Positions 1-64,000 of a stretch of 64,000 bases of DNA are shown here, piece after piece; the stretch's first letter is position 1; every line of letters starts with the position of its first letter. The stretch comes from Propioniciclava coleopterorum (GTDB lineage Bacteria > Actinomycetota > Actinomycetes > Propionibacteriales > Propionibacteriaceae): positions 558,001 through 622,000 of the forward strand of contig NZ_CP049865.1 in NCBI RefSeq assembly GCF_011393335.1. The letters run 5' to 3'. Position numbers and translations under genes: made by a program. A model generated the notes under the pieces. It saw nothing but the letters and a program-made list of their open reading frames with translations, was not told the origin of the DNA and searched no databases.

Positions 1-352
1 CCTGGGCCTCGAGTTCGGCGCGCAGCGGCGCGAAGTTCTCGATGATGCCGTTGTGGATGAGCGCCACCCGGCCGTCCGCGGAGACGTGCGGGTGGGCGTT
101 GGCGTCGGTGGGCGCGCCGTGCGTGGCCCACCGGGTGTGCCCGATGCCGAGGTGGGACTCGGGGACGGGGTGCTCCGCCAGCTCGGCCTCGAGGTTCGTC
201 AGCTTGCCCGCCTTCTTGCGCCAGACCAGCCCGTCATCCGCCTCGACCGCGATCCCTGCGGAGTCGTAACCGCGGTATTCCATGCGGCGCAGCGCGTCCA
301 CCAGGACGTTCTGCGCGTTCCTCGGCCCGACATACCCGATAATTCCGCACAT
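1..352 (-). CDS. glmS: Glutamine--fructose-6-phosphate aminotransferase, N-terminal part (partial)
   Basis: The enzyme makes glucosamine-6-phosphate from fructose-6-phosphate and glutamine for peptidoglycan precursors. Only about 117 residues are visible, and they belong to the N-terminal Ntn glutaminase domain. Met1 is followed by Cys2 (MCGIIGYVG), the nucleophile exposed after Met removal; YRGYDSAG lies at about 26-33 and TRWATHG at about 73-79. The sugar isomerase (SIS) domains lie beyond the left edge of the window. The gene diverges from coaA. glmM, which acts next in the same pathway, is about 6 kb away on the same strand. The family call is very secure; the gene is cut only by the window edge. 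Confidence 0.97.
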   Translation of the reverse strand, partial: MCGIIGYVGPRNAQNVLVDALRRMEYRGYDSAGIAVEADDGLVWRKKAGKLTNLEAELAEHPVPESHLGIGHTRWATHGAPTDANAHPHVSADGRVALIHNGIIENFAPLRAELEAQ

Positions 353-401
353 GGGATTCAGCGTACCGGCCGCCCCCCACGCCGAGCGAGGCGAGGGCGT
401 C

Positions 402-1340
402 GTGGATGAATACGGCCCCTACGTGCTCGCCGAGCGGGCCGTGTGGGCCGATCTCGCGACGCAGATGCCGGTGGCGCTCACCGAGGAGACGCTCGAGCGC
501 GTCCGGTCCCGGCTGGACACCATCGACCTGGCGCAGGTACGCGAGGTGTACCTGCCGCTGACCGAGCTCATCCACCTCTACGTGGAGTACACCGGCCACC
601 TCTACAGCAGCACGCACGACTTCCTGGAGGTCTCGGAGCGCCGCACCCCGTTCGTGATCGGCGTCGCCGGCTCGGTCGCGGTGGGCAAGTCCACCACCAG
701 CCGGCTGCTGGTCGAGTTGCTGTCCCAGCTGCCGGGGCACCCGCGGGTGGACCTGGTGACCACCGACGGCTTCCTGCACCCCAATGCGGAGCTGGAGCGG
801 CGCGGCATCATGAACCGCAAGGGCTTCCCCGAGAGCTACGACCGGCAGGCGCTGCTGAAGTTCGTGATGGACGTGAAGTCGGGCGCGCCCGTGGTGGAGG
901 CGCCGGTGTACAGCCACCTCGTCTACGACATCGTGCCCGGCGAGAAGATCGTGGTGAGCCACCCCGACATCCTGATCATCGAGGGCCTCAACGTGCTGCA
1001 GCCCGCCCGGCTGCGCTCGGACTCCGACACCTCGCTGGCGGTCAGCGACTTCTTCGACTTCTCGGTCTACGTGGACGCCTCCGAGGACGACCTGCGCGCC
1101 TGGTACCTCGAGCGGTTCCTCAAGCTGCGCGAGACCGCCTTCCGGGACCCGCGCTCCTACTTCGCGAAGGTGGCCGCCCTGTCGGACGCCGACGCCCTGG
1201 CCTACGGCACCGAGGTGTGGGACACCATCAACGCCCCCAACCTGCGCGAGAACATCCTGCCCACCCGCGGCCGCGCCACCGCGATCCTGCGCAAGAACGC
1301 CCAGCACGACATCGAGTGGATCCGCATCCGCAAGATCTGA
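402..1340 (+). CDS. coaA: Type I pantothenate kinase
   Basis: Phosphorylates pantothenate with ATP, the first committed step of coenzyme A synthesis in the cytoplasm. The P-loop GSVAVGKS is at about residues 90-97, followed by the family blocks VDLVTTDGFL, RKGFPESYD and ILIIEGLNVLQ. The chosen GTG start at 402 gives 312 residues, the usual length for the family, and has a purine-rich ribosome binding site (GAGGCGAGG, about 388-396). An in-frame ATG at 351 would overlap the divergent glmS start codon and add 17 residues with no family counterpart. Divergent glmS-coaA pairs are a familiar actinobacterial arrangement. Function is secure; the start is moderately so. Confidence 0.96.
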   Translation: MDEYGPYVLAERAVWADLATQMPVALTEETLERVRSRLDTIDLAQVREVYLPLTELIHLYVEYTGHLYSSTHDFLEVSERRTPFVIGVAGSVAVGKSTTSRLLVELLSQLPGHPRVDLVTTDGFLHPNAELERRGIMNRKGFPESYDRQALLKFVMDVKSGAPVVEAPVYSHLVYDIVPGEKIVVSHPDILIIEGLNVLQPARLRSDSDTSLAVSDFFDFSVYVDASEDDLRAWYLERFLKLRETAFRDPRSYFAKVAALSDADALAYGTEVWDTINAPNLRENILPTRGRATAILRKNAQHDIEWIRIRKI

Positions 1341-1380
1341 TCCGGCGCCGAGACCCCGCCGGGGCGTCGGGGGCGGCCGC

Positions 1381-1386
1381 TAGGCT
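1381..1386 (+). promoter_or_regulatory. -10 box of a leaderless gene (SWIM protein)
   Basis: TAGGCT is followed by exactly six bases and then the ATG at 1393, so transcription would start at or next to the start codon. No ribosome binding site lies in front of that ATG and no clear -35 box is visible. The same spacing recurs in five other places in the window. Confidence 0.5.
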
Positions 1387-1392
1387 CCCGCC

Positions 1393-2724
1393 ATGACGGA
1401 ACGCGGTTATCACCAGGCGTCCGTGCTGGACGAGGCGGGCCTCAGCCTGGCCCTCGCCCCGGCACTCACCCCCAACGGGCCGGTCGCATCCCCGTCGTTC
1501 TTCCACGGGTTCGCGACCCACCCCCTCGTGCTGGCGCGCGGCCTGGTCACGCTGGCCGACATCACCGCCGCCCGCTACTTCCCGCTGGGCACCAGCTCGA
1601 TGCGCGACCCCGTGCTCACCGCGCACGGCGATCGGCTGCGCGCCGAGGTGTTCTCCGCCTGCGCGGGGGTGCACGCCCGGCTGGACCTGCTCGGGGCCGG
1701 CTTCGACGGCGGCGAGATCGGGCACGGCACCACCAACGTCGACATCGGCCTGCACACCCGGACGGCCCTGTCCCGGGTGGGTCGCTCCGACCTGCTGCAC
1801 GTCGACGTCGGGAGCGAGGGGCTGGCCGTGTCCAGCCCGGAGCGCACCGCGGTCGAGCGGCCGGTCGACATGCCCGATCGCTGGGTGCGTTCGCTGGGCA
1901 ACACCGCCGAGATCCTGCACGGCCTGGTGCCCGTGCTCACGGTGGACGCCGCCGCGGCGCGCGCCTTCATCGCCGCGCTGCCCGCCGCCACCGCCGCGAC
2001 CCGCGGCGGCTGGGTGACCCGGACGCGCACCGGGCTGCGGGTCGCGGCGCGGCCGTCGGGCCCGGCCGTCTTCCTGGCCGGGACGCACCGGCTGTCGGGG
2101 CTGAAGCGGATGCTGCCGCACGTGCAGGGCCTCACCCTGTACGGCCCCGCCGGCGGCGGCGAGGGCGCCTCCGCGGTCGAGGTGCACCTGCCCGCGGCCC
2201 GGCTCACGCTGGTGCTCACCGCCGGCGCCACCCGCGGCTTCTCCGGGGAGGGCGCCCTGCTGGACGCCCTCGCGTCCCCGACGGCGCTCGAGGACGCCGC
2301 CCTGGTCTCAGCGCTGCTGTCCTTCGAGCCCCGGATCGACGTCGCCCGGCTCGCCCGGGACGCCGACCTCACCCCGGACGCCGTCCGCGACGCCCTGGCG
2401 GTGCTGGCGTCCTCGGGCCGGGTCGGCTGGGACGGACACGAGGAGGCCTGGTTCCACCGCGAACTGCCCGACGCCCCCGACCGGGTCACCCGCGACAATC
2501 CGCGGCTGGTCGCCGCCCGCCGCCTCGTGGCCGCCGGCGGGGTGCGGACCGGCGCCGAGCCCGGCACCTGGCAGGTCGCGGGGGCGTCCGAGGGCGACTA
2601 CCTGGTCCGCCGGGAGGCCGACGGCGACCGCTGCGCCTGCACCTGGTACCTGTCGCACCGCGGCACCCGCGGCCCGTGCAAGCACGTGCTGGCCGCCCAG
2701 ATCTTCGACCAGGAGGCCCGATGA
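1393..2724 (+). CDS. SWIM zinc-finger protein
   Basis: 443 residues. The C-terminus carries a SWIM zinc-binding motif (CxC...CxH: CAC at about 416-418 and CKH about 13 residues later), a fold linked to DNA or protein binding. The upstream roughly 400 residues are alanine-rich and match no domain I recognise; part of the region around residues 290-340 reads like a winged-helix segment (RIDVARLARDADLTPDAVRD). The stop overlaps the start of the next gene (ATGA), so the two are translationally coupled and probably work together. In other actinobacteria, SWIM proteins occur in cassettes with large helical proteins, MoxR-type AAA ATPases and VWA proteins; no ATPase or VWA gene is present here. Its biochemical role is unknown. 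Confidence 0.85.
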   Translation: MTERGYHQASVLDEAGLSLALAPALTPNGPVASPSFFHGFATHPLVLARGLVTLADITAARYFPLGTSSMRDPVLTAHGDRLRAEVFSACAGVHARLDLLGAGFDGGEIGHGTTNVDIGLHTRTALSRVGRSDLLHVDVGSEGLAVSSPERTAVERPVDMPDRWVRSLGNTAEILHGLVPVLTVDAAAARAFIAALPAATAATRGGWVTRTRTGLRVAARPSGPAVFLAGTHRLSGLKRMLPHVQGLTLYGPAGGGEGASAVEVHLPAARLTLVLTAGATRGFSGEGALLDALASPTALEDAALVSALLSFEPRIDVARLARDADLTPDAVRDALAVLASSGRVGWDGHEEAWFHRELPDAPDRVTRDNPRLVAARRLVAAGGVRTGAEPGTWQVAGASEGDYLVRREADGDRCACTWYLSHRGTRGPCKHVLAAQIFDQEAR

Positions 2725-5700
2725 CCGCCCTCGCCGACGCCGTCGCCGTGTTCCGCGAGCTGGGCTGGGCCGACGCCGACCTGAGCCGGGCGCTCGAGCT
2801 GCCGCTGGGCACCCCCGAGCAGCGCGCCGTCGCCAGGAAGGGCGTGGCCAAGGGCGTCTGGGGCGCGTTCGGCGAGGTCGGCCCGAACCGGTACGCCTGG
2901 GTGTCGGCGATCGGGGTCGACGGCAAACTGTTCCTCGTGTTCGCGCTGCGCCAGGGCGTCTCCGCCCGGCGTGCCGCCCAACTGCTGCGCGACGTCCGCA
3001 CGACGGGCCTCGACCAGGCCCTCGCCGCGGTCTTCGAGGCCGGCAACCCGGGCGCGGTCGCCCGCGCCCTGTTCCCCGGCGACGGCGGCCAGCCCTGGAC
3101 GGTGCAGGCCGCGCTGCGCCTGCTGGTACCCGGCGACGAGGAACCGCCCACCGGCCGGGCCTACCTGCGCGCGTGGACCCGGCTCGCCGAGAGGGCGTTG
3201 ATCCACAACGCCGGCGGCAAGGATCTAGCCCGCTGGCGGTTCGCCGACCACGTCCGGGCCGCCATCGCCGCCGGGGTGCCGGCGGCCGGCTCCCCCGAGG
3301 CCGGGCCGATCGCGCTCGTGCTGGGCCGCGGCGTCGAGTTGGGCCTGCTGGAGCGCGACGAGGCCGTCGAGCTGAGCTTCGGCGGCCTGGACGCCTCCGC
3401 GCGGCCCAGCGACCGGATCACCTGGCTGGACACCCTGGCCGGCCTGGGCGTCACCGACGCCGACCTGCTGGAGCGCGCGGACGCCCTCGTCCCGCTGCTC
3501 GGCTTCGGCGACGCCGCGCTCATCGAGCGGCTGACCCCGATCCTGCTGGCCGGGGACGACGCGACCGCCGTGGACGTGGTGCTCGTCGCGCTGGCGGCCA
3601 AGACCAAGAAGACCCGCCGCGCCGTGCTGGAGGCGGCGGCGTCCCGTCCCCGTCCGGCGGGCGCCGAACTGGTGGCCGACGTCGTGGCCGGCCAGGCCGC
3701 GGACACCGACCGGGGCGTCGCCCGCGCCGCCGCCGCGCTCGCCGCGTCCTGGGGGCTGGACGCCGCACCGGTGGCCCCCGGACCGGCGCCGGTCACCGGG
3801 GCGTGGCGGCCGACGCCGCCGCTGTGGACGGTCCCCGCGTTCCGGGTGCCCGAGGCCACCCCCGGCGCGCTCACCGACGCGGCCGCGACCCTGACCGGGC
3901 GGGCGTCCACCGCCGTGCCCGACGTCGAGGTGGAGCGGTTCTGGGCCCTGGCGGTCGCGGTCGCCCACGCCGACGCCGAGGCGGCCCGCGCAGCCCTGCG
4001 CGGGGTGAAGCAGGAGTGGCGGATCGCCCTGGGCGCGGCCGCCAGCTGGGTGCGCGGCGAGCCCTGCGCGTTCGCCGACCGGCTGGCCGGCGAGTCCGAG
4101 TGGCAGACGACCGACGTCCACCTCGGCCTGATCCGAGCCCGCGACGCCCAGCTCGCCGAGCGGCTGGGCGAGCTCCCGGTGCTGCTGTCCACGCCGAGCC
4201 GGGACGACCTCAGCGTCCTGCCCGACGCCCTCACCGAACGCCTCGCCCGGTACGCCGTCGCCGGCGTGGCGGTCGCCGAGGCCGACCTGGTGCTGGCCGC
4301 CACCCGGCTCGACCTGCCCGCCGTCACCGACGCGCACCGGGCCGCCTGGCGCGACCTCGACGTGCCCGTCCTCGGCTCGCGGGGCCCGATCGCCGCGTCC
4401 GCCGGCCCGACGCTGGCGGCCTACACACTCGATCCGGTGCTGGAGCCCGCACCCAGCCCCACGGGAAGCGCCGACGGCCACGGCCAGGTGGTCAAGCCGG
4501 CCAGCCTCGCGGCCTTTCCGCCGCGGCTGGGGGGCGGCTGGTCGGGCGTGGAGCAGGGCGTCCACCCGGCCTGGGCTCGGGCCTTCTCGTCGGGCGACGA
4601 CGGCATCCCGACGGGCACGGCGCTGCGCCAACTCGCCCGGCGCGCGGCGCCGCTGTCCGACATGCACGCCGCCGACCTGCTCACCGCGCAGCGCGACCTG
4701 CTCGACGCGGACCCCGACGGCGCCGCCCAGGCGGCGCTGGAAGCGTTCGAGCGCGGGCTGCTGCTCCCCGGGGCCGCGGACGCCGCCCTCCTCGCCGAAC
4801 CGCCGACGGCGCTGGCATCCCTGGCGCTGGCCTGGCAGGACACCGCCCAGCTCGGCCTGGCCTCGGTGGTCTGGGGCGCCCTGGACGCGCTCGCGCTCGG
4901 ATCGGTTCTGGCGCAGCGGCTGCAGCCCGGCACGGCCGAGGTGGTCGACGCCCTGGCCGCCCTGGCGCCCGAGGTGCGGGCGGCGGTGTCCGCCGGGCAC
5001 GCGGACGCGGCGGTGTGGGACCTGCCCGGGCTGCGCCGGCTGGCCGAGCGGTCGGGCTCGTCGCGCGCGGTGACGGCGGCCCGCGCGATGGTGGCGGATC
5101 TCCCGGCGGCCGTCTCCCCGCCGCCCGAGCCGGAGCCCGAGCCGGCCATCCCCTTCGAGCAGGCGTGGCCGGAGGGCGTGGGGTCAGCCCCCACCGTCCC
5201 CGACGGGGCGCGCGTGAGCGCCCGCTGGGGCCCCGGCCCCCGCCGGATGCTGGTGGTGCAGATCGCCGCCCCGGTCGGTTCCTTCCGGGTCGCCAAGCGC
5301 TGGTTCTACGATCTGGAGGTGGAGGGCCAGTGCCAGGCCGACGACGCCGCCACCGGCGCCACGCGGTGGCTGTGGTGGGACGCCGACGCCGCCGTCCTCG
5401 CGGCGTCCCCGCACCGCAACCGGACCGAGGGGAACGACAACCCGCTGCGGCTCGCCGGGCCGGTCCCGCCGCTCACGGTGGCGATGGCGGCGGTCACGCT
5501 CGTGGGCCTGTGCCAGGAGCAGGACGTGTATACCGCCCGCGAGGTGGCCACGGGTCTGGGCACCGGCTCGGTGCGGCTGGCCATGGCGGCGCTGCTGGCC
5601 GACTCCCCCGACGTCAGCCCCGCCAAGATCGTCGCCGCCCTGGACGCCGACCCCGCGCTGCTTCCGGCCTTCTGGCCGGTGCTGACCCAGTCCGTCCGGC

Positions 5701-5912
5701 ACGCCGCGACCCACGACAAGCCCCCGCACTGGCTGAACCGGATCCTGGACGCCGCCCTGCGGCACGCCGACACGCTGGCCGAGGCGTCCCGGCGCGGCCT
5801 GATCCCCGCCGAGGACGCCGCCTGGCCGGGCCTGGGTACGCTGGCCGATCGCCCCGGGCAGACGGCCGCCCTGCGGAAGGCGCGCGAACTGCGGCAGGCG
5901 TTGGGGCTGTAA
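2721..5912 (+). CDS. Large protein of unknown function coupled to the SWIM gene
   Basis: 1063 residues, ATG at 2721 with AGGAGG eight bases upstream and a 4-base ATGA overlap with the SWIM gene. It has no signal peptide or membrane segment, so it is probably cytoplasmic. The composition (very Ala/Leu/Asp-rich amphipathic segments throughout) suggests an alpha-helical, HEAT-like solenoid. A proline/glutamate-rich linker lies at about 800-820, and a more globular Trp-rich region follows (WLWWDADAA, about 900). It may belong to the DUF6493-like proteins found beside SWIM genes in Streptomyces and relatives, but I cannot confirm this by eye. Function unknown. Confidence 0.8.
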   Translation: MTALADAVAVFRELGWADADLSRALELPLGTPEQRAVARKGVAKGVWGAFGEVGPNRYAWVSAIGVDGKLFLVFALRQGVSARRAAQLLRDVRTTGLDQALAAVFEAGNPGAVARALFPGDGGQPWTVQAALRLLVPGDEEPPTGRAYLRAWTRLAERALIHNAGGKDLARWRFADHVRAAIAAGVPAAGSPEAGPIALVLGRGVELGLLERDEAVELSFGGLDASARPSDRITWLDTLAGLGVTDADLLERADALVPLLGFGDAALIERLTPILLAGDDATAVDVVLVALAAKTKKTRRAVLEAAASRPRPAGAELVADVVAGQAADTDRGVARAAAALAASWGLDAAPVAPGPAPVTGAWRPTPPLWTVPAFRVPEATPGALTDAAATLTGRASTAVPDVEVERFWALAVAVAHADAEAARAALRGVKQEWRIALGAAASWVRGEPCAFADRLAGESEWQTTDVHLGLIRARDAQLAERLGELPVLLSTPSRDDLSVLPDALTERLARYAVAGVAVAEADLVLAATRLDLPAVTDAHRAAWRDLDVPVLGSRGPIAASAGPTLAAYTLDPVLEPAPSPTGSADGHGQVVKPASLAAFPPRLGGGWSGVEQGVHPAWARAFSSGDDGIPTGTALRQLARRAAPLSDMHAADLLTAQRDLLDADPDGAAQAALEAFERGLLLPGAADAALLAEPPTALASLALAWQDTAQLGLASVVWGALDALALGSVLAQRLQPGTAEVVDALAALAPEVRAAVSAGHADAAVWDLPGLRRLAERSGSSRAVTAARAMVADLPAAVSPPPEPEPEPAIPFEQAWPEGVGSAPTVPDGARVSARWGPGPRRMLVVQIAAPVGSFRVAKRWFYDLEVEGQCQADDAATGATRWLWWDADAAVLAASPHRNRTEGNDNPLRLAGPVPPLTVAMAAVTLVGLCQEQDVYTAREVATGLGTGSVRLAMAALLADSPDVSPAKIVAALDADPALLPAFWPVLTQSVRHAATHDKPPHWLNRILDAALRHADTLAEASRRGLIPAEDAAWPGLGTLADRPGQTAALRKARELRQALGL

Positions 5913-5913
5913 C

Positions 5914-5942
5914 CGGCCGTCGAAGCGGTCCGTCGACGGCCG
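5914..5942. terminator. Convergent hairpin terminator
   Basis: Perfect 10-bp inverted repeat (CGGCCGTCGA / TCGACGGCCG) with a 9-base loop. It lies between the plus-strand 1063-residue gene and the minus-strand membrane protein gene. No T-run on either side; it probably acts in both directions. Confidence 0.6.
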
Positions 5943-5949
5943 CGTCGGG

Positions 5950-6729
5950 TCAGGACGCGGAGCGGTCCGGGCGGCGCAGCCGCGCCCGCAGCGCGGCGGG
6001 CGGGCGCACGCCCGAGGCCAAGATCAGGGGGACGGCCGCGAGCAGCATGGCGAGCAGGTCGGCCCACAGCGAGATCAGCCACGGGGTGGTGCCGTGCAGG
6101 ATCACGCAGACCCAGACCACCAGGCTGCCCCACGCGGCGGCGGCCCACTGCCGCGCATCCCAGGCGCGTCCGGCCCGGGCCAGGCCGCCGGTGCGCAGCG
6201 CGGCGACGCCGAGCGCGACCGCGGTCAGCACCCCGGCCGTGGCGGCGGTGATCAGCGGGCCGCTGGCGGCGTAGGCCAGCAGCGCCAGGGCCACGCCCAC
6301 CAGCGCCGTGCCGCGACGGCTCCGCGCGTCGGACGCCTCGGGCGCGGGCGGGACCAGGCCCGCGTCGTCCCGCCGCGCGACCAGCACGAAGGGGACGGCC
6401 ACGCAGGCGGCCACCAGGACCGCGACCCACGCGGGGATCGGCAGGTCCGGGACGGCCAGCGCGACCAGGTGCAGGCCGAGGAACGGGAGCACGGAGAACA
6501 CGCCGTAGGACTCCCGCCACGGCCGCTTGATCCGGCCCAGGTGGGCGGCGACGCCGTCCACGCCGAGGGCCCCGGCCCAGGCGAACAGCGGCAGGACGGC
6601 GGGCACCTGCGACTCGAACCGGAACTGCGGCAGGATGGCCACCAGCGCGCTGGTGAGGATGAAGCAGCACGCGACGGCGCCGGTCAGGCCCGCCGCGAGG
6701 GTCGCGGCGCTGGGCCGCGGCCGGCTCAC
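5950..6729 (-). CDS. Multi-pass membrane protein of unknown function
   Basis: 259 residues with about seven or eight hydrophobic segments (for example about 10-32, 43-58, 78-92, 98-115, 142-160, 165-178, 197-212, 220-240) and a short basic tail rich in Arg. No conserved motif that I recognise. The start overlaps the glmM stop by four bases, so it is the last gene of the rplM-rpsI-glmM unit and coupled to it. A role in cell envelope biology would fit the position behind glmM, but that is only inference. Confidence 0.75.
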
Positions 6730-8078
6730 AGCGAGAGACGTTCCTTGACCACGGCGGCGAGCCGCTCGGCGATCTGCTGGGCGCGTTCGCCGGTGTCGGC
6801 CTCGACCATGACCCGCACGAGGGGCTCGGTGCCCGAGGGACGCAGCAGCACCCGTCCGGCCTCGCCGAGCTCGCGCCCGGCGGCCGTGACCGCCGAGTTG
6901 ACCTCGGGGTCGATGCCGGCGCGGGCCTTGTTGACGCCCGAAACGTTGATCATCACCTGCGGCAGCCGGGTCATCACGGCCCCGAGCTCGGCCAGCGAAC
7001 GGCCCGTCGCGACCATCTGGGCGGCCACGTGCAGCGCCGTGAGGACGCCGTCGCCGGTGGTGGCGAACTCACTCATGATGACGTGCCCGGACTGCTCACC
7101 GCCGAGAGCGAACCCGTTGTTGTTCATCGACTCCAGGACGTAGCGGTCGCCGACCTTGGTCTGGTCGACCGCGATGCCGTGCGCCTTCATCGCCTGGAAG
7201 AAGCCGAGGTTGCTCATCACGGTGGCCACCACGGTGTTCACGTGCAGCGCGCCGGTCTGCTTGAGCGCCAGCGCCAGGATCGCGAGGATCTGGTCGCCGT
7301 CGATCAGTTCTCCCGCGGCGTCCACGGCCAGGCAGCGGTCGGCGTCCCCGTCGAAGGCGAAGCCGACGTCGGCCCCGTTCTCCACCACGGCGCGCCGCAG
7401 GTCGTCCATGTGGGTCGAGCCGCAGTTCTCGTTGATGTTGAGGCCGTCGGGCCCGGCGTGGATCGTCGTCACCTCGGCGCCGGAGCGCGCGAACGCGTCC
7501 GGGCCGGTGTGGAAGGCCGCGCCGTTGGCGCAGTCGAGGACCACCTTCAGGCCCGCCAGGCGCCCCGGCTCGCCCAGCGAGGCGACGAGGTGGGCGACGT
7601 AGTGGTCCACGGCGTCCGGCTGATCGACCACGCGGCCGACCTGCGCGCCGGTGGGGCGCGTCCATTCGGCGTCCAGGCGGGCCTCGATCATGTCCTCGAG
7701 GTAGTCGTCGAGCTTGACCCCGCCGCGCGCGAAGAACTTGATGCCGTTGTCGGGCATCGGGTTGTGGCTCGCCGACAGCATCACGCCCAGGTCGGCGTTC
7801 AGGTGGTTGACCAGGAAGGCCGCAGCCGGGGTGGGCACGACGCCCACCTTGACGACGTCGACGCCCGCCGACGCGAGGCCGGCCACGACGGCCGCCTCGA
7901 GGAACTCGCCGGAGGCCCGGGGATCACGCGCAACGAGGGCCACCGGACGGTGACCCTCGAACTGCCCGGTTTCACCGAGCACGTGCGCCGCCGCCACCGA
8001 GAGCTCGAGAGCGAGCTCTGCGGTGAGGTCGACGTTCGCCCTGCCCCGGACCCCATCGGTACCGAAGAGCCGTGGCAC
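6726..8078 (-). CDS. glmM: Phosphoglucosamine mutase
   Basis: Interconverts glucosamine-6-phosphate and glucosamine-1-phosphate on the way to UDP-N-acetylglucosamine. 450 residues, full length. The opening [12 protein letters not shown] is typical. The phosphoserine loop SASHNP places the catalytic Ser at 104, the metal-binding DGDADR lies at about 243-248, and the sugar-binding GGEQSGH and phosphate-binding [12 protein letters not shown] motifs follow. GTG start, five bases after the rpsI stop. The order rplM-rpsI-glmM is classic for high-GC Gram-positives. Confidence 0.97.
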
Positions 8079-8083
8079 GGGCG

Positions 8084-8602
8084 TCAGCGCTTGCTGTACT
8101 GCGGAGCCTTGCGGGCCTTCTTCAGACCAGCCTTCTTGCGCTCCTTGACGCGGGCGTCGCGGGTGAGGAAGCCGGCCTTCTTCAGCGCGGGGCGGCTCGC
8201 CTCGGCGTCGATCGCGTTCAGCGCACGGGCGATGCCCAGGCGCAGCGCGCCGGCCTGGCCGGTGACGCCGCCGCCGATGATCTTGGCGATCACGTCGTAG
8301 GAGCCCTCGACGGCCGCGGTCACGAAGGGCTCGTTCACGGTCTGCTGGTGCAGCTTGTTCGGGAAGTACTCCTCCAGCGAACGGCCGTTGATCTTGAACT
8401 CACCGGTGCCCGGCACGAGCCGGACGCGGGCGATGGCCTCCTTGCGGCGGCCGGTCGCGGCACCCGGCGCGACGACGGCGGGGCGGACGCCCGGCGCCGC
8501 CGAGGAGGGCGTGCCCTCGGCGCGGTACATGATCTCGCGATTCTCACCGTCGGTGAACGTCGCGGTCTCGTCGATGACTTCTTCGGTGGCGTTGTCGGTC
8601 AC
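8084..8602 (-). CDS. rpsI: 30S ribosomal protein S9
   Basis: Small-subunit protein whose C-terminal tail reaches the P-site tRNA; the tail ends in the expected basic [10 protein letters not shown]. The S9 core begins near [12 protein letters not shown]; the roughly 45 acidic residues before it are the actinobacterial N-terminal extension. I chose the GTG at 8602 because AAGGAAA lies about six bases upstream. A GTG at 8620 that overlaps the rplM stop is in frame but has no ribosome binding site of its own. Cotranscribed with rplM. Confidence 0.95.
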
Positions 8603-8616
8603 GTTGTTTCCTTGGG

Positions 8617-9060
8617 TCACTGAGCGATCTTCGTGATCTCGTACGCCTGCGGCTGCTGCGCGGCGTGCGGGTGCTCAGGGCCGCCGTAGACCTTGAGCTT
8701 CTTGAGCTGCTGACGGCTCAGCTTGTTCTTGGGGAGCATGCCCCAGACGGCGCGCTCGACGGCCTGCCGGGGATCCTTCTCCAGCAGTTCGCCGTACGGC
8801 ACGGCCTTCAGGCCACCCGGGCGGCCCGAGTGCCGGTAGGCCATCTTGGTGGTGGCCTTGTTGCCCGAGAGGGCGATCTTGTCGGCGTTGACGACCACGA
8901 CGAAGTCGCCGGTGTCGACGTGAGGCGCAAAGGTGGCCTTGTGCTTGCCGCGGAGCAGCGTCGCGACGGTCGTCGCGAGACGACCCAGCACGACGTCGGA
9001 GGCATCAATCACATGCCAGTTCCTGGTGACCTCGCCAGGCTTAGGGCTGTACGTAGACAC
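8617..9060 (-). CDS. rplM: 50S ribosomal protein L13
   Basis: Early-assembly large-subunit protein. The frame from GTG 9060 ([15 protein letters not shown]) gives 147 residues, the normal length, and aligns with the (M)RTYSPKPG start of other actinobacterial L13 proteins. An ATG at 9078 would add six residues (MEDWSS) and cannot be excluded. The block [18 protein letters not shown] and the ending [10 protein letters not shown] are typical. First gene of the rplM-rpsI-glmM unit. Confidence 0.95.
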
Positions 9061-9145
9061 GGACGACCAATCTTCCATCGATGAGCAGACATTCTTGCGG
9101 GTGGCGCGGGGCACCCGGGGGCACACTCCAGCGCAACAGCGACTC

Positions 9146-9174
9146 ATCCTACCGCCGCGCGTCCGAGGCACCAA
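9146..9174 (-). promoter_or_regulatory. Promoter of rplM-rpsI-glmM
   Basis: On the minus strand, a -35 box TTGGTG (9169-9174), a 17-base spacer and a -10 box TAGGAT (9146-9151) form a good housekeeping-type promoter. Transcription would start near 9139, giving a leader of about 80 bases before rplM. Confidence 0.6.
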
Positions 9175-9274
9175 ATCAGCGCTCAGGAGCGCGGACACCC
9201 GCGGCGGGCGATGCCCGCGGGAGGATCTGCCGGGAACCGGCTCCGAAACGGCGCGGGAGTGGCAGTGTTGGTGC

Positions 9275-11356
9275 ATGAGTTCAAAGGCGAACAACGCACC
9301 CTTTCACGTGAGCCATCCCGATGACGTGCGCAACGTCGTGCTCGTCGGCAACGCGGGGTCGGGCAAGACCTCGCTGTTCGAGCAGCTGCTGCGCGCGCGC
9401 ATCCCCGGGTACCGCGGCGAGAAGGACACCCCCGAGCGCCTCTCGCAGCTGTACCTGGCGTCCCTGGAGAACGGTGACGTGGTCGTCAACCTGCTCGACG
9501 CCCCCGGGCACCCCGACTTCGTCGGCGAGTTGCGCGCAGGACTGCGCGCCGCCGACGCCGCCATCTTCGTCGTCAGCGCGGCCGACGGCGTCGACGCCGC
9601 GGCGCAGGCGTTGTGGGACGAGTGTGCGCGCGCCGGCATCCCGCGCGTGATCGCGCTGACCAAGCTGGACGCCGCCCACGACGACTTCGACGTGGTCGTG
9701 GAGGAACTCAAGGACAAGTTCGGCGAGGGCGTCCTGCCCACGCACGTGCCCGTGGGCCGGGGCACCGGGATCAACGGCACCGTCGGCGTCCTCTCGCGGC
9801 GGTTCCGGGACTACAGCGGCGGCGCGCCCGTGCTGCACGAGGCGGACGCCGACCATGAGGCGCTCGCCGAGCCGCACCGCGGCCCGCTGATGGAGGGCCT
9901 CATCCAGGAGGCCGAGGACGACGACCTGATGGACTCCTACCTCGAGGGCACCGATCCCGGGCGCGACTACCTGCTCAAGGACCTCATGAAGGCGACGGCG
10001 GGCGCGAACCTGTACCCGGTCGTCCCGGTCGTCCAGGGCATCGGCCTGGGCGCGGAGGAACTGCTGTCGCTGATGAAGCAGGGCTTCCCGACCGCCAGCC
10101 TGCACCCCAACCCCGAGACCGTCCGGCTCAACGGCGACCCCGAAGCGCCCCCCGTGACCGATCCCGAGGGTCCGCTCGTCGCCCAGGTCATCCGCACCAC
10201 GACCGACCCGTTCGCGGGCCGGCTGTCCATGGTGCGGATCTTCGCCGGCACGATCCGGACCGACGACACGGTGCACGTGAGCGGGCACCGCTCGTTCTTC
10301 GTGGGCGAGGACGACGCCGTCCGCCCCGACCACGACGACGAGGAGCGCATCGGCCAGATCCAGCACGCGGTGGGCACCGACCTGAAACCCAAGGGCGTGG
10401 CGATCGCGGGCGAGATCGTGATGATCCCCAAGCTGACGACCGCCGAGACCGGTGACACGCTCACCTCCCGCGACGACGTCGTGGTGGTGCCCAATTGGCG
10501 CACGCCCCCCGCGCTGCACCCGGTCGCGATCCGGGCCGCCACCCGCAACGACGAGGGCAAGCTCGCCGTCGCCCTGCAGCGGCTCGCGCTCGAGGACACC
10601 GCGGTGCGCGTGAGCCGCGGCGTCCGGGACCAGTTGGTGCTGTGGACCACCGGCCAGGCGCACGCCGACCTGCTGCTCAACCGCCTCAAGGACGCCTACG
10701 GCGTCAACGTCGAGCCCGAGGAGGTGCGGATCGGCTACCGCGAGACGCTCGTCGCGCCGGCGAGCGCGATCGGGCGCCACGTGAAGCAGTCCGGCGGCCA
10801 CGGGCAGTACGCGGTGGTGAACATCGAGGTCGCCCCCCTGCCGCGCGGCGAGGGCTTCCAGTTCGTCGACAAGGTGGTGGGCGGGGCCGTGCCCCGGCAG
10901 TTCATCCCGTCGGTCGAGAAGGGCATCCGGCACCAGCTCGAGAAGGGGGTCGCCACCGGCCACCCCATGGTGGACGTCCAGGTGACCCTCACCGACGGGA
11001 AGGCCCACTCGGTCGACTCCTCCGACATGGCCTTCCAGATGGCCGGCGCGGCCGCGCTCAAGGAGGCCTCCCAGGGCAACGTGGCGCTGCTGGAGCCGAT
11101 CGACAAGGTGACCATCACCGTGCGCGACGACTACATGGGCGCGGTGATGACCGACCTGCCCGGACGCCGCGGGCAGATGCTGGGCTCCGACACCGAGGGC
11201 CGGCTGGTGACGATCGAGGCCCTGGTGCCGCAGTCGGAGTTGGCGCGCTACGCGATCGACCTGCGCGGCCTGACGCACGGCACGGGGTCGTTCACGCGGG
11301 CCGCGCACGGCTACGAACTGCTGCCCCCGGCGCTGGCCGACGAGCTCATCGGCTAG
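9275..11356 (+). CDS. Elongation factor G-like GTPase (EF-G2 type)
   Basis: 693 residues with the five-domain EF-G layout, but distinct from the true fusA at 57.9-60.0 kb. The G1 loop GNAGSGKTS is at 25-33, G3 DAPGH at 75-79 and G4 TKLD at 129-132, where Thr replaces the usual Asn. The canonical switch-I RGITI motif of EF-G is absent: the stretch between G1 and G3 is short and reads differently. Later domains keep EF-G signatures ([12 protein letters not shown], about 505-516, and the domain IV-V junction). This matches the actinobacterial EF-G-like paralogues whose role in translation is unclear. ATG 9275 follows a possible -10 (CAGTGT) by six bases, so it may be leaderless. Confidence 0.88.
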
Positions 11357-11390
11357 TCCCCCCGGCTCACCTCGTCCCGGGGCTCGTCCG

Positions 11391-11978
11391 CTACGGCGCG
11401 ACGGGCCCCGGTTCGGCGTCCCGGGGCTCGTCGTCGACGGGGCGCTTGGCGCGCGGGAAGACCCACAGGCGCAGCATCAGGTAGATGTAGATGCCCTCGA
11501 TGCACGCCGCCGTGACGCGCGCGACCATCAGGGGGACGTTCAGGGCGCCGAGCAGCGAGCCGAACCCCAGGATCCAGATCACGTAGTTGCTGATGATCAC
11601 GAAGGTGTACTTGCCGGACTGCTTGCCCAGATCCCCGTGCTCGCGGAAGTTCAGCCAGCGGTTGAGCGCGAAGGCGTAGACCGAGGCGATGCCGTAGCCG
11701 ATCGAGAAGATGACGCCGTAGGGGATGCCGTGGTCGGGCACGACGACGTCGACCAGCCGCAGGATGCCCATGTCCAGCAGGAACGCGCTGCCGTTGATGA
11801 TCGCGTACCCGATGAACGTGACGGGGACCAGTCGCTTGAGCCAGTCCGGCAGCGCCTCACGCAGGCGCCAGGTGAAGCCCGCGAACCACCGGGCCGCGGG
11901 CCCGTCGCCGGGTTCGTGCTGGGGTGCACCCACGATCGTCCCTTCCGGCGCCGGTTCGGCGCCCGCCTCCACGCTCAT
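11391..11978 (-). CDS. GtrA-like membrane protein
   Basis: 195 residues. The core (about 48-175) has four hydrophobic segments and the GtrA signatures GSAFLLDMGILRL, YAFALNRWLNFRE and a late LWVF. GtrA-family proteins are thought to help move polyprenyl-linked sugars across the membrane or help glycosylate wall polymers. The first 45 residues are a hydrophilic Pro/Gly/Glu-rich tail. The gene overlaps the end of the marC-like gene by four bases, so they form one operon. The specific sugar is unknown. Confidence 0.85.
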   Translation of the reverse strand: MSVEAGAEPAPEGTIVGAPQHEPGDGPAARWFAGFTWRLREALPDWLKRLVPVTFIGYAIINGSAFLLDMGILRLVDVVVPDHGIPYGVIFSIGYGIASVYAFALNRWLNFREHGDLGKQSGKYTFVIISNYVIWILGFGSLLGALNVPLMVARVTAACIEGIYIYLMLRLWVFPRAKRPVDDEPRDAEPGPVAP

Positions 11979-12583
11979 ATCTGCCTCAGGAACGCGATGA
12001 TGCCGTCAGCGAGCATCTGCACGGCGATCGCCGCCAGCAGCATGCCCGCGATCCGGGTCAGCAGCACGGTGCCCGAGTCGCGCAGCACCTGCCTGATCGC
12101 CCCGGCGTACCGGAGGAACACCCACACGAGCAGCATGGCCGCGACGAGCGCCAGCCCGACGGTCACGTAGCCCCACACGTTCCCGTTCGCCGACTCCACG
12201 GCCAGCATCATCGCGACGATCGAGCCGGGGCCGGCCAGCAGCGGGATGCCCAGCGGGACGATCGCGATGTTGGTGTTGGACTCCAGGGTCTCGTTCTCCC
12301 CCGCCCCGGTGAGGAGCTGCATCGCCACCAGGAGCAGCAGCAGGCCGCCGGACACCTGGAGCGCCTCGATGGTGATGTGGAGGTAGTCCAGGATGAAGCG
12401 GCCGAACACCGCGAAGACGCTGATGATGCCGAAGGCGACGACCGCCGCGTTGCGCGCGGACGCCCGACGGGCCTCGGCGGACATGCCCCGGGAGAGCCCC
12501 AGGAACACCGGGAGCAGGCCGGGAGGATCCAGGATGACGAAGAGCGTCAACAGCGTCGAGAAGAACAGCTGAGGGTCGAACAC
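11975..12583 (-). CDS. MarC-family integral membrane protein
   Basis: 202 residues with six predicted membrane helices. It shows the MarC family features: VILDPPGLLPVFL near the N-terminus and the conserved half-way motif PLGIPLLAGPGSI at about 111-123. The family was once tied to antibiotic resistance, but its transport function is not established. GTG start at 12583, six bases after a TAGCGT -10 box, with no ribosome binding site: a likely leaderless message that continues into the GtrA-like gene. Confidence 0.9.
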   Translation of the reverse strand: MFDPQLFFSTLLTLFVILDPPGLLPVFLGLSRGMSAEARRASARNAAVVAFGIISVFAVFGRFILDYLHITIEALQVSGGLLLLLVAMQLLTGAGENETLESNTNIAIVPLGIPLLAGPGSIVAMMLAVESANGNVWGYVTVGLALVAAMLLVWVFLRYAGAIRQVLRDSGTVLLTRIAGMLLAAIAVQMLADGIIAFLRQI

Positions 12584-12589
12584 GGGCCA

Positions 12590-12595
12590 ACGCTA
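12590..12595 (-). promoter_or_regulatory. -10 box of a leaderless gene (marC-like)
   Basis: Minus-strand TAGCGT, six bases, then the GTG start of the marC-like gene. Confidence 0.5.
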
Positions 12596-12628
12596 CTGCC
12601 CCGGGGCGAGGATGCGGCCCCGAACCGG

Positions 12629-13039
12629 TCAGAGAGTGAAGACCGGAGTGGTGCCGGCGGGGATCGCGCCGTTGTCGACGATCTGCTTGCCGAACGGGAA
12701 ACAGGTCACCGGGATCATCTTGACGTTGGCGATCGCGAGCGGGATGCCGATGATGGTGACGGCCTGCGCCGCGGCGGTGGTGAGGTGGCCGATCGCCAGC
12801 GGGATGCCGCCGATCACGAACCAGATCACGTTCATCAGCGCCGATCCGAGGCCCGCCCTGGGCTTGTTCACCACGGTCTTGCCGAAGGGCCACAGGGCGT
12901 AGGAGCCCATCCTGAACGAAGCGACGCCCACGGGGATGGTGATGATCAGCAGGCAGGCGACGATGCCGACCAGGAAGTAGCCCAAGGCCAGCCAGATGCC
13001 GCCGAAGAGCAGCCAGATCAGGTTGAGAATCGTGCGCAC
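12629..13039 (-). CDS. YccF-family membrane protein
   Basis: 136 residues built from two similar YccF units. Each has a hydrophobic hairpin followed by an FGK-containing end (ALWPFGKTVV at about 48-57 and CFPFGKQIV at about 112-120). YccF proteins are small inner-membrane proteins of unknown function. The start is GTG 13039, chosen because AAGGAGG lies six bases upstream. In-frame upstream codons run into the promoter region and have no family similarity. Confidence 0.88.
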   Translation of the reverse strand: MRTILNLIWLLFGGIWLALGYFLVGIVACLLIITIPVGVASFRMGSYALWPFGKTVVNKPRAGLGSALMNVIWFVIGGIPLAIGHLTTAAAQAVTIIGIPLAIANVKMIPVTCFPFGKQIVDNGAIPAGTTPVFTL

Positions 13040-13064
13040 GTGGTGCCTCCTTGTGTCGCGTCCC

Positions 13065-13070
13065 AGCCTA
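13065..13070 (-). promoter_or_regulatory. Possible -10 box of the yccF-like gene
   Basis: Minus-strand TAGGCT about 25 bases before the GTG at 13039. Here the message would have a short leader containing AAGGAGG, unlike the leaderless genes with the same box. Confidence 0.35.
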
Positions 13071-13271
13071 GCGACGCGGCGGGCGCGCCACAGCGGTGAT
13101 CCCCCGGAGGCGCACCGGGGCGGGGAGCCGCGGCACCCGGGTTCCCCCCGATCCACGGCCGGGAGCCGACGCCTCACCCGCGAGGGTCCCGCGTCGGCCC
13201 GTCCGCGCGGCGGCCCTGGGACGCTTCCGCCCGCCGCCGCCCGCCGCGTCCGGGACAGACCGCGGCGCCGG

Positions 13272-13277
13272 TATCCT
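13272..13277 (+). promoter_or_regulatory. -10 box of a leaderless gene (trmB)
   Basis: TATCCT, six bases, then GTG at 13284. No ribosome binding site is seen before that GTG. Confidence 0.5.
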
Positions 13278-13283
13278 CGACCG

Positions 13284-14141
13284 GTGACTTCCCGACCCGA
13301 CGACCGGCGCCGCGTCCACCGCCAGGTCGTCTCCTACGTCCGGCGCTCGGCCCGGATGAACCCGTCGCAGGAGAAGGCTTGGGCGGCCCACGCGCCGCGC
13401 CTGGTCGTCGAGGTGCCCCGCGGCGATCGCTCGACCTCGATCCGGCCGGACGCCGGCGTGGACTGGTCGGCGACCTTCGGGCGCGAGGCCCCGCTGATGA
13501 TCGAGATCGGCTCGGGGCGCGGCGAGGCGCTCGCCGCGCTGGCCGCGGCGCACCCGGAGGCCAACGTCGTCGCGTTCGAGGTGTTCCAGCCCGCGGTCGC
13601 CTCGACGCTGTCGCTGCTCACCCGCCGGGACATCGGCAACGTCCGCATCGTGCTGGCCGACGGCGCCCAGGGCCTGCGCCGGCTGGTGCGGCCCGCCGAA
13701 CTGGCCCAGCTGTGGACCTTCTTCCCCGACCCGTGGCACAAGGCTCGGCATCACAAGCGCCGGCTGGTGGACCCGGGGTTCGCGGCCCTGGCGGCGTCCC
13801 GGCTGGCGCCGGGCGGCCACTGGCGCCTGGCCACCGACTGGGAGGACTACGCCCTGGCGATGCGGGAGGTGCTGGACGCCGCCCCCGGGCTCACCCCCGC
13901 GCCGGGCGCCGACGCGGACGGCTGGGCCCCGCGGTACGCCGACCGGCCCGTCACCAAGTACGAGGCCCGCGGCGCCGGGGCGGGGCGGACGATCCACGAT
14001 CTTGACTACGTCCGCACCGACGACCCGGTGGACGCGCCGGCCGCGGACGCCGACGACGTCGGTGCCGGTGCCGGGGAGCCCGTCGGCGACCTGGTGCACC
14101 GGACGCCGCTGGCCCACCCCTTGGGCCAGGACCCGTTGTGA
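13284..14141 (+). CDS. trmB: tRNA (guanine-N7-)-methyltransferase
   Basis: Methylates N7 of G46 in the tRNA variable loop using S-adenosylmethionine. 285 residues. The SAM-binding motif EIGSGRG is at about 74-80, the acidic AFEV follows in motif II, and FFPDPWHKARHHKRR (about 147-161) is the TrmB hallmark. The N-terminal 50 residues (VVSYVRRSARMNPSQEKAW) are also family-typical, which supports the GTG at 13284 over any later start. The stop overlaps the truA start (GTGA). A C-terminal tail of about 35 residues rich in Asp/Ala/Gly extends past the usual end. Confidence 0.95.
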   Translation: MTSRPDDRRRVHRQVVSYVRRSARMNPSQEKAWAAHAPRLVVEVPRGDRSTSIRPDAGVDWSATFGREAPLMIEIGSGRGEALAALAAAHPEANVVAFEVFQPAVASTLSLLTRRDIGNVRIVLADGAQGLRRLVRPAELAQLWTFFPDPWHKARHHKRRLVDPGFAALAASRLAPGGHWRLATDWEDYALAMREVLDAAPGLTPAPGADADGWAPRYADRPVTKYEARGAGAGRTIHDLDYVRTDDPVDAPAADADDVGAGAGEPVGDLVHRTPLAHPLGQDPL

Positions 14142-14941
14142 CGCGCTACCGGATCGACCTGGCCTACGACGGCACCGACTTCCACGGCTGGGCCGTCCAG
14201 GACGGGCTGCGCACGGTGCAGGGCACGCTGCAGGAGTGGATCACGCGGGTGCTGCGCCTGGACGCCCCCGCCGAGTTGACCGTCGCGGGCCGCACCGACG
14301 CCGGGGTGCACGCCCGCGGCCAGGTCGCGCACGTGGACCTCGCCCCCGGCGTCGCCGAGGAACTCCAGCGCCGACTGGACCGCGTCCTGCCGCCCGACGT
14401 GGTGGTGCGCCGCGTCGCGGAGGCGCCCGACGGCTTCGACGCCCGGTTCGCCGCGGTGTGGCGCCGCTACGTCTTCCGACTCTCGGACGCCGCGGGCGAC
14501 CCGCTCACGCGCGCGACGCGGGTCCGGGTGCGTGGGCCGCTGGACGTGGCGGCGCTCGACGCGGCCGCCCGACGGCTGGTCGGGCTGCACGACTTCGCCG
14601 CGTTCTGCAAGCGCCGCGAGGGCGCCACGACGATCCGGGAGATCCTGGAGGCGCACGCCGAACGGGACGAGGAGGGCACCGTCGCGGTGACGCTGCGCGC
14701 CGACGCCTTCTGTCACTCGATGGTGCGTTCGGTCGTCGGCGCGCTGGTCGCCGTCGGGCAGGGCCGGCACGATCCGGCCTGGATCGACGACCTGCTCGCC
14801 CGGCCGGAGCGTGCGGGGGATGTCACCGTGATGCCGCCGTACGGTCTGGTGCTGGAGGAGGTCGGCTACCCCGCCGACGCCGACCTGGCGGCCCGCCAGC
14901 TTCAGGCCCGCGCCCGACGAGACAGCGAGGAACAGCCGTGA
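14138..14941 (+). CDS. truA: tRNA pseudouridine synthase A
   Basis: Converts uridines 38-40 of the anticodon arm to pseudouridine. 267 residues; the nucleophile Asp54 sits in AGRTDAGVHARGQ. RFAAVWRRYVFRL and FCHSMVRSVVGALV are also family blocks. GTG start inside the trmB stop (4-base overlap) and GTGA overlap with the next gene show tight coupling. In many actinobacteria truA follows rplQ; here it has moved into a tRNA/rRNA modification operon. Confidence 0.96.
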   Translation: MTRYRIDLAYDGTDFHGWAVQDGLRTVQGTLQEWITRVLRLDAPAELTVAGRTDAGVHARGQVAHVDLAPGVAEELQRRLDRVLPPDVVVRRVAEAPDGFDARFAAVWRRYVFRLSDAAGDPLTRATRVRVRGPLDVAALDAAARRLVGLHDFAAFCKRREGATTIREILEAHAERDEEGTVAVTLRADAFCHSMVRSVVGALVAVGQGRHDPAWIDDLLARPERAGDVTVMPPYGLVLEEVGYPADADLAARQLQARARRDSEEQP

Positions 14942-15534
14942 CCCACTACTTCGAGACGCCGACGGGCGAGGAGCACCGCCGCACGGTGTCGGCCCGGTTC
15001 TGGGACACCGACTGGGAGTTCACCACCGCGGCGGGCGTGTTCTCCTCCGACGGACTCGACCTGGGGACCGGCGTGCTGCTGCGCACCCACACCCCCGCCC
15101 CGGGCGCCCGCCGCCTGCTGGACCTGGGGTGCGGCTACGGCGTCCTGGCCGTGGCGCTCGCCAGCGCCTCCCCGGACGCCGAGGTGGACGCCGTCGACGT
15201 GAACGAGCGCGCGCTCGCCCTCACGGCCGACAACGCCCGGGCCCACGGCGTCGGGGAACGGGTGCACGCGCTGCTGCCCGACGCCGTGGCTCCCGACGCC
15301 CGCTACGACGAGATCTGGTCCAACCCCCCGATCCGGATCGGGAAGCAGGCGCTGCACGACCTGTTGCTCCAGTGGCTGCCGCGGCTGGCCCCCGGCGGCG
15401 TCGCGCGCCTGGTCGTGGGCCGCAACCTGGGAGCCGACTCGCTGCAGCGCTGGCTGATCCAGCAGGGCCACCGCTGCGACCGCACCGCCTCGGCCAAGGG
15501 GTTCCGCGTCCTGGAGGTCCGCCCCGCTTCCTGA
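14938..15534 (+). CDS. RsmC-like class I methyltransferase
   Basis: 198 residues, about one domain of RsmC/RsmD-type 16S rRNA guanine methyltransferases. The SAM motif LDLGCGYGVLAVAL is at about 61-74, the acidic VDAVDVNERAL follows, and the catalytic SNPP(I) motif is at about 124-128, as in N2-guanine methyltransferases. The N-terminal inactive domain of enterobacterial RsmC is missing, as is usual for actinobacterial homologues. Coupled by overlap to truA. The substrate is probably rRNA, but the exact base is unproven. Confidence 0.88.
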   Translation: MTHYFETPTGEEHRRTVSARFWDTDWEFTTAAGVFSSDGLDLGTGVLLRTHTPAPGARRLLDLGCGYGVLAVALASASPDAEVDAVDVNERALALTADNARAHGVGERVHALLPDAVAPDARYDEIWSNPPIRIGKQALHDLLLQWLPRLAPGGVARLVVGRNLGADSLQRWLIQQGHRCDRTASAKGFRVLEVRPAS

Positions 15535-15542
15535 ACGCCCCC

Positions 15543-15571
15543 TTGGCAAGGGCGGCGGACGCGTCTAGGGT
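15543..15571 (+). promoter_or_regulatory. Promoter of csbD
   Basis: -35 TTGGCA (15543-15548), 17-base spacer, -10 TAGGGT (15566-15571). It starts just after the methyltransferase stop, so csbD has its own promoter. CsbD is a general-stress gene in other Gram-positives, but no clear alternative-sigma motif is seen. Confidence 0.55.
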
Positions 15572-15621
15572 GGGCCCCACATTGGAGGCGGACGACGGTT
15601 GCCGCCGGAGAGGAGTTGCGA

Positions 15622-15837
15622 ATGGGTATTGGCGACAAGATCTCGAACAAGGCTGAGGAACTCGGCGGCAAGATCGAGCGCGGGGTCGGTGACCTCACCG
15701 ACAACGAGGAGCTCGAGGCCAAGGGCGCGGCGAAGGAAGCCGCCGCCAAGGCCAAGCAGGCCGGGGAACACGTCAAGGATGCAGCGAAGGATGTCGTCGA
15801 TGACGTCAAGGACGCCACCCACGACAAGCGGCACTGA
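15622..15837 (+). CDS. CsbD-family stress protein
   Basis: 71 residues, highly charged and alanine-rich (MGIGDKISNKAEELGGKIERG...), matching the small CsbD family that is induced by general stress in Bacillus and actinobacteria; its molecular role is unknown. It has heptad-like Lys/Glu/Ala repeats. ATG 15622 with GGAGAGGAG in front; an upstream in-frame codon at 15616 lies too close to that site. Monocistronic, followed by a strong hairpin. Confidence 0.9.
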   Translation: MGIGDKISNKAEELGGKIERGVGDLTDNEELEAKGAAKEAAAKAKQAGEHVKDAAKDVVDDVKDATHDKRH

Positions 15838-15866
15838 CTGACGCTTCTCTCAGCAACACGACTACC

Positions 15867-15905
15867 CGGAGCGGGGTGGCGGGCGCAGGCCCCCACCCCG
15901 CTCCG
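15867..15905 (+). terminator. Terminator after csbD
   Basis: 13-bp perfect stem (CGGAGCGGGGTGG / CCACCCCGCTCCG) with a 13-base loop. It separates csbD from the riboswitch that starts just downstream. Confidence 0.65.
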
Positions 15906-15911
15906 CTGCGC

Positions 15912-16024
15912 TACCCTGATCTGTGGACCCGTGTGGGGGAACCCGGTGAGAATCCGGGGCTGACCCGCAACCGTGAGGCGCCAACCCGCGCCGCAGTCGG
16001 AGCACCCGCCCGGACCCAGCCAAC
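15912..16024 (+). ncRNA. Cobalamin (B12) riboswitch
   Basis: The conserved core is easy to read: GGGAACCCGGTGAGAATCC at about 15936-15954, then CTGACCCGCAACCGTGA at about 15960-15976, then CAGTCGGAGCACCCGCC at about 15995-16011. These correspond to the B12-box and junction segments of the Rfam Cobalamin class. Cobalamin binding normally turns off expression. It lies about 90-190 bases ahead of a five-gene operon, so those genes are predicted to be made when corrinoid is scarce. I see no clear intrinsic terminator before the first start, so control may act on translation. Outer boundaries are approximate. Confidence 0.92.
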
Positions 16025-16111
16025 CATTGACCCGTCGAGGAGTGCGGGGCGGCGACCACGACACGTCCACCGTTGATCGGCCCGCGCGACTCAGTGAGGA
16101 ACTCGATCCGG

Positions 16112-17182
16112 ATGAACGTCCGACGCAACGCCATCGTGGCCGGGATCGCCACGGTGCTCGCCCTCTGCCTGACCGGAGTGCTCCCCGCGCACGCCTCCGA
16201 CCCCGCGGCCGCCACCAAGGCGGCCGGGTGGGTCGCACAGCAGAGCATCGACGACCCGGCCAAGGCCACCGACGCGCTCGTCGCCCTGGCCGCCGCCAAC
16301 GACCCGGCGACCGCCCCCGCGGTCGAGAAGCTCACCGCGGTCCTCACCGGGAAGGGCAAGGACTACGCCGCCGGCTCGCCGGAGGCCGCCGCCAAGGTGG
16401 CCGTGGCGCTGGAGTCGGTCGGCCAGGACCCGCGCACCGCGGCCGGCGCCGACCTCATCGCGGCCGTCAAGGGCGGCATCGCCGCGGACGGCAGCTTCGG
16501 CTCCTACCCCGGCCCGTTCGCCACGGGCCTTGCCGCGGTGGCTCTGACCCGCGCCGACGAGGCCGTCCCGGACGCGCTGGGCAGCAAGCTCCTCACCTTC
16601 CAGAACGCCGACGGCGGCTTCACCTACGAGGCCGGGCAGCCCTCCGACGCCGACTCCACCGCGCTGGCCATGCAGGCGCTGAGCGCCCTGGGCGACCAGG
16701 ACAACCTCGACAAGGCGATCGCGTGGGCCCAGGCCAACGTCCAGGCCGACGGCTCCTTCGCCGGCTTCAACCCCGTTAACTCCACCGCCGTCATGGCGGC
16801 CGCGCTGGCCCCCACGGGTCAGAACGTCGCCGACTCCGTGGCCTACCTCGTCGGCCAGCAGCAGCCGGGCGGCGCCTTCCAGAACGCCGGCGCCGACGAC
16901 CTGTTGGCCACGGCGCAGGCCACGCTCGGCCTGGCGGGCGTCTCCTATCTGGACGCCGCCTGGTCCGAGGCTCCCTCGCCTTCGCCGACCGCCACCCCGG
17001 CCGGGACGACCGGTCCGGCCGCTTCGCCCGGCGCGACCGCCGGCGCGACCCCCGCGCCGACCGGCGCCCCGACGGCCACCGCCCCCGGCGGCGTCGACCC
17101 GTCCGGCTGGTTCGGGCCCGCCGCGGCGGTGCTCGTGCTGGCCGGTGCGGCGGTCGTGGGCTTCCGGAGCAGGGCGTCATGA
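16112..17182 (+). CDS. Secreted, membrane-anchored alpha/alpha-barrel repeat protein, probable corrinoid-binding
   Basis: 356 residues. A signal peptide (about 1-29, twin basic residues then a hydrophobic core ending HA-S) is followed by a prenyltransferase/squalene-cyclase-like repeat region (about 30-280) with typical turns: ADGSFGSYPGPFATGLA, NADGGFTYEA and QPGGAFQNAGADDLLATAQA. A Pro/Thr/Ser-rich linker (about 285-330) and a C-terminal membrane helix with a short basic tail follow. The N-terminal domain of animal intrinsic factor/transcobalamin is the same alpha6/alpha6-barrel fold. With the B12 riboswitch upstream, a role as extracellular cobalamin-capture protein is a good inference, not a proof. 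ATG 16112 is preferred (GAGGA about 11 bases upstream); a GTG at 16094 is possible. Confidence 0.8.
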   Translation: MNVRRNAIVAGIATVLALCLTGVLPAHASDPAAATKAAGWVAQQSIDDPAKATDALVALAAANDPATAPAVEKLTAVLTGKGKDYAAGSPEAAAKVAVALESVGQDPRTAAGADLIAAVKGGIAADGSFGSYPGPFATGLAAVALTRADEAVPDALGSKLLTFQNADGGFTYEAGQPSDADSTALAMQALSALGDQDNLDKAIAWAQANVQADGSFAGFNPVNSTAVMAAALAPTGQNVADSVAYLVGQQQPGGAFQNAGADDLLATAQATLGLAGVSYLDAAWSEAPSPSPTATPAGTTGPAASPGATAGATPAPTGAPTATAPGGVDPSGWFGPAAAVLVLAGAAVVGFRSRAS

Positions 17183-17758
17183 CCGGCCTTCGGCGCCTCG
17201 GCGCGGCCGTCGCCGCCGCAGCCCTCCTCGTGCCGGCCGCCGCGACGCCGGCGCACGCCGCGCCCGACGTCGCGCCCTGCACGGGGGTCTGGGTCGTGGT
17301 GGAGGGGCAGCGCTCGGCCTGCGCGTCCGAGCACGCCACCGGCCAGCAGGCCCTGACGTCGGCCGGCTTCACCGTGGAGGACTCCTCGCCCGGGATGCTG
17401 TGCCGCATCGGCGGACGCCCCGACACCTGCACCGTCGCGCCCAGCGGCTACTGGTCCTACTGGCAGGCGCCGCGCAACGCCGAGGGCGGCTGGGACGCCT
17501 GGACCTACTCCCAGCTCGGCTACACGAACTCCCACCCCGCGGCCGGCGCCGCGGAGGGCTGGGTGTTCGGCGACGGTCGGACGCCTCCCGCCCCCTCCCG
17601 GCGACCGACGAGGTCCCCGCGGATCAGGGCCGTCCCCGGAGGGGGGTCCCGCGAACGCCGGGCGCGACGACCTCACCGGGGTCGTCGTGACCGGGGCGGT
17701 GCTGCTGGTGGGCGGCGCCGCCGTCGCCACGGTGCTGGCCCGGCGCCGGCGTCCATGA
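17179..17758 (+). CDS. Transcobalamin beta-domain-like (DUF4430-type) membrane-anchored protein; frame broken twice
   Basis: The N-terminus has a signal peptide (about 1-28, ending in AHA-A). A domain of about 100 residues with GYWSYWQA, WTYSQLGY and EGWVFGDG resembles the DUF4430/transcobalamin C-terminal domain. The frame then fails: adding one C in the run 17591-17595 and one G in the run 17641-17646 restores a Pro-rich linker and a C-terminal membrane helix ([18 protein letters not shown]) ending in ARRRRP, with the stop overlapping the next start as ATGA. Without these repairs the frame runs falsely into the EcfT gene. The start overlaps the previous stop (ATGA). Probably an intact gene with two base-calling errors. 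Confidence 0.75.
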
Positions 17759-18843
17759 GCCAGGTCCACCCCTGGGCCTGGTGGGCGTGGGCGCTCGGTC
17801 TCGCGGCCGCTCTCTCCCTCACCACCAACCCGCTCCTGATCGCGCTGGTCGTCCTCGCGGCGACCGCCGTCGTGCTGCTGCGCCGCACCGACGCCCCGTG
17901 GGCGCGCTCGATCGGGGTCTACTTCGTGCTGGCCGGCTTCATCGTGGCCTTCCGGCTGTTCTTCCACGTGCTGATGGGCGCCCACGGGGGCGGCACCGTG
18001 CTGTTCTCCCTGCCCGAGATCCACCTGCCCGCCTGGGCGGCCGGGATCCGGCTGGGTGGGGCCGTGACCGCCGAGGGCGTCACCTACGCCGTCTACGACG
18101 CGCTGCGGCTGGGCGCCATGCTGCTGTGCCTCGGCGCCGCCAACGCGCTGGCCAACCCCAAGCGCGCCCTGCGCAACGTCCCCGCGGCCCTGTATGAGGC
18201 GTCCGTCGCGATCGTGATCGCGCTGTCGGTGGCACCCCAGCTGATCGAGTCGGTCCAGCGGGTCCGGCGCGCCCGCCGGCTGCGCGGCGGCGCGGGTCGC
18301 GGCTGGCAGGCCGTCCGCGCCGTGGTCATCCCGGTGCTGGCCGACGCCATCGATCGCTCGCTCGCCCTGGCCGCGGGCATGGAGGCGCGCGGCTTCGGGC
18401 GGACCCGCGCCGGCTCGGGACCGTCCCGGCCGCTGGGTGCGGCGCTGCTCGCGGCGATGTTCGCGGCGACGCTGGGCGCCTTCCTGGTCCTGGGCGCCCC
18501 CGGGGCGGTCGGCTGGGGCCTGGCGCTGCTGGCTCTCGGCGTGGCCGGCACGGTGCTGGGGCTGCGCCGCAGCGGACGCCGGCTGGCCGTCAGCCGCTAC
18601 CGTCCCGACCCCTGGACACCGCGCGACACCGCGCTGGCCGGCTCGGGGCTCGTGGCCTTCGCCCTGGCCGCCGCGGCGGACTCGGGCGCCTGGCCCGCCG
18701 TGCACGCCGCGTTCCACCCCTCGACCTCGCCGCTGAGCTGGCCGACCCTCCACCCGCTCATGCTGGTGCTCGCGGCGGCCGCCGCTGCGCCGTTGCTGCT
18801 CACCGCCGCCCCGCGTCCGGCCGAGTTGGGAGCGCCCGCGTGA
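17755..18843 (+). CDS. ECF transporter transmembrane component (EcfT/CbiQ family)
   Basis: 362 residues. Several membrane helices (about 8-50, 60-80, 100-130, 150-170 and a C-terminal group after about 220) flank a cytoplasmic coupling region. That region holds the two EcfT-type Ala-Arg-Gly-like motifs, RRARRLRGG (about 176-184) and MEARGFGRT (about 208-216), which dock onto the ATPases. It has two extra C-terminal membrane pairs compared with a minimal EcfT. ATG 17755 overlaps the preceding stop and the end overlaps the ATPase gene (GTGA). Confidence 0.88.
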   Translation: MSQVHPWAWWAWALGLAAALSLTTNPLLIALVVLAATAVVLLRRTDAPWARSIGVYFVLAGFIVAFRLFFHVLMGAHGGGTVLFSLPEIHLPAWAAGIRLGGAVTAEGVTYAVYDALRLGAMLLCLGAANALANPKRALRNVPAALYEASVAIVIALSVAPQLIESVQRVRRARRLRGGAGRGWQAVRAVVIPVLADAIDRSLALAAGMEARGFGRTRAGSGPSRPLGAALLAAMFAATLGAFLVLGAPGAVGWGLALLALGVAGTVLGLRRSGRRLAVSRYRPDPWTPRDTALAGSGLVAFALAAAADSGAWPAVHAAFHPSTSPLSWPTLHPLMLVLAAAAAAPLLLTAAPRPAELGAPA

Positions 18844-20432
18844 TCACCTTCGACGACGTGACCATCACCTACCCCGAGGCCGTTGCCCCCACCCTGGAGC
18901 GGGTGAGCTTCACCGTGCCCGAGGGCGACCTGGCGGTCGTGGTGGGGCGCACCGGCACCGGGAAGTCCACCCTGCTGGGCGCGATCAACGGTCTCGTCCC
19001 GCACTTCACCGGCGGCGTCCTGGCCGGGGACGTGACCGTCGCGGGGCGCTCGACCCGCGCCCACCGGCCCCGCGACCTGGCCGACGTGGTCGGCTGGGTG
19101 GGCCAGGACCCCCGCGCCGGCTTCGTCACCGACACGGTGGAGGAGGAGATCGCCTACGGCATGGAGCAGTTGGGGCTCCCCCCGGCGGCGATGCGCAAGC
19201 GCGTCGAGGAGACGCTCGACCTGATGGGCATCGCCGCCCTGCGCGGCCGCCCGCTCGCTGACCTGTCCGGGGGGCAGCAGCAGCGCGTCGCCATCGCGGC
19301 GGTCCTGGCCGCGCAGCCCCGCGTCCTCGTGCTCGACGAGCCCACCTCGGCGCTCGACCCCACCTCGGCCCAGGACGTCCTCGGCGCGCTCACCACGCTG
19401 GTCCACGAGGTCGGCCTCACGGTGGTGCTGGCCGAGCACCGCCTCGAGCGCGTCCTGCACCAGGCCGACACCCTGATCTGGCTGCCGCAGGGCGCCCGGG
19501 GCGTCGAGGTCGGTCCGCCCGCCGACGTCCTGCTGCGCTGCGACGTCCGGCCGCCGCTGGCCCAACTGGCCCGCGCGCTGGACTGGGACGAAGTGCCGGG
19601 CTCGGTGCGGGACGCCCGCCGCCGCGCCCAGCGCGAACGCATCGTCGTCACGCCTCCCGGCGTCGTTCCGCTCAGCGAGGGCCCGACGCGCGTCCGCGCG
19701 CGCGACCTGAGCGTCGCCTACGGCGCCACGGTGGCGGTCAACCACCTCGACCTGGAACTCCGGGGCGGCGAGGTCACCGCGCTGATGGGCCGCAACGGGG
19801 CCGGCAAGTCGTCGCTGCTGTGGGCGCTGCAGGGCGGCGTGCGCAGCACCGGCGCGCTCGAGATCGACGGGTCCGATCCGCGCGACCTCCCGGCGCCGCA
19901 GGCGCGGCGGCTGGTCAGCCTGGTCCCCCAGACCGCCGCCGATCTGCTCTACCTGCCCAGCGTGGCGGCCGAGCTCGCCCAGGCCGACCGGGAGACCGGC
20001 AGCGCCCCCGGCACGGCCGCCCGGCTGCTCACCGGCCTGGGCTCGGCCCTCCCCCCGGACGCCGACCCGCGCGACCTGTCCGAGGGGCAGCGCCTCAGCC
20101 TCGTCCTGGCGATCCAGCTGGCCGCCGAGCCGGGCGTCCTGCTGCTGGACGAGCCGACCCGGGGCCTCGACTACGCCATGAAGGACCGGCTGGCGCTGAT
20201 CCTGGGTCGGCTGGCCGCCGACGGCCAGGCGGTCGCGGTCAGCACCCACGACGTGGAGTTCGCGGCCGCGGTGAGCCGCCGCACCCTCGTGCTCGCCGGG
20301 GGGGACATCATCGCCGACGGGCCGACCCGCGAGGTGCTGACCAGTTCCCCCACCTTCGCCCCGCAGACCGCGAAGGTGTTCGCCCCGGTCCCCGTCCTGG
20401 TGCCGGCGGAGCTGGAGGGGGCGCGGCGATGA
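18840..20432 (+). CDS. ECF transporter ATPase, two fused ABC domains
   Basis: 530 residues with two ABC ATPase units in one chain, equivalent to EcfA and EcfA'. The first (about 1-235) has Walker A GRTGTGKST at about 37-45, signature LSGGQQQR and Walker B VLVLDEPTSAL. The second (about 280-520) has GRNGAGKSS, a diverged signature LSEGQRLS and VLLLDEPTRGLD. It powers uptake by the EcfT/S-component pair. GTG start inside the EcfT stop; end overlaps the S-component start (ATGA). Confidence 0.93.
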   Translation: MITFDDVTITYPEAVAPTLERVSFTVPEGDLAVVVGRTGTGKSTLLGAINGLVPHFTGGVLAGDVTVAGRSTRAHRPRDLADVVGWVGQDPRAGFVTDTVEEEIAYGMEQLGLPPAAMRKRVEETLDLMGIAALRGRPLADLSGGQQQRVAIAAVLAAQPRVLVLDEPTSALDPTSAQDVLGALTTLVHEVGLTVVLAEHRLERVLHQADTLIWLPQGARGVEVGPPADVLLRCDVRPPLAQLARALDWDEVPGSVRDARRRAQRERIVVTPPGVVPLSEGPTRVRARDLSVAYGATVAVNHLDLELRGGEVTALMGRNGAGKSSLLWALQGGVRSTGALEIDGSDPRDLPAPQARRLVSLVPQTAADLLYLPSVAAELAQADRETGSAPGTAARLLTGLGSALPPDADPRDLSEGQRLSLVLAIQLAAEPGVLLLDEPTRGLDYAMKDRLALILGRLAADGQAVAVSTHDVEFAAAVSRRTLVLAGGDIIADGPTREVLTSSPTFAPQTAKVFAPVPVLVPAELEGARR

Positions 20433-21239
20433 GCATCCTGCAGCGGACGCCGACCGTCACCGCCCCCGCACCGACCGCGCCCCCGGCCCCCCGGCCGTGG
20501 CGGCGCGGGGCGATGCTCGCCCTGACCGCGCTGGCCGGCCTGGTCGCGTTCGCCTGGCCCCTGTTCCTCGCGCCGGGGTCGGTGGTCAGCCCGCTGCAGG
20601 CCCCGCTGGTGTTCGCGCTGGTGCTGCCGCTGATCCTGGCCGTCGTCGTCGCCGACCTGACCGGGGACGGCATGGACGTCAAGGCGCTGGCCATGCTGGG
20701 GGTGCTCGCTGCGGTGGGGGCGATCCTGCGGCCGTTGGGCACCGGCACCGCCGGAATGGAGCCGATCTTCTTCCTGCTGATCCTCGGGGCCGGGTGTTCG
20801 GCCCCGGCTTCGGCTTCGCCCAGGGCGCGCTCACCCTGTTCGCCTCGTCGCTCCTGACGGCCGGGGTCGGGCCGTGGCTGCCCTACCAGATGATCGCCGC
20901 GGGGTTCGTCGGGCTGGGGGCCGGGCTGCTCCCCGCGCCCGCGGCTGGGTCGAACTCGCGCTGCTCGCCGCCTGGGGCTTCGCGGCGTCGTTCGCCTACG
21001 GCTGGCTGATGGACTTCGCGTTCTGGCCCTTCGGGTTGGGGACCTCGACCCAGTTCTCGTTCGACCCGACCGCGGGACCGCTGCGGAACCTCCACGTCTT
21101 CGTCCTCTACAACCTCGTCACCTCCATGGGGTGGAACCTGGGCCGCGCCCTCACCAGCGTCGCCCTGATCGCTCTGCTGGGCCCGGGGCTGCTGCACGTC
21201 CTGCGCCGCGCCGCGCGCCGTGGCGGTTTCGCCCGTTGA
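20429..21239 (+). CDS. ECF transporter S component (substrate binding), frame broken twice; probable cobalamin specificity
   Basis: The substrate-binding membrane subunit, with about six helices. The first piece reads to LLILG; adding one G in the run 20786-20789 gives LGGRVFGPGFGFAQGALTLF, and adding one C in the run 20931-20934 gives LLPRARGWVELALLAAWG and then ASFAYGWLMDFAFWPF to the stop at 21237-21239. RVFGPGFGF and the WPF ending are typical of actinobacterial S components next to fused ATPases. The cobalamin riboswitch and partners suggest a CbrT-like specificity, which is inference. Three frames in sequence, each one base earlier, point to base-calling loss and not decay. Confidence 0.8.
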
Positions 21240-21246
21240 CGCGGGG

Positions 21247-21274
21247 TTGTGTCCACGCTCCCCGGTAATAGGGT
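21247..21274 (+). promoter_or_regulatory. Promoter of the superoxide dismutase gene
   Basis: -35 TTGTGT (21247-21252), 16-base spacer, -10 TAGGGT (21269-21274), about 60 bases ahead of the ATG. Confidence 0.45.
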
Positions 21275-21333
21275 GGGACACGAACGCGGGCCGCACACCC
21301 GCGGCTGACGCAGACATGAGAGGAAGTTCTTCG

Positions 21334-21948
21334 ATGGCGACCTACACCCTTCCTGAACTCGGCTACGACTTCGGGGCGCTGGAGCCGCACATCTCCGGCG
21401 AGATCATGCAGCTTCACTACACCAAGCACCACCAGGCCTACGTGGACGGCGCGAACACGGCGCTGGACAAGCTCGCCGCCGCACGCGAGTCCGGCGACCT
21501 GGCCAACGTCAACAAGCTGGAGAAGGACCTCGCCTTCAACCTGGGCGGCCACATCAACCACTCGGTGTTCTGGAAGAACATGTCCCCCGAGGGCGGCGGT
21601 CGCCCCGAGGGCGACGTCGCAGCCGCGATCGACGAGTACTTCGGCGGCTTCGAGGGCTTCCAGAAGCACTTCAACGAGACCGCCAAGGGCCTGCAGGGCT
21701 CCGGCTGGTCGATGCTGGTGTGGGACACCATGGGGCAGCGCCTCAACATCCAGCAGCTGTTCGACCAGCAGGGCAACCTGCCGGCCGGCCAGCTCCCCAT
21801 CCTGCAGCTCGACATGTGGGAGCACGCCTTCTACCTGCAGTACAAGAACGTGAAGGCCGACTACGTCGACGCCTGGTGGAACGTCGTGAACTGGGACGAC
21901 GTCGCCGACCGGCTCGCCAAGGCCCGCACGGTCGGGGAGCTTTACTGA
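21334..21948 (+). CDS. sodA: Superoxide dismutase (Fe/Mn family)
   Basis: Removes superoxide in the cytoplasm. 204 residues with metal ligands His28 (MQLHYTKHH), His76 (GGHINHSVFW), Asp160 and His164 (LDMWEHAFYLQY). GSGWSMLVWD resembles the cambialistic enzymes described in propionibacteria, so metal preference cannot be told from sequence alone. ATG 21334 with AGAGGAAG about nine bases upstream; upstream in-frame codons lie in the promoter region. Own promoter and own terminator. Confidence 0.95.
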   Translation: MATYTLPELGYDFGALEPHISGEIMQLHYTKHHQAYVDGANTALDKLAAARESGDLANVNKLEKDLAFNLGGHINHSVFWKNMSPEGGGRPEGDVAAAIDEYFGGFEGFQKHFNETAKGLQGSGWSMLVWDTMGQRLNIQQLFDQQGNLPAGQLPILQLDMWEHAFYLQYKNVKADYVDAWWNVVNWDDVADRLAKARTVGELY

Positions 21949-21987
21949 TCCGGACTCCTCGGGCCCCCGCGTGAGGGGTTGACGAGG

Positions 21988-22017
21988 ACGGGACGGCGTC
22001 GCCAGACGCCGCCCCGT
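21988..22017 (+). terminator. Terminator after sodA
   Basis: 13-base stem with one mismatch (ACGGGACGGCGTC / GACGCCGCCCCGT) and a GCCA loop, 40 bases after the sodA stop. Confidence 0.55.
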
Positions 22018-22101
22018 TCCGCGTTCGGCCCTCAGGAACGCACGGCAATCTTGGGCAAAAGCACAGAATAAGTTGAGAATCTCTCAGGATCGGGGGAAGC
22101 T

Positions 22102-22121
22102 GAAGGGGTTTGAATCCCTTC
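22102..22121 (+). promoter_or_regulatory. Small leader hairpin before the rpf gene
   Basis: GAAGGG and CCCTTC pair across an 8-base loop just ahead of the AGGAG ribosome binding site. It sits in an unusually AT-rich leader (about 22045-22120). It could modulate translation; no known riboswitch pattern was recognised. Confidence 0.3.
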
Positions 22122-22141
22122 TGTCACCCAGGAGCCCTTTC

Positions 22142-23092
22142 GTGCCTCTCTCACCCAAGCTCATCGCCGTCGCCACGAGCGCGGCCGTCCTGATCGCCGG
22201 TGGCGCCACCGCGGTCGCGGCCAGCACCCAGCCGGCCCCCCAGGTGACGGCGGTTCCCGCGGCCCTCATCGAGACCCCGCAGGCCATCGAGGTCCTCGTC
22301 TGGGCCGACGGCGGCGCCAAGCGCGTCTCCATCACCGACGCCACGGTGGCCTCCGCCCTGGCCGCCGCCGAGCTCACCCTCGGCGAGCACGACCGGGTCT
22401 CCCCCGCTCTGGGCAGCCAGCTCACGGTGGGCGACTCGATCAAGGTGTCCCGCGTCTCGGTGTCGCAGGAGACCCAGCAGGTCACCCTCGAGTTCGCCAG
22501 CACCCAGGTCCAGGACGCCACGCTGGCCAAGGGCGAGACCAAGGTGAAGACCAAGGGCGTCGCCGGCCTCCGCGAGGACGTCGTCGCGACGACCACGGTG
22601 GACGGCCAGGTCGAGGGGACCGAACTCGTCTCCCAGACCGTCGTGCGCGAGCCCGTCAACCAGGTGACCGCGGTCGGCACCAAGAAGGCCGAGGTCACCT
22701 CGCGCTCGTCCGAGCGGACGCCGGTGCCGGCGCCGGCCAAGACCACGACCAAGCCGAAGGCGTCCACGACCCCCAAGCCGGCCGCACCGAAGCCGACGAC
22801 GCCCAAGCCCGAGACGTCCCAGCCGCCGGCCTCCGGCGGCGCGCTCGACCTGCGCCGCGCCGACATGTGGGACCGGATCGCCAAGTGCGAGTCGACCAAC
22901 CGCTGGAACATCAACACCGGCAACGGCTACTACGGCGGCCTGCAGTTCGACCTGCCGACCTGGCGCTCGGTCGGCGGCACCGACTTCGCCGCCTACCCGC
23001 ACCAGGCCTCCCGCGAGCAGCAGATCACCGTCGCGAACCGGCTCTACGACAAGCGCGGCCTGCAGCCTTGGGGCTGCCGCCACGCAGCCTGA
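22142..23092 (+). CDS. RpfB-like resuscitation-promoting factor
   Basis: A secreted peptidoglycan-cleaving enzyme that helps dormant actinobacterial cells regrow. 316 residues: signal peptide or anchor (about 1-29), a DUF348-type domain (about 45-100), a G5 domain (about 105-185), a Lys/Thr/Pro-rich linker (about 200-238), then the Rpf catalytic domain (about 240-316). The catalytic Glu is in IAKCESTNRW, with the second Cys near the end (WGCRH) for the disulfide. One DUF348 unit is fewer than the three in mycobacterial RpfB. GTG 22142 with AGGAG seven bases before. Confidence 0.92.
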   Translation: MPLSPKLIAVATSAAVLIAGGATAVAASTQPAPQVTAVPAALIETPQAIEVLVWADGGAKRVSITDATVASALAAAELTLGEHDRVSPALGSQLTVGDSIKVSRVSVSQETQQVTLEFASTQVQDATLAKGETKVKTKGVAGLREDVVATTTVDGQVEGTELVSQTVVREPVNQVTAVGTKKAEVTSRSSERTPVPAPAKTTTKPKASTTPKPAAPKPTTPKPETSQPPASGGALDLRRADMWDRIAKCESTNRWNINTGNGYYGGLQFDLPTWRSVGGTDFAAYPHQASREQQITVANRLYDKRGLQPWGCRHAA

Positions 23093-23100
23093 TCGCCGCC

Positions 23101-23134
23101 ACGAGCCCCGCCCGGACATCCGGGCGGGGCTCGT
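23101..23134 (+). terminator. Terminator after rpf
   Basis: Perfect 14-bp stem (ACGAGCCCCGCCCG / CGGGCGGGGCTCGT) with a 6-base loop, immediately after the rpf stop. Confidence 0.7.
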
Positions 23135-23180
23135 CGCATGTCCGGACCTGAGCATCACGGCGCGCCACAGACGCACACGC

Positions 23181-23218
23181 GACAGCGCCCGGCCCCCTGA
23201 CGGGGACCGGGCGCTGTC
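23181..23218 (-). terminator. Terminator of the infA-rplQ unit
   Basis: 12-bp perfect stem (GACAGCGCCCGG / CCGGGCGCTGTC) extended by a further G-C rich stretch with a bulge. It lies about 20 bases after the rplQ stop on the minus strand. Confidence 0.65.
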
Positions 23219-23236
23219 TTACGCCTCAGGCGAGGA

Positions 23237-23941
23237 TCACTCGGCGTCCGCGGCGGGCTCGTGGCCCTCCATGGCGTCGACGAAGCCGGCCGCCTTGGCC
23301 GCGTCGGCGCTGTTGAACCAGACCTCCGCGATCGTCTGGTCGTACCAGCGGGACTCGGGGGTGTGGAACTTCATCGAGTCCTCGTTCCCCTTGATGTCGA
23401 AGCCGGCGGGCGGCTCGGTGCCCAGGTAGGAGCCCTCACCGAACTTGGACGCCTCGGCGTCCTCGGCGGGGGTCTCGATCGCCTTGGCGGCGGCGGCCTT
23501 CGGGGCCTCCTTCTTGGCCTTCTCCGCCTTGGGGGCGGCGGCCTTCGGGGCGGCCTTGGCCTTGGCCTTGCGGCCGTCCTCGACCGACTCGGTCACGATC
23601 TCGATGATCGCCATCGGGGCGTTGTCGCCCTGACGGTTGCCGATCTTCGTGATGCGGGTGTAGCCACCGTCGCGGCCGGCCATCTGCGGGGCGATCTCCG
23701 CGAACAGGACGTGGACGACGTCCTTGTCGGTGATCGTCTTCAGCACGATGCGGCGGTTGTGCAGGTCGCCGCGCTTGGCCTTGGTGATCAGCTTCTCGGC
23801 CAGCGGGCGGACCCGCTTCGCCTTGGTCTCGGTGGTGGTGATCCGGCCGTGCTCGAAGAGCTGGCTGGCGAGGTTCGCCAGGATGATGCGCTCGTGGGCC
23901 GGGCTGCCGCCGAGACGGGGACCCTTGGTGGGCTTGGGCAT
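23237..23941 (-). CDS. rplQ: 50S ribosomal protein L17 with long C-terminal extension
   Basis: The first roughly 118 residues are a normal L17 ([19 protein letters not shown]). A Lys/Ala/Pro-rich linker (about 120-160) and an extra domain (about 165-225) follow, containing [20 protein letters not shown] and [14 protein letters not shown]. The KGN...YY/WY...WF...A..AGF pattern resembles the small 'sunset'-like domain attached to various actinobacterial proteins. Length is 234 against about 120 in Escherichia coli. Last gene of the infA-rpmJ-rpsM-rpsK-rpsD-rpoA-rplQ cluster; truA, often next, is elsewhere here. Confidence 0.95.
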
Positions 23942-23963
23942 GGTGTGTATCTCCTAGGCGATA

Positions 23964-24977
23964 TCAGAACTGATCGGGATCGTCGGCGAAGTCATCGCCT
24001 TCGGGGTAGCTGCTCAGCGCCGCCAGCGGGTCGAACCCGGGCGCGCTGTCCTTCAGCGCCAGCCCCATCTCGGCGAGACGCTGCTTGACCTCGTCGATCG
24101 ACTTGCTGCCGAAGTTGCGGATGTCGAGCAGGTCCTGCTCCGAGCGGGACACGAGCTCCGACACCGTGTGGATGCCCTCGCGCTTGAGGCAGTTGTAGCT
24201 GCGCATCGTGAGCTTGAGCTCCTCCACCGGCAGGGCCATGTCGGCGGCGTACTGCTCGTCGATCGTGGACGGGCCGATCTCGATGCCCTCGGCGTCGGCG
24301 TTGAGCTCGCGCGCCAGGCCGAACAGCTCCACCAGCGTCTTGCCGGCGGACGCCACGGCGTCGCGCGGCGAGATGGCCGGCTTGGTCTCGACATCGACGA
24401 TGAGCCGGTCGAAGTCGGTGCGCTGCTCGACGCGGGTGGCCTCGACCTTGTAGGTGACCTTCAGCACGGGGCTGTAGATCGAGTCGACCGGGATGCGGCC
24501 GATCTCGGAGTCGGGGCTCTTGTTCTGGCTGGCCGACACGTAGCCGCGGCCGCGCTCGACGACGAGCTCCATGTCGATCTTGCCGGACGCGTTCAGCGTG
24601 GCGATGTGCAGCTCCGGGTTGTGGATCTCCACACCGGCCGGCGGCGCGATGTCCGCCGCGGTGACGGCGCCGGCGCCGTTCTTGCGCAGGTACATGACGA
24701 CCGGCTCGTCCTCCTCGGACGACAGCACGAGCTGCTTGATGTTGAGGATGATCTCGGTGACGTCCTCGACCACGCCCGGGAGCGTGGAGAACTCGTGCTG
24801 GTTGCCCTCGATCTTGATCGAGGTCACGGCCGCGCCGGGGATCGACGACAGCAGGGTACGACGCAGCGAGTTGCCCAGGGTGTAGCCGAAGCCCGGCTCC
24901 AGGGGCTCGATGACGAACCGCGAGCGGTAGTCGTCGACGACCTCTTCGGTCAGCGTCGGGCGCTGTGCAATAAGCAT
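23964..24977 (-). CDS. rpoA: RNA polymerase alpha subunit
   Basis: 337 residues. The N-terminal dimerisation domain (about 1-225) contains [26 protein letters not shown] linker leads to the C-terminal domain (about 245-315), which contacts UP elements and activators ([21 protein letters not shown]). An acidic tail ends the protein. ATG 24977 is preferred because AAGGAA lies eight bases upstream; an in-frame GTG six codons earlier lies within that site. A hairpin sits in the gap to rpsD. Confidence 0.97.
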
Positions 24978-25086
24978 GGATGCGTTCCTTTCCACCGCCC
25001 GCTATTTGACGGTGTCCAGTGTGGGACCGGCACGGTGCCGGGCCCGAAACTCGTGGTGCGGGACGTGCCCGCGGGGGTGAACCGTC

Positions 25087-25124
25087 GGCGTCCGGGCCGG
25101 GACCGAAGTCCTGGCCCGGACGCC
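25087..25124 (-). terminator. Hairpin between rpsD and rpoA
   Basis: Perfect 12-bp stem (GGCGTCCGGGCC / GGCCCGGACGCC) with a 14-base loop just after the rpsD stop. It may be an attenuator or processing site within the operon, because rpoA usually is cotranscribed with rpsD. Confidence 0.5.
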
Positions 25125-25131
25125 GCCGGGA

Positions 25132-25736
25132 TCACTTGGAGTAGAGCTCGACGATCAGCTGCTCCGACACGTCGATCACGATCTGATCGCGCGTCGGGAG
25201 CTGGTGCACCAGGATCCGCATGCGGTTCGGGCGCACCGTCAGCCACGCCGGGACGACGCGCTCGTGGTGCGTCTCGCGGGCGATGACGAACGGGTCGAGG
25301 TTCGCCGACTTCGGCGCGACGTCGATGATGTCGTACGGCGTCACGCGGAAGCTCGGGATGTTGACCTTCTTGCCGTTGACCAGGAAGTGGCCGTGCACGA
25401 CGAGCTGGCGGGCCTGACGACGGGTCGAGGCGAAGCCGGCGCGGTACACGACGTTGTCCAGGCGGGACTCGAGGATCTGCAGCAGGATCTCACCGGTCTT
25501 GCCGGACTTGCGCTGCGCCTCCTCGTAGTAACGACGGAACTGCTTCTCCAGCACGCCGTAGGCGAAGCGGGCCTTCTGCTTCTCACGGAGCTGGAGCAGG
25601 TACTCCGACTCCTTGGTGCGGCCGCGGCCGTGCACACCCGGGGGTACGCGCGACGCTCGAACGCCTTGTCGTTGCCCACCAGGTCGGTGCCGAGCCGGCG
25701 GGACTTCTTGGTGATGGGGCCGGTGTAACGGGCCAT
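25132..25736 (-). CDS. rpsD: 30S ribosomal protein S4 (frame broken once)
   Basis: S4 starts 30S assembly on 16S rRNA. MARYTGPITKKSRRLGTDL starts at ATG 25736; the rest of the protein (HGRGRTKESEYLLQLREKQK to the stop) is in another frame. Restoring one base in the G-run 25640-25644 (5 G, expected 6) gives the universally seen ERRAYPPGVHGRGR. Repaired length is about 201 residues, normal for the family. S4 is essential and everything else is intact, so a base-calling error is far more likely than a mutation. Confidence 0.93.
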
Positions 25737-25770
25737 GGTTGATCAGTCCTTCTTATCTATCGACTCGGGC

Positions 25771-26190
25771 TCAGACGCGGCGGCGCTTCGGCGGACGGCA
25801 GCCGTTGTGCGGCACGGGGGTGACGTCGGAGATCGGACCGATCTCCAGGCCCAGCGCGCCGAGCGAACGGATGGCGGTCTCACGGCCGGAGCCGGGGCCC
25901 TTGACGAAGACGTCGACCCGCTTCATGCCATGGTCCATGGCGCGACGACCGGCGGCCTCGGCGGCCATCTGGGCGGCGAACGGGGTCGACTTGCGGGAGC
26001 CCTTGAAGCCGACGGTGCCGGCGGACGCCCAGGAGATCACAGAACCGGTGGGGTCGGTGATCGAGATGATGGTGTTGTTGAACGTGCTCTTGATGTGAGC
26101 CTGCCCGGAGACGATGTTCTTCTTCTCCTTGCGGCGGACCTTGCCCTTCGCCGCGGCAGCCTGAGCCTTGGTACGGCCTGCAGTAGCCAT
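25771..26190 (-). CDS. rpsK: 30S ribosomal protein S11
   Basis: Lines the mRNA exit side of the 30S platform. 139 residues, with a Lys/Ala-rich N-terminal tail ([20 protein letters not shown]) and the S11 blocks [20 protein letters not shown] and [15 protein letters not shown], ending in [11 protein letters not shown]. In the infA-rplQ cluster between rpsM and rpsD. Confidence 0.96.
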
Positions 26191-26233
26191 ATGTGTCAGA
26201 TTCTCCTGGTTTCGTTAGCCGAGTGGCCCCGCG

Positions 26234-26608
26234 TCAGCGGGCCTTCTTCTTGCCGGCGACAGCCTTCTTCTTGCCCTTGCGCGTGCGCGCATTGGTCCGC
26301 GTCCGCTGGCCATGGACCGGGAGGCCCATGCGGTGACGACGGCCCTGGTAGCTGCCGATCTCGATCTTGCGACGGATGTCGGCGGCGACGCTACGACGAA
26401 GATCACCCTCGGTCTCGTAGCTGGATTCGATGAAGTCACGCATCGCGACGAGCTGCTCGTCGGTCAGGTCCTTCACGCGGACGTCGCCGCTGATGCCGGT
26501 GGCGGCCAGGATCTCCTTGGCACGGGTGCGACCGATGCCGAAGATGTAGGTGAGGCCGATCTCCAGACGCTTCTCGCGCGGGAGGTCGACTCCGATGAGA
26601 CGTGCCAT
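26234..26608 (-). CDS. rpsM: 30S ribosomal protein S13
   Basis: Head protein that touches P-site tRNA and L5. 124 residues; [20 protein letters not shown] and the basic end [15 protein letters not shown] are typical, as is [21 protein letters not shown] near the C-terminus. An unusually long gap of 223 bases separates it from rpmJ upstream. Confidence 0.96.
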
Positions 26609-26831
26609 CAGGCGGTTCCCTTTCTCGTGTCGGCCCGTGGGCCGCGAAGGTGTGTGGCGTGCGGCGTCCCGTGCGCCTGAGCGCGGGCCCCGGCCTTCGT
26701 CCGGAGGTGGTTCCGACGGGGAGGCACGTGAGCACTGGGCTCACTCCCCGGCGGGTATGCCGTCACGTTGTTGTGTTGTGTTGGAGGGGCTCCAACGGTG
26801 ATTGCGTCCCTCCGGCCACGCAGCGGGCTGA
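26609..26831 (-). other. Unusual spacer between rpmJ and rpsM
   Basis: No gene seen. It contains a compact palindrome TTGGAGGGGCTCCAA at 26781-26795 and a short hairpin GTGAGCACTGGGCTCAC at about 26728-26744. No convincing promoter was found. It may hold a processing or regulatory site for the second half of the cluster. Confidence 0.4.
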
Positions 26832-26945
26832 TCAGCCCTGGCGCTGCTTGTGGCGAGGGTTCTCGCAGATCACCATCACGCGACCGTGCCGGCGGATGAC
26901 CTTGCACTTGTCGCAGATCTTCTTGACGCTCGGCTGAACCTTCAT
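26832..26945 (-). CDS. rpmJ: 50S ribosomal protein L36
   Basis: 37 residues, [20 protein letters not shown]... to NPRHKQRQG. The zinc ribbon ligands Cys11, Cys14, Cys27 and His32 are all present, so this is the zinc-binding (C+) form. A short gene between infA and rpsM, as in most bacteria. Confidence 0.97.
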
Positions 26946-27019
26946 CGAGCTACTTTCTGCTTGGCGCCGCACACGGGTGTCCCCGCACACGACTGGGTGG
27001 ATTTCGTTGAGAACTCGGA

Positions 27020-27241
27020 CTACCGGTGCCGGAAAACGATGCGGCCGCGGGTGAGATCGTAAGGGGACAGTTCGACGACCACTCGGTCAGACGGGAGGAT
27101 GCGGATGTAGTGCTGCCGCATCTTGCCACTGATGGTCGCCAGCACCTTGTGCCCGTTCGTGAGCTCCACACGGAACATCGCGTTGGGCAGAGCCTCGACG
27201 ACGGTGCCCTCCATCTCGAGGGCGCCTTCCTTCTTAGCCAT
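27020..27241 (-). CDS. infA: Translation initiation factor IF-1
   Basis: Binds the 30S A site during initiation. [20 protein letters not shown]... gives 73 residues, the standard length, with the S1-like OB fold ending in [19 protein letters not shown] precedes ATG 27241 closely. An in-frame ATG at 27262 (adding MSATKEI) also has a site (AGGAG) and lies just after the promoter, so the longer form remains possible. First gene of the infA-rplQ transcription unit. Confidence 0.95.
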
Positions 27242-27295
27242 GATCTCCTTGGTTGCAGACATGCGTCTCCTGTGGACACAGGTGACCGACTGCCT

Positions 27296-27324
27296 ATACT
27301 ACTCCGGCTCAGGCCCACCCCCAA
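27296..27324 (-). promoter_or_regulatory. Promoter of infA
   Basis: Minus strand: -35 TTGGGG (27319-27324), 17-base spacer, -10 TAGTAT (27296-27301). Start would be near 27289, giving a short leader. It shows that infA-rplQ is transcribed apart from the fhs/DUF1707 genes upstream. Confidence 0.6.
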
Positions 27325-27362
27325 ATCGGAGCGGACGGCCGACGCGCGGCCCCGAGCGCGGC

Positions 27363-27743
27363 TCAGAAGGGGAGGAAACCCAGGACGCCGATCACCAGCA
27401 CCAGCAGGAGGACGGCGCCCACCACCGCCCCCGCGACACCCAGGACCAGGCCCGTCGACGGGCTCTTGGCCTGCGCCAGTTCCCCGGGGGGCTGCGTGCC
27501 GGCCTGCACGACCGCCGGCACGTCGTAGGTGACCTCGCCCGGCACCACCTCGACGACCGGGGCGATCTCCCCCAGCGTCCGAGCGGCGAAGGCGGTGTCC
27601 AGCAGGCGGGGGTAGGCGTCGGCGTCGACCTGGCCGCCCTCGTACGCCGCGTTCAGGCGCGCGACGATGCGCTCGCGTTCCCCATCCGAGAGGGGCGCGT
27701 CGGGCGTGGCGCGGTATTTCGAGGATCGCGGCAGCTCAGGCAT
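27363..27743 (-). CDS. DUF1707 membrane protein
   Basis: 126 residues. The first half (about 15-55, PLSDGERERIVARLNAAYEGGQ) is the DUF1707 domain, common in actinobacteria and often fused to membrane or SHOCT-like parts. The C-terminal roughly 30 residues form one or two membrane helices (GLVLGVAGAVVGAVLLLVLV). Function unknown. ATG 27743 lies six bases after TAGGCT, so it is likely leaderless. Confidence 0.88.
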   Translation of the reverse strand: MPELPRSSKYRATPDAPLSDGERERIVARLNAAYEGGQVDADAYPRLLDTAFAARTLGEIAPVVEVVPGEVTYDVPAVVQAGTQPPGELAQAKSPSTGLVLGVAGAVVGAVLLLVLVIGVLGFLPF

Positions 27744-27749
27744 GGCCCC

Positions 27750-27755
27750 AGCCTA
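27750..27755 (-). promoter_or_regulatory. -10 box of a leaderless gene (DUF1707)
   Basis: Minus-strand TAGGCT, six bases, then ATG at 27743. Confidence 0.5.
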
Positions 27756-27800
27756 GCCGCGGCACCCTCCCCCGGCACCGGGCTCCCCCGGACCATGCCC

Positions 27801-29485
27801 TCAGAACAGGCCGACGATGCGGCCGTCGGGGCCCAGGTCCATCCGCTCGGCCGCCGGGTGGCTGCCCAGGCCGGGCATCGTTTGCATCTGCCCCGACAAC
27901 GCGTACACGTAGCCGGCGCCCGCCGCGAGCCGCACCTCGCGGATGGGCAGCGTCCAGCCGGTCGGCGCGCCCCGATCGGTCGGGGTGGCCGTCGTCGACA
28001 GGTGCGTCTTGGCGACCAGCACCGGCAGCTCGCCGTACCCGAGATCGGTGTAGCGGCGCAGGTCCGCGGCGGCGGCCGGGGCCAGCTCCACGCCGTCGGC
28101 GCCGTACACCTTGGTGGCGAGCTTGCGCAGCTTCTCGGTGAGGGGGTCGGTCAGTTCGTAGGTGTAGCGCAGGTGCGTCACGTCCTGCGTGGCGGCCAGC
28201 ACCTGAGCGACCAGGTCGTCGGCGCCCGCTCCGCCCTGGGCCACGTGCCGCGTGATCGCGACGCGGACGCCGCGCTGCGCCGCGAACCTCCGGATCACCT
28301 CGTGCTCGCTGTCGTGGTCGTCGGGGAACGCGTTGATCGCGACGACGGCCGGGACGCCCGCCCCCGCCACGATGTCGAGGTGGTGACCCAGGTTCGCCAG
28401 CCCCGCGGCGACGTCGCTGGGGCTCTCGACGAGCATCTCGGGGGCAGGGGCTTGCCCGCGACCACCTTGTACCGGCCCGAGTGCACCTTCAGGGCGCGCA
28501 CCGTGACGACGACGACGGCGGCGTCGGGGACGAAGCCGGAGGTGCGGCACTTGACGTTGACGAACCGCTCGAAGCCCAGGTCCGCGCCGAACCCGGCCTC
28601 GGTGACGACGATGTCGGAGCGCGACAGCCCCACGTGGTCGGCCACGATGGAACTGTTGCCGGTGGCGATGTTGCCGAACGGCCCGCAGTGAACCAGAGCC
28701 GCCTGCCCCTCCAGGGTCTGCAGCAGGTTGGGACGGACGGCGTCCCTGAGCAGCACCGCCATGGCGCCGGCGGCCTGCAACTGCTCGGCGATGACGGGGG
28801 CGCCGTCGCGGCTGAACCCCACGACGATGCGGCCCAGCCGGGCGCGCAGGTCCTCCAGCGAGGTGGCCAGCGCCAGGATGGTCATGACCTCGGACGCCGC
28901 CGTGATGTCGAACCGGCTCTGCCGCGGCACCCCGTCGAGCCGCCCGCCCAACCCCAGCACCACGTTGCGCAGCGCGCGGTCGTTCATGTCCAGGACGCGG
29001 CCCCACGTGATGGAGTGCGGCTCGATGTCCAGCGCGTTGCCGTGCTGCAGGTGGTTGTCGACCATGGCGGCCAGCAGGTTGTGGGCGGCGGTGACCGCGT
29101 GGAAGTCGCCGGTCAGGTGCAGGTTCATCGCCTCCATGGGGATCACCTGCGCCAGGCCGGCACCGGCGGCGCCGCCCTTGATGCCGAAGACGGGCCCCAG
29201 CGAGGGCTGACGCAGCACGGCGGTCGCGTTGAGCCCCGCGCGCCCGAGTCCCTCGACCAGGCCCACGGTCGTGGTGGTCTTGCCCTCGCCCAGCGGGGTC
29301 GGGGACACCGCGGTGACGACGACGTAGCGCCCGGTGGGGCGGCGCCGGCCCACGGCGTCGAGTTCCACCTTGGACGCGTGACGGCCGAAGGGCTCGAGGT
29401 CGTCGGGGGTCAGTCCGAGCAGGGCACCGATCTCGGGCAGCGGCCGCAGCGTCGCGGCCTGGGCGATCTCCAGGTCTGAGGGCAC
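27801..29485 (-). CDS. fhs: Formate--tetrahydrofolate ligase (frame broken once)
   Basis: Makes 10-formyl-tetrahydrofolate from formate, THF and ATP, feeding purine and formyl-Met synthesis. The N-terminal part has the ATP-binding TPLGEGKTTTTVGL at about 65-78 and RQPSLGPVFGIKGGAAG. The end of the N-terminal frame (KVVAGKPLPP) must continue as EMLVESPSDVAAG, which needs one extra G in the run 28440-28444 (5 G, expected 6). Repaired length is about 561 residues, normal. GTG 29485 follows a weak -10 (AGGAAT) by six bases. The gene is intact apart from the likely base-calling error. It lies between map and infA, an unusual location. Confidence 0.93.
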
Positions 29486-29629
29486 GTCCCCATTCCTACA
29501 CCGTCGCGCCGACACGTGCAGGCCCCGCGCGATCTTCGCGCGCGGACGCCGGTGCACGCGGCGAAGCCGGCGGCGGAACGGCGTCCGGCGCAAGATCCTG
29601 CGATGACGCCGTGATGGAGACCCGGCGGC

Positions 29630-30468
29630 TCAGTCGGCCAGGGGCCCGAACGGGAGGCCGCGGGCGGCCAGTTCGCCCTCGCCCCCGTCGGGGGCCGTGA
29701 GCACCCACAGCCCATCGGGGGTGACGGTGATGGTGTGCTCCCAGTGCGCCGAGCGGGAGCCGTCGGACGTGACGACGGTCCACTCGTCGTCCAGCGTGAC
29801 GCCCTGGTCGGAGCCGAGGGTCACCATCGGCTCGATCGCCAGCGCGAGGCCCTCGGTGATCCGCGGGCCGCGCCCGGGGCGTCCGTAGTTGGGGACGTCC
29901 GGCGGCTGGTGCATCTGCGTGCCGATGCCGTGGCCGGTGTAGTCGCGCAGGATGCCGTAGCGCTCGCCGTGGCCGCGGATCGACCGCTCGATCGCGTGGC
30001 TGATGTCGGTGACGCGGCCGCCCAGGTGCGCCGCCGCGATGCCCGCCCACAGCGCCTCGCGGGTCACGTCGCTGAGCCGCTGGTCGGCCTGCGACAGCTC
30101 GCCCACGCCGAAGGTGATGGCCCCGTCGCCGTGCCAGCCGTCGACGATCGCGCCGAAGTCCACCGACACCAGATCGCCGGCCACCAGGACGCGCGCGCCC
30201 GGGATGCCGTGGACGACCTCCTCGTTGACCGAGATGCACGTCACCGCCGGGTAGGGCGGGTAGCCGAAGGACGCCCCGTAGTGCAGGAACGAGCTGGACG
30301 CCCCATGGGCGGCCAGGACCTCGCGCGCCACGGCGTCCAACTCACCGGTCGTGACGCCGGGGCCGCGGCCTCCCGCAGCGCGATGTGCGTCGCCGCGACG
30401 ACCTTGCCGGCGCGCCGCATCGCGACGAGCTGCTCGGTGGTCTTCAGCTCGACGCCCTTGTTCCTCAC
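29630..30468 (-). CDS. map: Methionine aminopeptidase type I (frame broken once)
   Basis: Removes the initiator Met from new proteins; a di-metal pita-bread enzyme. The start GTG 30468 overlaps the adk stop (GTGA) and gives VRNKGVELKTTEQLVAMRRAG. The frame breaks within LREAAAPGVTTGELDAVAR and is restored by one G in the run 30359-30362 (4 G, expected 5). Metal ligands are visible: VSVDFGAIVDGWHGDGA (two Asp), HGIG (His), then the Glu of ALAIEPM and the last Glu near GWEHT-like WEHTITV. Repaired length about 279. Part of secY-adk-map. Confidence 0.93.
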
Positions 30469-31045
30469 TTGCGGCCGAGCCTCGCATCGAGCGCCCACCG
30501 GATGCGGTCGGCGACGTCCTCGACGCTGCCGTCGGCGTCCACCTCGATGAGGAGGCCGCGCTTGCCGTAGAGGTCGAGCAGCGGTGCGGTCTCGATGCCG
30601 TAGACCTCGATGCGCTTGCGGATGGTCTCCTCGTTGTCGTCGGCGCGACCCTCGATCTCGGCGCGCTTGAGCATCCGGTGCGTCAGCGAGTTCGGGTCGG
30701 CCGTCAGCGCGACCACGCCGTCGAGGCGCATGCGCGCGGCCCGCAGGTGCTTGTCGAACGCCGCCGCCTGCTCCAGGGTGCGGGGGTAGCCGTCCAGGAG
30801 GAAGCCGCGGCTCTTGCGGACGTCCGGCTTGGACAGCCGGTCGAAGACCATCTCGTTGGTGACCTCGTCGGAGACCAGGTTGCCGCCCGCGATGAGCGCC
30901 TCGATCTTTTTGCCCAGGGCCGTGCCGAGCGCGATGTTGTCGCGGAACAGCTGGCCCGTGGAGATCGTGGGGATGTTGTAGTGGTCGGCGATCCCGCCGG
31001 CCTGGGTCCCCTTGCCCGCTCCGGGCGGACCCATGATGAGGAGGT

Positions 31046-31049
<4 letters not shown>
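30465..31049 (-). CDS. adk: Adenylate kinase
   Basis: Balances ATP + AMP and 2 ADP. 194 residues. P-loop GPPGAGKGTQ at about 7-16, AMP-binding STGQLFRDNI, and LLDGYPRT. The LID is the short form without the Cys4 zinc insert, normal for actinobacteria. GTG start overlaps the secY stop; its own stop overlaps map. Confidence 0.97.
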
Positions 31050-32383
<1,334 letters not shown>

Positions 32384-32440
32384 CCGGTTCCTTACGGTGA
32401 TGTCTGGAGCTGCGGGCGGGCCGTGGGCCCAACCTGTCTG

Positions 32441-32446
32441 ACTGTA
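32441..32446 (-). promoter_or_regulatory. Possible -10 box of secY
   Basis: Minus-strand TACAGT about 58 bases ahead of secY. No strong -35 at the right distance. A secY promoter is expected because the SRAP gene and a terminator separate it from rplO. Confidence 0.35.
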
Positions 32447-32492
32447 CCAAGTCTCCCCCGCCAAGCCTGCATCGGGCTTGCCATCGGCAACA

Positions 32493-33197
32493 TCATCGTG
32501 ACCATGGGGCGACGAGCTCCGGACCGTTGTTGCGGACGCTGTTCACGGCCGTGGAGACCTGGAACGTCTGCAGGCCCTCCGGGGTGCGCAGCAGCGGCAG
32601 CGCGTCCGCAGGGTCGGTCCGCTGCGGGTCCAGCCAGCTCCCCCAGTCCGCCGGTCGGATCACCATGGGCATCCGGTCGTGGATGTGGCCCAGGGCGTCC
32701 GTCGCCTCGGTGGTGATGATGGTGCAGGTGGTGAGCCAGCTGTCGTCGGTCGGGTCGCGCCAGAACTCGTACAGCCCGGCCATGACGAACCCGCCGGCGC
32801 GTCCGTCGCCGGGGTGCAGGTACCAGGGCTGCTTGTAGGGCTTGCCGTCGCGCTCCCCCGGCGTCCACTCGTAGTAGCCGTCGGCGGGGATGAGGCAGCG
32901 CCGCTTGGCGAAGGCGGCCGCGAACGCCGGCTTCGTCGCGACGGTCTCGGAGCGGGCGTTGATCATCCGCGCACCGCCCCCGGCCGACTTCGACCAGGAC
33001 GGCACGAGCCCCCACCGCGGCGTCACCAGCTTCCGGACGGCCTCGCCCGTGCCCTTGTCGACGCGCTCGACCACCGCGGCCACGGGGTCGGTCGGCGCCA
33101 CGTTGAAGCTCGGAACGGGCTCGTCGACGACCTCCTCGATCAGGAAGGTCTCGACGATCTCCTCGGTGCTCTCCGACGCTGCGAACCGTCCACACAT
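32493..33197 (-). CDS. SRAP-domain protein (YedK/HMCES family)
   Basis: SRAP proteins covalently shield abasic sites in single-stranded DNA. 234 residues; the catalytic Cys2 (MCGRF), the active-site Asn in PSFNVAPTD, ARSETV, the Glu in DGYYEWTP and the His in HDRMPMVI are all there. ATG 33197 has to be the start because Cys2 must become N-terminal. It sits between rplO and secY, with a terminator on the rplO side and a TAGGCT-N6-ATG leaderless promoter, so it is a separate unit that splits the usual spc operon. Confidence 0.95.
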   Translation of the reverse strand: MCGRFAASESTEEIVETFLIEEVVDEPVPSFNVAPTDPVAAVVERVDKGTGEAVRKLVTPRWGLVPSWSKSAGGGARMINARSETVATKPAFAAAFAKRRCLIPADGYYEWTPGERDGKPYKQPWYLHPGDGRAGGFVMAGLYEFWRDPTDDSWLTTCTIITTEATDALGHIHDRMPMVIRPADWGSWLDPQRTDPADALPLLRTPEGLQTFQVSTAVNSVRNNGPELVAPWSR

Positions 33198-33203
33198 GGC
33201 GTC

Positions 33204-33209
33204 AGCCTA
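33204..33209 (-). promoter_or_regulatory. -10 box of a leaderless gene (SRAP)
   Basis: Minus-strand TAGGCT, six bases, then the ATG at 33197. Confidence 0.5.
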
Positions 33210-33225
33210 ACCGCCGGGGACGCGA

Positions 33226-33256
33226 GAACGGCGGGCCCCGAGGGGACCCGCCGTTC
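33226..33256 (-). terminator. Terminator after rplO
   Basis: 10-bp perfect stem (GAACGGCGGG / CCCGCCGTTC) with a further G-C extension inside, 14 bases past the rplO stop. It closes the rpsJ-to-rplO region. Confidence 0.7.
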
Positions 33257-33269
33257 ACGGTGATGCGTC

Positions 33270-33713
33270 TCAGACCTGCGTGGCGGTGCCGCCCGCGGCC
33301 TCGATCTTCTCCTTCGCCGAGGTGGTGTAGGCGTTGACCTCCACCTCCAGCTTCACGGAGACGTCGCCGCTGCCCAGGACCTTGACCAGGCGGCCGTCAC
33401 GGACGGCGCCCTTCTCGACGAGATCCGCGACCGTGACCTTGCCCCCCTCGGGGAACAGCTCGGCCAGCTTGCCGACGTTCACGACCTGGTACTCGACCCG
33501 GAACGGGTTCTGGAACCCACGCAGCTTCGGCAGCCGCATGTGCAGCGGCATCTGGCCGCCCTCGAACGCCGCGGGGACGTTCTTGCGCGCGCCGGTGCCC
33601 TTGGTGCCGCGGCCGGCGGTCTTGCCGCCCTTGCCGCCCTCGCCGCGACCCACGCGGGTCTTGGCCGTCTTGGCGCCGGGCGCCGGGCGCAGGTGATGTG
33701 CCTTCAGCGCCAT
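33270..33713 (-). CDS. rplO: 50S ribosomal protein L15
   Basis: 147 residues. [20 protein letters not shown] then the Gly/Lys-rich [19 protein letters not shown] segment is classic. ATG 33713 lies one base after the rpmD stop; upstream in-frame codons are inside rpmD. Last gene of the cluster before the SRAP gene. Confidence 0.96.
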
Positions 33714-33714
33714 G

Positions 33715-33897
33715 TCACTCAACCTCCTCGACGGAGACGAGGTGGATGACGGTGTTGGCATAGCCGCGGAACTGCGGCGTGTCCTCACGCTCGACCACGT
33801 CACCGATCTTCTTCAGCCCGAGGCTGCGGAGCGTCTCGGACTGGTTCTTCTTCGCGCGGTTCGCGCTCTTGACCTGGGTGATGCGGAGCTTGCCCAT
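33715..33897 (-). CDS. rpmD: 50S ribosomal protein L30
   Basis: 60 residues, [20 protein letters not shown], the short bacterial form. Its start overlaps the rpsE stop by one base, and rplO follows with one base between. Confidence 0.96.
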
Positions 33898-34511
33898 CAG
33901 GCGGCCCCCTCCTTCCGCGCCTTCAGCAGCGCCGCCGGAGCGACGTCCTCGACGGGCAGGCCGCGGCGGCGAGCCACCGCTTCCGGCTCCTCGAGCTGCT
34001 GCAGCGCCTCGACCGTGGCGTGCACCACGTTGATGGCGTTGGCGCTACCCAGCGACTTGGCCAGCACGTCGGAGATGCCTGCGCACTCCAGCACGGCGCG
34101 GGCCGAACCGCCGGCGATCACACCGGTACCCGGCGACGCGGGACGCAGCAGCACGACGCCGGCGGCCTTCTCGCCCTGGACGGGGTGCGGGATGGTGCCC
34201 TGGATGCGCGGGACGCGGAAGAAGTGCTTCTTCGCCTCCTCGACACCCTTGGCGATCGCCGCGGGCACCTCCTTGGCCTTGCCGTACCCGACGCCCACGG
34301 TGCCGTCACCGTCGCCCACCACGACGAGCGCGGTGAAGCTGAAGCGGCGGCCGCCCTGGACGACCTTCGCGACGCGGTTGATCGTCACGACGCGCTCGAG
34401 GTACTGGTTCTTCTCCTCGCGGTTGTCACGGCCACGTCGATCATCGCGGCCGCGACGCTCGCCACCACCCTGGCCGCGCTGGCCACGGGCGTTCGCGTTT
34501 TCGTTCGCCAT
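33897..34511 (-). CDS. rpsE: 30S ribosomal protein S5
   Basis: 204 residues. An Arg/Gly-rich N-terminal extension of about 30 residues precedes the S5 core ([20 protein letters not shown]). The mRNA-proofreading loop and [19 protein letters not shown] follow. It ends in a Lys/Ala-rich tail. In the standard rplR-rpsE-rpmD-rplO order. Confidence 0.96.
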
Positions 34512-34531
34512 TGTTGTCCTTTCCGCTCTGA

Positions 34532-34915
34532 TCAGAATCCGAGGCCGGACTCGCGTGCGCCGTCAGCCAGCGCAGCGATCCGTCCGTGGTACTGGTTGCC
34601 GGCGCGGTCGAACACGACGTTCTCCACGCCCGCCTTCTTGGCCCGCTCGGCCACGAGCGAGCCGACCTGCTTGGCCTTCTCGCTCTTGTCGCCGGACGCC
34701 GCACGCACGTCGGCCTCCATGCTGGACGCCGAGGCGAGGGTGCGACCGACGGTGTCGTCGACGATCTGCGCCACGATGTGTCGCGAGCTGCGGGTGACCA
34801 CCAGGCGCGGACGCTCGGTCGTCCCGAAGATCGACTTGCGTCCCCGCACCTGACGGCGCAGACGCGCCTTGGTGCGAGCAGCCATGCCCTTGTTGTTCGA
34901 CAGGGAGATAGCCAT
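34532..34915 (-). CDS. rplR: 50S ribosomal protein L18
   Basis: 127 residues; binds 5S rRNA. ATG 34915 ([18 protein letters not shown]) is chosen: the GTG two codons earlier overlaps the rplF stop and is less likely. [20 protein letters not shown] and the ending are normal. Confidence 0.95.
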
Positions 34916-34917
34916 GG

Positions 34918-35460
34918 TCACTTACCAGCCTTTCCGACCTTGCGGCGAACGTGCTCGCCGGCGTATCGCACGCCCTTGCCCTTGTAGGGCTCCGGCTTGC
35001 GCAGCTTGCGGATGTTGGCAGCAACCTCGCCAACAACCTGCTTATCGATGCCCTGCACCGAGAACGCGGTCGGCTTCTCCACGGTGAAGGTGACACCCTC
35101 GGGGGCGTCGATGATCACCGGGTGGCTGAATCCGAGGTTGAACTCCAGCTGCTGAGGGCCCTTGCTGATGACGCGGTAACCGACACCGACGATCTCCAGC
35201 TTCTTCTCGTAGCCCTGGGTGACGCCGATGACCATGTTGTTCACCAGCGTGCGCGTCAGGCCGTGGAGGGACCGGGACTCGCGCTCGTCGTCCGGGCGCG
35301 TCACCTCGATCTCCCCCGCGTCGTTCTTACCGACCTTGATGGGCTCGGCGACGGTGAGGTTGAGGGTCCCCTTGGGGCCCTTGATCTCGACGTCCTGCCC
35401 CTCGAGCTTGATCTCGACACCGGCCGGGACCGTGATGGGGAGCTTTCCAATACGCGACAT
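34918..35460 (-). CDS. rplF: 50S ribosomal protein L6
   Basis: 180 residues with the two tandem L6 domains. [20 protein letters not shown], then [20 protein letters not shown] and [19 protein letters not shown] near the end. Followed by rplR with two bases between. Confidence 0.97.
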
Positions 35461-35478
35461 GTTTTTTCAGCTCCTCTC

Positions 35479-35886
35479 TCACCAAACGTAGGCGAGCACT
35501 TCGCCGCCGACGCTCTTACGTGATGCTTCCTTGTCGGTCAGCAGGCCCTGCGAGGTCGAGATGATCGCGACGCCGAGGCCGCCGAGCACCTTGGGCAGCG
35601 CGTTGCTCTTGGCGTAGACGCGCAGGCCGGGCTTGCTGATCCGGCGCAGGCCCGCGATGGAACGCTCGCGGTTCTGGCCGTACTTCAGGGTGATGTTCAG
35701 GGTCTTGCCGACCTCGCCTTCGGCGGGGTCGATGACCTCGTAGGACGTGATGTAGCCCTGCTGCTTCAGGATCTCGGCGATACCCACCTTGATCTTGCTG
35801 TGCGGCATGGAGGTCGAGTCGTGGTACGCCTGGTTGGCGTTACGCAGACGCGTCAGCATGTCTGCGATCGGATCGGTCATTGTCAT
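35479..35886 (-). CDS. rpsH: 30S ribosomal protein S8
   Basis: 135 residues, [20 protein letters not shown]. The first ATG (35886) matches other actinobacterial S8 proteins; the second (35880) is also possible. [10 protein letters not shown] is the usual end. S8 also represses its operon by binding mRNA in enterobacteria; whether it does so here is unknown. Confidence 0.96.
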
Positions 35887-35978
35887 GGCGTTTTGCGGCC
35901 TCTTTCTCGCCGTGGTTTCCCCGGGGCGTTCGTGCCCCGGGGACCTTCAGCGTCAGGATTCTTGGGAGTTCTGGTGAA

Positions 35979-36164
35979 TCACCAGGACGACTTGGTGACG
36001 CCCGGCAGCTCACCGCGGTGGGCCAGGTCGCGCAGACACACGCGGCACAGGCCGAACTTGCGGTAGACGGAGCGCGGACGCCCGCACTTGTTGCAGCGGG
36101 TGTAGGCGCGGACGGCGAACTTCGGCTTGCGCGCCTGCTTCACCTTCAAAGCGGTCTTAGCCAT
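35979..36164 (-). CDS. rpsZ: 30S ribosomal protein S14, zinc-binding type
   Basis: 61 residues, the short S14 with four zinc ligands (CNKC and CRVC at about 24-27 and 40-43). It replaces the long rpsN form in this cluster; no second rpsN is in the window. Located between rplE and rpsH as usual. Confidence 0.95.
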
Positions 36165-36172
36165 CGATCAGC

Positions 36173-36820
36173 TCACTTCCTCGACATCTGCTTCTTGATC
36201 TGGCTCTTGGAGCCGGTGAAGGCGCGCTTGCGGGCGACGGCCTTCTTCGGATCGTTCTCCGGCGCCTTGAACGGGAAGCCCAGGTGCTTCAGCAGCGCCC
36301 GGCCCTCGTCGTCGTTGGTCGCGGAGGTGACGAACGTGATGTCCATGCCGCGCACGCGGTCGATCTTGTCCTGATCGATCTCGTGGAACATGACCTGCTC
36401 GTTCAGGCCGAAGGTGTAGTTGCCCTGGCCGTCGAACTGGCGGGCCGACAGACCGCGGAAGTCGCGGATGCGCGGCAGCGCCAGGGTCAGCAGACGGTCG
36501 GCGAACTCCCACATCCGGTCGCCGCGCAGCGTGACGTGGCAGCCGATCGGCATGCCCTCACGCAGCTTGAACTGGGCGATGGACTTGCGCGCCTTGGTGA
36601 CCTGCGGCTTCTGGCCGGTGATGGCCGTGATGTCGCGGATCGCGCCGTCGATGACCTTGGAGTCACGCGCCGCCTCGCCGACACCCATGTTCACCACGAT
36701 CTTCACCAGACCGGGGATCTGCATGACGTTGTCGTAGGTGAACTCTTCGTTCAGCGCGGGGCGGATCTCCTCGCGGTACTTCTGCTTCAGGCGGGGCAGT
36801 TCCTTGACGGACTCAGCCAT
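36173..36820 (-). CDS. rplE: 50S ribosomal protein L5
   Basis: 215 residues; carries 5S rRNA and touches S13. Core motifs: [38 protein letters not shown], and [20 protein letters not shown]. The C-terminus extends about 20 basic residues ([17 protein letters not shown]) past the usual end. Confidence 0.97.
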
Positions 36821-36821
36821 C

Positions 36822-37196
36822 TCAGATCTCCTTCCCGGTGGAACGGGCGATGCGCACCGAGCGCTCGGACGTGTACTCGCTGCCGTCGGGGCGACGCTTG
36901 GTCACCTCGACGCGCTTGTGGCCGACGCGGGTGGTCTTGGCCTTGGGCCCGGTCCCGGAGACGACGAGCGCCACGTTCGACACGTGGATCGGCGCCTCGG
37001 TCTCGATGATGCCGCCGGTGTTCTTGCCGGCCGCGTTCGGGTTCGCCGGGGTGTGCTTCTTGACGACGTTCACGCCCTCGACGATCACGCGCTGCTCCGC
37101 CGGGAAGACCTTGATGATCTCGCCCGTGCGGCCCTTGTCCTGACCCGCGATCACCTTGACGGTGTCGCCCTTCTTCACATGCAGGGACTTAGCCAT
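36822..37196 (-). CDS. rplX: 50S ribosomal protein L24
   Basis: 124 residues. [20 protein letters not shown] holds the KOW motif ([11 protein letters not shown]). It follows rplN with one base between the stop and this start, and precedes rplE equally closely. Confidence 0.96.
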
Positions 37197-37197
37197 C

Positions 37198-37566
37198 TCA
37201 GATCACCTCCGGAGCCAGCGAAATGATGCGCATGAACTTCTTGTCGCGCAGCTCGCGGCCCACCGGGCCGAAGATGCGCGTCCCGCGGGGCTCGCCATCG
37301 GTCTTGAGGATGACGGCCGCGTTCTCGTCGAACTTGATGTAGGAGCCGTCGGGACGACGGGTCTCCTTGGTGGTGCGGACGATGACGGCCTTGACGACAT
37401 CACCCTTCTTGACGTTGCCGCCGGGGATGGCGTCCTTGACCGTGGCGACGATCTTGTCGCCCAGGCCCGCGTAGCGACGCTTCGAGCCACCGAGAACGCG
37501 GATGCAGAGGATCTCCTTGGCACCCGTGTTGTCGGCGACCTTCAGTCGCGACTCCTGCTGGATCAT
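37198..37566 (-). CDS. rplN: 50S ribosomal protein L14
   Basis: 122 residues: [20 protein letters not shown] is near-invariant in bacteria. It starts after a 142-base gap from rpsQ that contains hairpins. Confidence 0.97.
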
Positions 37567-37624
37567 TCTTCATATCTCCTTTGTTCGCCGGTTCCCGCGA
37601 GGGGCCTGGCGGACGATGCCGGCT

Positions 37625-37697
37625 GCCGCACGCGTGCGGCGCGCCGAAGGTCTTCGCTGGTCGGGTTTCCAATCCGGGGTCAGCTCGTCTTCGGCGC
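37625..37697 (-). other. Hairpin-rich gap between rpsQ and rplN
   Basis: A 6-bp palindromic hairpin GCCGCACGCGTGCGGC (37625-37640) and a longer-range pair GCGCCGAAG (37641-37649) / CTTCGGCGC (37689-37697). These genes usually lie within a few bases of each other, so the spacer may mark the S10/spc junction with an attenuator, processing site or internal promoter. Confidence 0.45.
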
Positions 37698-37708
37698 CGG
37701 CGGGTGTG

Positions 37709-37975
37709 CTACTTGGCCTTCTCGACGATCTCGATCAGGCGCCAGCGCTTGGTGGCCGACAGCGGGCGGGTCTCCATGACGCGGACGCGGTCGCCGATGC
37801 CGGCGGCGTTCTCCTCGTCGTGGGCCTTCAGCTTCAGCGTCTTGGTCATGACCTTGCCGTACAGGGCGTGCTTCACGCGCTGCTCGACAGCGACGGTGAT
37901 GGTCTTGTCCATCTTGTCGCTGACGACCAGGCCCTCACGGACCTTGCGAGCGTTGCGCTCGACCGTCTCACTCAT
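37709..37975 (-). CDS. rpsQ: 30S ribosomal protein S17
   Basis: 88 residues. [20 protein letters not shown] and [20 protein letters not shown] are standard. Last gene of the S10-operon half. Confidence 0.96.
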
Positions 37976-37986
37976 CTGTGGTCCTC

Positions 37987-38217
37987 TTACTTCTCGACGT
38001 CAGGGTCGGGGACGATGCCCAGGTTGCGCTCCTGGAGCACGGTGTAGACCCGGGCGATGTCCTTGCGGACCTCGCGCAGGCGCCCGTGGGACTCCAGCTG
38101 GCCGGTGGCGGCGGCGAAGCGGAGCGTGAACAGCTCCTCCTTCAGCTCGGCCACCAACTTGTTGAGCTCCTCGCGGCTCCGGCCGCGCAGGTCTGCGGCG
38201 ACCAACGACTGCGCCAT
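37987..38217 (-). CDS. rpmC: 50S ribosomal protein L29
   Basis: 76 residues, two-helix hairpin near the exit tunnel: [20 protein letters not shown] and [18 protein letters not shown]. It overlaps the rplP stop by one base. Confidence 0.96.
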
Positions 38218-38636
38218 CAGATCTCACCTGCTTCCCGCTTGATGAAGCGTGCCTTGAAGGGCAGCTTGTGGATGGCGAGGCGCATGGCCTCGCGGGCCAC
38301 CTCCTCGGACACGCCGGACAGCTCGAAGAGCACGCGACCCGGCTTGATGTTGGCGACCCACCACTCGGGCGAACCCTTACCGGAACCCATGCGGGACTCC
38401 GCGGGGTGCTTGGTCATCGGACGGTCCGGGTAGACGTTGATCCACACCTTGCCGCCACGCTTGATGTGACGGGTCATGGCGATACGGGCCGACTCGATCT
38501 GACGGTTGGTCAGGTAGGACGACTCCAGGGCCTGGATGCCGAACTCGCCGAACGCCAGCTTGGTGCCACCCTTGGCCATGCCATCACGCTTGGGGTGGTG
38601 CTGCTTGCGGTACTTGACGCGACGGGGAATCAGCAT
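38217..38636 (-). CDS. rplP: 50S ribosomal protein L16
   Basis: 139 residues beginning [20 protein letters not shown] at ATG 38636; upstream in-frame codons are inside rpsC. Ends in [15 protein letters not shown]. Near the peptidyl transferase region of the ribosome. Confidence 0.97.
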
Positions 38637-38640
38637 CGGG

Positions 38641-39450
<810 letters not shown>

Positions 39451-39452
39451 GC

Positions 39453-39854
39453 TCAGGCTCCCTTCGTGCCCTTGGGCTCGACGACGACGGTGATGTGCGC
39501 GGCGCGCTTGTTGATCCGGCTCGCGGAGCCCTTGGCCCGCGGGCGGATGCGGCGCAGCGTGACGCCCTCGTCGACGAAGGCCTGGCTGATGAACAGGTCA
39601 TCGGCGCGCAGGCTTTCGGCGTTCTCAGCGTTGGCGGCCGCGGAGGCGACCACCTTGTAGACGGGGTCCGAAGCGGCCTGCGGCGCGAACCGCAGAACCG
39701 CGAGGGCCTCGTTGACATCCATGCCGCGGACGAGGTCGACGACACGACGAACCTTGGTCGGGGACATCCGGACGTGACGCGCGATGGCGTACGAGCCGGG
39801 ACGGTCCCCGAGCAGCGCAGCGCGGCGGCTGGGCCGCGTCTTCTCTGTGCTCAT
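39453..39854 (-). CDS. rplV: 50S ribosomal protein L22
   Basis: 133 residues from ATG 39854 ([20 protein letters not shown]), with GAGGAA about nine bases before. [20 protein letters not shown] and [16 protein letters not shown] (exit-tunnel loop) are typical. The earlier in-frame codon at 39902 lies in the rpsS/rplV gap and has no family match. Confidence 0.96.
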
Positions 39855-39876
39855 GAAATCCAATTCCTCTTCTTCG

Positions 39877-40158
39877 TCAGCGCCGGCGCGACTTCTTGTC
39901 ATCCTTCACGTGACCGCGGTAGGTGCGCGTCGGGGCGAACTCGCCCAACTTGTGACCCACCATGGCCTCGGAGATGAAGACCGGGATGTGCTTGCGACCG
40001 TCGTGCACCGCGATGGTGTGCCCGATCATGTCGGGGCTGATCATCGAACGGCGCGACCAGGTCTTGATGACGTTCTTGGTGCCCTTCTCGTTCTGAACGT
40101 CGACCTTCTTGGCCAACGAATCATCGATGAAGGGGCCCTTCTTCAGGCTGCGTGGCAT
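39877..40158 (-). CDS. rpsS: 30S ribosomal protein S19
   Basis: 93 residues: [40 protein letters not shown], ending in DDKKSRRR. Standard place between rplB and rplV. Confidence 0.97.
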
Positions 40159-40175
40159 TTCTTCCTACTCCCCGA

Positions 40176-41012
<837 letters not shown>

Positions 41013-41040
41013 TTATCAATCAGTCCTTCGATGCCCCGAC

Positions 41041-41349
41041 TCAGTTGCCCTGGCCGAAGATGTCGATCCGCTGGCCTTCGGCGACCGTGACGATCGCACG
41101 CTTGGTGTCGGGCCGCTTGCCGGCGCCGTAGCGCAGCCGACGGCTCTTGCCCGCGCGGTTGATGGTGTTGACCGAGGTGACCTTGACGCCGAAAACCTTC
41201 TCGACGGCGATCTTGATCTCGGTCTTGTTGGCGCCCGGCGCGACGAGGAACGTGTACTTGTTCTCGTCGAGCAGGCTGTAGCTCTTCTCGCTGACCACGG
41301 GCGCGAGCAGGATGTCGCGGTGGTCGTGGATCTTCAGCTCGTTGCTCAC
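41041..41349 (-). CDS. rplW: 50S ribosomal protein L23
   Basis: 102 residues; docks trigger factor and SRP at the tunnel exit. [15 protein letters not shown]-like [20 protein letters not shown] and [20 protein letters not shown] are family blocks. The start overlaps the rplD stop (ATGA). Confidence 0.96.
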
Positions 41350-42023
41350 TTGTCAGCCTCCTTGGCGTCGGACTCGGTGGCGACGGCCTTGACCGACTTG
41401 CCCTTGGCGGGGCCGGCCACGAACGCCTCGAGCGCCGCGGCGCTGAAGACCACGTCATCGGCCACGACCACGTCGTAGGCGTTGAGCTGGTCGACGGCGA
41501 GCACGTGGATCGAGGCCACGTTGCGCAGGCTCAGCCAGGCGAGGTCCTCGTCGCGGTTCAGCACGACCAGCACGCGGCGACCCTCGACCGTCTCCAGGGC
41601 CTGCAGAGCGGCCTTGGTCGACGGCTTCTCGCCGGTCACGAACGAGTCGACGACGTGGATGGCGCCGTCACGGGCGCGGTCGGACAGGACACCGCGCAGG
41701 GCGGCGGCCACCATCTTCTTGGGGGTCCGCTGGGCGTAGCCGTGCGGGGTGGGCCCGTGCACGATGCCGCCACCGGTCCACTGCGGGGCGCGGCGCGAAC
41801 CCTGACGGGCGCGGCCGGTGCCCTTCTGACGCCACGGCTTGGCGCCACCGCCGCGGACCTCGCCGCGGGTCTTGGTGGAGTGCGTGCCCTGGCGAGCGGC
41901 GGCCTGCTGGGCCACGACGACCTGGTGGATCAGCGGGACGTTGGTCTGGACGTCGAAGAGCTCGCCGGGGAGCTCCGCGGTCTTCTTGGTGCCGAGAACG
42001 GCGACCTTGCGGGTCTCACTCAT
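41346..42023 (-). CDS. rplD: 50S ribosomal protein L4
   Basis: 225 residues. The tunnel loop [20 protein letters not shown] and [19 protein letters not shown] are intact. In enterobacteria L4 represses the S10 operon; the 470-base leader here carries no obvious S10 leader structure. Confidence 0.97.
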
Positions 42024-42025
42024 GC

Positions 42026-42679
42026 TCAGGCTCCCTTCTTGGCAGCGGTACGCAGCACGACGAGGGCACCCTTGGGGCCGGGGACGGAGCCCTTGACCAG
42101 GATGAGGCCGCGCTCGGGATCGACCGAGTGGATGGTCAGGTTCTGCACGGTCACCTTCTCGACGCCCATGCGGCCGGCCATGCGCATCCCGGGGAACACA
42201 CGGGACGGCGTGGAGGACTGGCCGATGGAGCCCGGCGAACGGTGCTTGCGGTGCACACCGTGGCTGGCGCGCAGGCCGTGGAAGCCGTGGCGCTTCATGA
42301 CGCCCGCGGTGCCCTTGCCCTTGCTCACGCCGGTCACGTCGACGACCTGGCCGGCCTCGAACGCGTCCGCGTTCACTTCCTGGCCCAGGGTGTACTCCGA
42401 CGCGTCGGCGGTCCGGAGCTCGACGAGGTGGCGGCGCGGCGTCACGCCGGCGGCCTCGAAGTGCCCGGTCTCGGGACGGTTGACGTTCTTCGGCTTGACG
42501 GCGCCGTAGGCCAGCTGGACGGCGTTGTAGCCGTCCTTCTCCGGCGTGCGGACCTGCGTGACGACGCAGGGGCCCGCCTGGATGACGGTGACGGGGACGA
42601 CCTTGTTGTTCTCGTCCCAGAGCTGGGTCATGCCGAGCTTGGAGCCCAGGATGCCCTTGACGGTGCGATCGTTAGTCAT
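42026..42679 (-). CDS. rplC: 50S ribosomal protein L3
   Basis: 217 residues from ATG 42679 ([20 protein letters not shown]). The central extension reaches towards the peptidyl transferase centre: [19 protein letters not shown] contains the Gln that is methylated in Escherichia coli. Two bases separate its stop from the rplD start. Confidence 0.97.
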
Positions 42680-42690
42680 GGCAGCGGACC

Positions 42691-43002
42691 TCACGGAAGC
42701 TTGATCTCGATGTCGACGCCCGCCGGGAGATCGAGACGCATGAGCGAATCGACCGTCTTGGGGGTCGGATCGAGGATGTCGATGAGCCGCTTGTGGGTGC
42801 GCATCTCGAAATGCTCGCGGCTGTCCTTGTCCTTGTGGGGAGAACGGATCACGCAGTACACGTTCTTCTCGGTCGGCAGGGGCACGGGGCCCGCGACCTG
42901 AGCGCCGGTACGGGTGACCGTGTCGACGATCTTCTTCGCCGACGTGTCGATGACCTCATGGTCATAAGCCCGGAGTCGGATCCGGATCTTTTGTCCCGCC
43001 AT
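42691..43002 (-). CDS. rpsJ: 30S ribosomal protein S10
   Basis: 103 residues, [20 protein letters not shown], with [20 protein letters not shown]. First gene of the S10 cluster on the minus strand. S10 also serves as NusE in antitermination. Confidence 0.98.
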
Positions 43003-43471
43003 GGATATCCTTACTTCGTCGTGGGCCGACTAGCATCATGCCGCCCCTCGTCGGGTCTCCCGGTTGAGAAACCCCTTGTCACTCCGACCCCGAGGTCGGG
43101 CGTGTCGCGCCTTTCGGGCCGCGCTGTCTCATCGAGAACTCATGAGGCGTGGTAGGGCCCGGCGGAGACCGCCCGGCTGCTTCGGGGAGGCGTTACTGCG
43201 GAACCCGTCCGGCGCTCGCGTCGAACGGCCTTGCCGCAACCAGCGTCAAAGCAACCCGTCTATTCTGTCACCGAGCGCCGGTGGGGGCAAATCAGAGATC
43301 GCCACCCGGCACTCCGGGCCGCGCCACCCGACGCGGTGGGTGGTCACCCTGGATCGCGTGGGGGCCATCCCCGGAAGGTCACCCGCGCGGGTGGCCATGA
43401 CGGGGTGGGCCTGACTAGCCTCGTCAGGGTCACCCGGCGTCCGCGACGCCCACCCCCACCCGAAGGACGCC
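43003..43471. other. Divergent intergenic region: S10 operon leader and FtsX-gene upstream region
   Basis: 469 bases without a credible gene. On the minus strand it would form an S10 leader of about 250 bases. It includes the small stem CCGACCTCGGGGTCGG (about 43086-43101). On the plus strand, TAGCCT at 43416-43421 could be a -10 for the permease gene, without a clear -35. Short open frames crossing this region look like noise. Confidence 0.6.
43262..43290 (-). promoter_or_regulatory. Possible promoter of the S10 cluster
   Basis: Minus strand: -35 TTGCCC (43285-43290), 17-base spacer, -10 CAGAAT (43262-43267). Matches are only partial, so this is tentative. Confidence 0.35.
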
Positions 43472-45877
43472 GTGCCCTCCCCCACCCCACCCGACGCGCT
43501 GTCGCTGCGCTACGGCCTCAACGACCTGCGCCGCAACGCCGGCGTCACGGCCGCGCTGTCGGTGGTGCTCGTGCTCACCGCCGCCCTGCTGACCGGGGGC
43601 GCCCTGGCGATGGAGCGCCTCACCGGCTCGATCGACCAGCTCTTCGACCAGGCCCGCCCGCCCCACTTCCTGCAGATGCACGTCGGCGCGTACGACCCGG
43701 CCGCCCTGGACGCCTTCGCCGCGGACCACCCGCAGGTCCGCGACTGGCTGGTCGAGGAGATGGTCGGCTTCGACTCCGCGGCGCTGTCCTGGACGCGGCC
43801 CGGCACCGGCGAGGGCGGCAGCTTCGCCGCGAGCGTCATCGACAACCTCTTCGTCGCGCAGAACGAGGGCTTCGACCTCCTGCTCGGCCCCGACGGCCGG
43901 GCCGCCCGGCCCGCGCCCGGGGAGGTCTTCCTCCCCGTCGCGCAGCAGCGCACCTTCGGCGTCCGGGCCGGCGACGTCCTGACCGTGCAGACCCTCGCCG
44001 GTCCCCGCGACCTGACGGTCGCCGGGTTCGTCCGCGACGCCCAGATGGCGTCCTCGCTGTCCTCGGCCACCCGGCTGCTGGTGACGCCCGAGGACCTCGC
44101 CGCCCTGAACGCGGCCGGCGGCGGCGCCCCGGAGATCATCGTGGAGTACCGGCTCGACGACCCGGCCGGGGCGGCCGCGCTGCAGGCCGCCTACGAGCGC
44201 ACCCCGGACCTGCCCCGCAACGGCCAGGCGATCACCTACGACATGATCCGGCTGATCAACACCTTCAGCGACGGCCTGGTCGCCATCGCGCTCATGTTCG
44301 TGAGCCTCGTGCTGATGGTGATCGCCCTGCTCAACCTCCGGTTCGTGATCCGCGGCACGCTCGAGGACGAGGTCCGCCAGATCGGGGTGATGAAGGCCAT
44401 CGGCCTGCCGAACGCCACGATCGTGGGGCTGCACCTGGCGCGGTACCGCCTCATGGCCGCCGGCTCCTGCCTGATCGGGGGCGCACTGGGGATCGGGGCC
44501 GCGCAGGCGCTGTCCGCCGCGGCCGCGGGCTCCTACGCCGCGGCACCGATCACGCCGGCGACGATCCTGATCCCGCTCGCCGCCCTGGTCGCGGTGTACC
44601 TCATCACCGTGGGGATGTGCCGCGGCGTCCTGCGCGGGGTGCGGCGGGTCCAGGTGGTCGACGCCCTGGTCCACGGCAGCCTGATGGACGACCGGAGGAC
44701 GGCCGCGACCGCCGCCCGGCAGGCGCGGCTCGCGCGGCGCGGCGGCCTGGCGCACGGACGCCTCGGGCTGGCCGCCCGGCTCGCCCTGCGCGACCTGCGC
44801 GCCGACGCCCGGCAGTGGGCGCTGCTGCCCGCGGTGTTCGGCCTCGCGGCGATCGTCATGATCCTCCCCACCACGCTGCTGTCGACCTTCACCGATCCGC
44901 GGTTCGTCACCTACCTCGGCGCCCCGGACGCCGACCTGCGCGCCGACCTGGCCTTCTCCCCCACGCTCGACGCCGACCGCGACCGGCTCGTGGCCGCCTG
45001 GGCGTCCGATCCCCGGGTGACCGACGTGCGCCCCTACGCCACCGTGCTGTTCCAGGCCCGCGGGGCCGAGGGCTGGGAGGCGCTGCGGGCCGAGGTCGGC
45101 GACTACACCGGCGCGACCGTCTCGTTCGCCGAGGGGCGTGCGCCCGTGCCCGGCGAGATCGCGCTGTCGCACCTCAACGCCTCCAAGCTGGGACTGGCGA
45201 CCGGCGACACCCTCACGCTGCGGCGCGGCGACGCCGAGACGAGCGTGCGCATCAGCGGGACCTACTCCGACGTCACCAGCGGCGGCTACACCGCCAAACT
45301 GCCCGGCGAGGTGACGCACGACGCCTCCGCCTACGTGGTGTACGCCGACGCCGCCGGCGGAGCCGACGCGGAGGCCCTCGCCGCGGACCTGGCCGCGGCC
45401 TCGCCGGCGGCGTCCGTCATCGGGATGCGGGAGTACACCCGGCAGACGCTGGCGCACATCACCGACGCCTTCGCCCGGGCCGCCGCCGTGGCGGTGGGGT
45501 TCGGGCTGGGCGTGGCCACCCTCATCACCGTGCTGTTCCTCAAGCTGCGGCTCGCCCGGGAACGGCGCTCGCTCGGCGTGCTGTCCGCGCTGGGCTTCTC
45601 CGGGCGCGAACTCGCGGCCCAACTCCGGCTCAAGACGCTGCTCACGGCCGGCGCCGGCACCGCGCTGGGCGTCGTGCTCGCCGCGACGGCGGGCGACGCC
45701 CTGGTCGGGACGCTGGTCTCGGCCGCGGGGCTCGGGGTCGCGCGCTTCACGCTCCTGCCGGACGTCCCCCTCACCTACCTCGCCTACCCCCTCGGGCTGC
45801 TGGCGGCGGCGCTGATCGGCGCCCAACTGCTCGGCCGCGGCCTGCGGCGGGCCGACAAGAGCCGCTGGCTGGCCTGA
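43472..45877 (+). CDS. FtsX-type ABC transporter permease
   Basis: 801 residues. An N-terminal helix (about 25-47) leads into a large extracellular domain (about 50-265). Helices follow at about 268-290, 327-353 and 363-383, a second unit begins with a helix at about 448-471, and another extracellular domain (about 475-665) precedes the last three helices (about 670-692, 723-755, 766-788). This two-unit FtsX/MacB-like layout fits export or mechanotransmission of lipids, peptides or antibiotics, not uptake. GTG 43472 with AAGGA a few bases before. The ATPase follows 50 bases later. Substrate unknown. Confidence 0.9.
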   Translation: MPSPTPPDALSLRYGLNDLRRNAGVTAALSVVLVLTAALLTGGALAMERLTGSIDQLFDQARPPHFLQMHVGAYDPAALDAFAADHPQVRDWLVEEMVGFDSAALSWTRPGTGEGGSFAASVIDNLFVAQNEGFDLLLGPDGRAARPAPGEVFLPVAQQRTFGVRAGDVLTVQTLAGPRDLTVAGFVRDAQMASSLSSATRLLVTPEDLAALNAAGGGAPEIIVEYRLDDPAGAAALQAAYERTPDLPRNGQAITYDMIRLINTFSDGLVAIALMFVSLVLMVIALLNLRFVIRGTLEDEVRQIGVMKAIGLPNATIVGLHLARYRLMAAGSCLIGGALGIGAAQALSAAAAGSYAAAPITPATILIPLAALVAVYLITVGMCRGVLRGVRRVQVVDALVHGSLMDDRRTAATAARQARLARRGGLAHGRLGLAARLALRDLRADARQWALLPAVFGLAAIVMILPTTLLSTFTDPRFVTYLGAPDADLRADLAFSPTLDADRDRLVAAWASDPRVTDVRPYATVLFQARGAEGWEALRAEVGDYTGATVSFAEGRAPVPGEIALSHLNASKLGLATGDTLTLRRGDAETSVRISGTYSDVTSGGYTAKLPGEVTHDASAYVVYADAAGGADAEALAADLAAASPAASVIGMREYTRQTLAHITDAFARAAAVAVGFGLGVATLITVLFLKLRLARERRSLGVLSALGFSGRELAAQLRLKTLLTAGAGTALGVVLAATAGDALVGTLVSAAGLGVARFTLLPDVPLTYLAYPLGLLAAALIGAQLLGRGLRRADKSRWLA

Positions 45878-45927
45878 CCGGCGACCAGGGCGCCCGCCCG
45901 ACGACCGACCCACGAACGGAGTCCCCC

Positions 45928-46692
45928 ATGACGGCCCCAGCCATCCTGAGCGCACGCGGCCTCGGCCGGACGTTCCCCACCACCGAGCCGCCCACCACCG
46001 TCCTGACGGGCGTCGACCTGGCGGTCGCGCCCGGCGAGTTCGTCGTCGTCATGGGCGCCTCGGGGTCGGGCAAGTCGACGCTGCTCTACTGCATCAGCGG
46101 GATGGACCGCCCCACGTCGGGGACGGTCGAACTCGAGGGCCGCGACCTCACCGGCCTGGACGACGACGAGATGAGCCGCGTCCGGTTGACCCGGATGGGT
46201 TTCGTGTTCCAGCAGCCCTACTTCCTGCCGAACCTCACGGTGCGCGACAACATCCTGCTGCCGGCGCTCAAGGCCGCGCCCGGGGACGCCGCGGCGGCTG
46301 CGGCGCGGGTGGACGCGCTCATGGAACGCTTCGAGATCGGACACGTGGGCGACCACGGGGTCACCGAGGTGTCCGGGGGCCAACTGCAGCGCGCCTCGAT
46401 CTGCCGCGCGCTGGCGACCCAGCCGGCGATCACCGTCGCCGACGAGCCGACCGGCGCCCTCAACAGCGCCATGACCGCCGAGGTGATGGACGCCCTGGTC
46501 GCGGTCCGCCGCGACGGCGCGACGCTGGTGATGGTGACGCACGATCCCTCCTGCGCCGCGCGCGCCGACCGCGTGGTCTACCTCCGCGACGGCCGCGTCC
46601 AGGCCGAGCGCCATCTCGGTCCGTGGACGGCGCAGGCGGCCCAGGACCGCGAGGACGACGTGCTGGGATGGCTGCGAACGCTGGGCTTCTAG
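45928..46692 (+). CDS. ABC transporter ATP-binding protein (LolD/MacB type)
   Basis: 254 residues. Walker A GASGSGKST at about 41-49, FVFQQPYFLPNLT, signature VSGGQLQR, Walker B ITVADEPTGALNS, and the H-loop VMVTHDP. This is the usual ATPase partner of FtsX-type permeases; ATG 45928. The pair probably forms a small export complex. No regulator gene lies next to it. Confidence 0.94.
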   Translation: MTAPAILSARGLGRTFPTTEPPTTVLTGVDLAVAPGEFVVVMGASGSGKSTLLYCISGMDRPTSGTVELEGRDLTGLDDDEMSRVRLTRMGFVFQQPYFLPNLTVRDNILLPALKAAPGDAAAAAARVDALMERFEIGHVGDHGVTEVSGGQLQRASICRALATQPAITVADEPTGALNSAMTAEVMDALVAVRRDGATLVMVTHDPSCAARADRVVYLRDGRVQAERHLGPWTAQAAQDREDDVLGWLRTLGF

Positions 46693-46720
46693 GGGTTCCG
46701 CGTGCGTCCCGAACCGTCAA

Positions 46721-46737
46721 TACTACAACACGTAGGA
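46721..46737. promoter_or_regulatory. Operator-like palindrome (copy 1)
   Basis: TACTAC-N5-GTAGGA, an imperfect inverted repeat in the gap between the ABC ATPase and mutA. The same pattern sits in the promoter of the small membrane protein gene at 56258-56274. No clear promoter surrounds this copy. Confidence 0.35.
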
Positions 46738-46851
46738 CGGCGTTGTGGAACCTCCCCGAACGGGACCCCCCGCGGCCCGGATCGCACTAATGTGGACCTG
46801 TGTCCGGCCTCGACCGGGGTCGGCGGACAGCGACGCAGAGGATAGGTTCGC

Positions 46852-48729
46852 ATGTCGGTTGATCCCGAACAGCTCACCTTGGCGGGCGGGTTCCCCGCGG
46901 CCAACGACGAACAGTGGGAGGCGGAGGTCCTCAAGGTCCTCAACCGCGGCCGCCCCGAAGACAAGCAGCTCACCGCCGCCCAGGGCCTCAAGCGCCTGAC
47001 CACCACCACGCTGGACGGGCTCGACATCGCCCCGCTGTACACCTCTTCGCCCGAGGACGGCGCGCTGGGCTACCCCGGCTCGATGCCGTTCACCCGCGGC
47101 GCGAGCGTGCGCGACGGCTCGGCCGTCGCCTGGGGCGTCCGGCAGCTGCACGAGGACCCCGACGCGGCCGTCACCAAGCAGGCGATCCTGGACGACCTCG
47201 AGCGGGGCGCCACGTCGGTGTGGCTCCGCGTCGACCCCGACGCCATCGCCGCCGAGGACCTCGCGACGGTGCTCGCCGACGTCCAGCTCGACCTGGCCGC
47301 GGTCCGGGTCGTCAGCAACACCGACCCCGTGGGCGCCGCCCGCGCCCTGATCGAGGTCTTCCGGACCTCCGGCGACGACCCCGCCAACCTCAAGGGCAAC
47401 CTGGGCGTCGACGCCCTGCGGCACGCGGCCCTCACCGGGACCGCGCCCGACCTGTCGGCGCACCGCGAGATCGTCGCCGAGGCCACCGAGTCGCTGCCCG
47501 GCGTCGTCGCGCTGACCGTCGACGCGCTCCCCTACTCCGGCGCCGGCGCCGACGACGTGCAGGAGCTCGCCTTCGGGATCGCGACCGGCATCGAGTACCT
47601 CCGCGACCTGGAGTCCGCGGGCATCGACCCCGACCTGGCCGTGACGCAGATCGAGTTCCGGGTCTCGGCGAACGCCGACCAGTTCATGACGATCGCCCGG
47701 CTGCGCGCGCTGCGCCGCCTGTGGGCGCGCGTCACCGAGGTCGCGGGCGTCCCCGAGCCGCTGCGCGGCGCGCACACGCACGCCGTCACCAGCCCCCGGA
47801 TGTACTCCACCGTCGACCCGTACGTGAACATGCTGCGCGCCACCATCGCCACCTTCGGCGCGGCGGCCGGCGGCGCGGACGCGATCACGGTGCTGCCCTT
47901 CGACCACGCGGCCGGGCTCCCGACGCCGTTCTCGCGGCGCATCGCCCGCAACACGCAGGTGATCGCCGCCGAGGAGTCGCACCTGGGCCGGGTCATGGAT
48001 CCGGCGGGCGGCTCCTGGTACGTCGAGAGCCTCACCGACGAGCTCGCCCAGGCCGCCTGGAAGCTCGTGGGCGAGATCGAGGCGGCGGGCGGCATGGCCG
48101 CGGCGCTGGCCTCCGGCGACGTCGCGGCGCGGATCGCCGCCACGAACGAGGCCCGGGCGGCGGCGCTGGCCACCCGCGGCGTCGAGCTCACCGGCGTGAG
48201 CATGTTCCCCCTGGCGAACGAGAAGAAGTTCGCCGCCAAGCCGCGCCCCGAGGCCCCCGCGCTGGGCGGCCTGAAGCAGATCCGGGACGCGGAGGTCTTC
48301 GAGGCCCTGCGCGAGCGCGCCTGGGCCCACGAGGCCGCCACGGGGACGCCCCCGCAGGTCCTGCTGGCGTGCCTCGGCGCGCAGCGCGACTTCGGCGCCC
48401 GCCAGGGCTTCGCGTCCAACGTCCTGCTCGTCGGCGGCATCGCCCCCGCCGAGAGCCACGGCGGCACCCCCGACGAGATCGCCGCGCGGGCCGCCGAGGC
48501 CGGCGCCAAGGTCGCCGTGCTGGCCAGCTCCGCCAAGGTCTACGCCGACCAGGCCGTTCCCGTCGCCGAGGCCCTGCGGGCCGCCGGCGTCGAGAAGGTC
48601 TACCTGGCCGGCCGGCTCGCCGAGGCGGGCGACGTCCCCGAGGGGCTCTTCGACGGCACCATCGCCCTGGGCATGGACGTCGTGGCCTTCCTCGACACCA
48701 CCTTCGACACGCTGGGAGTGACCCGATGA
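46852..48729 (+). CDS. mutA: Methylmalonyl-CoA mutase small subunit
   Basis: 625 residues. Non-catalytic partner of MutB in the heterodimeric mutase of propionic and other actinobacteria. It shares the mutase fold, but the B12-binding DxHxxG motif is replaced ([10 protein letters not shown] at about 505-514), as in known MutA proteins. [21 protein letters not shown]-type and [18 protein letters not shown]-type blocks are present. GAGGATAGG precedes ATG 46852. The stop overlaps mutB (ATGA). Confidence 0.96.
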
Positions 48730-50918
48730 TCCCCCGTTACGACTCCGTCCCGCTCGGCGACGCCACGCCGAGCCCCGACGCCGACCAGGCCTACGCGGCC
48801 GCGCTCGCCGAGGCGGGCGGTGACGGCACCGGCTGGGAGACCCCCGAGCAGATCGCCGTCGCGCCGCTGTACACCGAGGCGGACACCGCCGGGCTGGACT
48901 TCCTGGACACGCGTCCGGGGATCCCGCCCTTCCTGCGCGGGCCCTACTCCACGATGTACGTGAACCGGCCGTGGACCATCCGGCAGTACGCCGGCTTCTC
49001 CACCGCCGCCGAGTCCAACGCGTTCTACCGCCGCAACCTGGCCGCCGGCCAGAAGGGCCTCTCGATCGCGTTCGACCTGGCCACCCACCGCGGCTACGAC
49101 TCCGACCACCCGCGCGTCGCGGGCGACGTCGGCATGGCGGGCGTGGCGGTGGACTCGATCCTGGACATGCGCCAGCTCTTCGAGGGCATCCCGCTGGACC
49201 AGATGTCGGTCTCGATGACCATGAACGGCGCCGTCCTGCCGGTGCTGGCGTTCTACGTCGTCGCCGCCGAGGAGCAGGGCGTCAAGCCCGAGCAGTTGGC
49301 CGGAACCATTCAGAACGACATTCTGAAGGAGTTCATGGTCCGCAACACCTACATCTACCCGCCTGCGCCCTCGATGCGGATCATCTCCGACATCTTCGCG
49401 TTCACCAGCGCGAACATGCCGAAGTTCAACTCGATCTCCATCTCCGGCTACCACATGCAGGAGGCCGGGGCGACCGCCGACATCGAGATGGCCTACACGC
49501 TGGCCGACGGCGTGGAGTACATCCGCGCCGGCCAGGCCGTCGGGCTGGACGTCGACAAGTTCGCGCCGCGCCTGAGCTTCTTCTGGGCGATCGGCATGAA
49601 CTTCTTCACCGAGGTCGCCAAGATGCGCGCCGCGCGCATGCTGTGGGCCCGCCTGGTGAAGGACGCGGGGGCGAAGAACCCCAAGTCGATGTCGCTGCGC
49701 ACGCACAGCCAGACCTCCGGCTGGTCGCTCACCGCCCAGGACGTCTTCAACAACGTCACCCGGACCTGCCTGGAGGCGATGGCCGCGACGCAGGGCCACA
49801 CCCAGTCGCTGCACACCAACGCGCTGGACGAGGCGATCGCGCTGCCGACCGACTTCTCGGCCCGCATCGCCCGCAACACCCAGCTGTTCATCCAGCAGGA
49901 GTCCGGCACGACGCGTCCGATCGACCCGTGGGGCGGCTCGGCGTACGTCGAGCGCCTGACGGCCGAGCTCGCCGCCAAGGCGTGGGCGCTGATCGAGGAG
50001 GTCGAGGAGGCCGGCGGCATGGCCAAGGCCATCGAGGCCGGCATCCCGAAGATGCGCATCGAGGAGGCGGCCGCCCGCACCCAGGCCCGCATCGACTCGG
50101 GCCGCCAGCCCGTGGTGGGCGTCAACAAGTACACCCTGGAGGACGACGAGGAGTTCGAGGTCCTCAAGGTCGACAACGCCTCGGTGCGCGCCGAGCAGAT
50201 CGCCAAGCTGGCCGCGCTGCGCGAGCAGCGCGACGAGGCCACCACGCAGGCCGCGCTCGACAAGCTCACCTGGGCGGCCGCCAACCCGGATCCGACCGAC
50301 CCGGAGCGCAACCTGCTCAAGCTGGCGATCGACGCGGCCCGCGCCATGGCGTCGCTGGGCGAGATCTCCAGCGCGCTGGAGAAGGAGTTCGGGCGCTACA
50401 CCGCGCAGATCCGTACCATCAGTGGTGTGTACAGCAAGGAATCCGGAGACACGGCGTCCACCGCGGCCACGACCGAACTGGTCGAGCGCTTCGAGGAGCT
50501 CGAGGGTCGCCGCCCGCGCATCCTGGTCGCCAAGATGGGCCAGGACGGCCACGACCGCGGCCAGAAGGTGATCGCCACGGCCTTCGCCGACCTCGGCTTC
50601 GACGTCGACGTCGGCCCGCTGTTCCAGACGCCGGAGGAGGTCGCCCGGCAGGCGATCGAGGCGGACGTGCACGTGGTGGGCGTCAGCTCGCTGGCGGCCG
50701 GCCACCTGACCCTGGTGCCGGCCCTGCGCGCCGAGCTGGACAAGCTCGGCCGCGAGGATCTGATGATCGTCGTGGGCGGCGTCATCCCGAGCCAGGACTT
50801 CGCCGAGTTGCGCGAGCACGGCGCCGACGCGATCTACCCGCCCGGCACCAAGATCCCCGAGTCCGCGCACGAGTTGCTCGGGATCCTGATCCAGCGTTTG
50901 GAGGATGCCGCGGCATGA
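48726..50918 (+). CDS. mutB: Methylmalonyl-CoA mutase large subunit
   Basis: 730 residues. Rearranges succinyl-CoA and (R)-methylmalonyl-CoA with adenosylcobalamin, the carbon-skeleton step of the propionate pathway. TIM-barrel motifs include [20 protein letters not shown] and [15 protein letters not shown]. The C-terminal B12 domain holds the cobalt-ligand motif [10 protein letters not shown] with the ligand His at 609, as in the Propionibacterium enzyme. ATG 48726 and 4-base overlaps on both sides couple it to mutA and meaB. Confidence 0.98.
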
Positions 50919-51901
50919 GGCAGACACTGGACCCGGCGACCCTTGCAGAGCACGTGGTCGCCGGGTCTCGTGCACATATCGCGCGTGCGCTGACCCTCGT
51001 CGAGTCGTCGCGTCCCGACCACCGCGATCGGGCACGAGAACTGTTGACCCTGCTGCGTCCCCACACCGGGGGCGCGGTCCGCGTGGGCATCTCCGGCGTC
51101 CCCGGCGCCGGCAAGTCCACCTTCATCAACGCCATGGGCACCCGGCTGATCGAGCGGGGCCACCGGATCGCCGTCCTGGCGGTCGACCCCTCCTCCTCCC
51201 GCTCCGGCGGATCGGTGCTGGGCGACCGGACCCGCATGGCGGACCTGGCCGAGACCGACGCGGCCTTCATCCGCCCGTCCCCCTCGGGCAACCACCTGGG
51301 CGGCGTCGCGCGGGCGACCCGCGAGGGCATGCTCATCATGGAGGCGGCCGGCTTCGACACCATCTGGGTCGAGACCGTCGGCGTCGGGCAGTCCGAGGTC
51401 GCCGTCGCCGGCATGGTGGACACCTTCCTGCTGTTGATGATCGCCCGGACCGGCGACCAGTTGCAGGGCATCAAGCGCGGCATCCTGGAGATGGCCGACG
51501 TCATCAGCGTCAACAAGGCCGACGGCGACGGCGCGGGCGAGGCCCGGGTCGCCGCCCGCGAGCTGACCATCGCCATGAAGCTGATCAAGGGGGCCGGGGA
51601 GCGCCGCACGCCGGTGCTCACCTCCAGCTCCTACACCGGGGACGGCCTGGACGAGGTCTGGCAGGCGGTGCTGGACCACCGCGCGACGTTGGCGGCCGAC
51701 GGCAGCCTGGACGCCCGCCGCGCCGCGCAGCAGCGTGACTGGATGTGGGCGCTGGTCCAAGCCGACCTGGCCACGGCGCTGCGCCGCAGCCCGGGCGTCC
51801 GGGCGATGACCAAGCACCTCGAGTCGGCGGTGTCCTCGGGCGAACTCAGCGCCGTGGAGGCGTCCGCCGAGATCCTGGACGCCTTCCGCCGCGACTTCTA
51901 G
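50915..51901 (+). CDS. meaB: Methylmalonyl-CoA mutase GTPase chaperone MeaB
   Basis: 328 residues, G3E-type P-loop GTPase that protects and loads the mutase with cobalamin. Walker [10 protein letters not shown] at about 59-67, [19 protein letters not shown], the [10 protein letters not shown] switch, and the base-recognition NKAD. The C-terminal dimerisation helices follow. Overlaps mutB by four bases and ends before a strong bidirectional terminator. Confidence 0.97.
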
Positions 51902-51918
51902 GCCGCCGCTCGCCACGA

Positions 51919-51952
51919 CGAACGCCGGGGACCCTGCGGTCCCCGGCGTTCG
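51919..51952. terminator. Bidirectional terminator between meaB and the sucrase/ferredoxin-like gene
   Basis: Perfect 15-bp stem (CGAACGCCGGGGACC / GGTCCCCGGCGTTCG) with a CTGC loop, between two converging genes. Confidence 0.75.
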
Positions 51953-51965
51953 CGCGTCGCCAGGC

Positions 51966-52889
51966 TCAGGCGTACACCGCCGAGAGCAGCTCGACGTGGA
52001 ACACCGCGGCCGGCTTGGCGTCCTTGCCGCAGGACTCGGCGCGCGGCTCGGACTCCTGCCGGGTCACGGTGAGCTCCCAGATCTGCCCGTCCACGCGCGT
52101 CACCGTCACGGAGTCGCCGTCGGCGACCGCGGCGAGACCGATCGGGTCCGTGAACGCCTCCCGCGCCCGGACCCAGGAGACGGCGGCGCCCTCCCGGGGT
52201 GGCAGCCAGCTGACGCTGCGGTCGTGCTGCTCGTTGAGCGTGCCCACCGCGAGCTTGCCGGACGCCGCGGCCTCCAGCACCTCGACGCCCAGCGTGGGCG
52301 TCAGGCGGGCCAGCACCTGCCCGTACGGCAGGAGCACGCCGGTCGGCGCGAACCGGTGGCCGCTGGTGTGGGAGCACTCCCACACGCGCAGGTCGCGCTC
52401 GGCGAGCGCCTCGACGATCGGACGCCCCACCAGGGCGCAGCAGCGGTCGCGCTTGGCGTTGGTGCACACGAGCAGCACCGGATCGGCCGGGTGGAGCCAG
52501 GGCGCCTCGACCGGACGCGTCTGGGCCAGGTGCTCCCACGGCAACGTCAGCACCTCGGCGGGATCGTCGACCTCGCCGCTGAGCAGCCAGGCCGCGCCGG
52601 CCAGCCCGCCGGCCACGAACACGCGCCGCGGCCCGCCGTGGGAGTCCGCGTGCTGCCCCGGGCGCCGGATCAGGATGGCGCGCCCGCCGTGAGCGGCGGC
52701 GGCGGCCTCGATGCGGGCGCCGAGATCGGGGTCGAGGTGCGACTGGGTGAAGGCGTCGCGGCCCCACGGGCCGGGCTGCTCCAGGGCGACCCAGAAGGAC
52801 GCCTGCGGGGCCGTGCCGAAGGCGGACAGGCCGCCCCAGCCCAGCGAGCAGGAGTCGGGCGGCAGAGGGGGATTCGCAGGATGGTTCAT
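51966..52889 (-). CDS. Sucrase/ferredoxin-like family protein
   Basis: 307 residues from ATG 52889 (MNHPANPPLPPDSC). The family's thioredoxin-like ferredoxin region is clear: LLVCTNAKRDRCCALVGRP (about 168-186) and ECSHTSGHRFAPTGVLLPYG just after. The Cys and His residues could hold a [2Fe-2S] cluster, but this is unproven for the family. Coupled by ATGA overlap to the SDR gene upstream, so it is last in the flavin reductase-gltX-SDR unit. No cellular role is known. Confidence 0.88.
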   Translation of the reverse strand: MNHPANPPLPPDSCSLGWGGLSAFGTAPQASFWVALEQPGPWGRDAFTQSHLDPDLGARIEAAAAAHGGRAILIRRPGQHADSHGGPRRVFVAGGLAGAAWLLSGEVDDPAEVLTLPWEHLAQTRPVEAPWLHPADPVLLVCTNAKRDRCCALVGRPIVEALAERDLRVWECSHTSGHRFAPTGVLLPYGQVLARLTPTLGVEVLEAAASGKLAVGTLNEQHDRSVSWLPPREGAAVSWVRAREAFTDPIGLAAVADGDSVTVTRVDGQIWELTVTRQESEPRAESCGKDAKPAAVFHVELLSAVYA

Positions 52890-53629
52890 CGGGGCATCCT
52901 TCGCCAGAGGGGACGGGGGACGAACGGGGCGACGAAGAACATCGCCCGGAGCTGCCAGGGGATCCACAGGACGGGGGCTCCCCCGTCCGCGAGCCGGCGC
53001 GTGACGGCGTCCGCCACCTGGGCGGGCGTCGAGGAGAACACCGCGGGCTTCATCCCGCGGGTCATCCGGCCGACGACGAAGCCGGGCCGGGCGATCACGA
53101 GGTCGACGCCGCTGCCGTGCAGCGCGTCGGCCAGGCCGGAGGCGAACCCGTCGAGCCCGGCCTTGGCCGAGCCGTAGACGTAGTTGGCGCGGCGCACGCG
53201 CACCCCCGCCACCGAGGAGAAGGCCACGATCGCGCCGCGCCCGCGCGGGCGCATCCGGGCGGCCAGCACCGTCAGCAGTGAGGCCTGGGCGACGAAGTCG
53301 GTGGTGAGGATCCGCACCACCTCGGCGGCGTCGCCCTCGGCGCGCTCCTGGTCCCCCAGGACGCCGAAGGCGAGCACCGCGACGCCGATCTCGCCGAAGC
53401 GTCGCTCGATGTCGGCGACCAGCGCGGGGTGGGCCGCCGTCTCGTCGGCCTCGAAGTCCACGACCTCGACGGTCCCGCCGGCGGCGGCCACCGCCGTGAC
53501 GGCCTCGCGGGCGTCCGAGCCGGGCCGCACGGCCAGCACGACCGTGGACGCCTCGGGCGCCAGGCGCGTCGCGATCTCCAGGCCGATCTCGGACCGGCCC
53601 CCGAAGACCACCACGACGCCTCGGCTCAT
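52886..53629 (-). CDS. Short-chain dehydrogenase, DprE2-like
   Basis: 247 residues. The Rossmann loop GGRSEIG at about 10-16, the catalytic Ser in AFSSVAG and Y-GSA-K in ANYVYGSAKAG are present. VRRANYVYGSAKAGLDGF is very close to DprE2, the NADH-dependent reductase that finishes decaprenylphosphoryl-arabinose synthesis in mycobacteria. Its partner DprE1 is not in the window. It starts inside the gltX stop (ATGA) and overlaps the next gene likewise. The exact substrate is uncertain. Confidence 0.85.
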   Translation of the reverse strand: MSRGVVVVFGGRSEIGLEIATRLAPEASTVVLAVRPGSDAREAVTAVAAAGGTVEVVDFEADETAAHPALVADIERRFGEIGVAVLAFGVLGDQERAEGDAAEVVRILTTDFVAQASLLTVLAARMRPRGRGAIVAFSSVAGVRVRRANYVYGSAKAGLDGFASGLADALHGSGVDLVIARPGFVVGRMTRGMKPAVFSSTPAQVADAVTRRLADGGAPVLWIPWQLRAMFFVAPFVPRPLWRRMPR

Positions 53630-55101
53630 AGGCTCCCCCGCAGGGCGCGCAGCCGCGTGAGCGTGGCGTCGCGGCCCAGGATCTCCATGGACTCGAACAG
53701 CGGGGGCGACACGCGCGCGCCGGTCACGGCCACGCGCAGCGGCCCGAACGCGAACTTGGGCTTGACGCCCAGGCCGTCGACGAGCGCGGCGCGCAGGGCG
53801 GCCTGGATGCCCGCGTGCTCCCATTCCCCGAGGTCCTCCAGCGCCGCGGCCGCGGCGTCCAGGATCTCGGCGGCGTTCTCGGGCAGGCTCGCCCGGGCGT
53901 CGTCGGCGACCACGATCGCGTCGTCGGCCGCCAGCAGGAACGCGATCTTGTCCGGCACCTCGGACAGCAGTACGAGCCGCTCCTGGATCAGCGGCGTCGC
54001 GGCGCGCAGCACCCGCACCTGCTCGGCGCTGGGACGCTCCCAGGCCCCCGTGAACGCCAGGTGCTCCAGGATCGCGTCGGCGAGTCGCTCGGGGCTGAGC
54101 GCGCGGATGTAGTGCCCGTTGAGCCAGTTGAGCTTGTCGAGGTCGAAGACCGGGCCCACGGTGTTCACCTTGGACCAGTCGAAGCCGGCGACGAACTCGT
54201 CGAACGTCGAGACCTCCTGCTCGCCGTCGGCGGGCGGGTAGCCCAACAACTGCAGGAAGTTGACCAGCGCCTCGGGCAGGTACCCCTGCTCGCGGAACCA
54301 CATGAGCCGGGCGGCCGGATTCTTGCGCTTGGAGATCTTGGACTTGTCGGTGTTGCGCAGCAGCGGCATGTGGGCGAACGCGGGCACGTCCCAGCCGAGC
54401 CAGCGGTACAGCAGAGCGTGCTTGGGGGTGGAGCTGATCCACTCCTCGCCCCGCACGACGTGCGTGATCCCCATCAGGTGGTCGTCCACGACGACGGCCA
54501 GGTGGTAGGTGGGGAAGCCGTCGGCCTTGAGGATCACCTGATCGTCGGGGTGGGGTGCGGCGACCGGGCCGCGCACCAGGTCGTCGAACGTCAGCTCGAC
54601 ATCGTCGGGGATACGCATCCGCACCACGGGCGTCTCCGAGAAGCCGGGCAGCGCCGCGCGTTCCTCCCGCGTCTTCCCCAGGCACAGCCGGTCGTAGCCG
54701 GTCACGGCCTGCTTGGACGCCTGCTGCTCGGCGCGCAGCGCGGCCAGCCGCTCGCCCGAGCACCAGCACAGGTAGGCGTGCCCGTCGGCGAGGAGCTGCT
54801 CGACGAAGGGGCGGTACGTGTCGAGCCGCTCGGACTGCCGGTAGGGCGCGTACGGGCCGCCGACGTCGGGCCCCTCGTCCCAGCCCAGGTCCAGCCAGCG
54901 CAGCGTCGAGAAGATCTGCTCCTCGGACTCGGGCACGTACCGGTTGCGGTCGGTGTCCTCGATGCGCAGCACGAACTGCCCGCCGGTCTTCCTGGCCCAG
55001 GCCAGGTTGAACAGCGACATGTAGGCGGTGCCGACGTGCGGGTCGCCCGTGGGCGAGGGGGCCACGCGCAGGCGCGCGGGGACGAGAGCAGCTTCAGTCA
55101 T
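53626..55101 (-). CDS. gltX: Glutamyl-tRNA synthetase
   Basis: 491 residues, charges tRNA-Glu (and possibly tRNA-Gln as a non-discriminating enzyme). Class I signatures: the HIGH-type motif PSPTGDPHVGTAY at about 13-25 and the KMSKS-type SKISKRK at about 254-260. The C-terminal anticodon-binding region is complete. Overlaps the flavin reductase-like gene upstream and the SDR gene downstream by four bases each. Confidence 0.96.
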   Translation of the reverse strand: MTEAALVPARLRVAPSPTGDPHVGTAYMSLFNLAWARKTGGQFVLRIEDTDRNRYVPESEEQIFSTLRWLDLGWDEGPDVGGPYAPYRQSERLDTYRPFVEQLLADGHAYLCWCSGERLAALRAEQQASKQAVTGYDRLCLGKTREERAALPGFSETPVVRMRIPDDVELTFDDLVRGPVAAPHPDDQVILKADGFPTYHLAVVVDDHLMGITHVVRGEEWISSTPKHALLYRWLGWDVPAFAHMPLLRNTDKSKISKRKNPAARLMWFREQGYLPEALVNFLQLLGYPPADGEQEVSTFDEFVAGFDWSKVNTVGPVFDLDKLNWLNGHYIRALSPERLADAILEHLAFTGAWERPSAEQVRVLRAATPLIQERLVLLSEVPDKIAFLLAADDAIVVADDARASLPENAAEILDAAAAALEDLGEWEHAGIQAALRAALVDGLGVKPKFAFGPLRVAVTGARVSPPLFESMEILGRDATLTRLRALRGSL

Positions 55102-55634
55102 GATGTCGTCAAGGGTATCGCCTCACGGCTGGGCGCCCGGCTCGCCCCCGTAGCGCCCCGCACGTGCGTCAGCGCGTCCGCCTCCGCGAGGTGCACGTGC
55201 TTGATCACGCCGACGACCTCGGTGGACCACCCGAGCTCGCGGGCGGACTCCCAGGCGATCCCGACCCAGCTGCGTCCCGGGAGGACGGGCCCCCAGGCGT
55301 CCTGCTCGAACGGCGCGGCGCGGAACGGGCCCCCGGGCGAGGGCGCGAGGCCGGCGAACACGTCGGCCAGGTGCTGGTCCGCGCGCGTCAGGATCGTCAC
55401 GGTGCCGCGCTCGCCCAACCCGGACGCGAGCTCGCTGTCGGGATCGAGCAGGCCGACCACGCGGGCCGGCTCCCCCAGCGCCACCAGGACCGAGCTGACG
55501 GTGAGGCCGCGGCGTTCGCGCCCCTCCCCCGCCGCCCACAGCGTCACGGGCGACACCAGCCGCCCCCGGAACCGGCGGGCCGCGTCTCGCGAGGCCGCGG
55601 GGGTGGCGAACGGATGCGTGCGATGGATGCTCAC
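55098..55634 (-). CDS. Flavin reductase-like FMN-binding protein
   Basis: 178 residues. RFRGRLVSPVTLWAAGEG then RRGLTVSSVLVALGEPARVV resembles the split-barrel flavin reductase fold, with a flavin-binding TVSS segment (about 45-48). A weaker C-terminus makes the exact function uncertain. GTG 55634 lies six bases after TAGGGT, so it is likely leaderless and starts the gltX operon. Confidence 0.8.
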   Translation of the reverse strand: MSIHRTHPFATPAASRDAARRFRGRLVSPVTLWAAGEGRERRGLTVSSVLVALGEPARVVGLLDPDSELASGLGERGTVTILTRADQHLADVFAGLAPSPGGPFRAAPFEQDAWGPVLPGRSWVGIAWESARELGWSTEVVGVIKHVHLAEADALTHVRGATGASRAPSREAIPLTTS

Positions 55635-55640
55635 GCCCCC

Positions 55641-55646
55641 ACCCTA
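55641..55646 (-). promoter_or_regulatory. -10 box of a leaderless gene (flavin reductase-like)
   Basis: Minus-strand TAGGGT, six bases, then the GTG at 55634. Confidence 0.5.
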
Positions 55647-55655
55647 GGACGCCGA

Positions 55656-55687
55656 ACGGGCGGCCCCGCCGAAGCGGAGCCGCCCGT
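55656..55687 (-). terminator. Terminator after the 161-residue membrane protein gene
   Basis: 9-bp outer stem (ACGGGCGGC / GCCGCCCGT) and a 4-bp inner stem with a CGAA loop and one mismatch. 17 bases past the stop on the minus strand. Confidence 0.6.
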
Positions 55688-55704
55688 GGGCGTGCGGTGG
55701 GACC

Positions 55705-56190
55705 TCAGACGGTGGCGGCCTCGAAGGCGACCTTCTGGCTGCCGACCTTGTTCAGCGCCCAGCCGATGACCAGCAGCGACACGCCCACGCCGATGGCGAA
55801 GAGGCAGACGCCGAAGGAGAGCACCGAGGTGAACAGCGACGCGCGGAGGAACGAGCCGTTCATGACCGTGCCGCGCTGCTTCGTCAGCTCCTCGGCCTTG
55901 GCGGTGTCGCCGGCGTTCTTGGCGGCGGTGGCGGCGGCACCCAGCTCGGAGTAGGTCATACCGTTGCTGCCCTTGAGCGCGTGGGTGTTGATGATGTCGG
56001 CCTGGGCCAGCGCGGACAGCGGGCCGGACACGGCCGCGCCCTGCATGAACTTGGCGTCGTTGGGAACCGTGATCTTCTCAGCGGACAGCTGCGAGACGAC
56101 GACACCCCAGACGACACCGCCGGTCAGGGTGAAGAGGATACCCATGACCATGGACACGATGCCGGCCATCTTGAGGGGCTTGAGGTTCAT
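55705..56190 (-). CDS. Small membrane protein of unknown function with an operator-like promoter
   Basis: 161 residues from ATG 56190 (AAAGGAGC six bases upstream). Two membrane helices (about 8-32 and 123-150) bracket an extracellular or periplasmic loop of about 90 residues rich in Ala/Ser/Thr (LSAEKITVPNDAKFMQGAAV, ALKGSNGMTYSELG). The pattern is like the actinobacterial 'aromatic ring-opening dioxygenase LigA'-named proteins, a name that describes no proven activity. Monocistronic, with a palindrome in its promoter, so its expression is probably controlled by a repressor. Confidence 0.75.
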   Translation of the reverse strand: MNLKPLKMAGIVSMVMGILFTLTGGVVWGVVVSQLSAEKITVPNDAKFMQGAAVSGPLSALAQADIINTHALKGSNGMTYSELGAAATAAKNAGDTAKAEELTKQRGTVMNGSFLRASLFTSVLSFGVCLFAIGVGVSLLVIGWALNKVGSQKVAFEAATV

Positions 56191-56250
56191 TCCGGTGCTC
56201 CTTTGAAGCTTCTGCAAGGACCCCTCCATGGGACCCTCGGACCGTTGAAA

Positions 56251-56279
56251 ACTCTACTACTACATGGCGTAGAAGTCGA
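56251..56279 (-). promoter_or_regulatory. Promoter with an operator in the spacer
   Basis: Minus strand: -35 TCGACT (56274-56279), 17-base spacer and -10 TAGAGT (56251-56256). The spacer holds the palindrome TTCTAC-N5-GTAGTA (56258-56274), where a bound repressor would block polymerase. Confidence 0.5.
56258..56274. promoter_or_regulatory. Operator-like palindrome (copy 2)
   Basis: Plus-strand TACTAC-N5-GTAGAA, five of six arm positions symmetric. Same pattern as the copy at 46721-46737. The form recalls BlaI/CopY-type operators, but no such regulator gene is in the window. Confidence 0.45.
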
Positions 56280-56468
56280 GCTATGGCAAGCCTTACCTGC
56301 CCGAAGTTGACAGTGAAACTTCACACCCTCCCGGGGTATCCGGCGCCGCCCCTTGTCCTGGCGTTTCGCCACCCGGATCACGGCGTTCCCGGCGTCCGGC
56401 GTCCGGCCAGAATCGCTGGGCAACCGACGCCCAGGACGGCGGAACCGGCCGCGCCCGGGCATGACGAA

Positions 56469-56495
56469 GGGCCCGCACCATGACGGTGCGGGCCC
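56469..56495 (-). terminator. Terminator after tuf
   Basis: 11-bp perfect stem (GGGCCCGCACC / GGTGCGGGCCC) with a 5-base loop, 20 bases after the tuf stop on the minus strand. Confidence 0.7.
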
Positions 56496-56514
56496 CTCGG
56501 TGTCGTTCAGATCG

Positions 56515-57708
56515 TCACTTGATGATCTTGGTGACGTTGCCGGCGCCCACGGTGCGGCCACCCTCGCGGATGGCGAACTTCAGCGCCTCCTCCATCGCGA
56601 TGGGCTTGTTCAGGTGGACGGTCATGCTGGTGTTGTCACCGGGCATCACCATCTCGGTGCCCTCGGGCAGCTGAACGACGCCGGTCACGTCGGTGGTGCG
56701 GAAGTAGAACTGCGGGCTGTAGTTGGAGAAGAACGGCTTGTGACGGCCACCCTCCTCCTTGTTCAGGATGTAGACCTGAGCCTCGAAGTCGGTGTGCGGC
56801 GTGACCGAACCCGGCTTGCACATGACCATGCCGCGCTCGACGTCGTCCTTCTTGGTGCCGCGGAGCAGCAGGCCGACGTTCTCGCCCGCGCGACCCTCGT
56901 CGAGGATCTTGCGGAACATCTCGACACCGGTGACCGTGCTGGTCTGCTTGGTCTCGCGGATGCCGATGATGTCGATGGTCTCGCCGGTCTTGACGATGCC
57001 GCGCTCGATGCGGCCGGTGACGACGGTGCCACGACCGGTGATCGTGAAGACGTCCTCAACGGGCATCAGGAACGGCTTGTCGGTGTCGCGCTCCGGCTGC
57101 GGGATGTACTCGTCGACCGCGTTCATGAGCTCCATGATCGAGTCGGCCCACTTCTCGTCGCCGTTCATGGCCGGGAAGGCCGCGACGCGGACGATCGGCA
57201 GGTTGTCGCCGTCGAACTCCTGCGCGGACAGCAGCTCGCGCATCTCCATCTCGACGAGCTCGATGAGCTCCTCGTCGTCGACCATGTCGCACTTGTTCAG
57301 CGCGACGACGATCGCCGGCACGCCCACCTGGCGGGCCAGGAGGATGTGCTCACGGGTCTGCGCCATCGGGCCGTCGGTGGCGGCGACCACGAGGATCGCG
57401 CCGTCCATCTGAGCGGCACCGGTGATCATGTTCTTGACGTAGTCAGCGTGACCGGGGCAGTCGACGTGCGCGTAGTGACGGTTCTCGGTCTGGTACTCGA
57501 CGTGCGAGATCGAGATCGTGATGCCGCGCTGACGCTCCTCGGGGGCCTTGTCGATCTGATCGAAGGCCGAGACGGCGTTCAGCTCGGGGTAACGGTCGTG
57601 GAGCACCTTCGTAATCGCCGCGGTGAGAGTGGTCTTGCCGTGGTCGACGTGCCCGATGGTGCCGATGTTGCAGTGCGGCTTGGTCCGCTCAAACTTGGCC
57701 TTTGCCAC
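56515..57708 (-). CDS. tuf: Elongation factor Tu
   Basis: 397 residues. GTPase loops GHVDHGKTT (19-27), DCPGH and NKCD, and the C-terminal domains end [14 protein letters not shown] 57708 has GAGGAG seven bases before. It has its own leader and promoter apart from fusA, so levels can be set separately. Only one tuf gene is in the window. Confidence 0.98.
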
Positions 57709-57805
57709 TTGGGCTCCTCATTTCCTTCTTCGCCACCGCATGGTTTGCGAGGCGCACGATTTGCTTGACTTCGTGGGTCGAACCGCCCGAAGGCGGACCT
57801 TCCCA

Positions 57806-57834
57806 ATCTTCCTCCAGCGTCCGGGGCGAGTCAA
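57806..57834 (-). promoter_or_regulatory. Promoter of tuf
   Basis: Minus strand: -35 TTGACT (57829-57834), 17-base spacer, -10 GAAGAT (57806-57811). It lies in the 180-base gap between fusA and tuf. A hairpin (GTCCGCC / GGGCGG-type, about 57783-57798) lies in the leader. Confidence 0.5.
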
Positions 57835-57888
57835 ACCGACCCACCCCCGGACGCCGAGGCGTGAACTATGCGGGAGTCCCGCCGGCGA

Positions 57889-60000
<2,112 letters not shown>

Positions 60001-60047
60001 GGGTGGTTCCCCTCTTGATTGCTTGGTTCGTCGACTCAGGACAGGCG

Positions 60048-60081
60048 CGAAGCCCTCTCCCCAGGAAGGGAGAGAGCTTCG
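60048..60081 (-). terminator. Hairpin between rpsG and fusA
   Basis: A stem of about 13 bp with one mismatch (CGAAGC...CTCTCCC / GGGAGAG...GCTTCG) in the 87-base gap. It may attenuate or process the message instead of stopping it fully. Confidence 0.45.
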
Positions 60082-60087
60082 GCTCGA

Positions 60088-60558
60088 TCACCAGCGGTAG
60101 TGCGCGAACGCGCGGTTCGCCTCGGCCATCTTGTGGGTGTCCTCGCGCTTCTTGACGCTCGCGCCGAGGCCGTTGCTCGCATCGAGCAGCTCGTTCATGA
60201 GGCGCTCGGTCATCGTCTTCTCGCGGCGCTGCCGGGAGAAGGTGACCAGCCAGCGCATCGCCAGCGTGGTGGAGCGGTTCGGCTTCACCTCGACGGGGAC
60301 CTGGTAGGTCGCGCCACCGACGCGGCGGGACTTGACCTCGACCGCGGGGCGGATGTTGTCCAGGGCCTTCTTGAGGGTCTGCACGGGATCAACGCCGGTC
60401 TTGGCCCGCGTCCCCTCCATGGCGCCGTAGACGATGTTCTGAGCGGTGGTCTTCTTGCCGTCGAGCAGGATCTTGCTGACGAGCTGGGAGACCAGCGGGG
60501 ACCCGTAGACCGGGTCGACGACGATCGGCCGCTTCGGGGCCGGACCCTTGCGAGGCAT
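60088..60558 (-). CDS. rpsG: 30S ribosomal protein S7
   Basis: 156 residues, [20 protein letters not shown], with [18 protein letters not shown] and the C-terminus AFAHYRW. ATG overlaps the rpsL stop by one base (TAATG). Confidence 0.97.
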
Positions 60559-60929
60559 TACTTCTCCTTCTTCGCGCCGTAGCGGCTGCGGGCCTGCTTG
60601 CGGTTCTTCACGCCCTGGGTGTCGAGCGCGCCGCGGATGATCTTGTAGCGCACACCCGGCAGGTCCTTCACACGACCGCCACGCACGAGCACCATGGAGT
60701 GCTCCTGCAGGTTGTGCCCCACGCCGGGGATGTACGCGGTGACCTCGATACCGGAGGACAGCCGGACGCGCGCCACCTTGCGGAGGGCGGAGTTCGGCTT
60801 CTTCGGGGTCGTGGTGTAGACACGCGTGCACACGCCGCGGCGCTGCGGGGAGCCCTTGAGGGCTGGCGTCTTGCTCTTGCTGGCCTTGTCAGTGCGGCCC
60901 TTGCGGACCAACTGCTGGATGGTGGGCAC
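60558..60929 (-). CDS. rpsL: 30S ribosomal protein S12
   Basis: 123 residues. [15 protein letters not shown] contains Lys43, the position often changed in streptomycin resistance, and here it is the wild-type Lys. [16 protein letters not shown] follows. First gene of the str unit. Confidence 0.98.
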
Positions 60930-61118
60930 CGGCTGGTACTTCCTTCGTTTCGTGTTGACCCCTCGTCGGAGTCACGCTTGGGGCACGGGGAGGAAGTCAC
61001 CGGGAAGCGCGGGGCCCCTGGCGCAACCGATCCTCGTGGGGATTGCGAGCCCGCACCGCGCACCGCGAAGGGCGCAGGGGCGAGCAGGGTTCGTTCGGTC
61101 ACCCGAACACAACGACAA

Positions 61119-61148
61119 AGACTAGTGGTTAGGCCTGATCGCGGTCAA
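61119..61148 (-). promoter_or_regulatory. Promoter of rpsL-rpsG-fusA
   Basis: Minus strand: -35 TTGACC (61143-61148), 18-base spacer, -10 TAGTCT (61119-61124). Transcription would start near 61112. Confidence 0.6.
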
Positions 61149-61250
61149 AATCTTGAACCGCCCCGAGCCATGACTAGCCGAAGAACGTTACCGTCCCACT
61201 GTACCCGCCCGGCGCGGCTGACCCAAACCCGCGGCGTCCGGGGAACGCGG

Positions 61251-61282
61251 GAGCGCCCCCGGGACGGATCCCGGGGGCGCTC
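61251..61282 (-). terminator. Terminator after rpoC
   Basis: Perfect 14-bp stem (GAGCGCCCCCGGGA / TCCCGGGGGCGCTC) with a 4-base loop, 22 bases after the rpoC stop. Confidence 0.7.
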
Positions 61283-61304
61283 TCGATCACGGAGACGATT
61301 CGAC

Positions 61305-64000
<2,696 letters not shown>

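Follow-up and report, generated by a model that had tools for sequence, protein, structure and literature searches.

A five-gene operon behind a cobalamin riboswitch in Propioniciclava coleopterorum probably encodes a corrinoid uptake system whose extracellular receptor is a transcobalamin-type sandwich split over two proteins. A preliminary description of the 64-kb stretch of DNA analysed here (the window) had proposed such a split receptor with an ECF importer of its own, and fold matches, the riboswitch link and natural fusions of the two halves support it. There is direct support for conservation of the operon, for its association with the riboswitch, for the fusions, and for the folds, in gene 1 itself and, for the beta half, in a relative.

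A cobalamin riboswitch precedes two exported proteins and an ECF importer

The aptamer heading the operon scores above the Rfam gathering threshold (Table 1) and is the only such RF00174 match in the window, one of seven in the genome; the single-strand folding energy of the leader is no better than that of shuffled sequences (z +1.36). Five of the other six sites were examined, and lie at a cobaltochelatase gene (with cbiET adjoining), cobN, cobA, nrdE, and the genes of a BtuCDF/F420-0-type importer. The five genes of the operon are linked by four 4-base overlaps (ATGA at 17179-17182, 17755-17758 and 20429-20432, GTGA at 18840-18843). This layout of riboswitch and overlapping genes is as previously described, with the correction that genes 2 and 5 are not uninterrupted frames.

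Table 1. Features of the operon (window positions)
Feature	Position	Strand	Basis
Cobalamin riboswitch aptamer, short form	15914..16027	+	Rfam RF00174, 34.4 bits, E 4.8e-5, gathering 31.5
Gene 1 (alpha half): SCO2321-like exported protein with alpha6/alpha6 barrel and C-terminal anchor	16112..17182	+	ORF; SCO2321_fam 1.4e-10, below cut-off
12-helix alpha domain of gene 1	16196..16975	+	AlphaFold2 pLDDT 97.1, pTM 0.93; toroid matches in PDB
Gene 2 (beta half): SCO2322-like exported protein with DUF4430-like domain and anchor	17179..17758	+	SCO2322_fam 8.6e-5, below cut-off
Beta (DUF4430-like) domain of gene 2, one open frame	17278..17577	+	hhalign, family vs DUF4430
Gene 3: EcfT (CbiQ-type) transmembrane component	17755..18843	+	PF02361 9.6e-11
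Gene 4: EcfA-EcfA fused double ATPase	18840..20432	+	PF00005 6.2e-50, two stretches; TIGR04521 2.6e-78
Gene 5: ECF S component, predicted substrate-binding membrane protein	20429..21239	+	Relatives' intact homologs

Genes 3 to 5 make up a full ECF transporter set, with an EcfT, two EcfA ATPases and an S component, in agreement with the earlier assignment and on the evidence of PF02361, PF00005 and, in relatives, PF12822. Gene 5 is spread over three frames in the assembly, and its pieces have 70, 96 and 85% identity to a single gene that is intact in the closest relative. Its identification as an S component comes from relatives, one homolog (L041) matching PF12822 at 1e-10, against E 0.046 for the window pieces; here, as for gene 2, the frame-shifted pieces were searched separately. 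A profile of the S component gave no significant match in the PDB, CbrT included, with a folate S component as the sole chain up to E 1 (0.71), and by this sequence test it is not recognisably CbrT.

The frame changes are more easily explained by indel errors in the assembly than by decay of genes 2 and 5, because rpsD in the window also changes frame: among 54 open frames of a relative, three match the window in more than one frame, ribosomal protein S4 included. A decaying pseudogene operon would be a strain-level matter, compatible with the other explanations considered here, and we think it improbable and rejected it; frames do change in genes 2 and 5, but so they do in S4, which is expected to be essential, the cobaltochelatase of the same genome is likewise split over two ORFs, and genes 1, 3 and 4 are open.

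Gene 1 is an exported alpha6/alpha6 barrel

Inspection of gene 1 shows an alpha/alpha repeat domain together with a signal peptide and, at the C-terminus, a hydrophobic stretch with a basic tail, consistent with its initial description as a secreted, membrane-anchored alpha/alpha-repeat protein, and the predicted structure is the 12-helix alpha6/alpha6 barrel of transcobalamin-type carriers. Asp, Asn and Gln are among the conserved residues of the barrel. The gene is present in 15 of the 57 genomes searched, its own included. The nearest families to genes 1 and 2 are SCO2321_fam and SCO2322_fam of NCBIfam, whose descriptions give no function, and the window proteins score far under their cut-offs (40.7 against 300 bits and 22.9 against 85 bits, respectively). 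The suggested search with PF01122, the barrel of the animal carriers, gave no match in the window; one of ten proteins of relatives reached 2.3e-4 (20.7 bits, cut-off 25), and there were matches in none of 246 genomes over the phylum, in a search whose controls also gave no match.

The barrel by itself is not diagnostic of transcobalamin, because terpene cyclases rank above transcobalamin when gene 1 alone is used in the structure search; the best matches of the barrel, in sequence and structure, are squalene-hopene and drimenyl cyclases. Together with one invariant Asp, which stands in a D-x-D-S context in the window, this could point to a terpene-cyclase/prenyltransferase-like enzyme within a riboswitch-controlled enzyme cluster in which gene 2 is unrelated. 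We give that reading next to no credence and rejected a terpene cyclase operon: only 3 of 30 family members have the class II DxDD acid motif, and it is lacking in window gene 1, which, moreover, is by inspection exported and anchored, adjoins an ECF importer, and is fused to a DUF4430-like domain in relatives.

Gene 2 is related to DUF4430 by profile

Gene 2 has a single frame change, which falls past the folded domain, and relatives have intact copies. Its preliminary assignment as a DUF4430-type protein stands in profile-profile comparison, where the gene 2 family aligns with DUF4430 members over 95 columns (hhalign E 7.4e-6, Prob 84.2), but not in HMMER, where PF14478 does not match window gene 2, which thus falls outside the Pfam model. 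An HMM of the gene 2 family itself reaches one true DUF4430 gene (E 1.2e-4). Neither gene 2 nor its family brought up anything relevant in sequence searches of Pfam and the PDB, and the gene 2 profile alone found no relevant solved structure. DUF4430 is a Pfam name without a function, and its proteins, such as RUMGNA_00854 (PDB 3u7z), contain the domain to which gene 2 is related by profile. The DUF4430 profile matches human transcobalamin-1 and -2 weakly (E 0.051 and 0.054), less well than it does an unrelated SUI1-type protein (E 0.0013); the invariant Trp is aligned in both transcobalamins.

DUF4430 genes elsewhere have similar neighbours. An EcfT-like or ABC ATPase gene neighbours DUF4430 in 21 of 29 loci of about 3 kb each; when 11 of these, chosen by hand, were enlarged, 10 had an S-component homolog, 10 an ATPase and six a gene 1-like barrel, and in eight a same-strand cobalamin riboswitch lies up to about 3 kb ahead. 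Such riboswitch-associated ECF loci with DUF4430 were found in other classes.

A fused relative resembles the animal B12 carriers

Several relatives encode the two halves as one protein, alpha then beta. The model of the fused Micropruina glycogenica protein (pLDDT 84.8, pTM 0.77) was built on an alignment (A9) in which 28 rows cover the beta domain and 4 the barrel; alignments that mixed fused and single-domain rows (A4, A5, A8 and, judged by its summary, A6) matched barrel ends to the beta domain and were set aside. Its beta part has the order bb-a-bb-bb (strands 297-302 and 308-313, helix 319-325, strands 330-332, 338-341, 354-361 and 389-396); this order is that of the relative, and alignment places window gene 2 in the same family. 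The beta domain of transcobalamin has that order according to PMC11107200 and PMC13385337.

In a Foldseek search of the PDB with the fused model, ranks 1 to 15 are all chains of transcobalamin, intrinsic factor or haptocorrin (E 3.6e-11 to 7.9e-7, over 426-458 columns, gaps included, for a query of 414 residues). The predicted two-domain fold of the relative thus matches the transcobalamin family, as the preliminary description had anticipated, and gene 1 supplies the alpha6/alpha6 barrel. Superposition of the whole model on transcobalamin is poor (rmsd 16.1-17.5 A, TM 0.40-0.49), and the fused model therefore does not establish a closed sandwich.

The animal proteins combine a PF01122 barrel with a beta domain of CATH 2.170.130.30. 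The bacterial proteins resemble them in having an exported alpha6/alpha6 barrel and ubiquitin-like beta domain; they differ in being encoded with an ECF importer and, in the window, in giving no PF01122 match and in being two separate membrane-anchored polypeptides instead of one chain. Human TC-alpha and TC-beta, when made separately, co-elute only with cyanocobalamin added, according to PMC5599065.

The evidence from the folds also bears on the substrate. The T component is of CbiQ type, the S component is not recognisably CbrT, and bacterial cobalamin riboswitches control the uptake of cobalt and precursors too, so that the transporter might carry another B12-related substrate, be it cobalt, cobinamide only, or the lower-ligand base dimethylbenzimidazole. 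We consider this very improbable: the extracellular half is modelled with a fold shared with binders of whole corrinoids, and the strand order of the fused model matches that of the superfamily whose distinguishing hairpin is described in PMC13385337 as a surface for cobalamin coordination. There is no CbiM-type match among the five genes, and a cobalt uptake operon was rejected on this ground and on that of the corrinoid-carrier fold.

The two halves occur together across Actinomycetota

The operon has a wide distribution in Actinomycetota. Of the 59 S-component loci that extend 5.5 kb or more upstream, 57 carry gene 2 and both halves are present in 48, counted wherever they sit within the locus; gene 2 occurs without a detected gene 1 in nine, and two have neither. 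In at least 31 of 49 genomes (chance expectation 0.012) a cobalamin-clan riboswitch precedes gene 1 or 2 by 33-406 bp (median 104.5), and all eight mapped sites that were re-scanned were confirmed. No riboswitch was seen before the operon in the other 18, of which 13 were scanned directly and five were assessed among the matches listed. Both halves share one frame, in either order, in 11 loci among the 80 named and 3 among the other 15, giving 13 or 14 fusions, as one (L062) is doubtful. Some of the joined alpha-beta proteins have no visible membrane anchor.

These distributions also speak to whether the surface proteins act together. In a corrinoid uptake operon without a sandwich, each could bind corrinoid, cell wall or transporter alone, for example as a scaffold or gate, and the likeness to the animal carriers would be at the level of fold only. 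The alpha6/alpha6 barrel is a common, unspecific fold, the loci differ widely in gene order and copy number, and gene 2 can stand without a detected gene 1, all of which suits such an arrangement; we nevertheless judge it unlikely, since the fusions in both orders and the pairing in most loci argue for joint action, and the fused protein matches two-domain B12 carriers in Foldseek ahead of single-domain toroids.

A candidate two-protein B12 trap

Cobalamin riboswitches permit expression when B12 is scarce, and low B12 would thus let the operon be expressed. The gene 1 barrel and the gene 2 beta domain would each be exported and tethered by a C-terminal helix, and we infer that corrinoid is the ligand on which the two halves close, much as intrinsic factor and transcobalamin close with their two domains. 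Once loaded, the pair would present its corrinoid to the S component, and ATP-driven inward transport would follow through the EcfT-EcfA-EcfA module. Given the anchor-free fusions in some relatives, part of the system may consist of a B12 carrier that is secreted and free. The genome also contains B12 synthesis genes, and a need for uptake is not obvious.

Among known systems, ECF-CbrT, the cobalamin transporter of Lactobacillus delbrueckii (PMC5997447), offers a likely analogy, in that corrinoid would be imported by a T component, two ATPases and an S component. ECF-CbrT uses a group II module common to several S components, and the available part of the same paper describes no extracellular receptor, whereas in the window the operon is dedicated, the ATPases are fused and the S component is unmatched by sequence. 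BtuFCD-type importers would be alike in importing B12 but have other kinds of binding protein and permease; the ABC system at another riboswitch of this genome resembles BtuC/F420-0 transporters.

Gram-positive bacteria have no outer membrane receptor, and to our knowledge little is established about the way they gather scarce B12 at the cell surface. We found no description of a system like this one in the literature covered, which excluded preprints and took in few subscription papers. The operon provides a candidate receptor and suggests a function for two NCBI families that have none and for one Pfam domain of unknown function. It is also a possible parallel, among bacteria, to the animal B12 carriers, or a possible source of them: we tentatively raise the possibility, without leaning towards it, that a two-protein B12 trap fronting an ECF importer, repeatedly fused, in several cases with alpha ahead of beta as in animals, and in its anchor-free fusions secreted as a carrier, is the bacterial counterpart, perhaps the origin, of intrinsic factor and transcobalamin. 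If the proposed reading is true, DUF4430 would be a domain for binding corrinoid outside the cell, in all Actinomycetota that have it and beyond that phylum.

Structure of the operon

The operon of Propioniciclava coleopterorum (single-contig genome, 3.67 Mb) quite probably encodes a split transcobalamin-type corrinoid receptor that serves an ECF importer in the manner proposed below. An RF00174 match and the ORF coordinates confirmed the arrangement in the preliminary description, a cobalamin riboswitch 5′ of five genes with successive genes sharing four bases, and the same operon is present in another genome of the genus (G003). The copy in the window is not intact as assembled, with frame shifts within genes 2 and 5, which counts against a receptor; the folded domain of gene 2 lies upstream of its frame break. 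Assembly error is the simpler cause of these frame changes. Three of the 54 comparable open frames of a relative match the window in more than one frame. One of them is rpsD, whose division over two frames relative to the relative's intact gene points to indels introduced during assembly; the genome's own cobaltochelatase is likewise spread over two ORFs.

Features of the operon, genes in more than one frame, fusions of the two halves, and associated loci (L, loci in other genomes or elsewhere in the same genome)
Feature	Position or locus	Strand	Remark
Cobalamin riboswitch	15914-16027	+	RF00174
Genes 1-5	16112-21239	+	
Gene 1			exported barrel protein (alpha half); export and anchor by inspection
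Gene 2			exported small-domain protein (beta half); export and anchor by inspection
Gene 3			EcfT
Gene 4			double ATPase
Gene 5			S component
rpsD, ribosomal protein S4 (TIGR01017)	25135-25742	-	two frames
Formate-tetrahydrofolate ligase	27804-29140	-	two frames versus relative
Gene without NCBIfam match	35213-36195	+	two frames versus relative
Cobaltochelatase (TIGR02442), own genome	L043:5308-7796		covered by two ORFs that overlap; cobalamin riboswitch at the locus
NrdE, class Ib ribonucleotide reductase, own genome	L044:7477-10035	-	3′ of cobalamin riboswitch
Gene 1 homolog, S-layer homology domains	L037:2937-4385	-	by Pfam
1538-residue DUF4430 protein	L168:1833-6446	+	beside ECF locus
Alpha-then-beta fusions, named loci	L052, L062, L065, L072, L079		
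Beta-then-alpha fusions, named loci	L059, L063, L074, L077, L090, L110		

Conservation of the two halves

With a single-sequence query, gene 1 has matches in 15 of 57 genomes, its own included: 15/33 of the same family and 0/24 of other families. An alignment scan for the S component confirmed at least 569 of 594 pattern matches, and the best 80 of these, hence those nearest the query, have record titles that include Propionibacteriaceae, Streptomyces, Lentzea, Kribbella, Nocardioides, and Acidimicrobiia. Of these 80 loci, many of them truncated by a contig end, 56 have gene 1 and 62 have gene 2. In 59 of the loci the sequence extends 5.5 kb or more 5′ of the S frame; among these, gene 2 is present in 57, gene 1 in 48, both in 48, and neither in two. 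The nine of these 59 loci with gene 2 and no gene 1 count against a two-part receptor. In Kytococcus aerolatus (L049), one gene 1 is surrounded by three gene 2-type domains in the same locus. S-layer homology domains in some gene 1 homologs (in L090 by inspection) offer an alternative way of holding the receptor at the surface.

Association with cobalamin riboswitches

In at least 31 of 49 genomes, a same-strand cobalamin-clan riboswitch (30 RF00174 and one AdoCbl-II) lies 33-406 bp 5′ of a gene 1 or gene 2, against a chance expectation of 0.012 calculated from RF00174 counts and genome sizes. The survey combined a whole-genome RF00174 search of the 49 genomes, giving 21 loci by mapped positions among the matches listed, with direct scans of 23 other loci, 10 of them positive. 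Contig numbers agreed for 11 of the 21 mapped loci, eight more were re-scanned and all eight confirmed, and two (L106 and L110) are placed by genome and position alone. No riboswitch was seen at the operon in 18 of the 49 genomes, 13 scanned directly and five judged from the matches listed, a point against the proposed role. A scan of 17 loci from the first relatives showed one in 10, and L052 has two, one 5′ of an unfused gene 1 and the second 5′ of the fused gene.

The P. coleopterorum genome has six other RF00174 sites, of which five were inspected: they are at cobaltochelatase (cbiET adjoining), cobN, cobA, nrdE, and an ABC importer that is matched best by models of F420-0 and BtuC types. 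The host itself has B12 synthesis genes, which counts against the proposed role.

Natural fusions and predicted folds

Both halves occur in one frame in 11 of the best 80 loci, in either order, and in three of 15 other loci (L034 and L035, alpha-beta; L036, beta-alpha). In L062 a hydrophobic stretch separates the halves, and this locus may represent two genes sharing one frame. By inspection, the fused proteins of L052, L034, and L035 have an extra C-terminal domain without a hydrophobic anchor.

The gene 1 domain in the window is predicted as 12 helices (pLDDT 97.1, pTM 0.93). A PDB structure search with this domain alone returned alpha/alpha toroids generally, headed by drimenyl diphosphate synthases and squalene-hopene cyclases (E 6.1e-6), with rat transcobalamin ranked 14th (E 1.1e-4); the predicted barrel by itself is unspecific, which counts against the reading, as does a PF01122 search that gave no match at threshold. 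The two-domain transcobalamin fold anticipated in the preliminary description is matched by the model of a fused Micropruina protein (414 residues spanning the alpha and beta parts; pLDDT 84.8, pTM 0.77), for which PDB ranks 1-15 are transcobalamin, intrinsic factor, and haptocorrin chains (E 3.6e-11 to 7.9e-7) and terpene cyclases begin at E 5.5e-5. Global superposition of this model on carrier structures is poor (rmsd 16.1-17.5 Å), its domain placement being either unlike that of ligand-bound crystals or poorly predicted. Its beta part runs strand-strand-helix-strand-strand-strand-strand, like the order given for transcobalamin in PMC11107200 and PMC13385337.

Relationship of gene 2 to DUF4430

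The assignment of gene 2 to the DUF4430 type stands as a family link (hhalign against DUF4430 members: probability 84, E 7.4e-6, 95 columns), and PF14478 itself was not found in the P. coleopterorum genome; it occurs in 4/296 genomes of the class and 42/246 of the phylum. Against PDB, the DUF4430 profile matches 3u7z best (E 0.0004), followed by an unrelated SUI1-type chain (E 0.0013) and, weakly, by human transcobalamin-1 (E 0.051) and the transcobalamin-2 beta domain (E 0.054), an invariant Trp being aligned in both. PMC13385337 places 3u7z and the beta domains of animal carriers in one CATH superfamily.

Among 29 DUF4430 loci (~3 kb each), 12 have an EcfT-like neighbor and nine others an ABC ATPase neighbor by an unspecific profile; one of 20 scanned has RF00174 inside this short stretch. 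Eleven loci, hand-chosen partly for EcfT or ATPase neighbors, were enlarged. Homologs of the S component and of the ATPase occur in 10 loci each, and a gene 1-like barrel in six; in eight a cobalamin riboswitch lies on the same strand, at distances ranging from directly beside the genes to ~3 kb 5′ of the DUF4430 gene. Named DUF4430 domains therefore sit in the same kind of locus as gene 2. The L168 protein has two DUF4430 stretches, an Ig-like domain, a beta-propeller match below cut-off, and an AdoCbl-II riboswitch at its start.

A proposed split corrinoid receptor

We propose that the two surface halves would capture corrinoid between them and deliver it to the S component. In animal carriers, according to PMC11107200, the beta domain binds cobalamin first and the alpha domain closes afterwards, and human halves made separately co-elute only with cyanocobalamin (PMC5599065); by analogy, a naturally split carrier is thus mechanically plausible. 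That ECF systems can import cobalamin, as had been stated of ECF-CbrT, is borne out by PMC5997447. The only solved chain returned for the S-component profile against PDB was a folate S component (E 0.71). The probable bacterial B12 receptor represented here, intrinsic factor-like but split, is of a real and widespread type that is undescribed in the literature searched.
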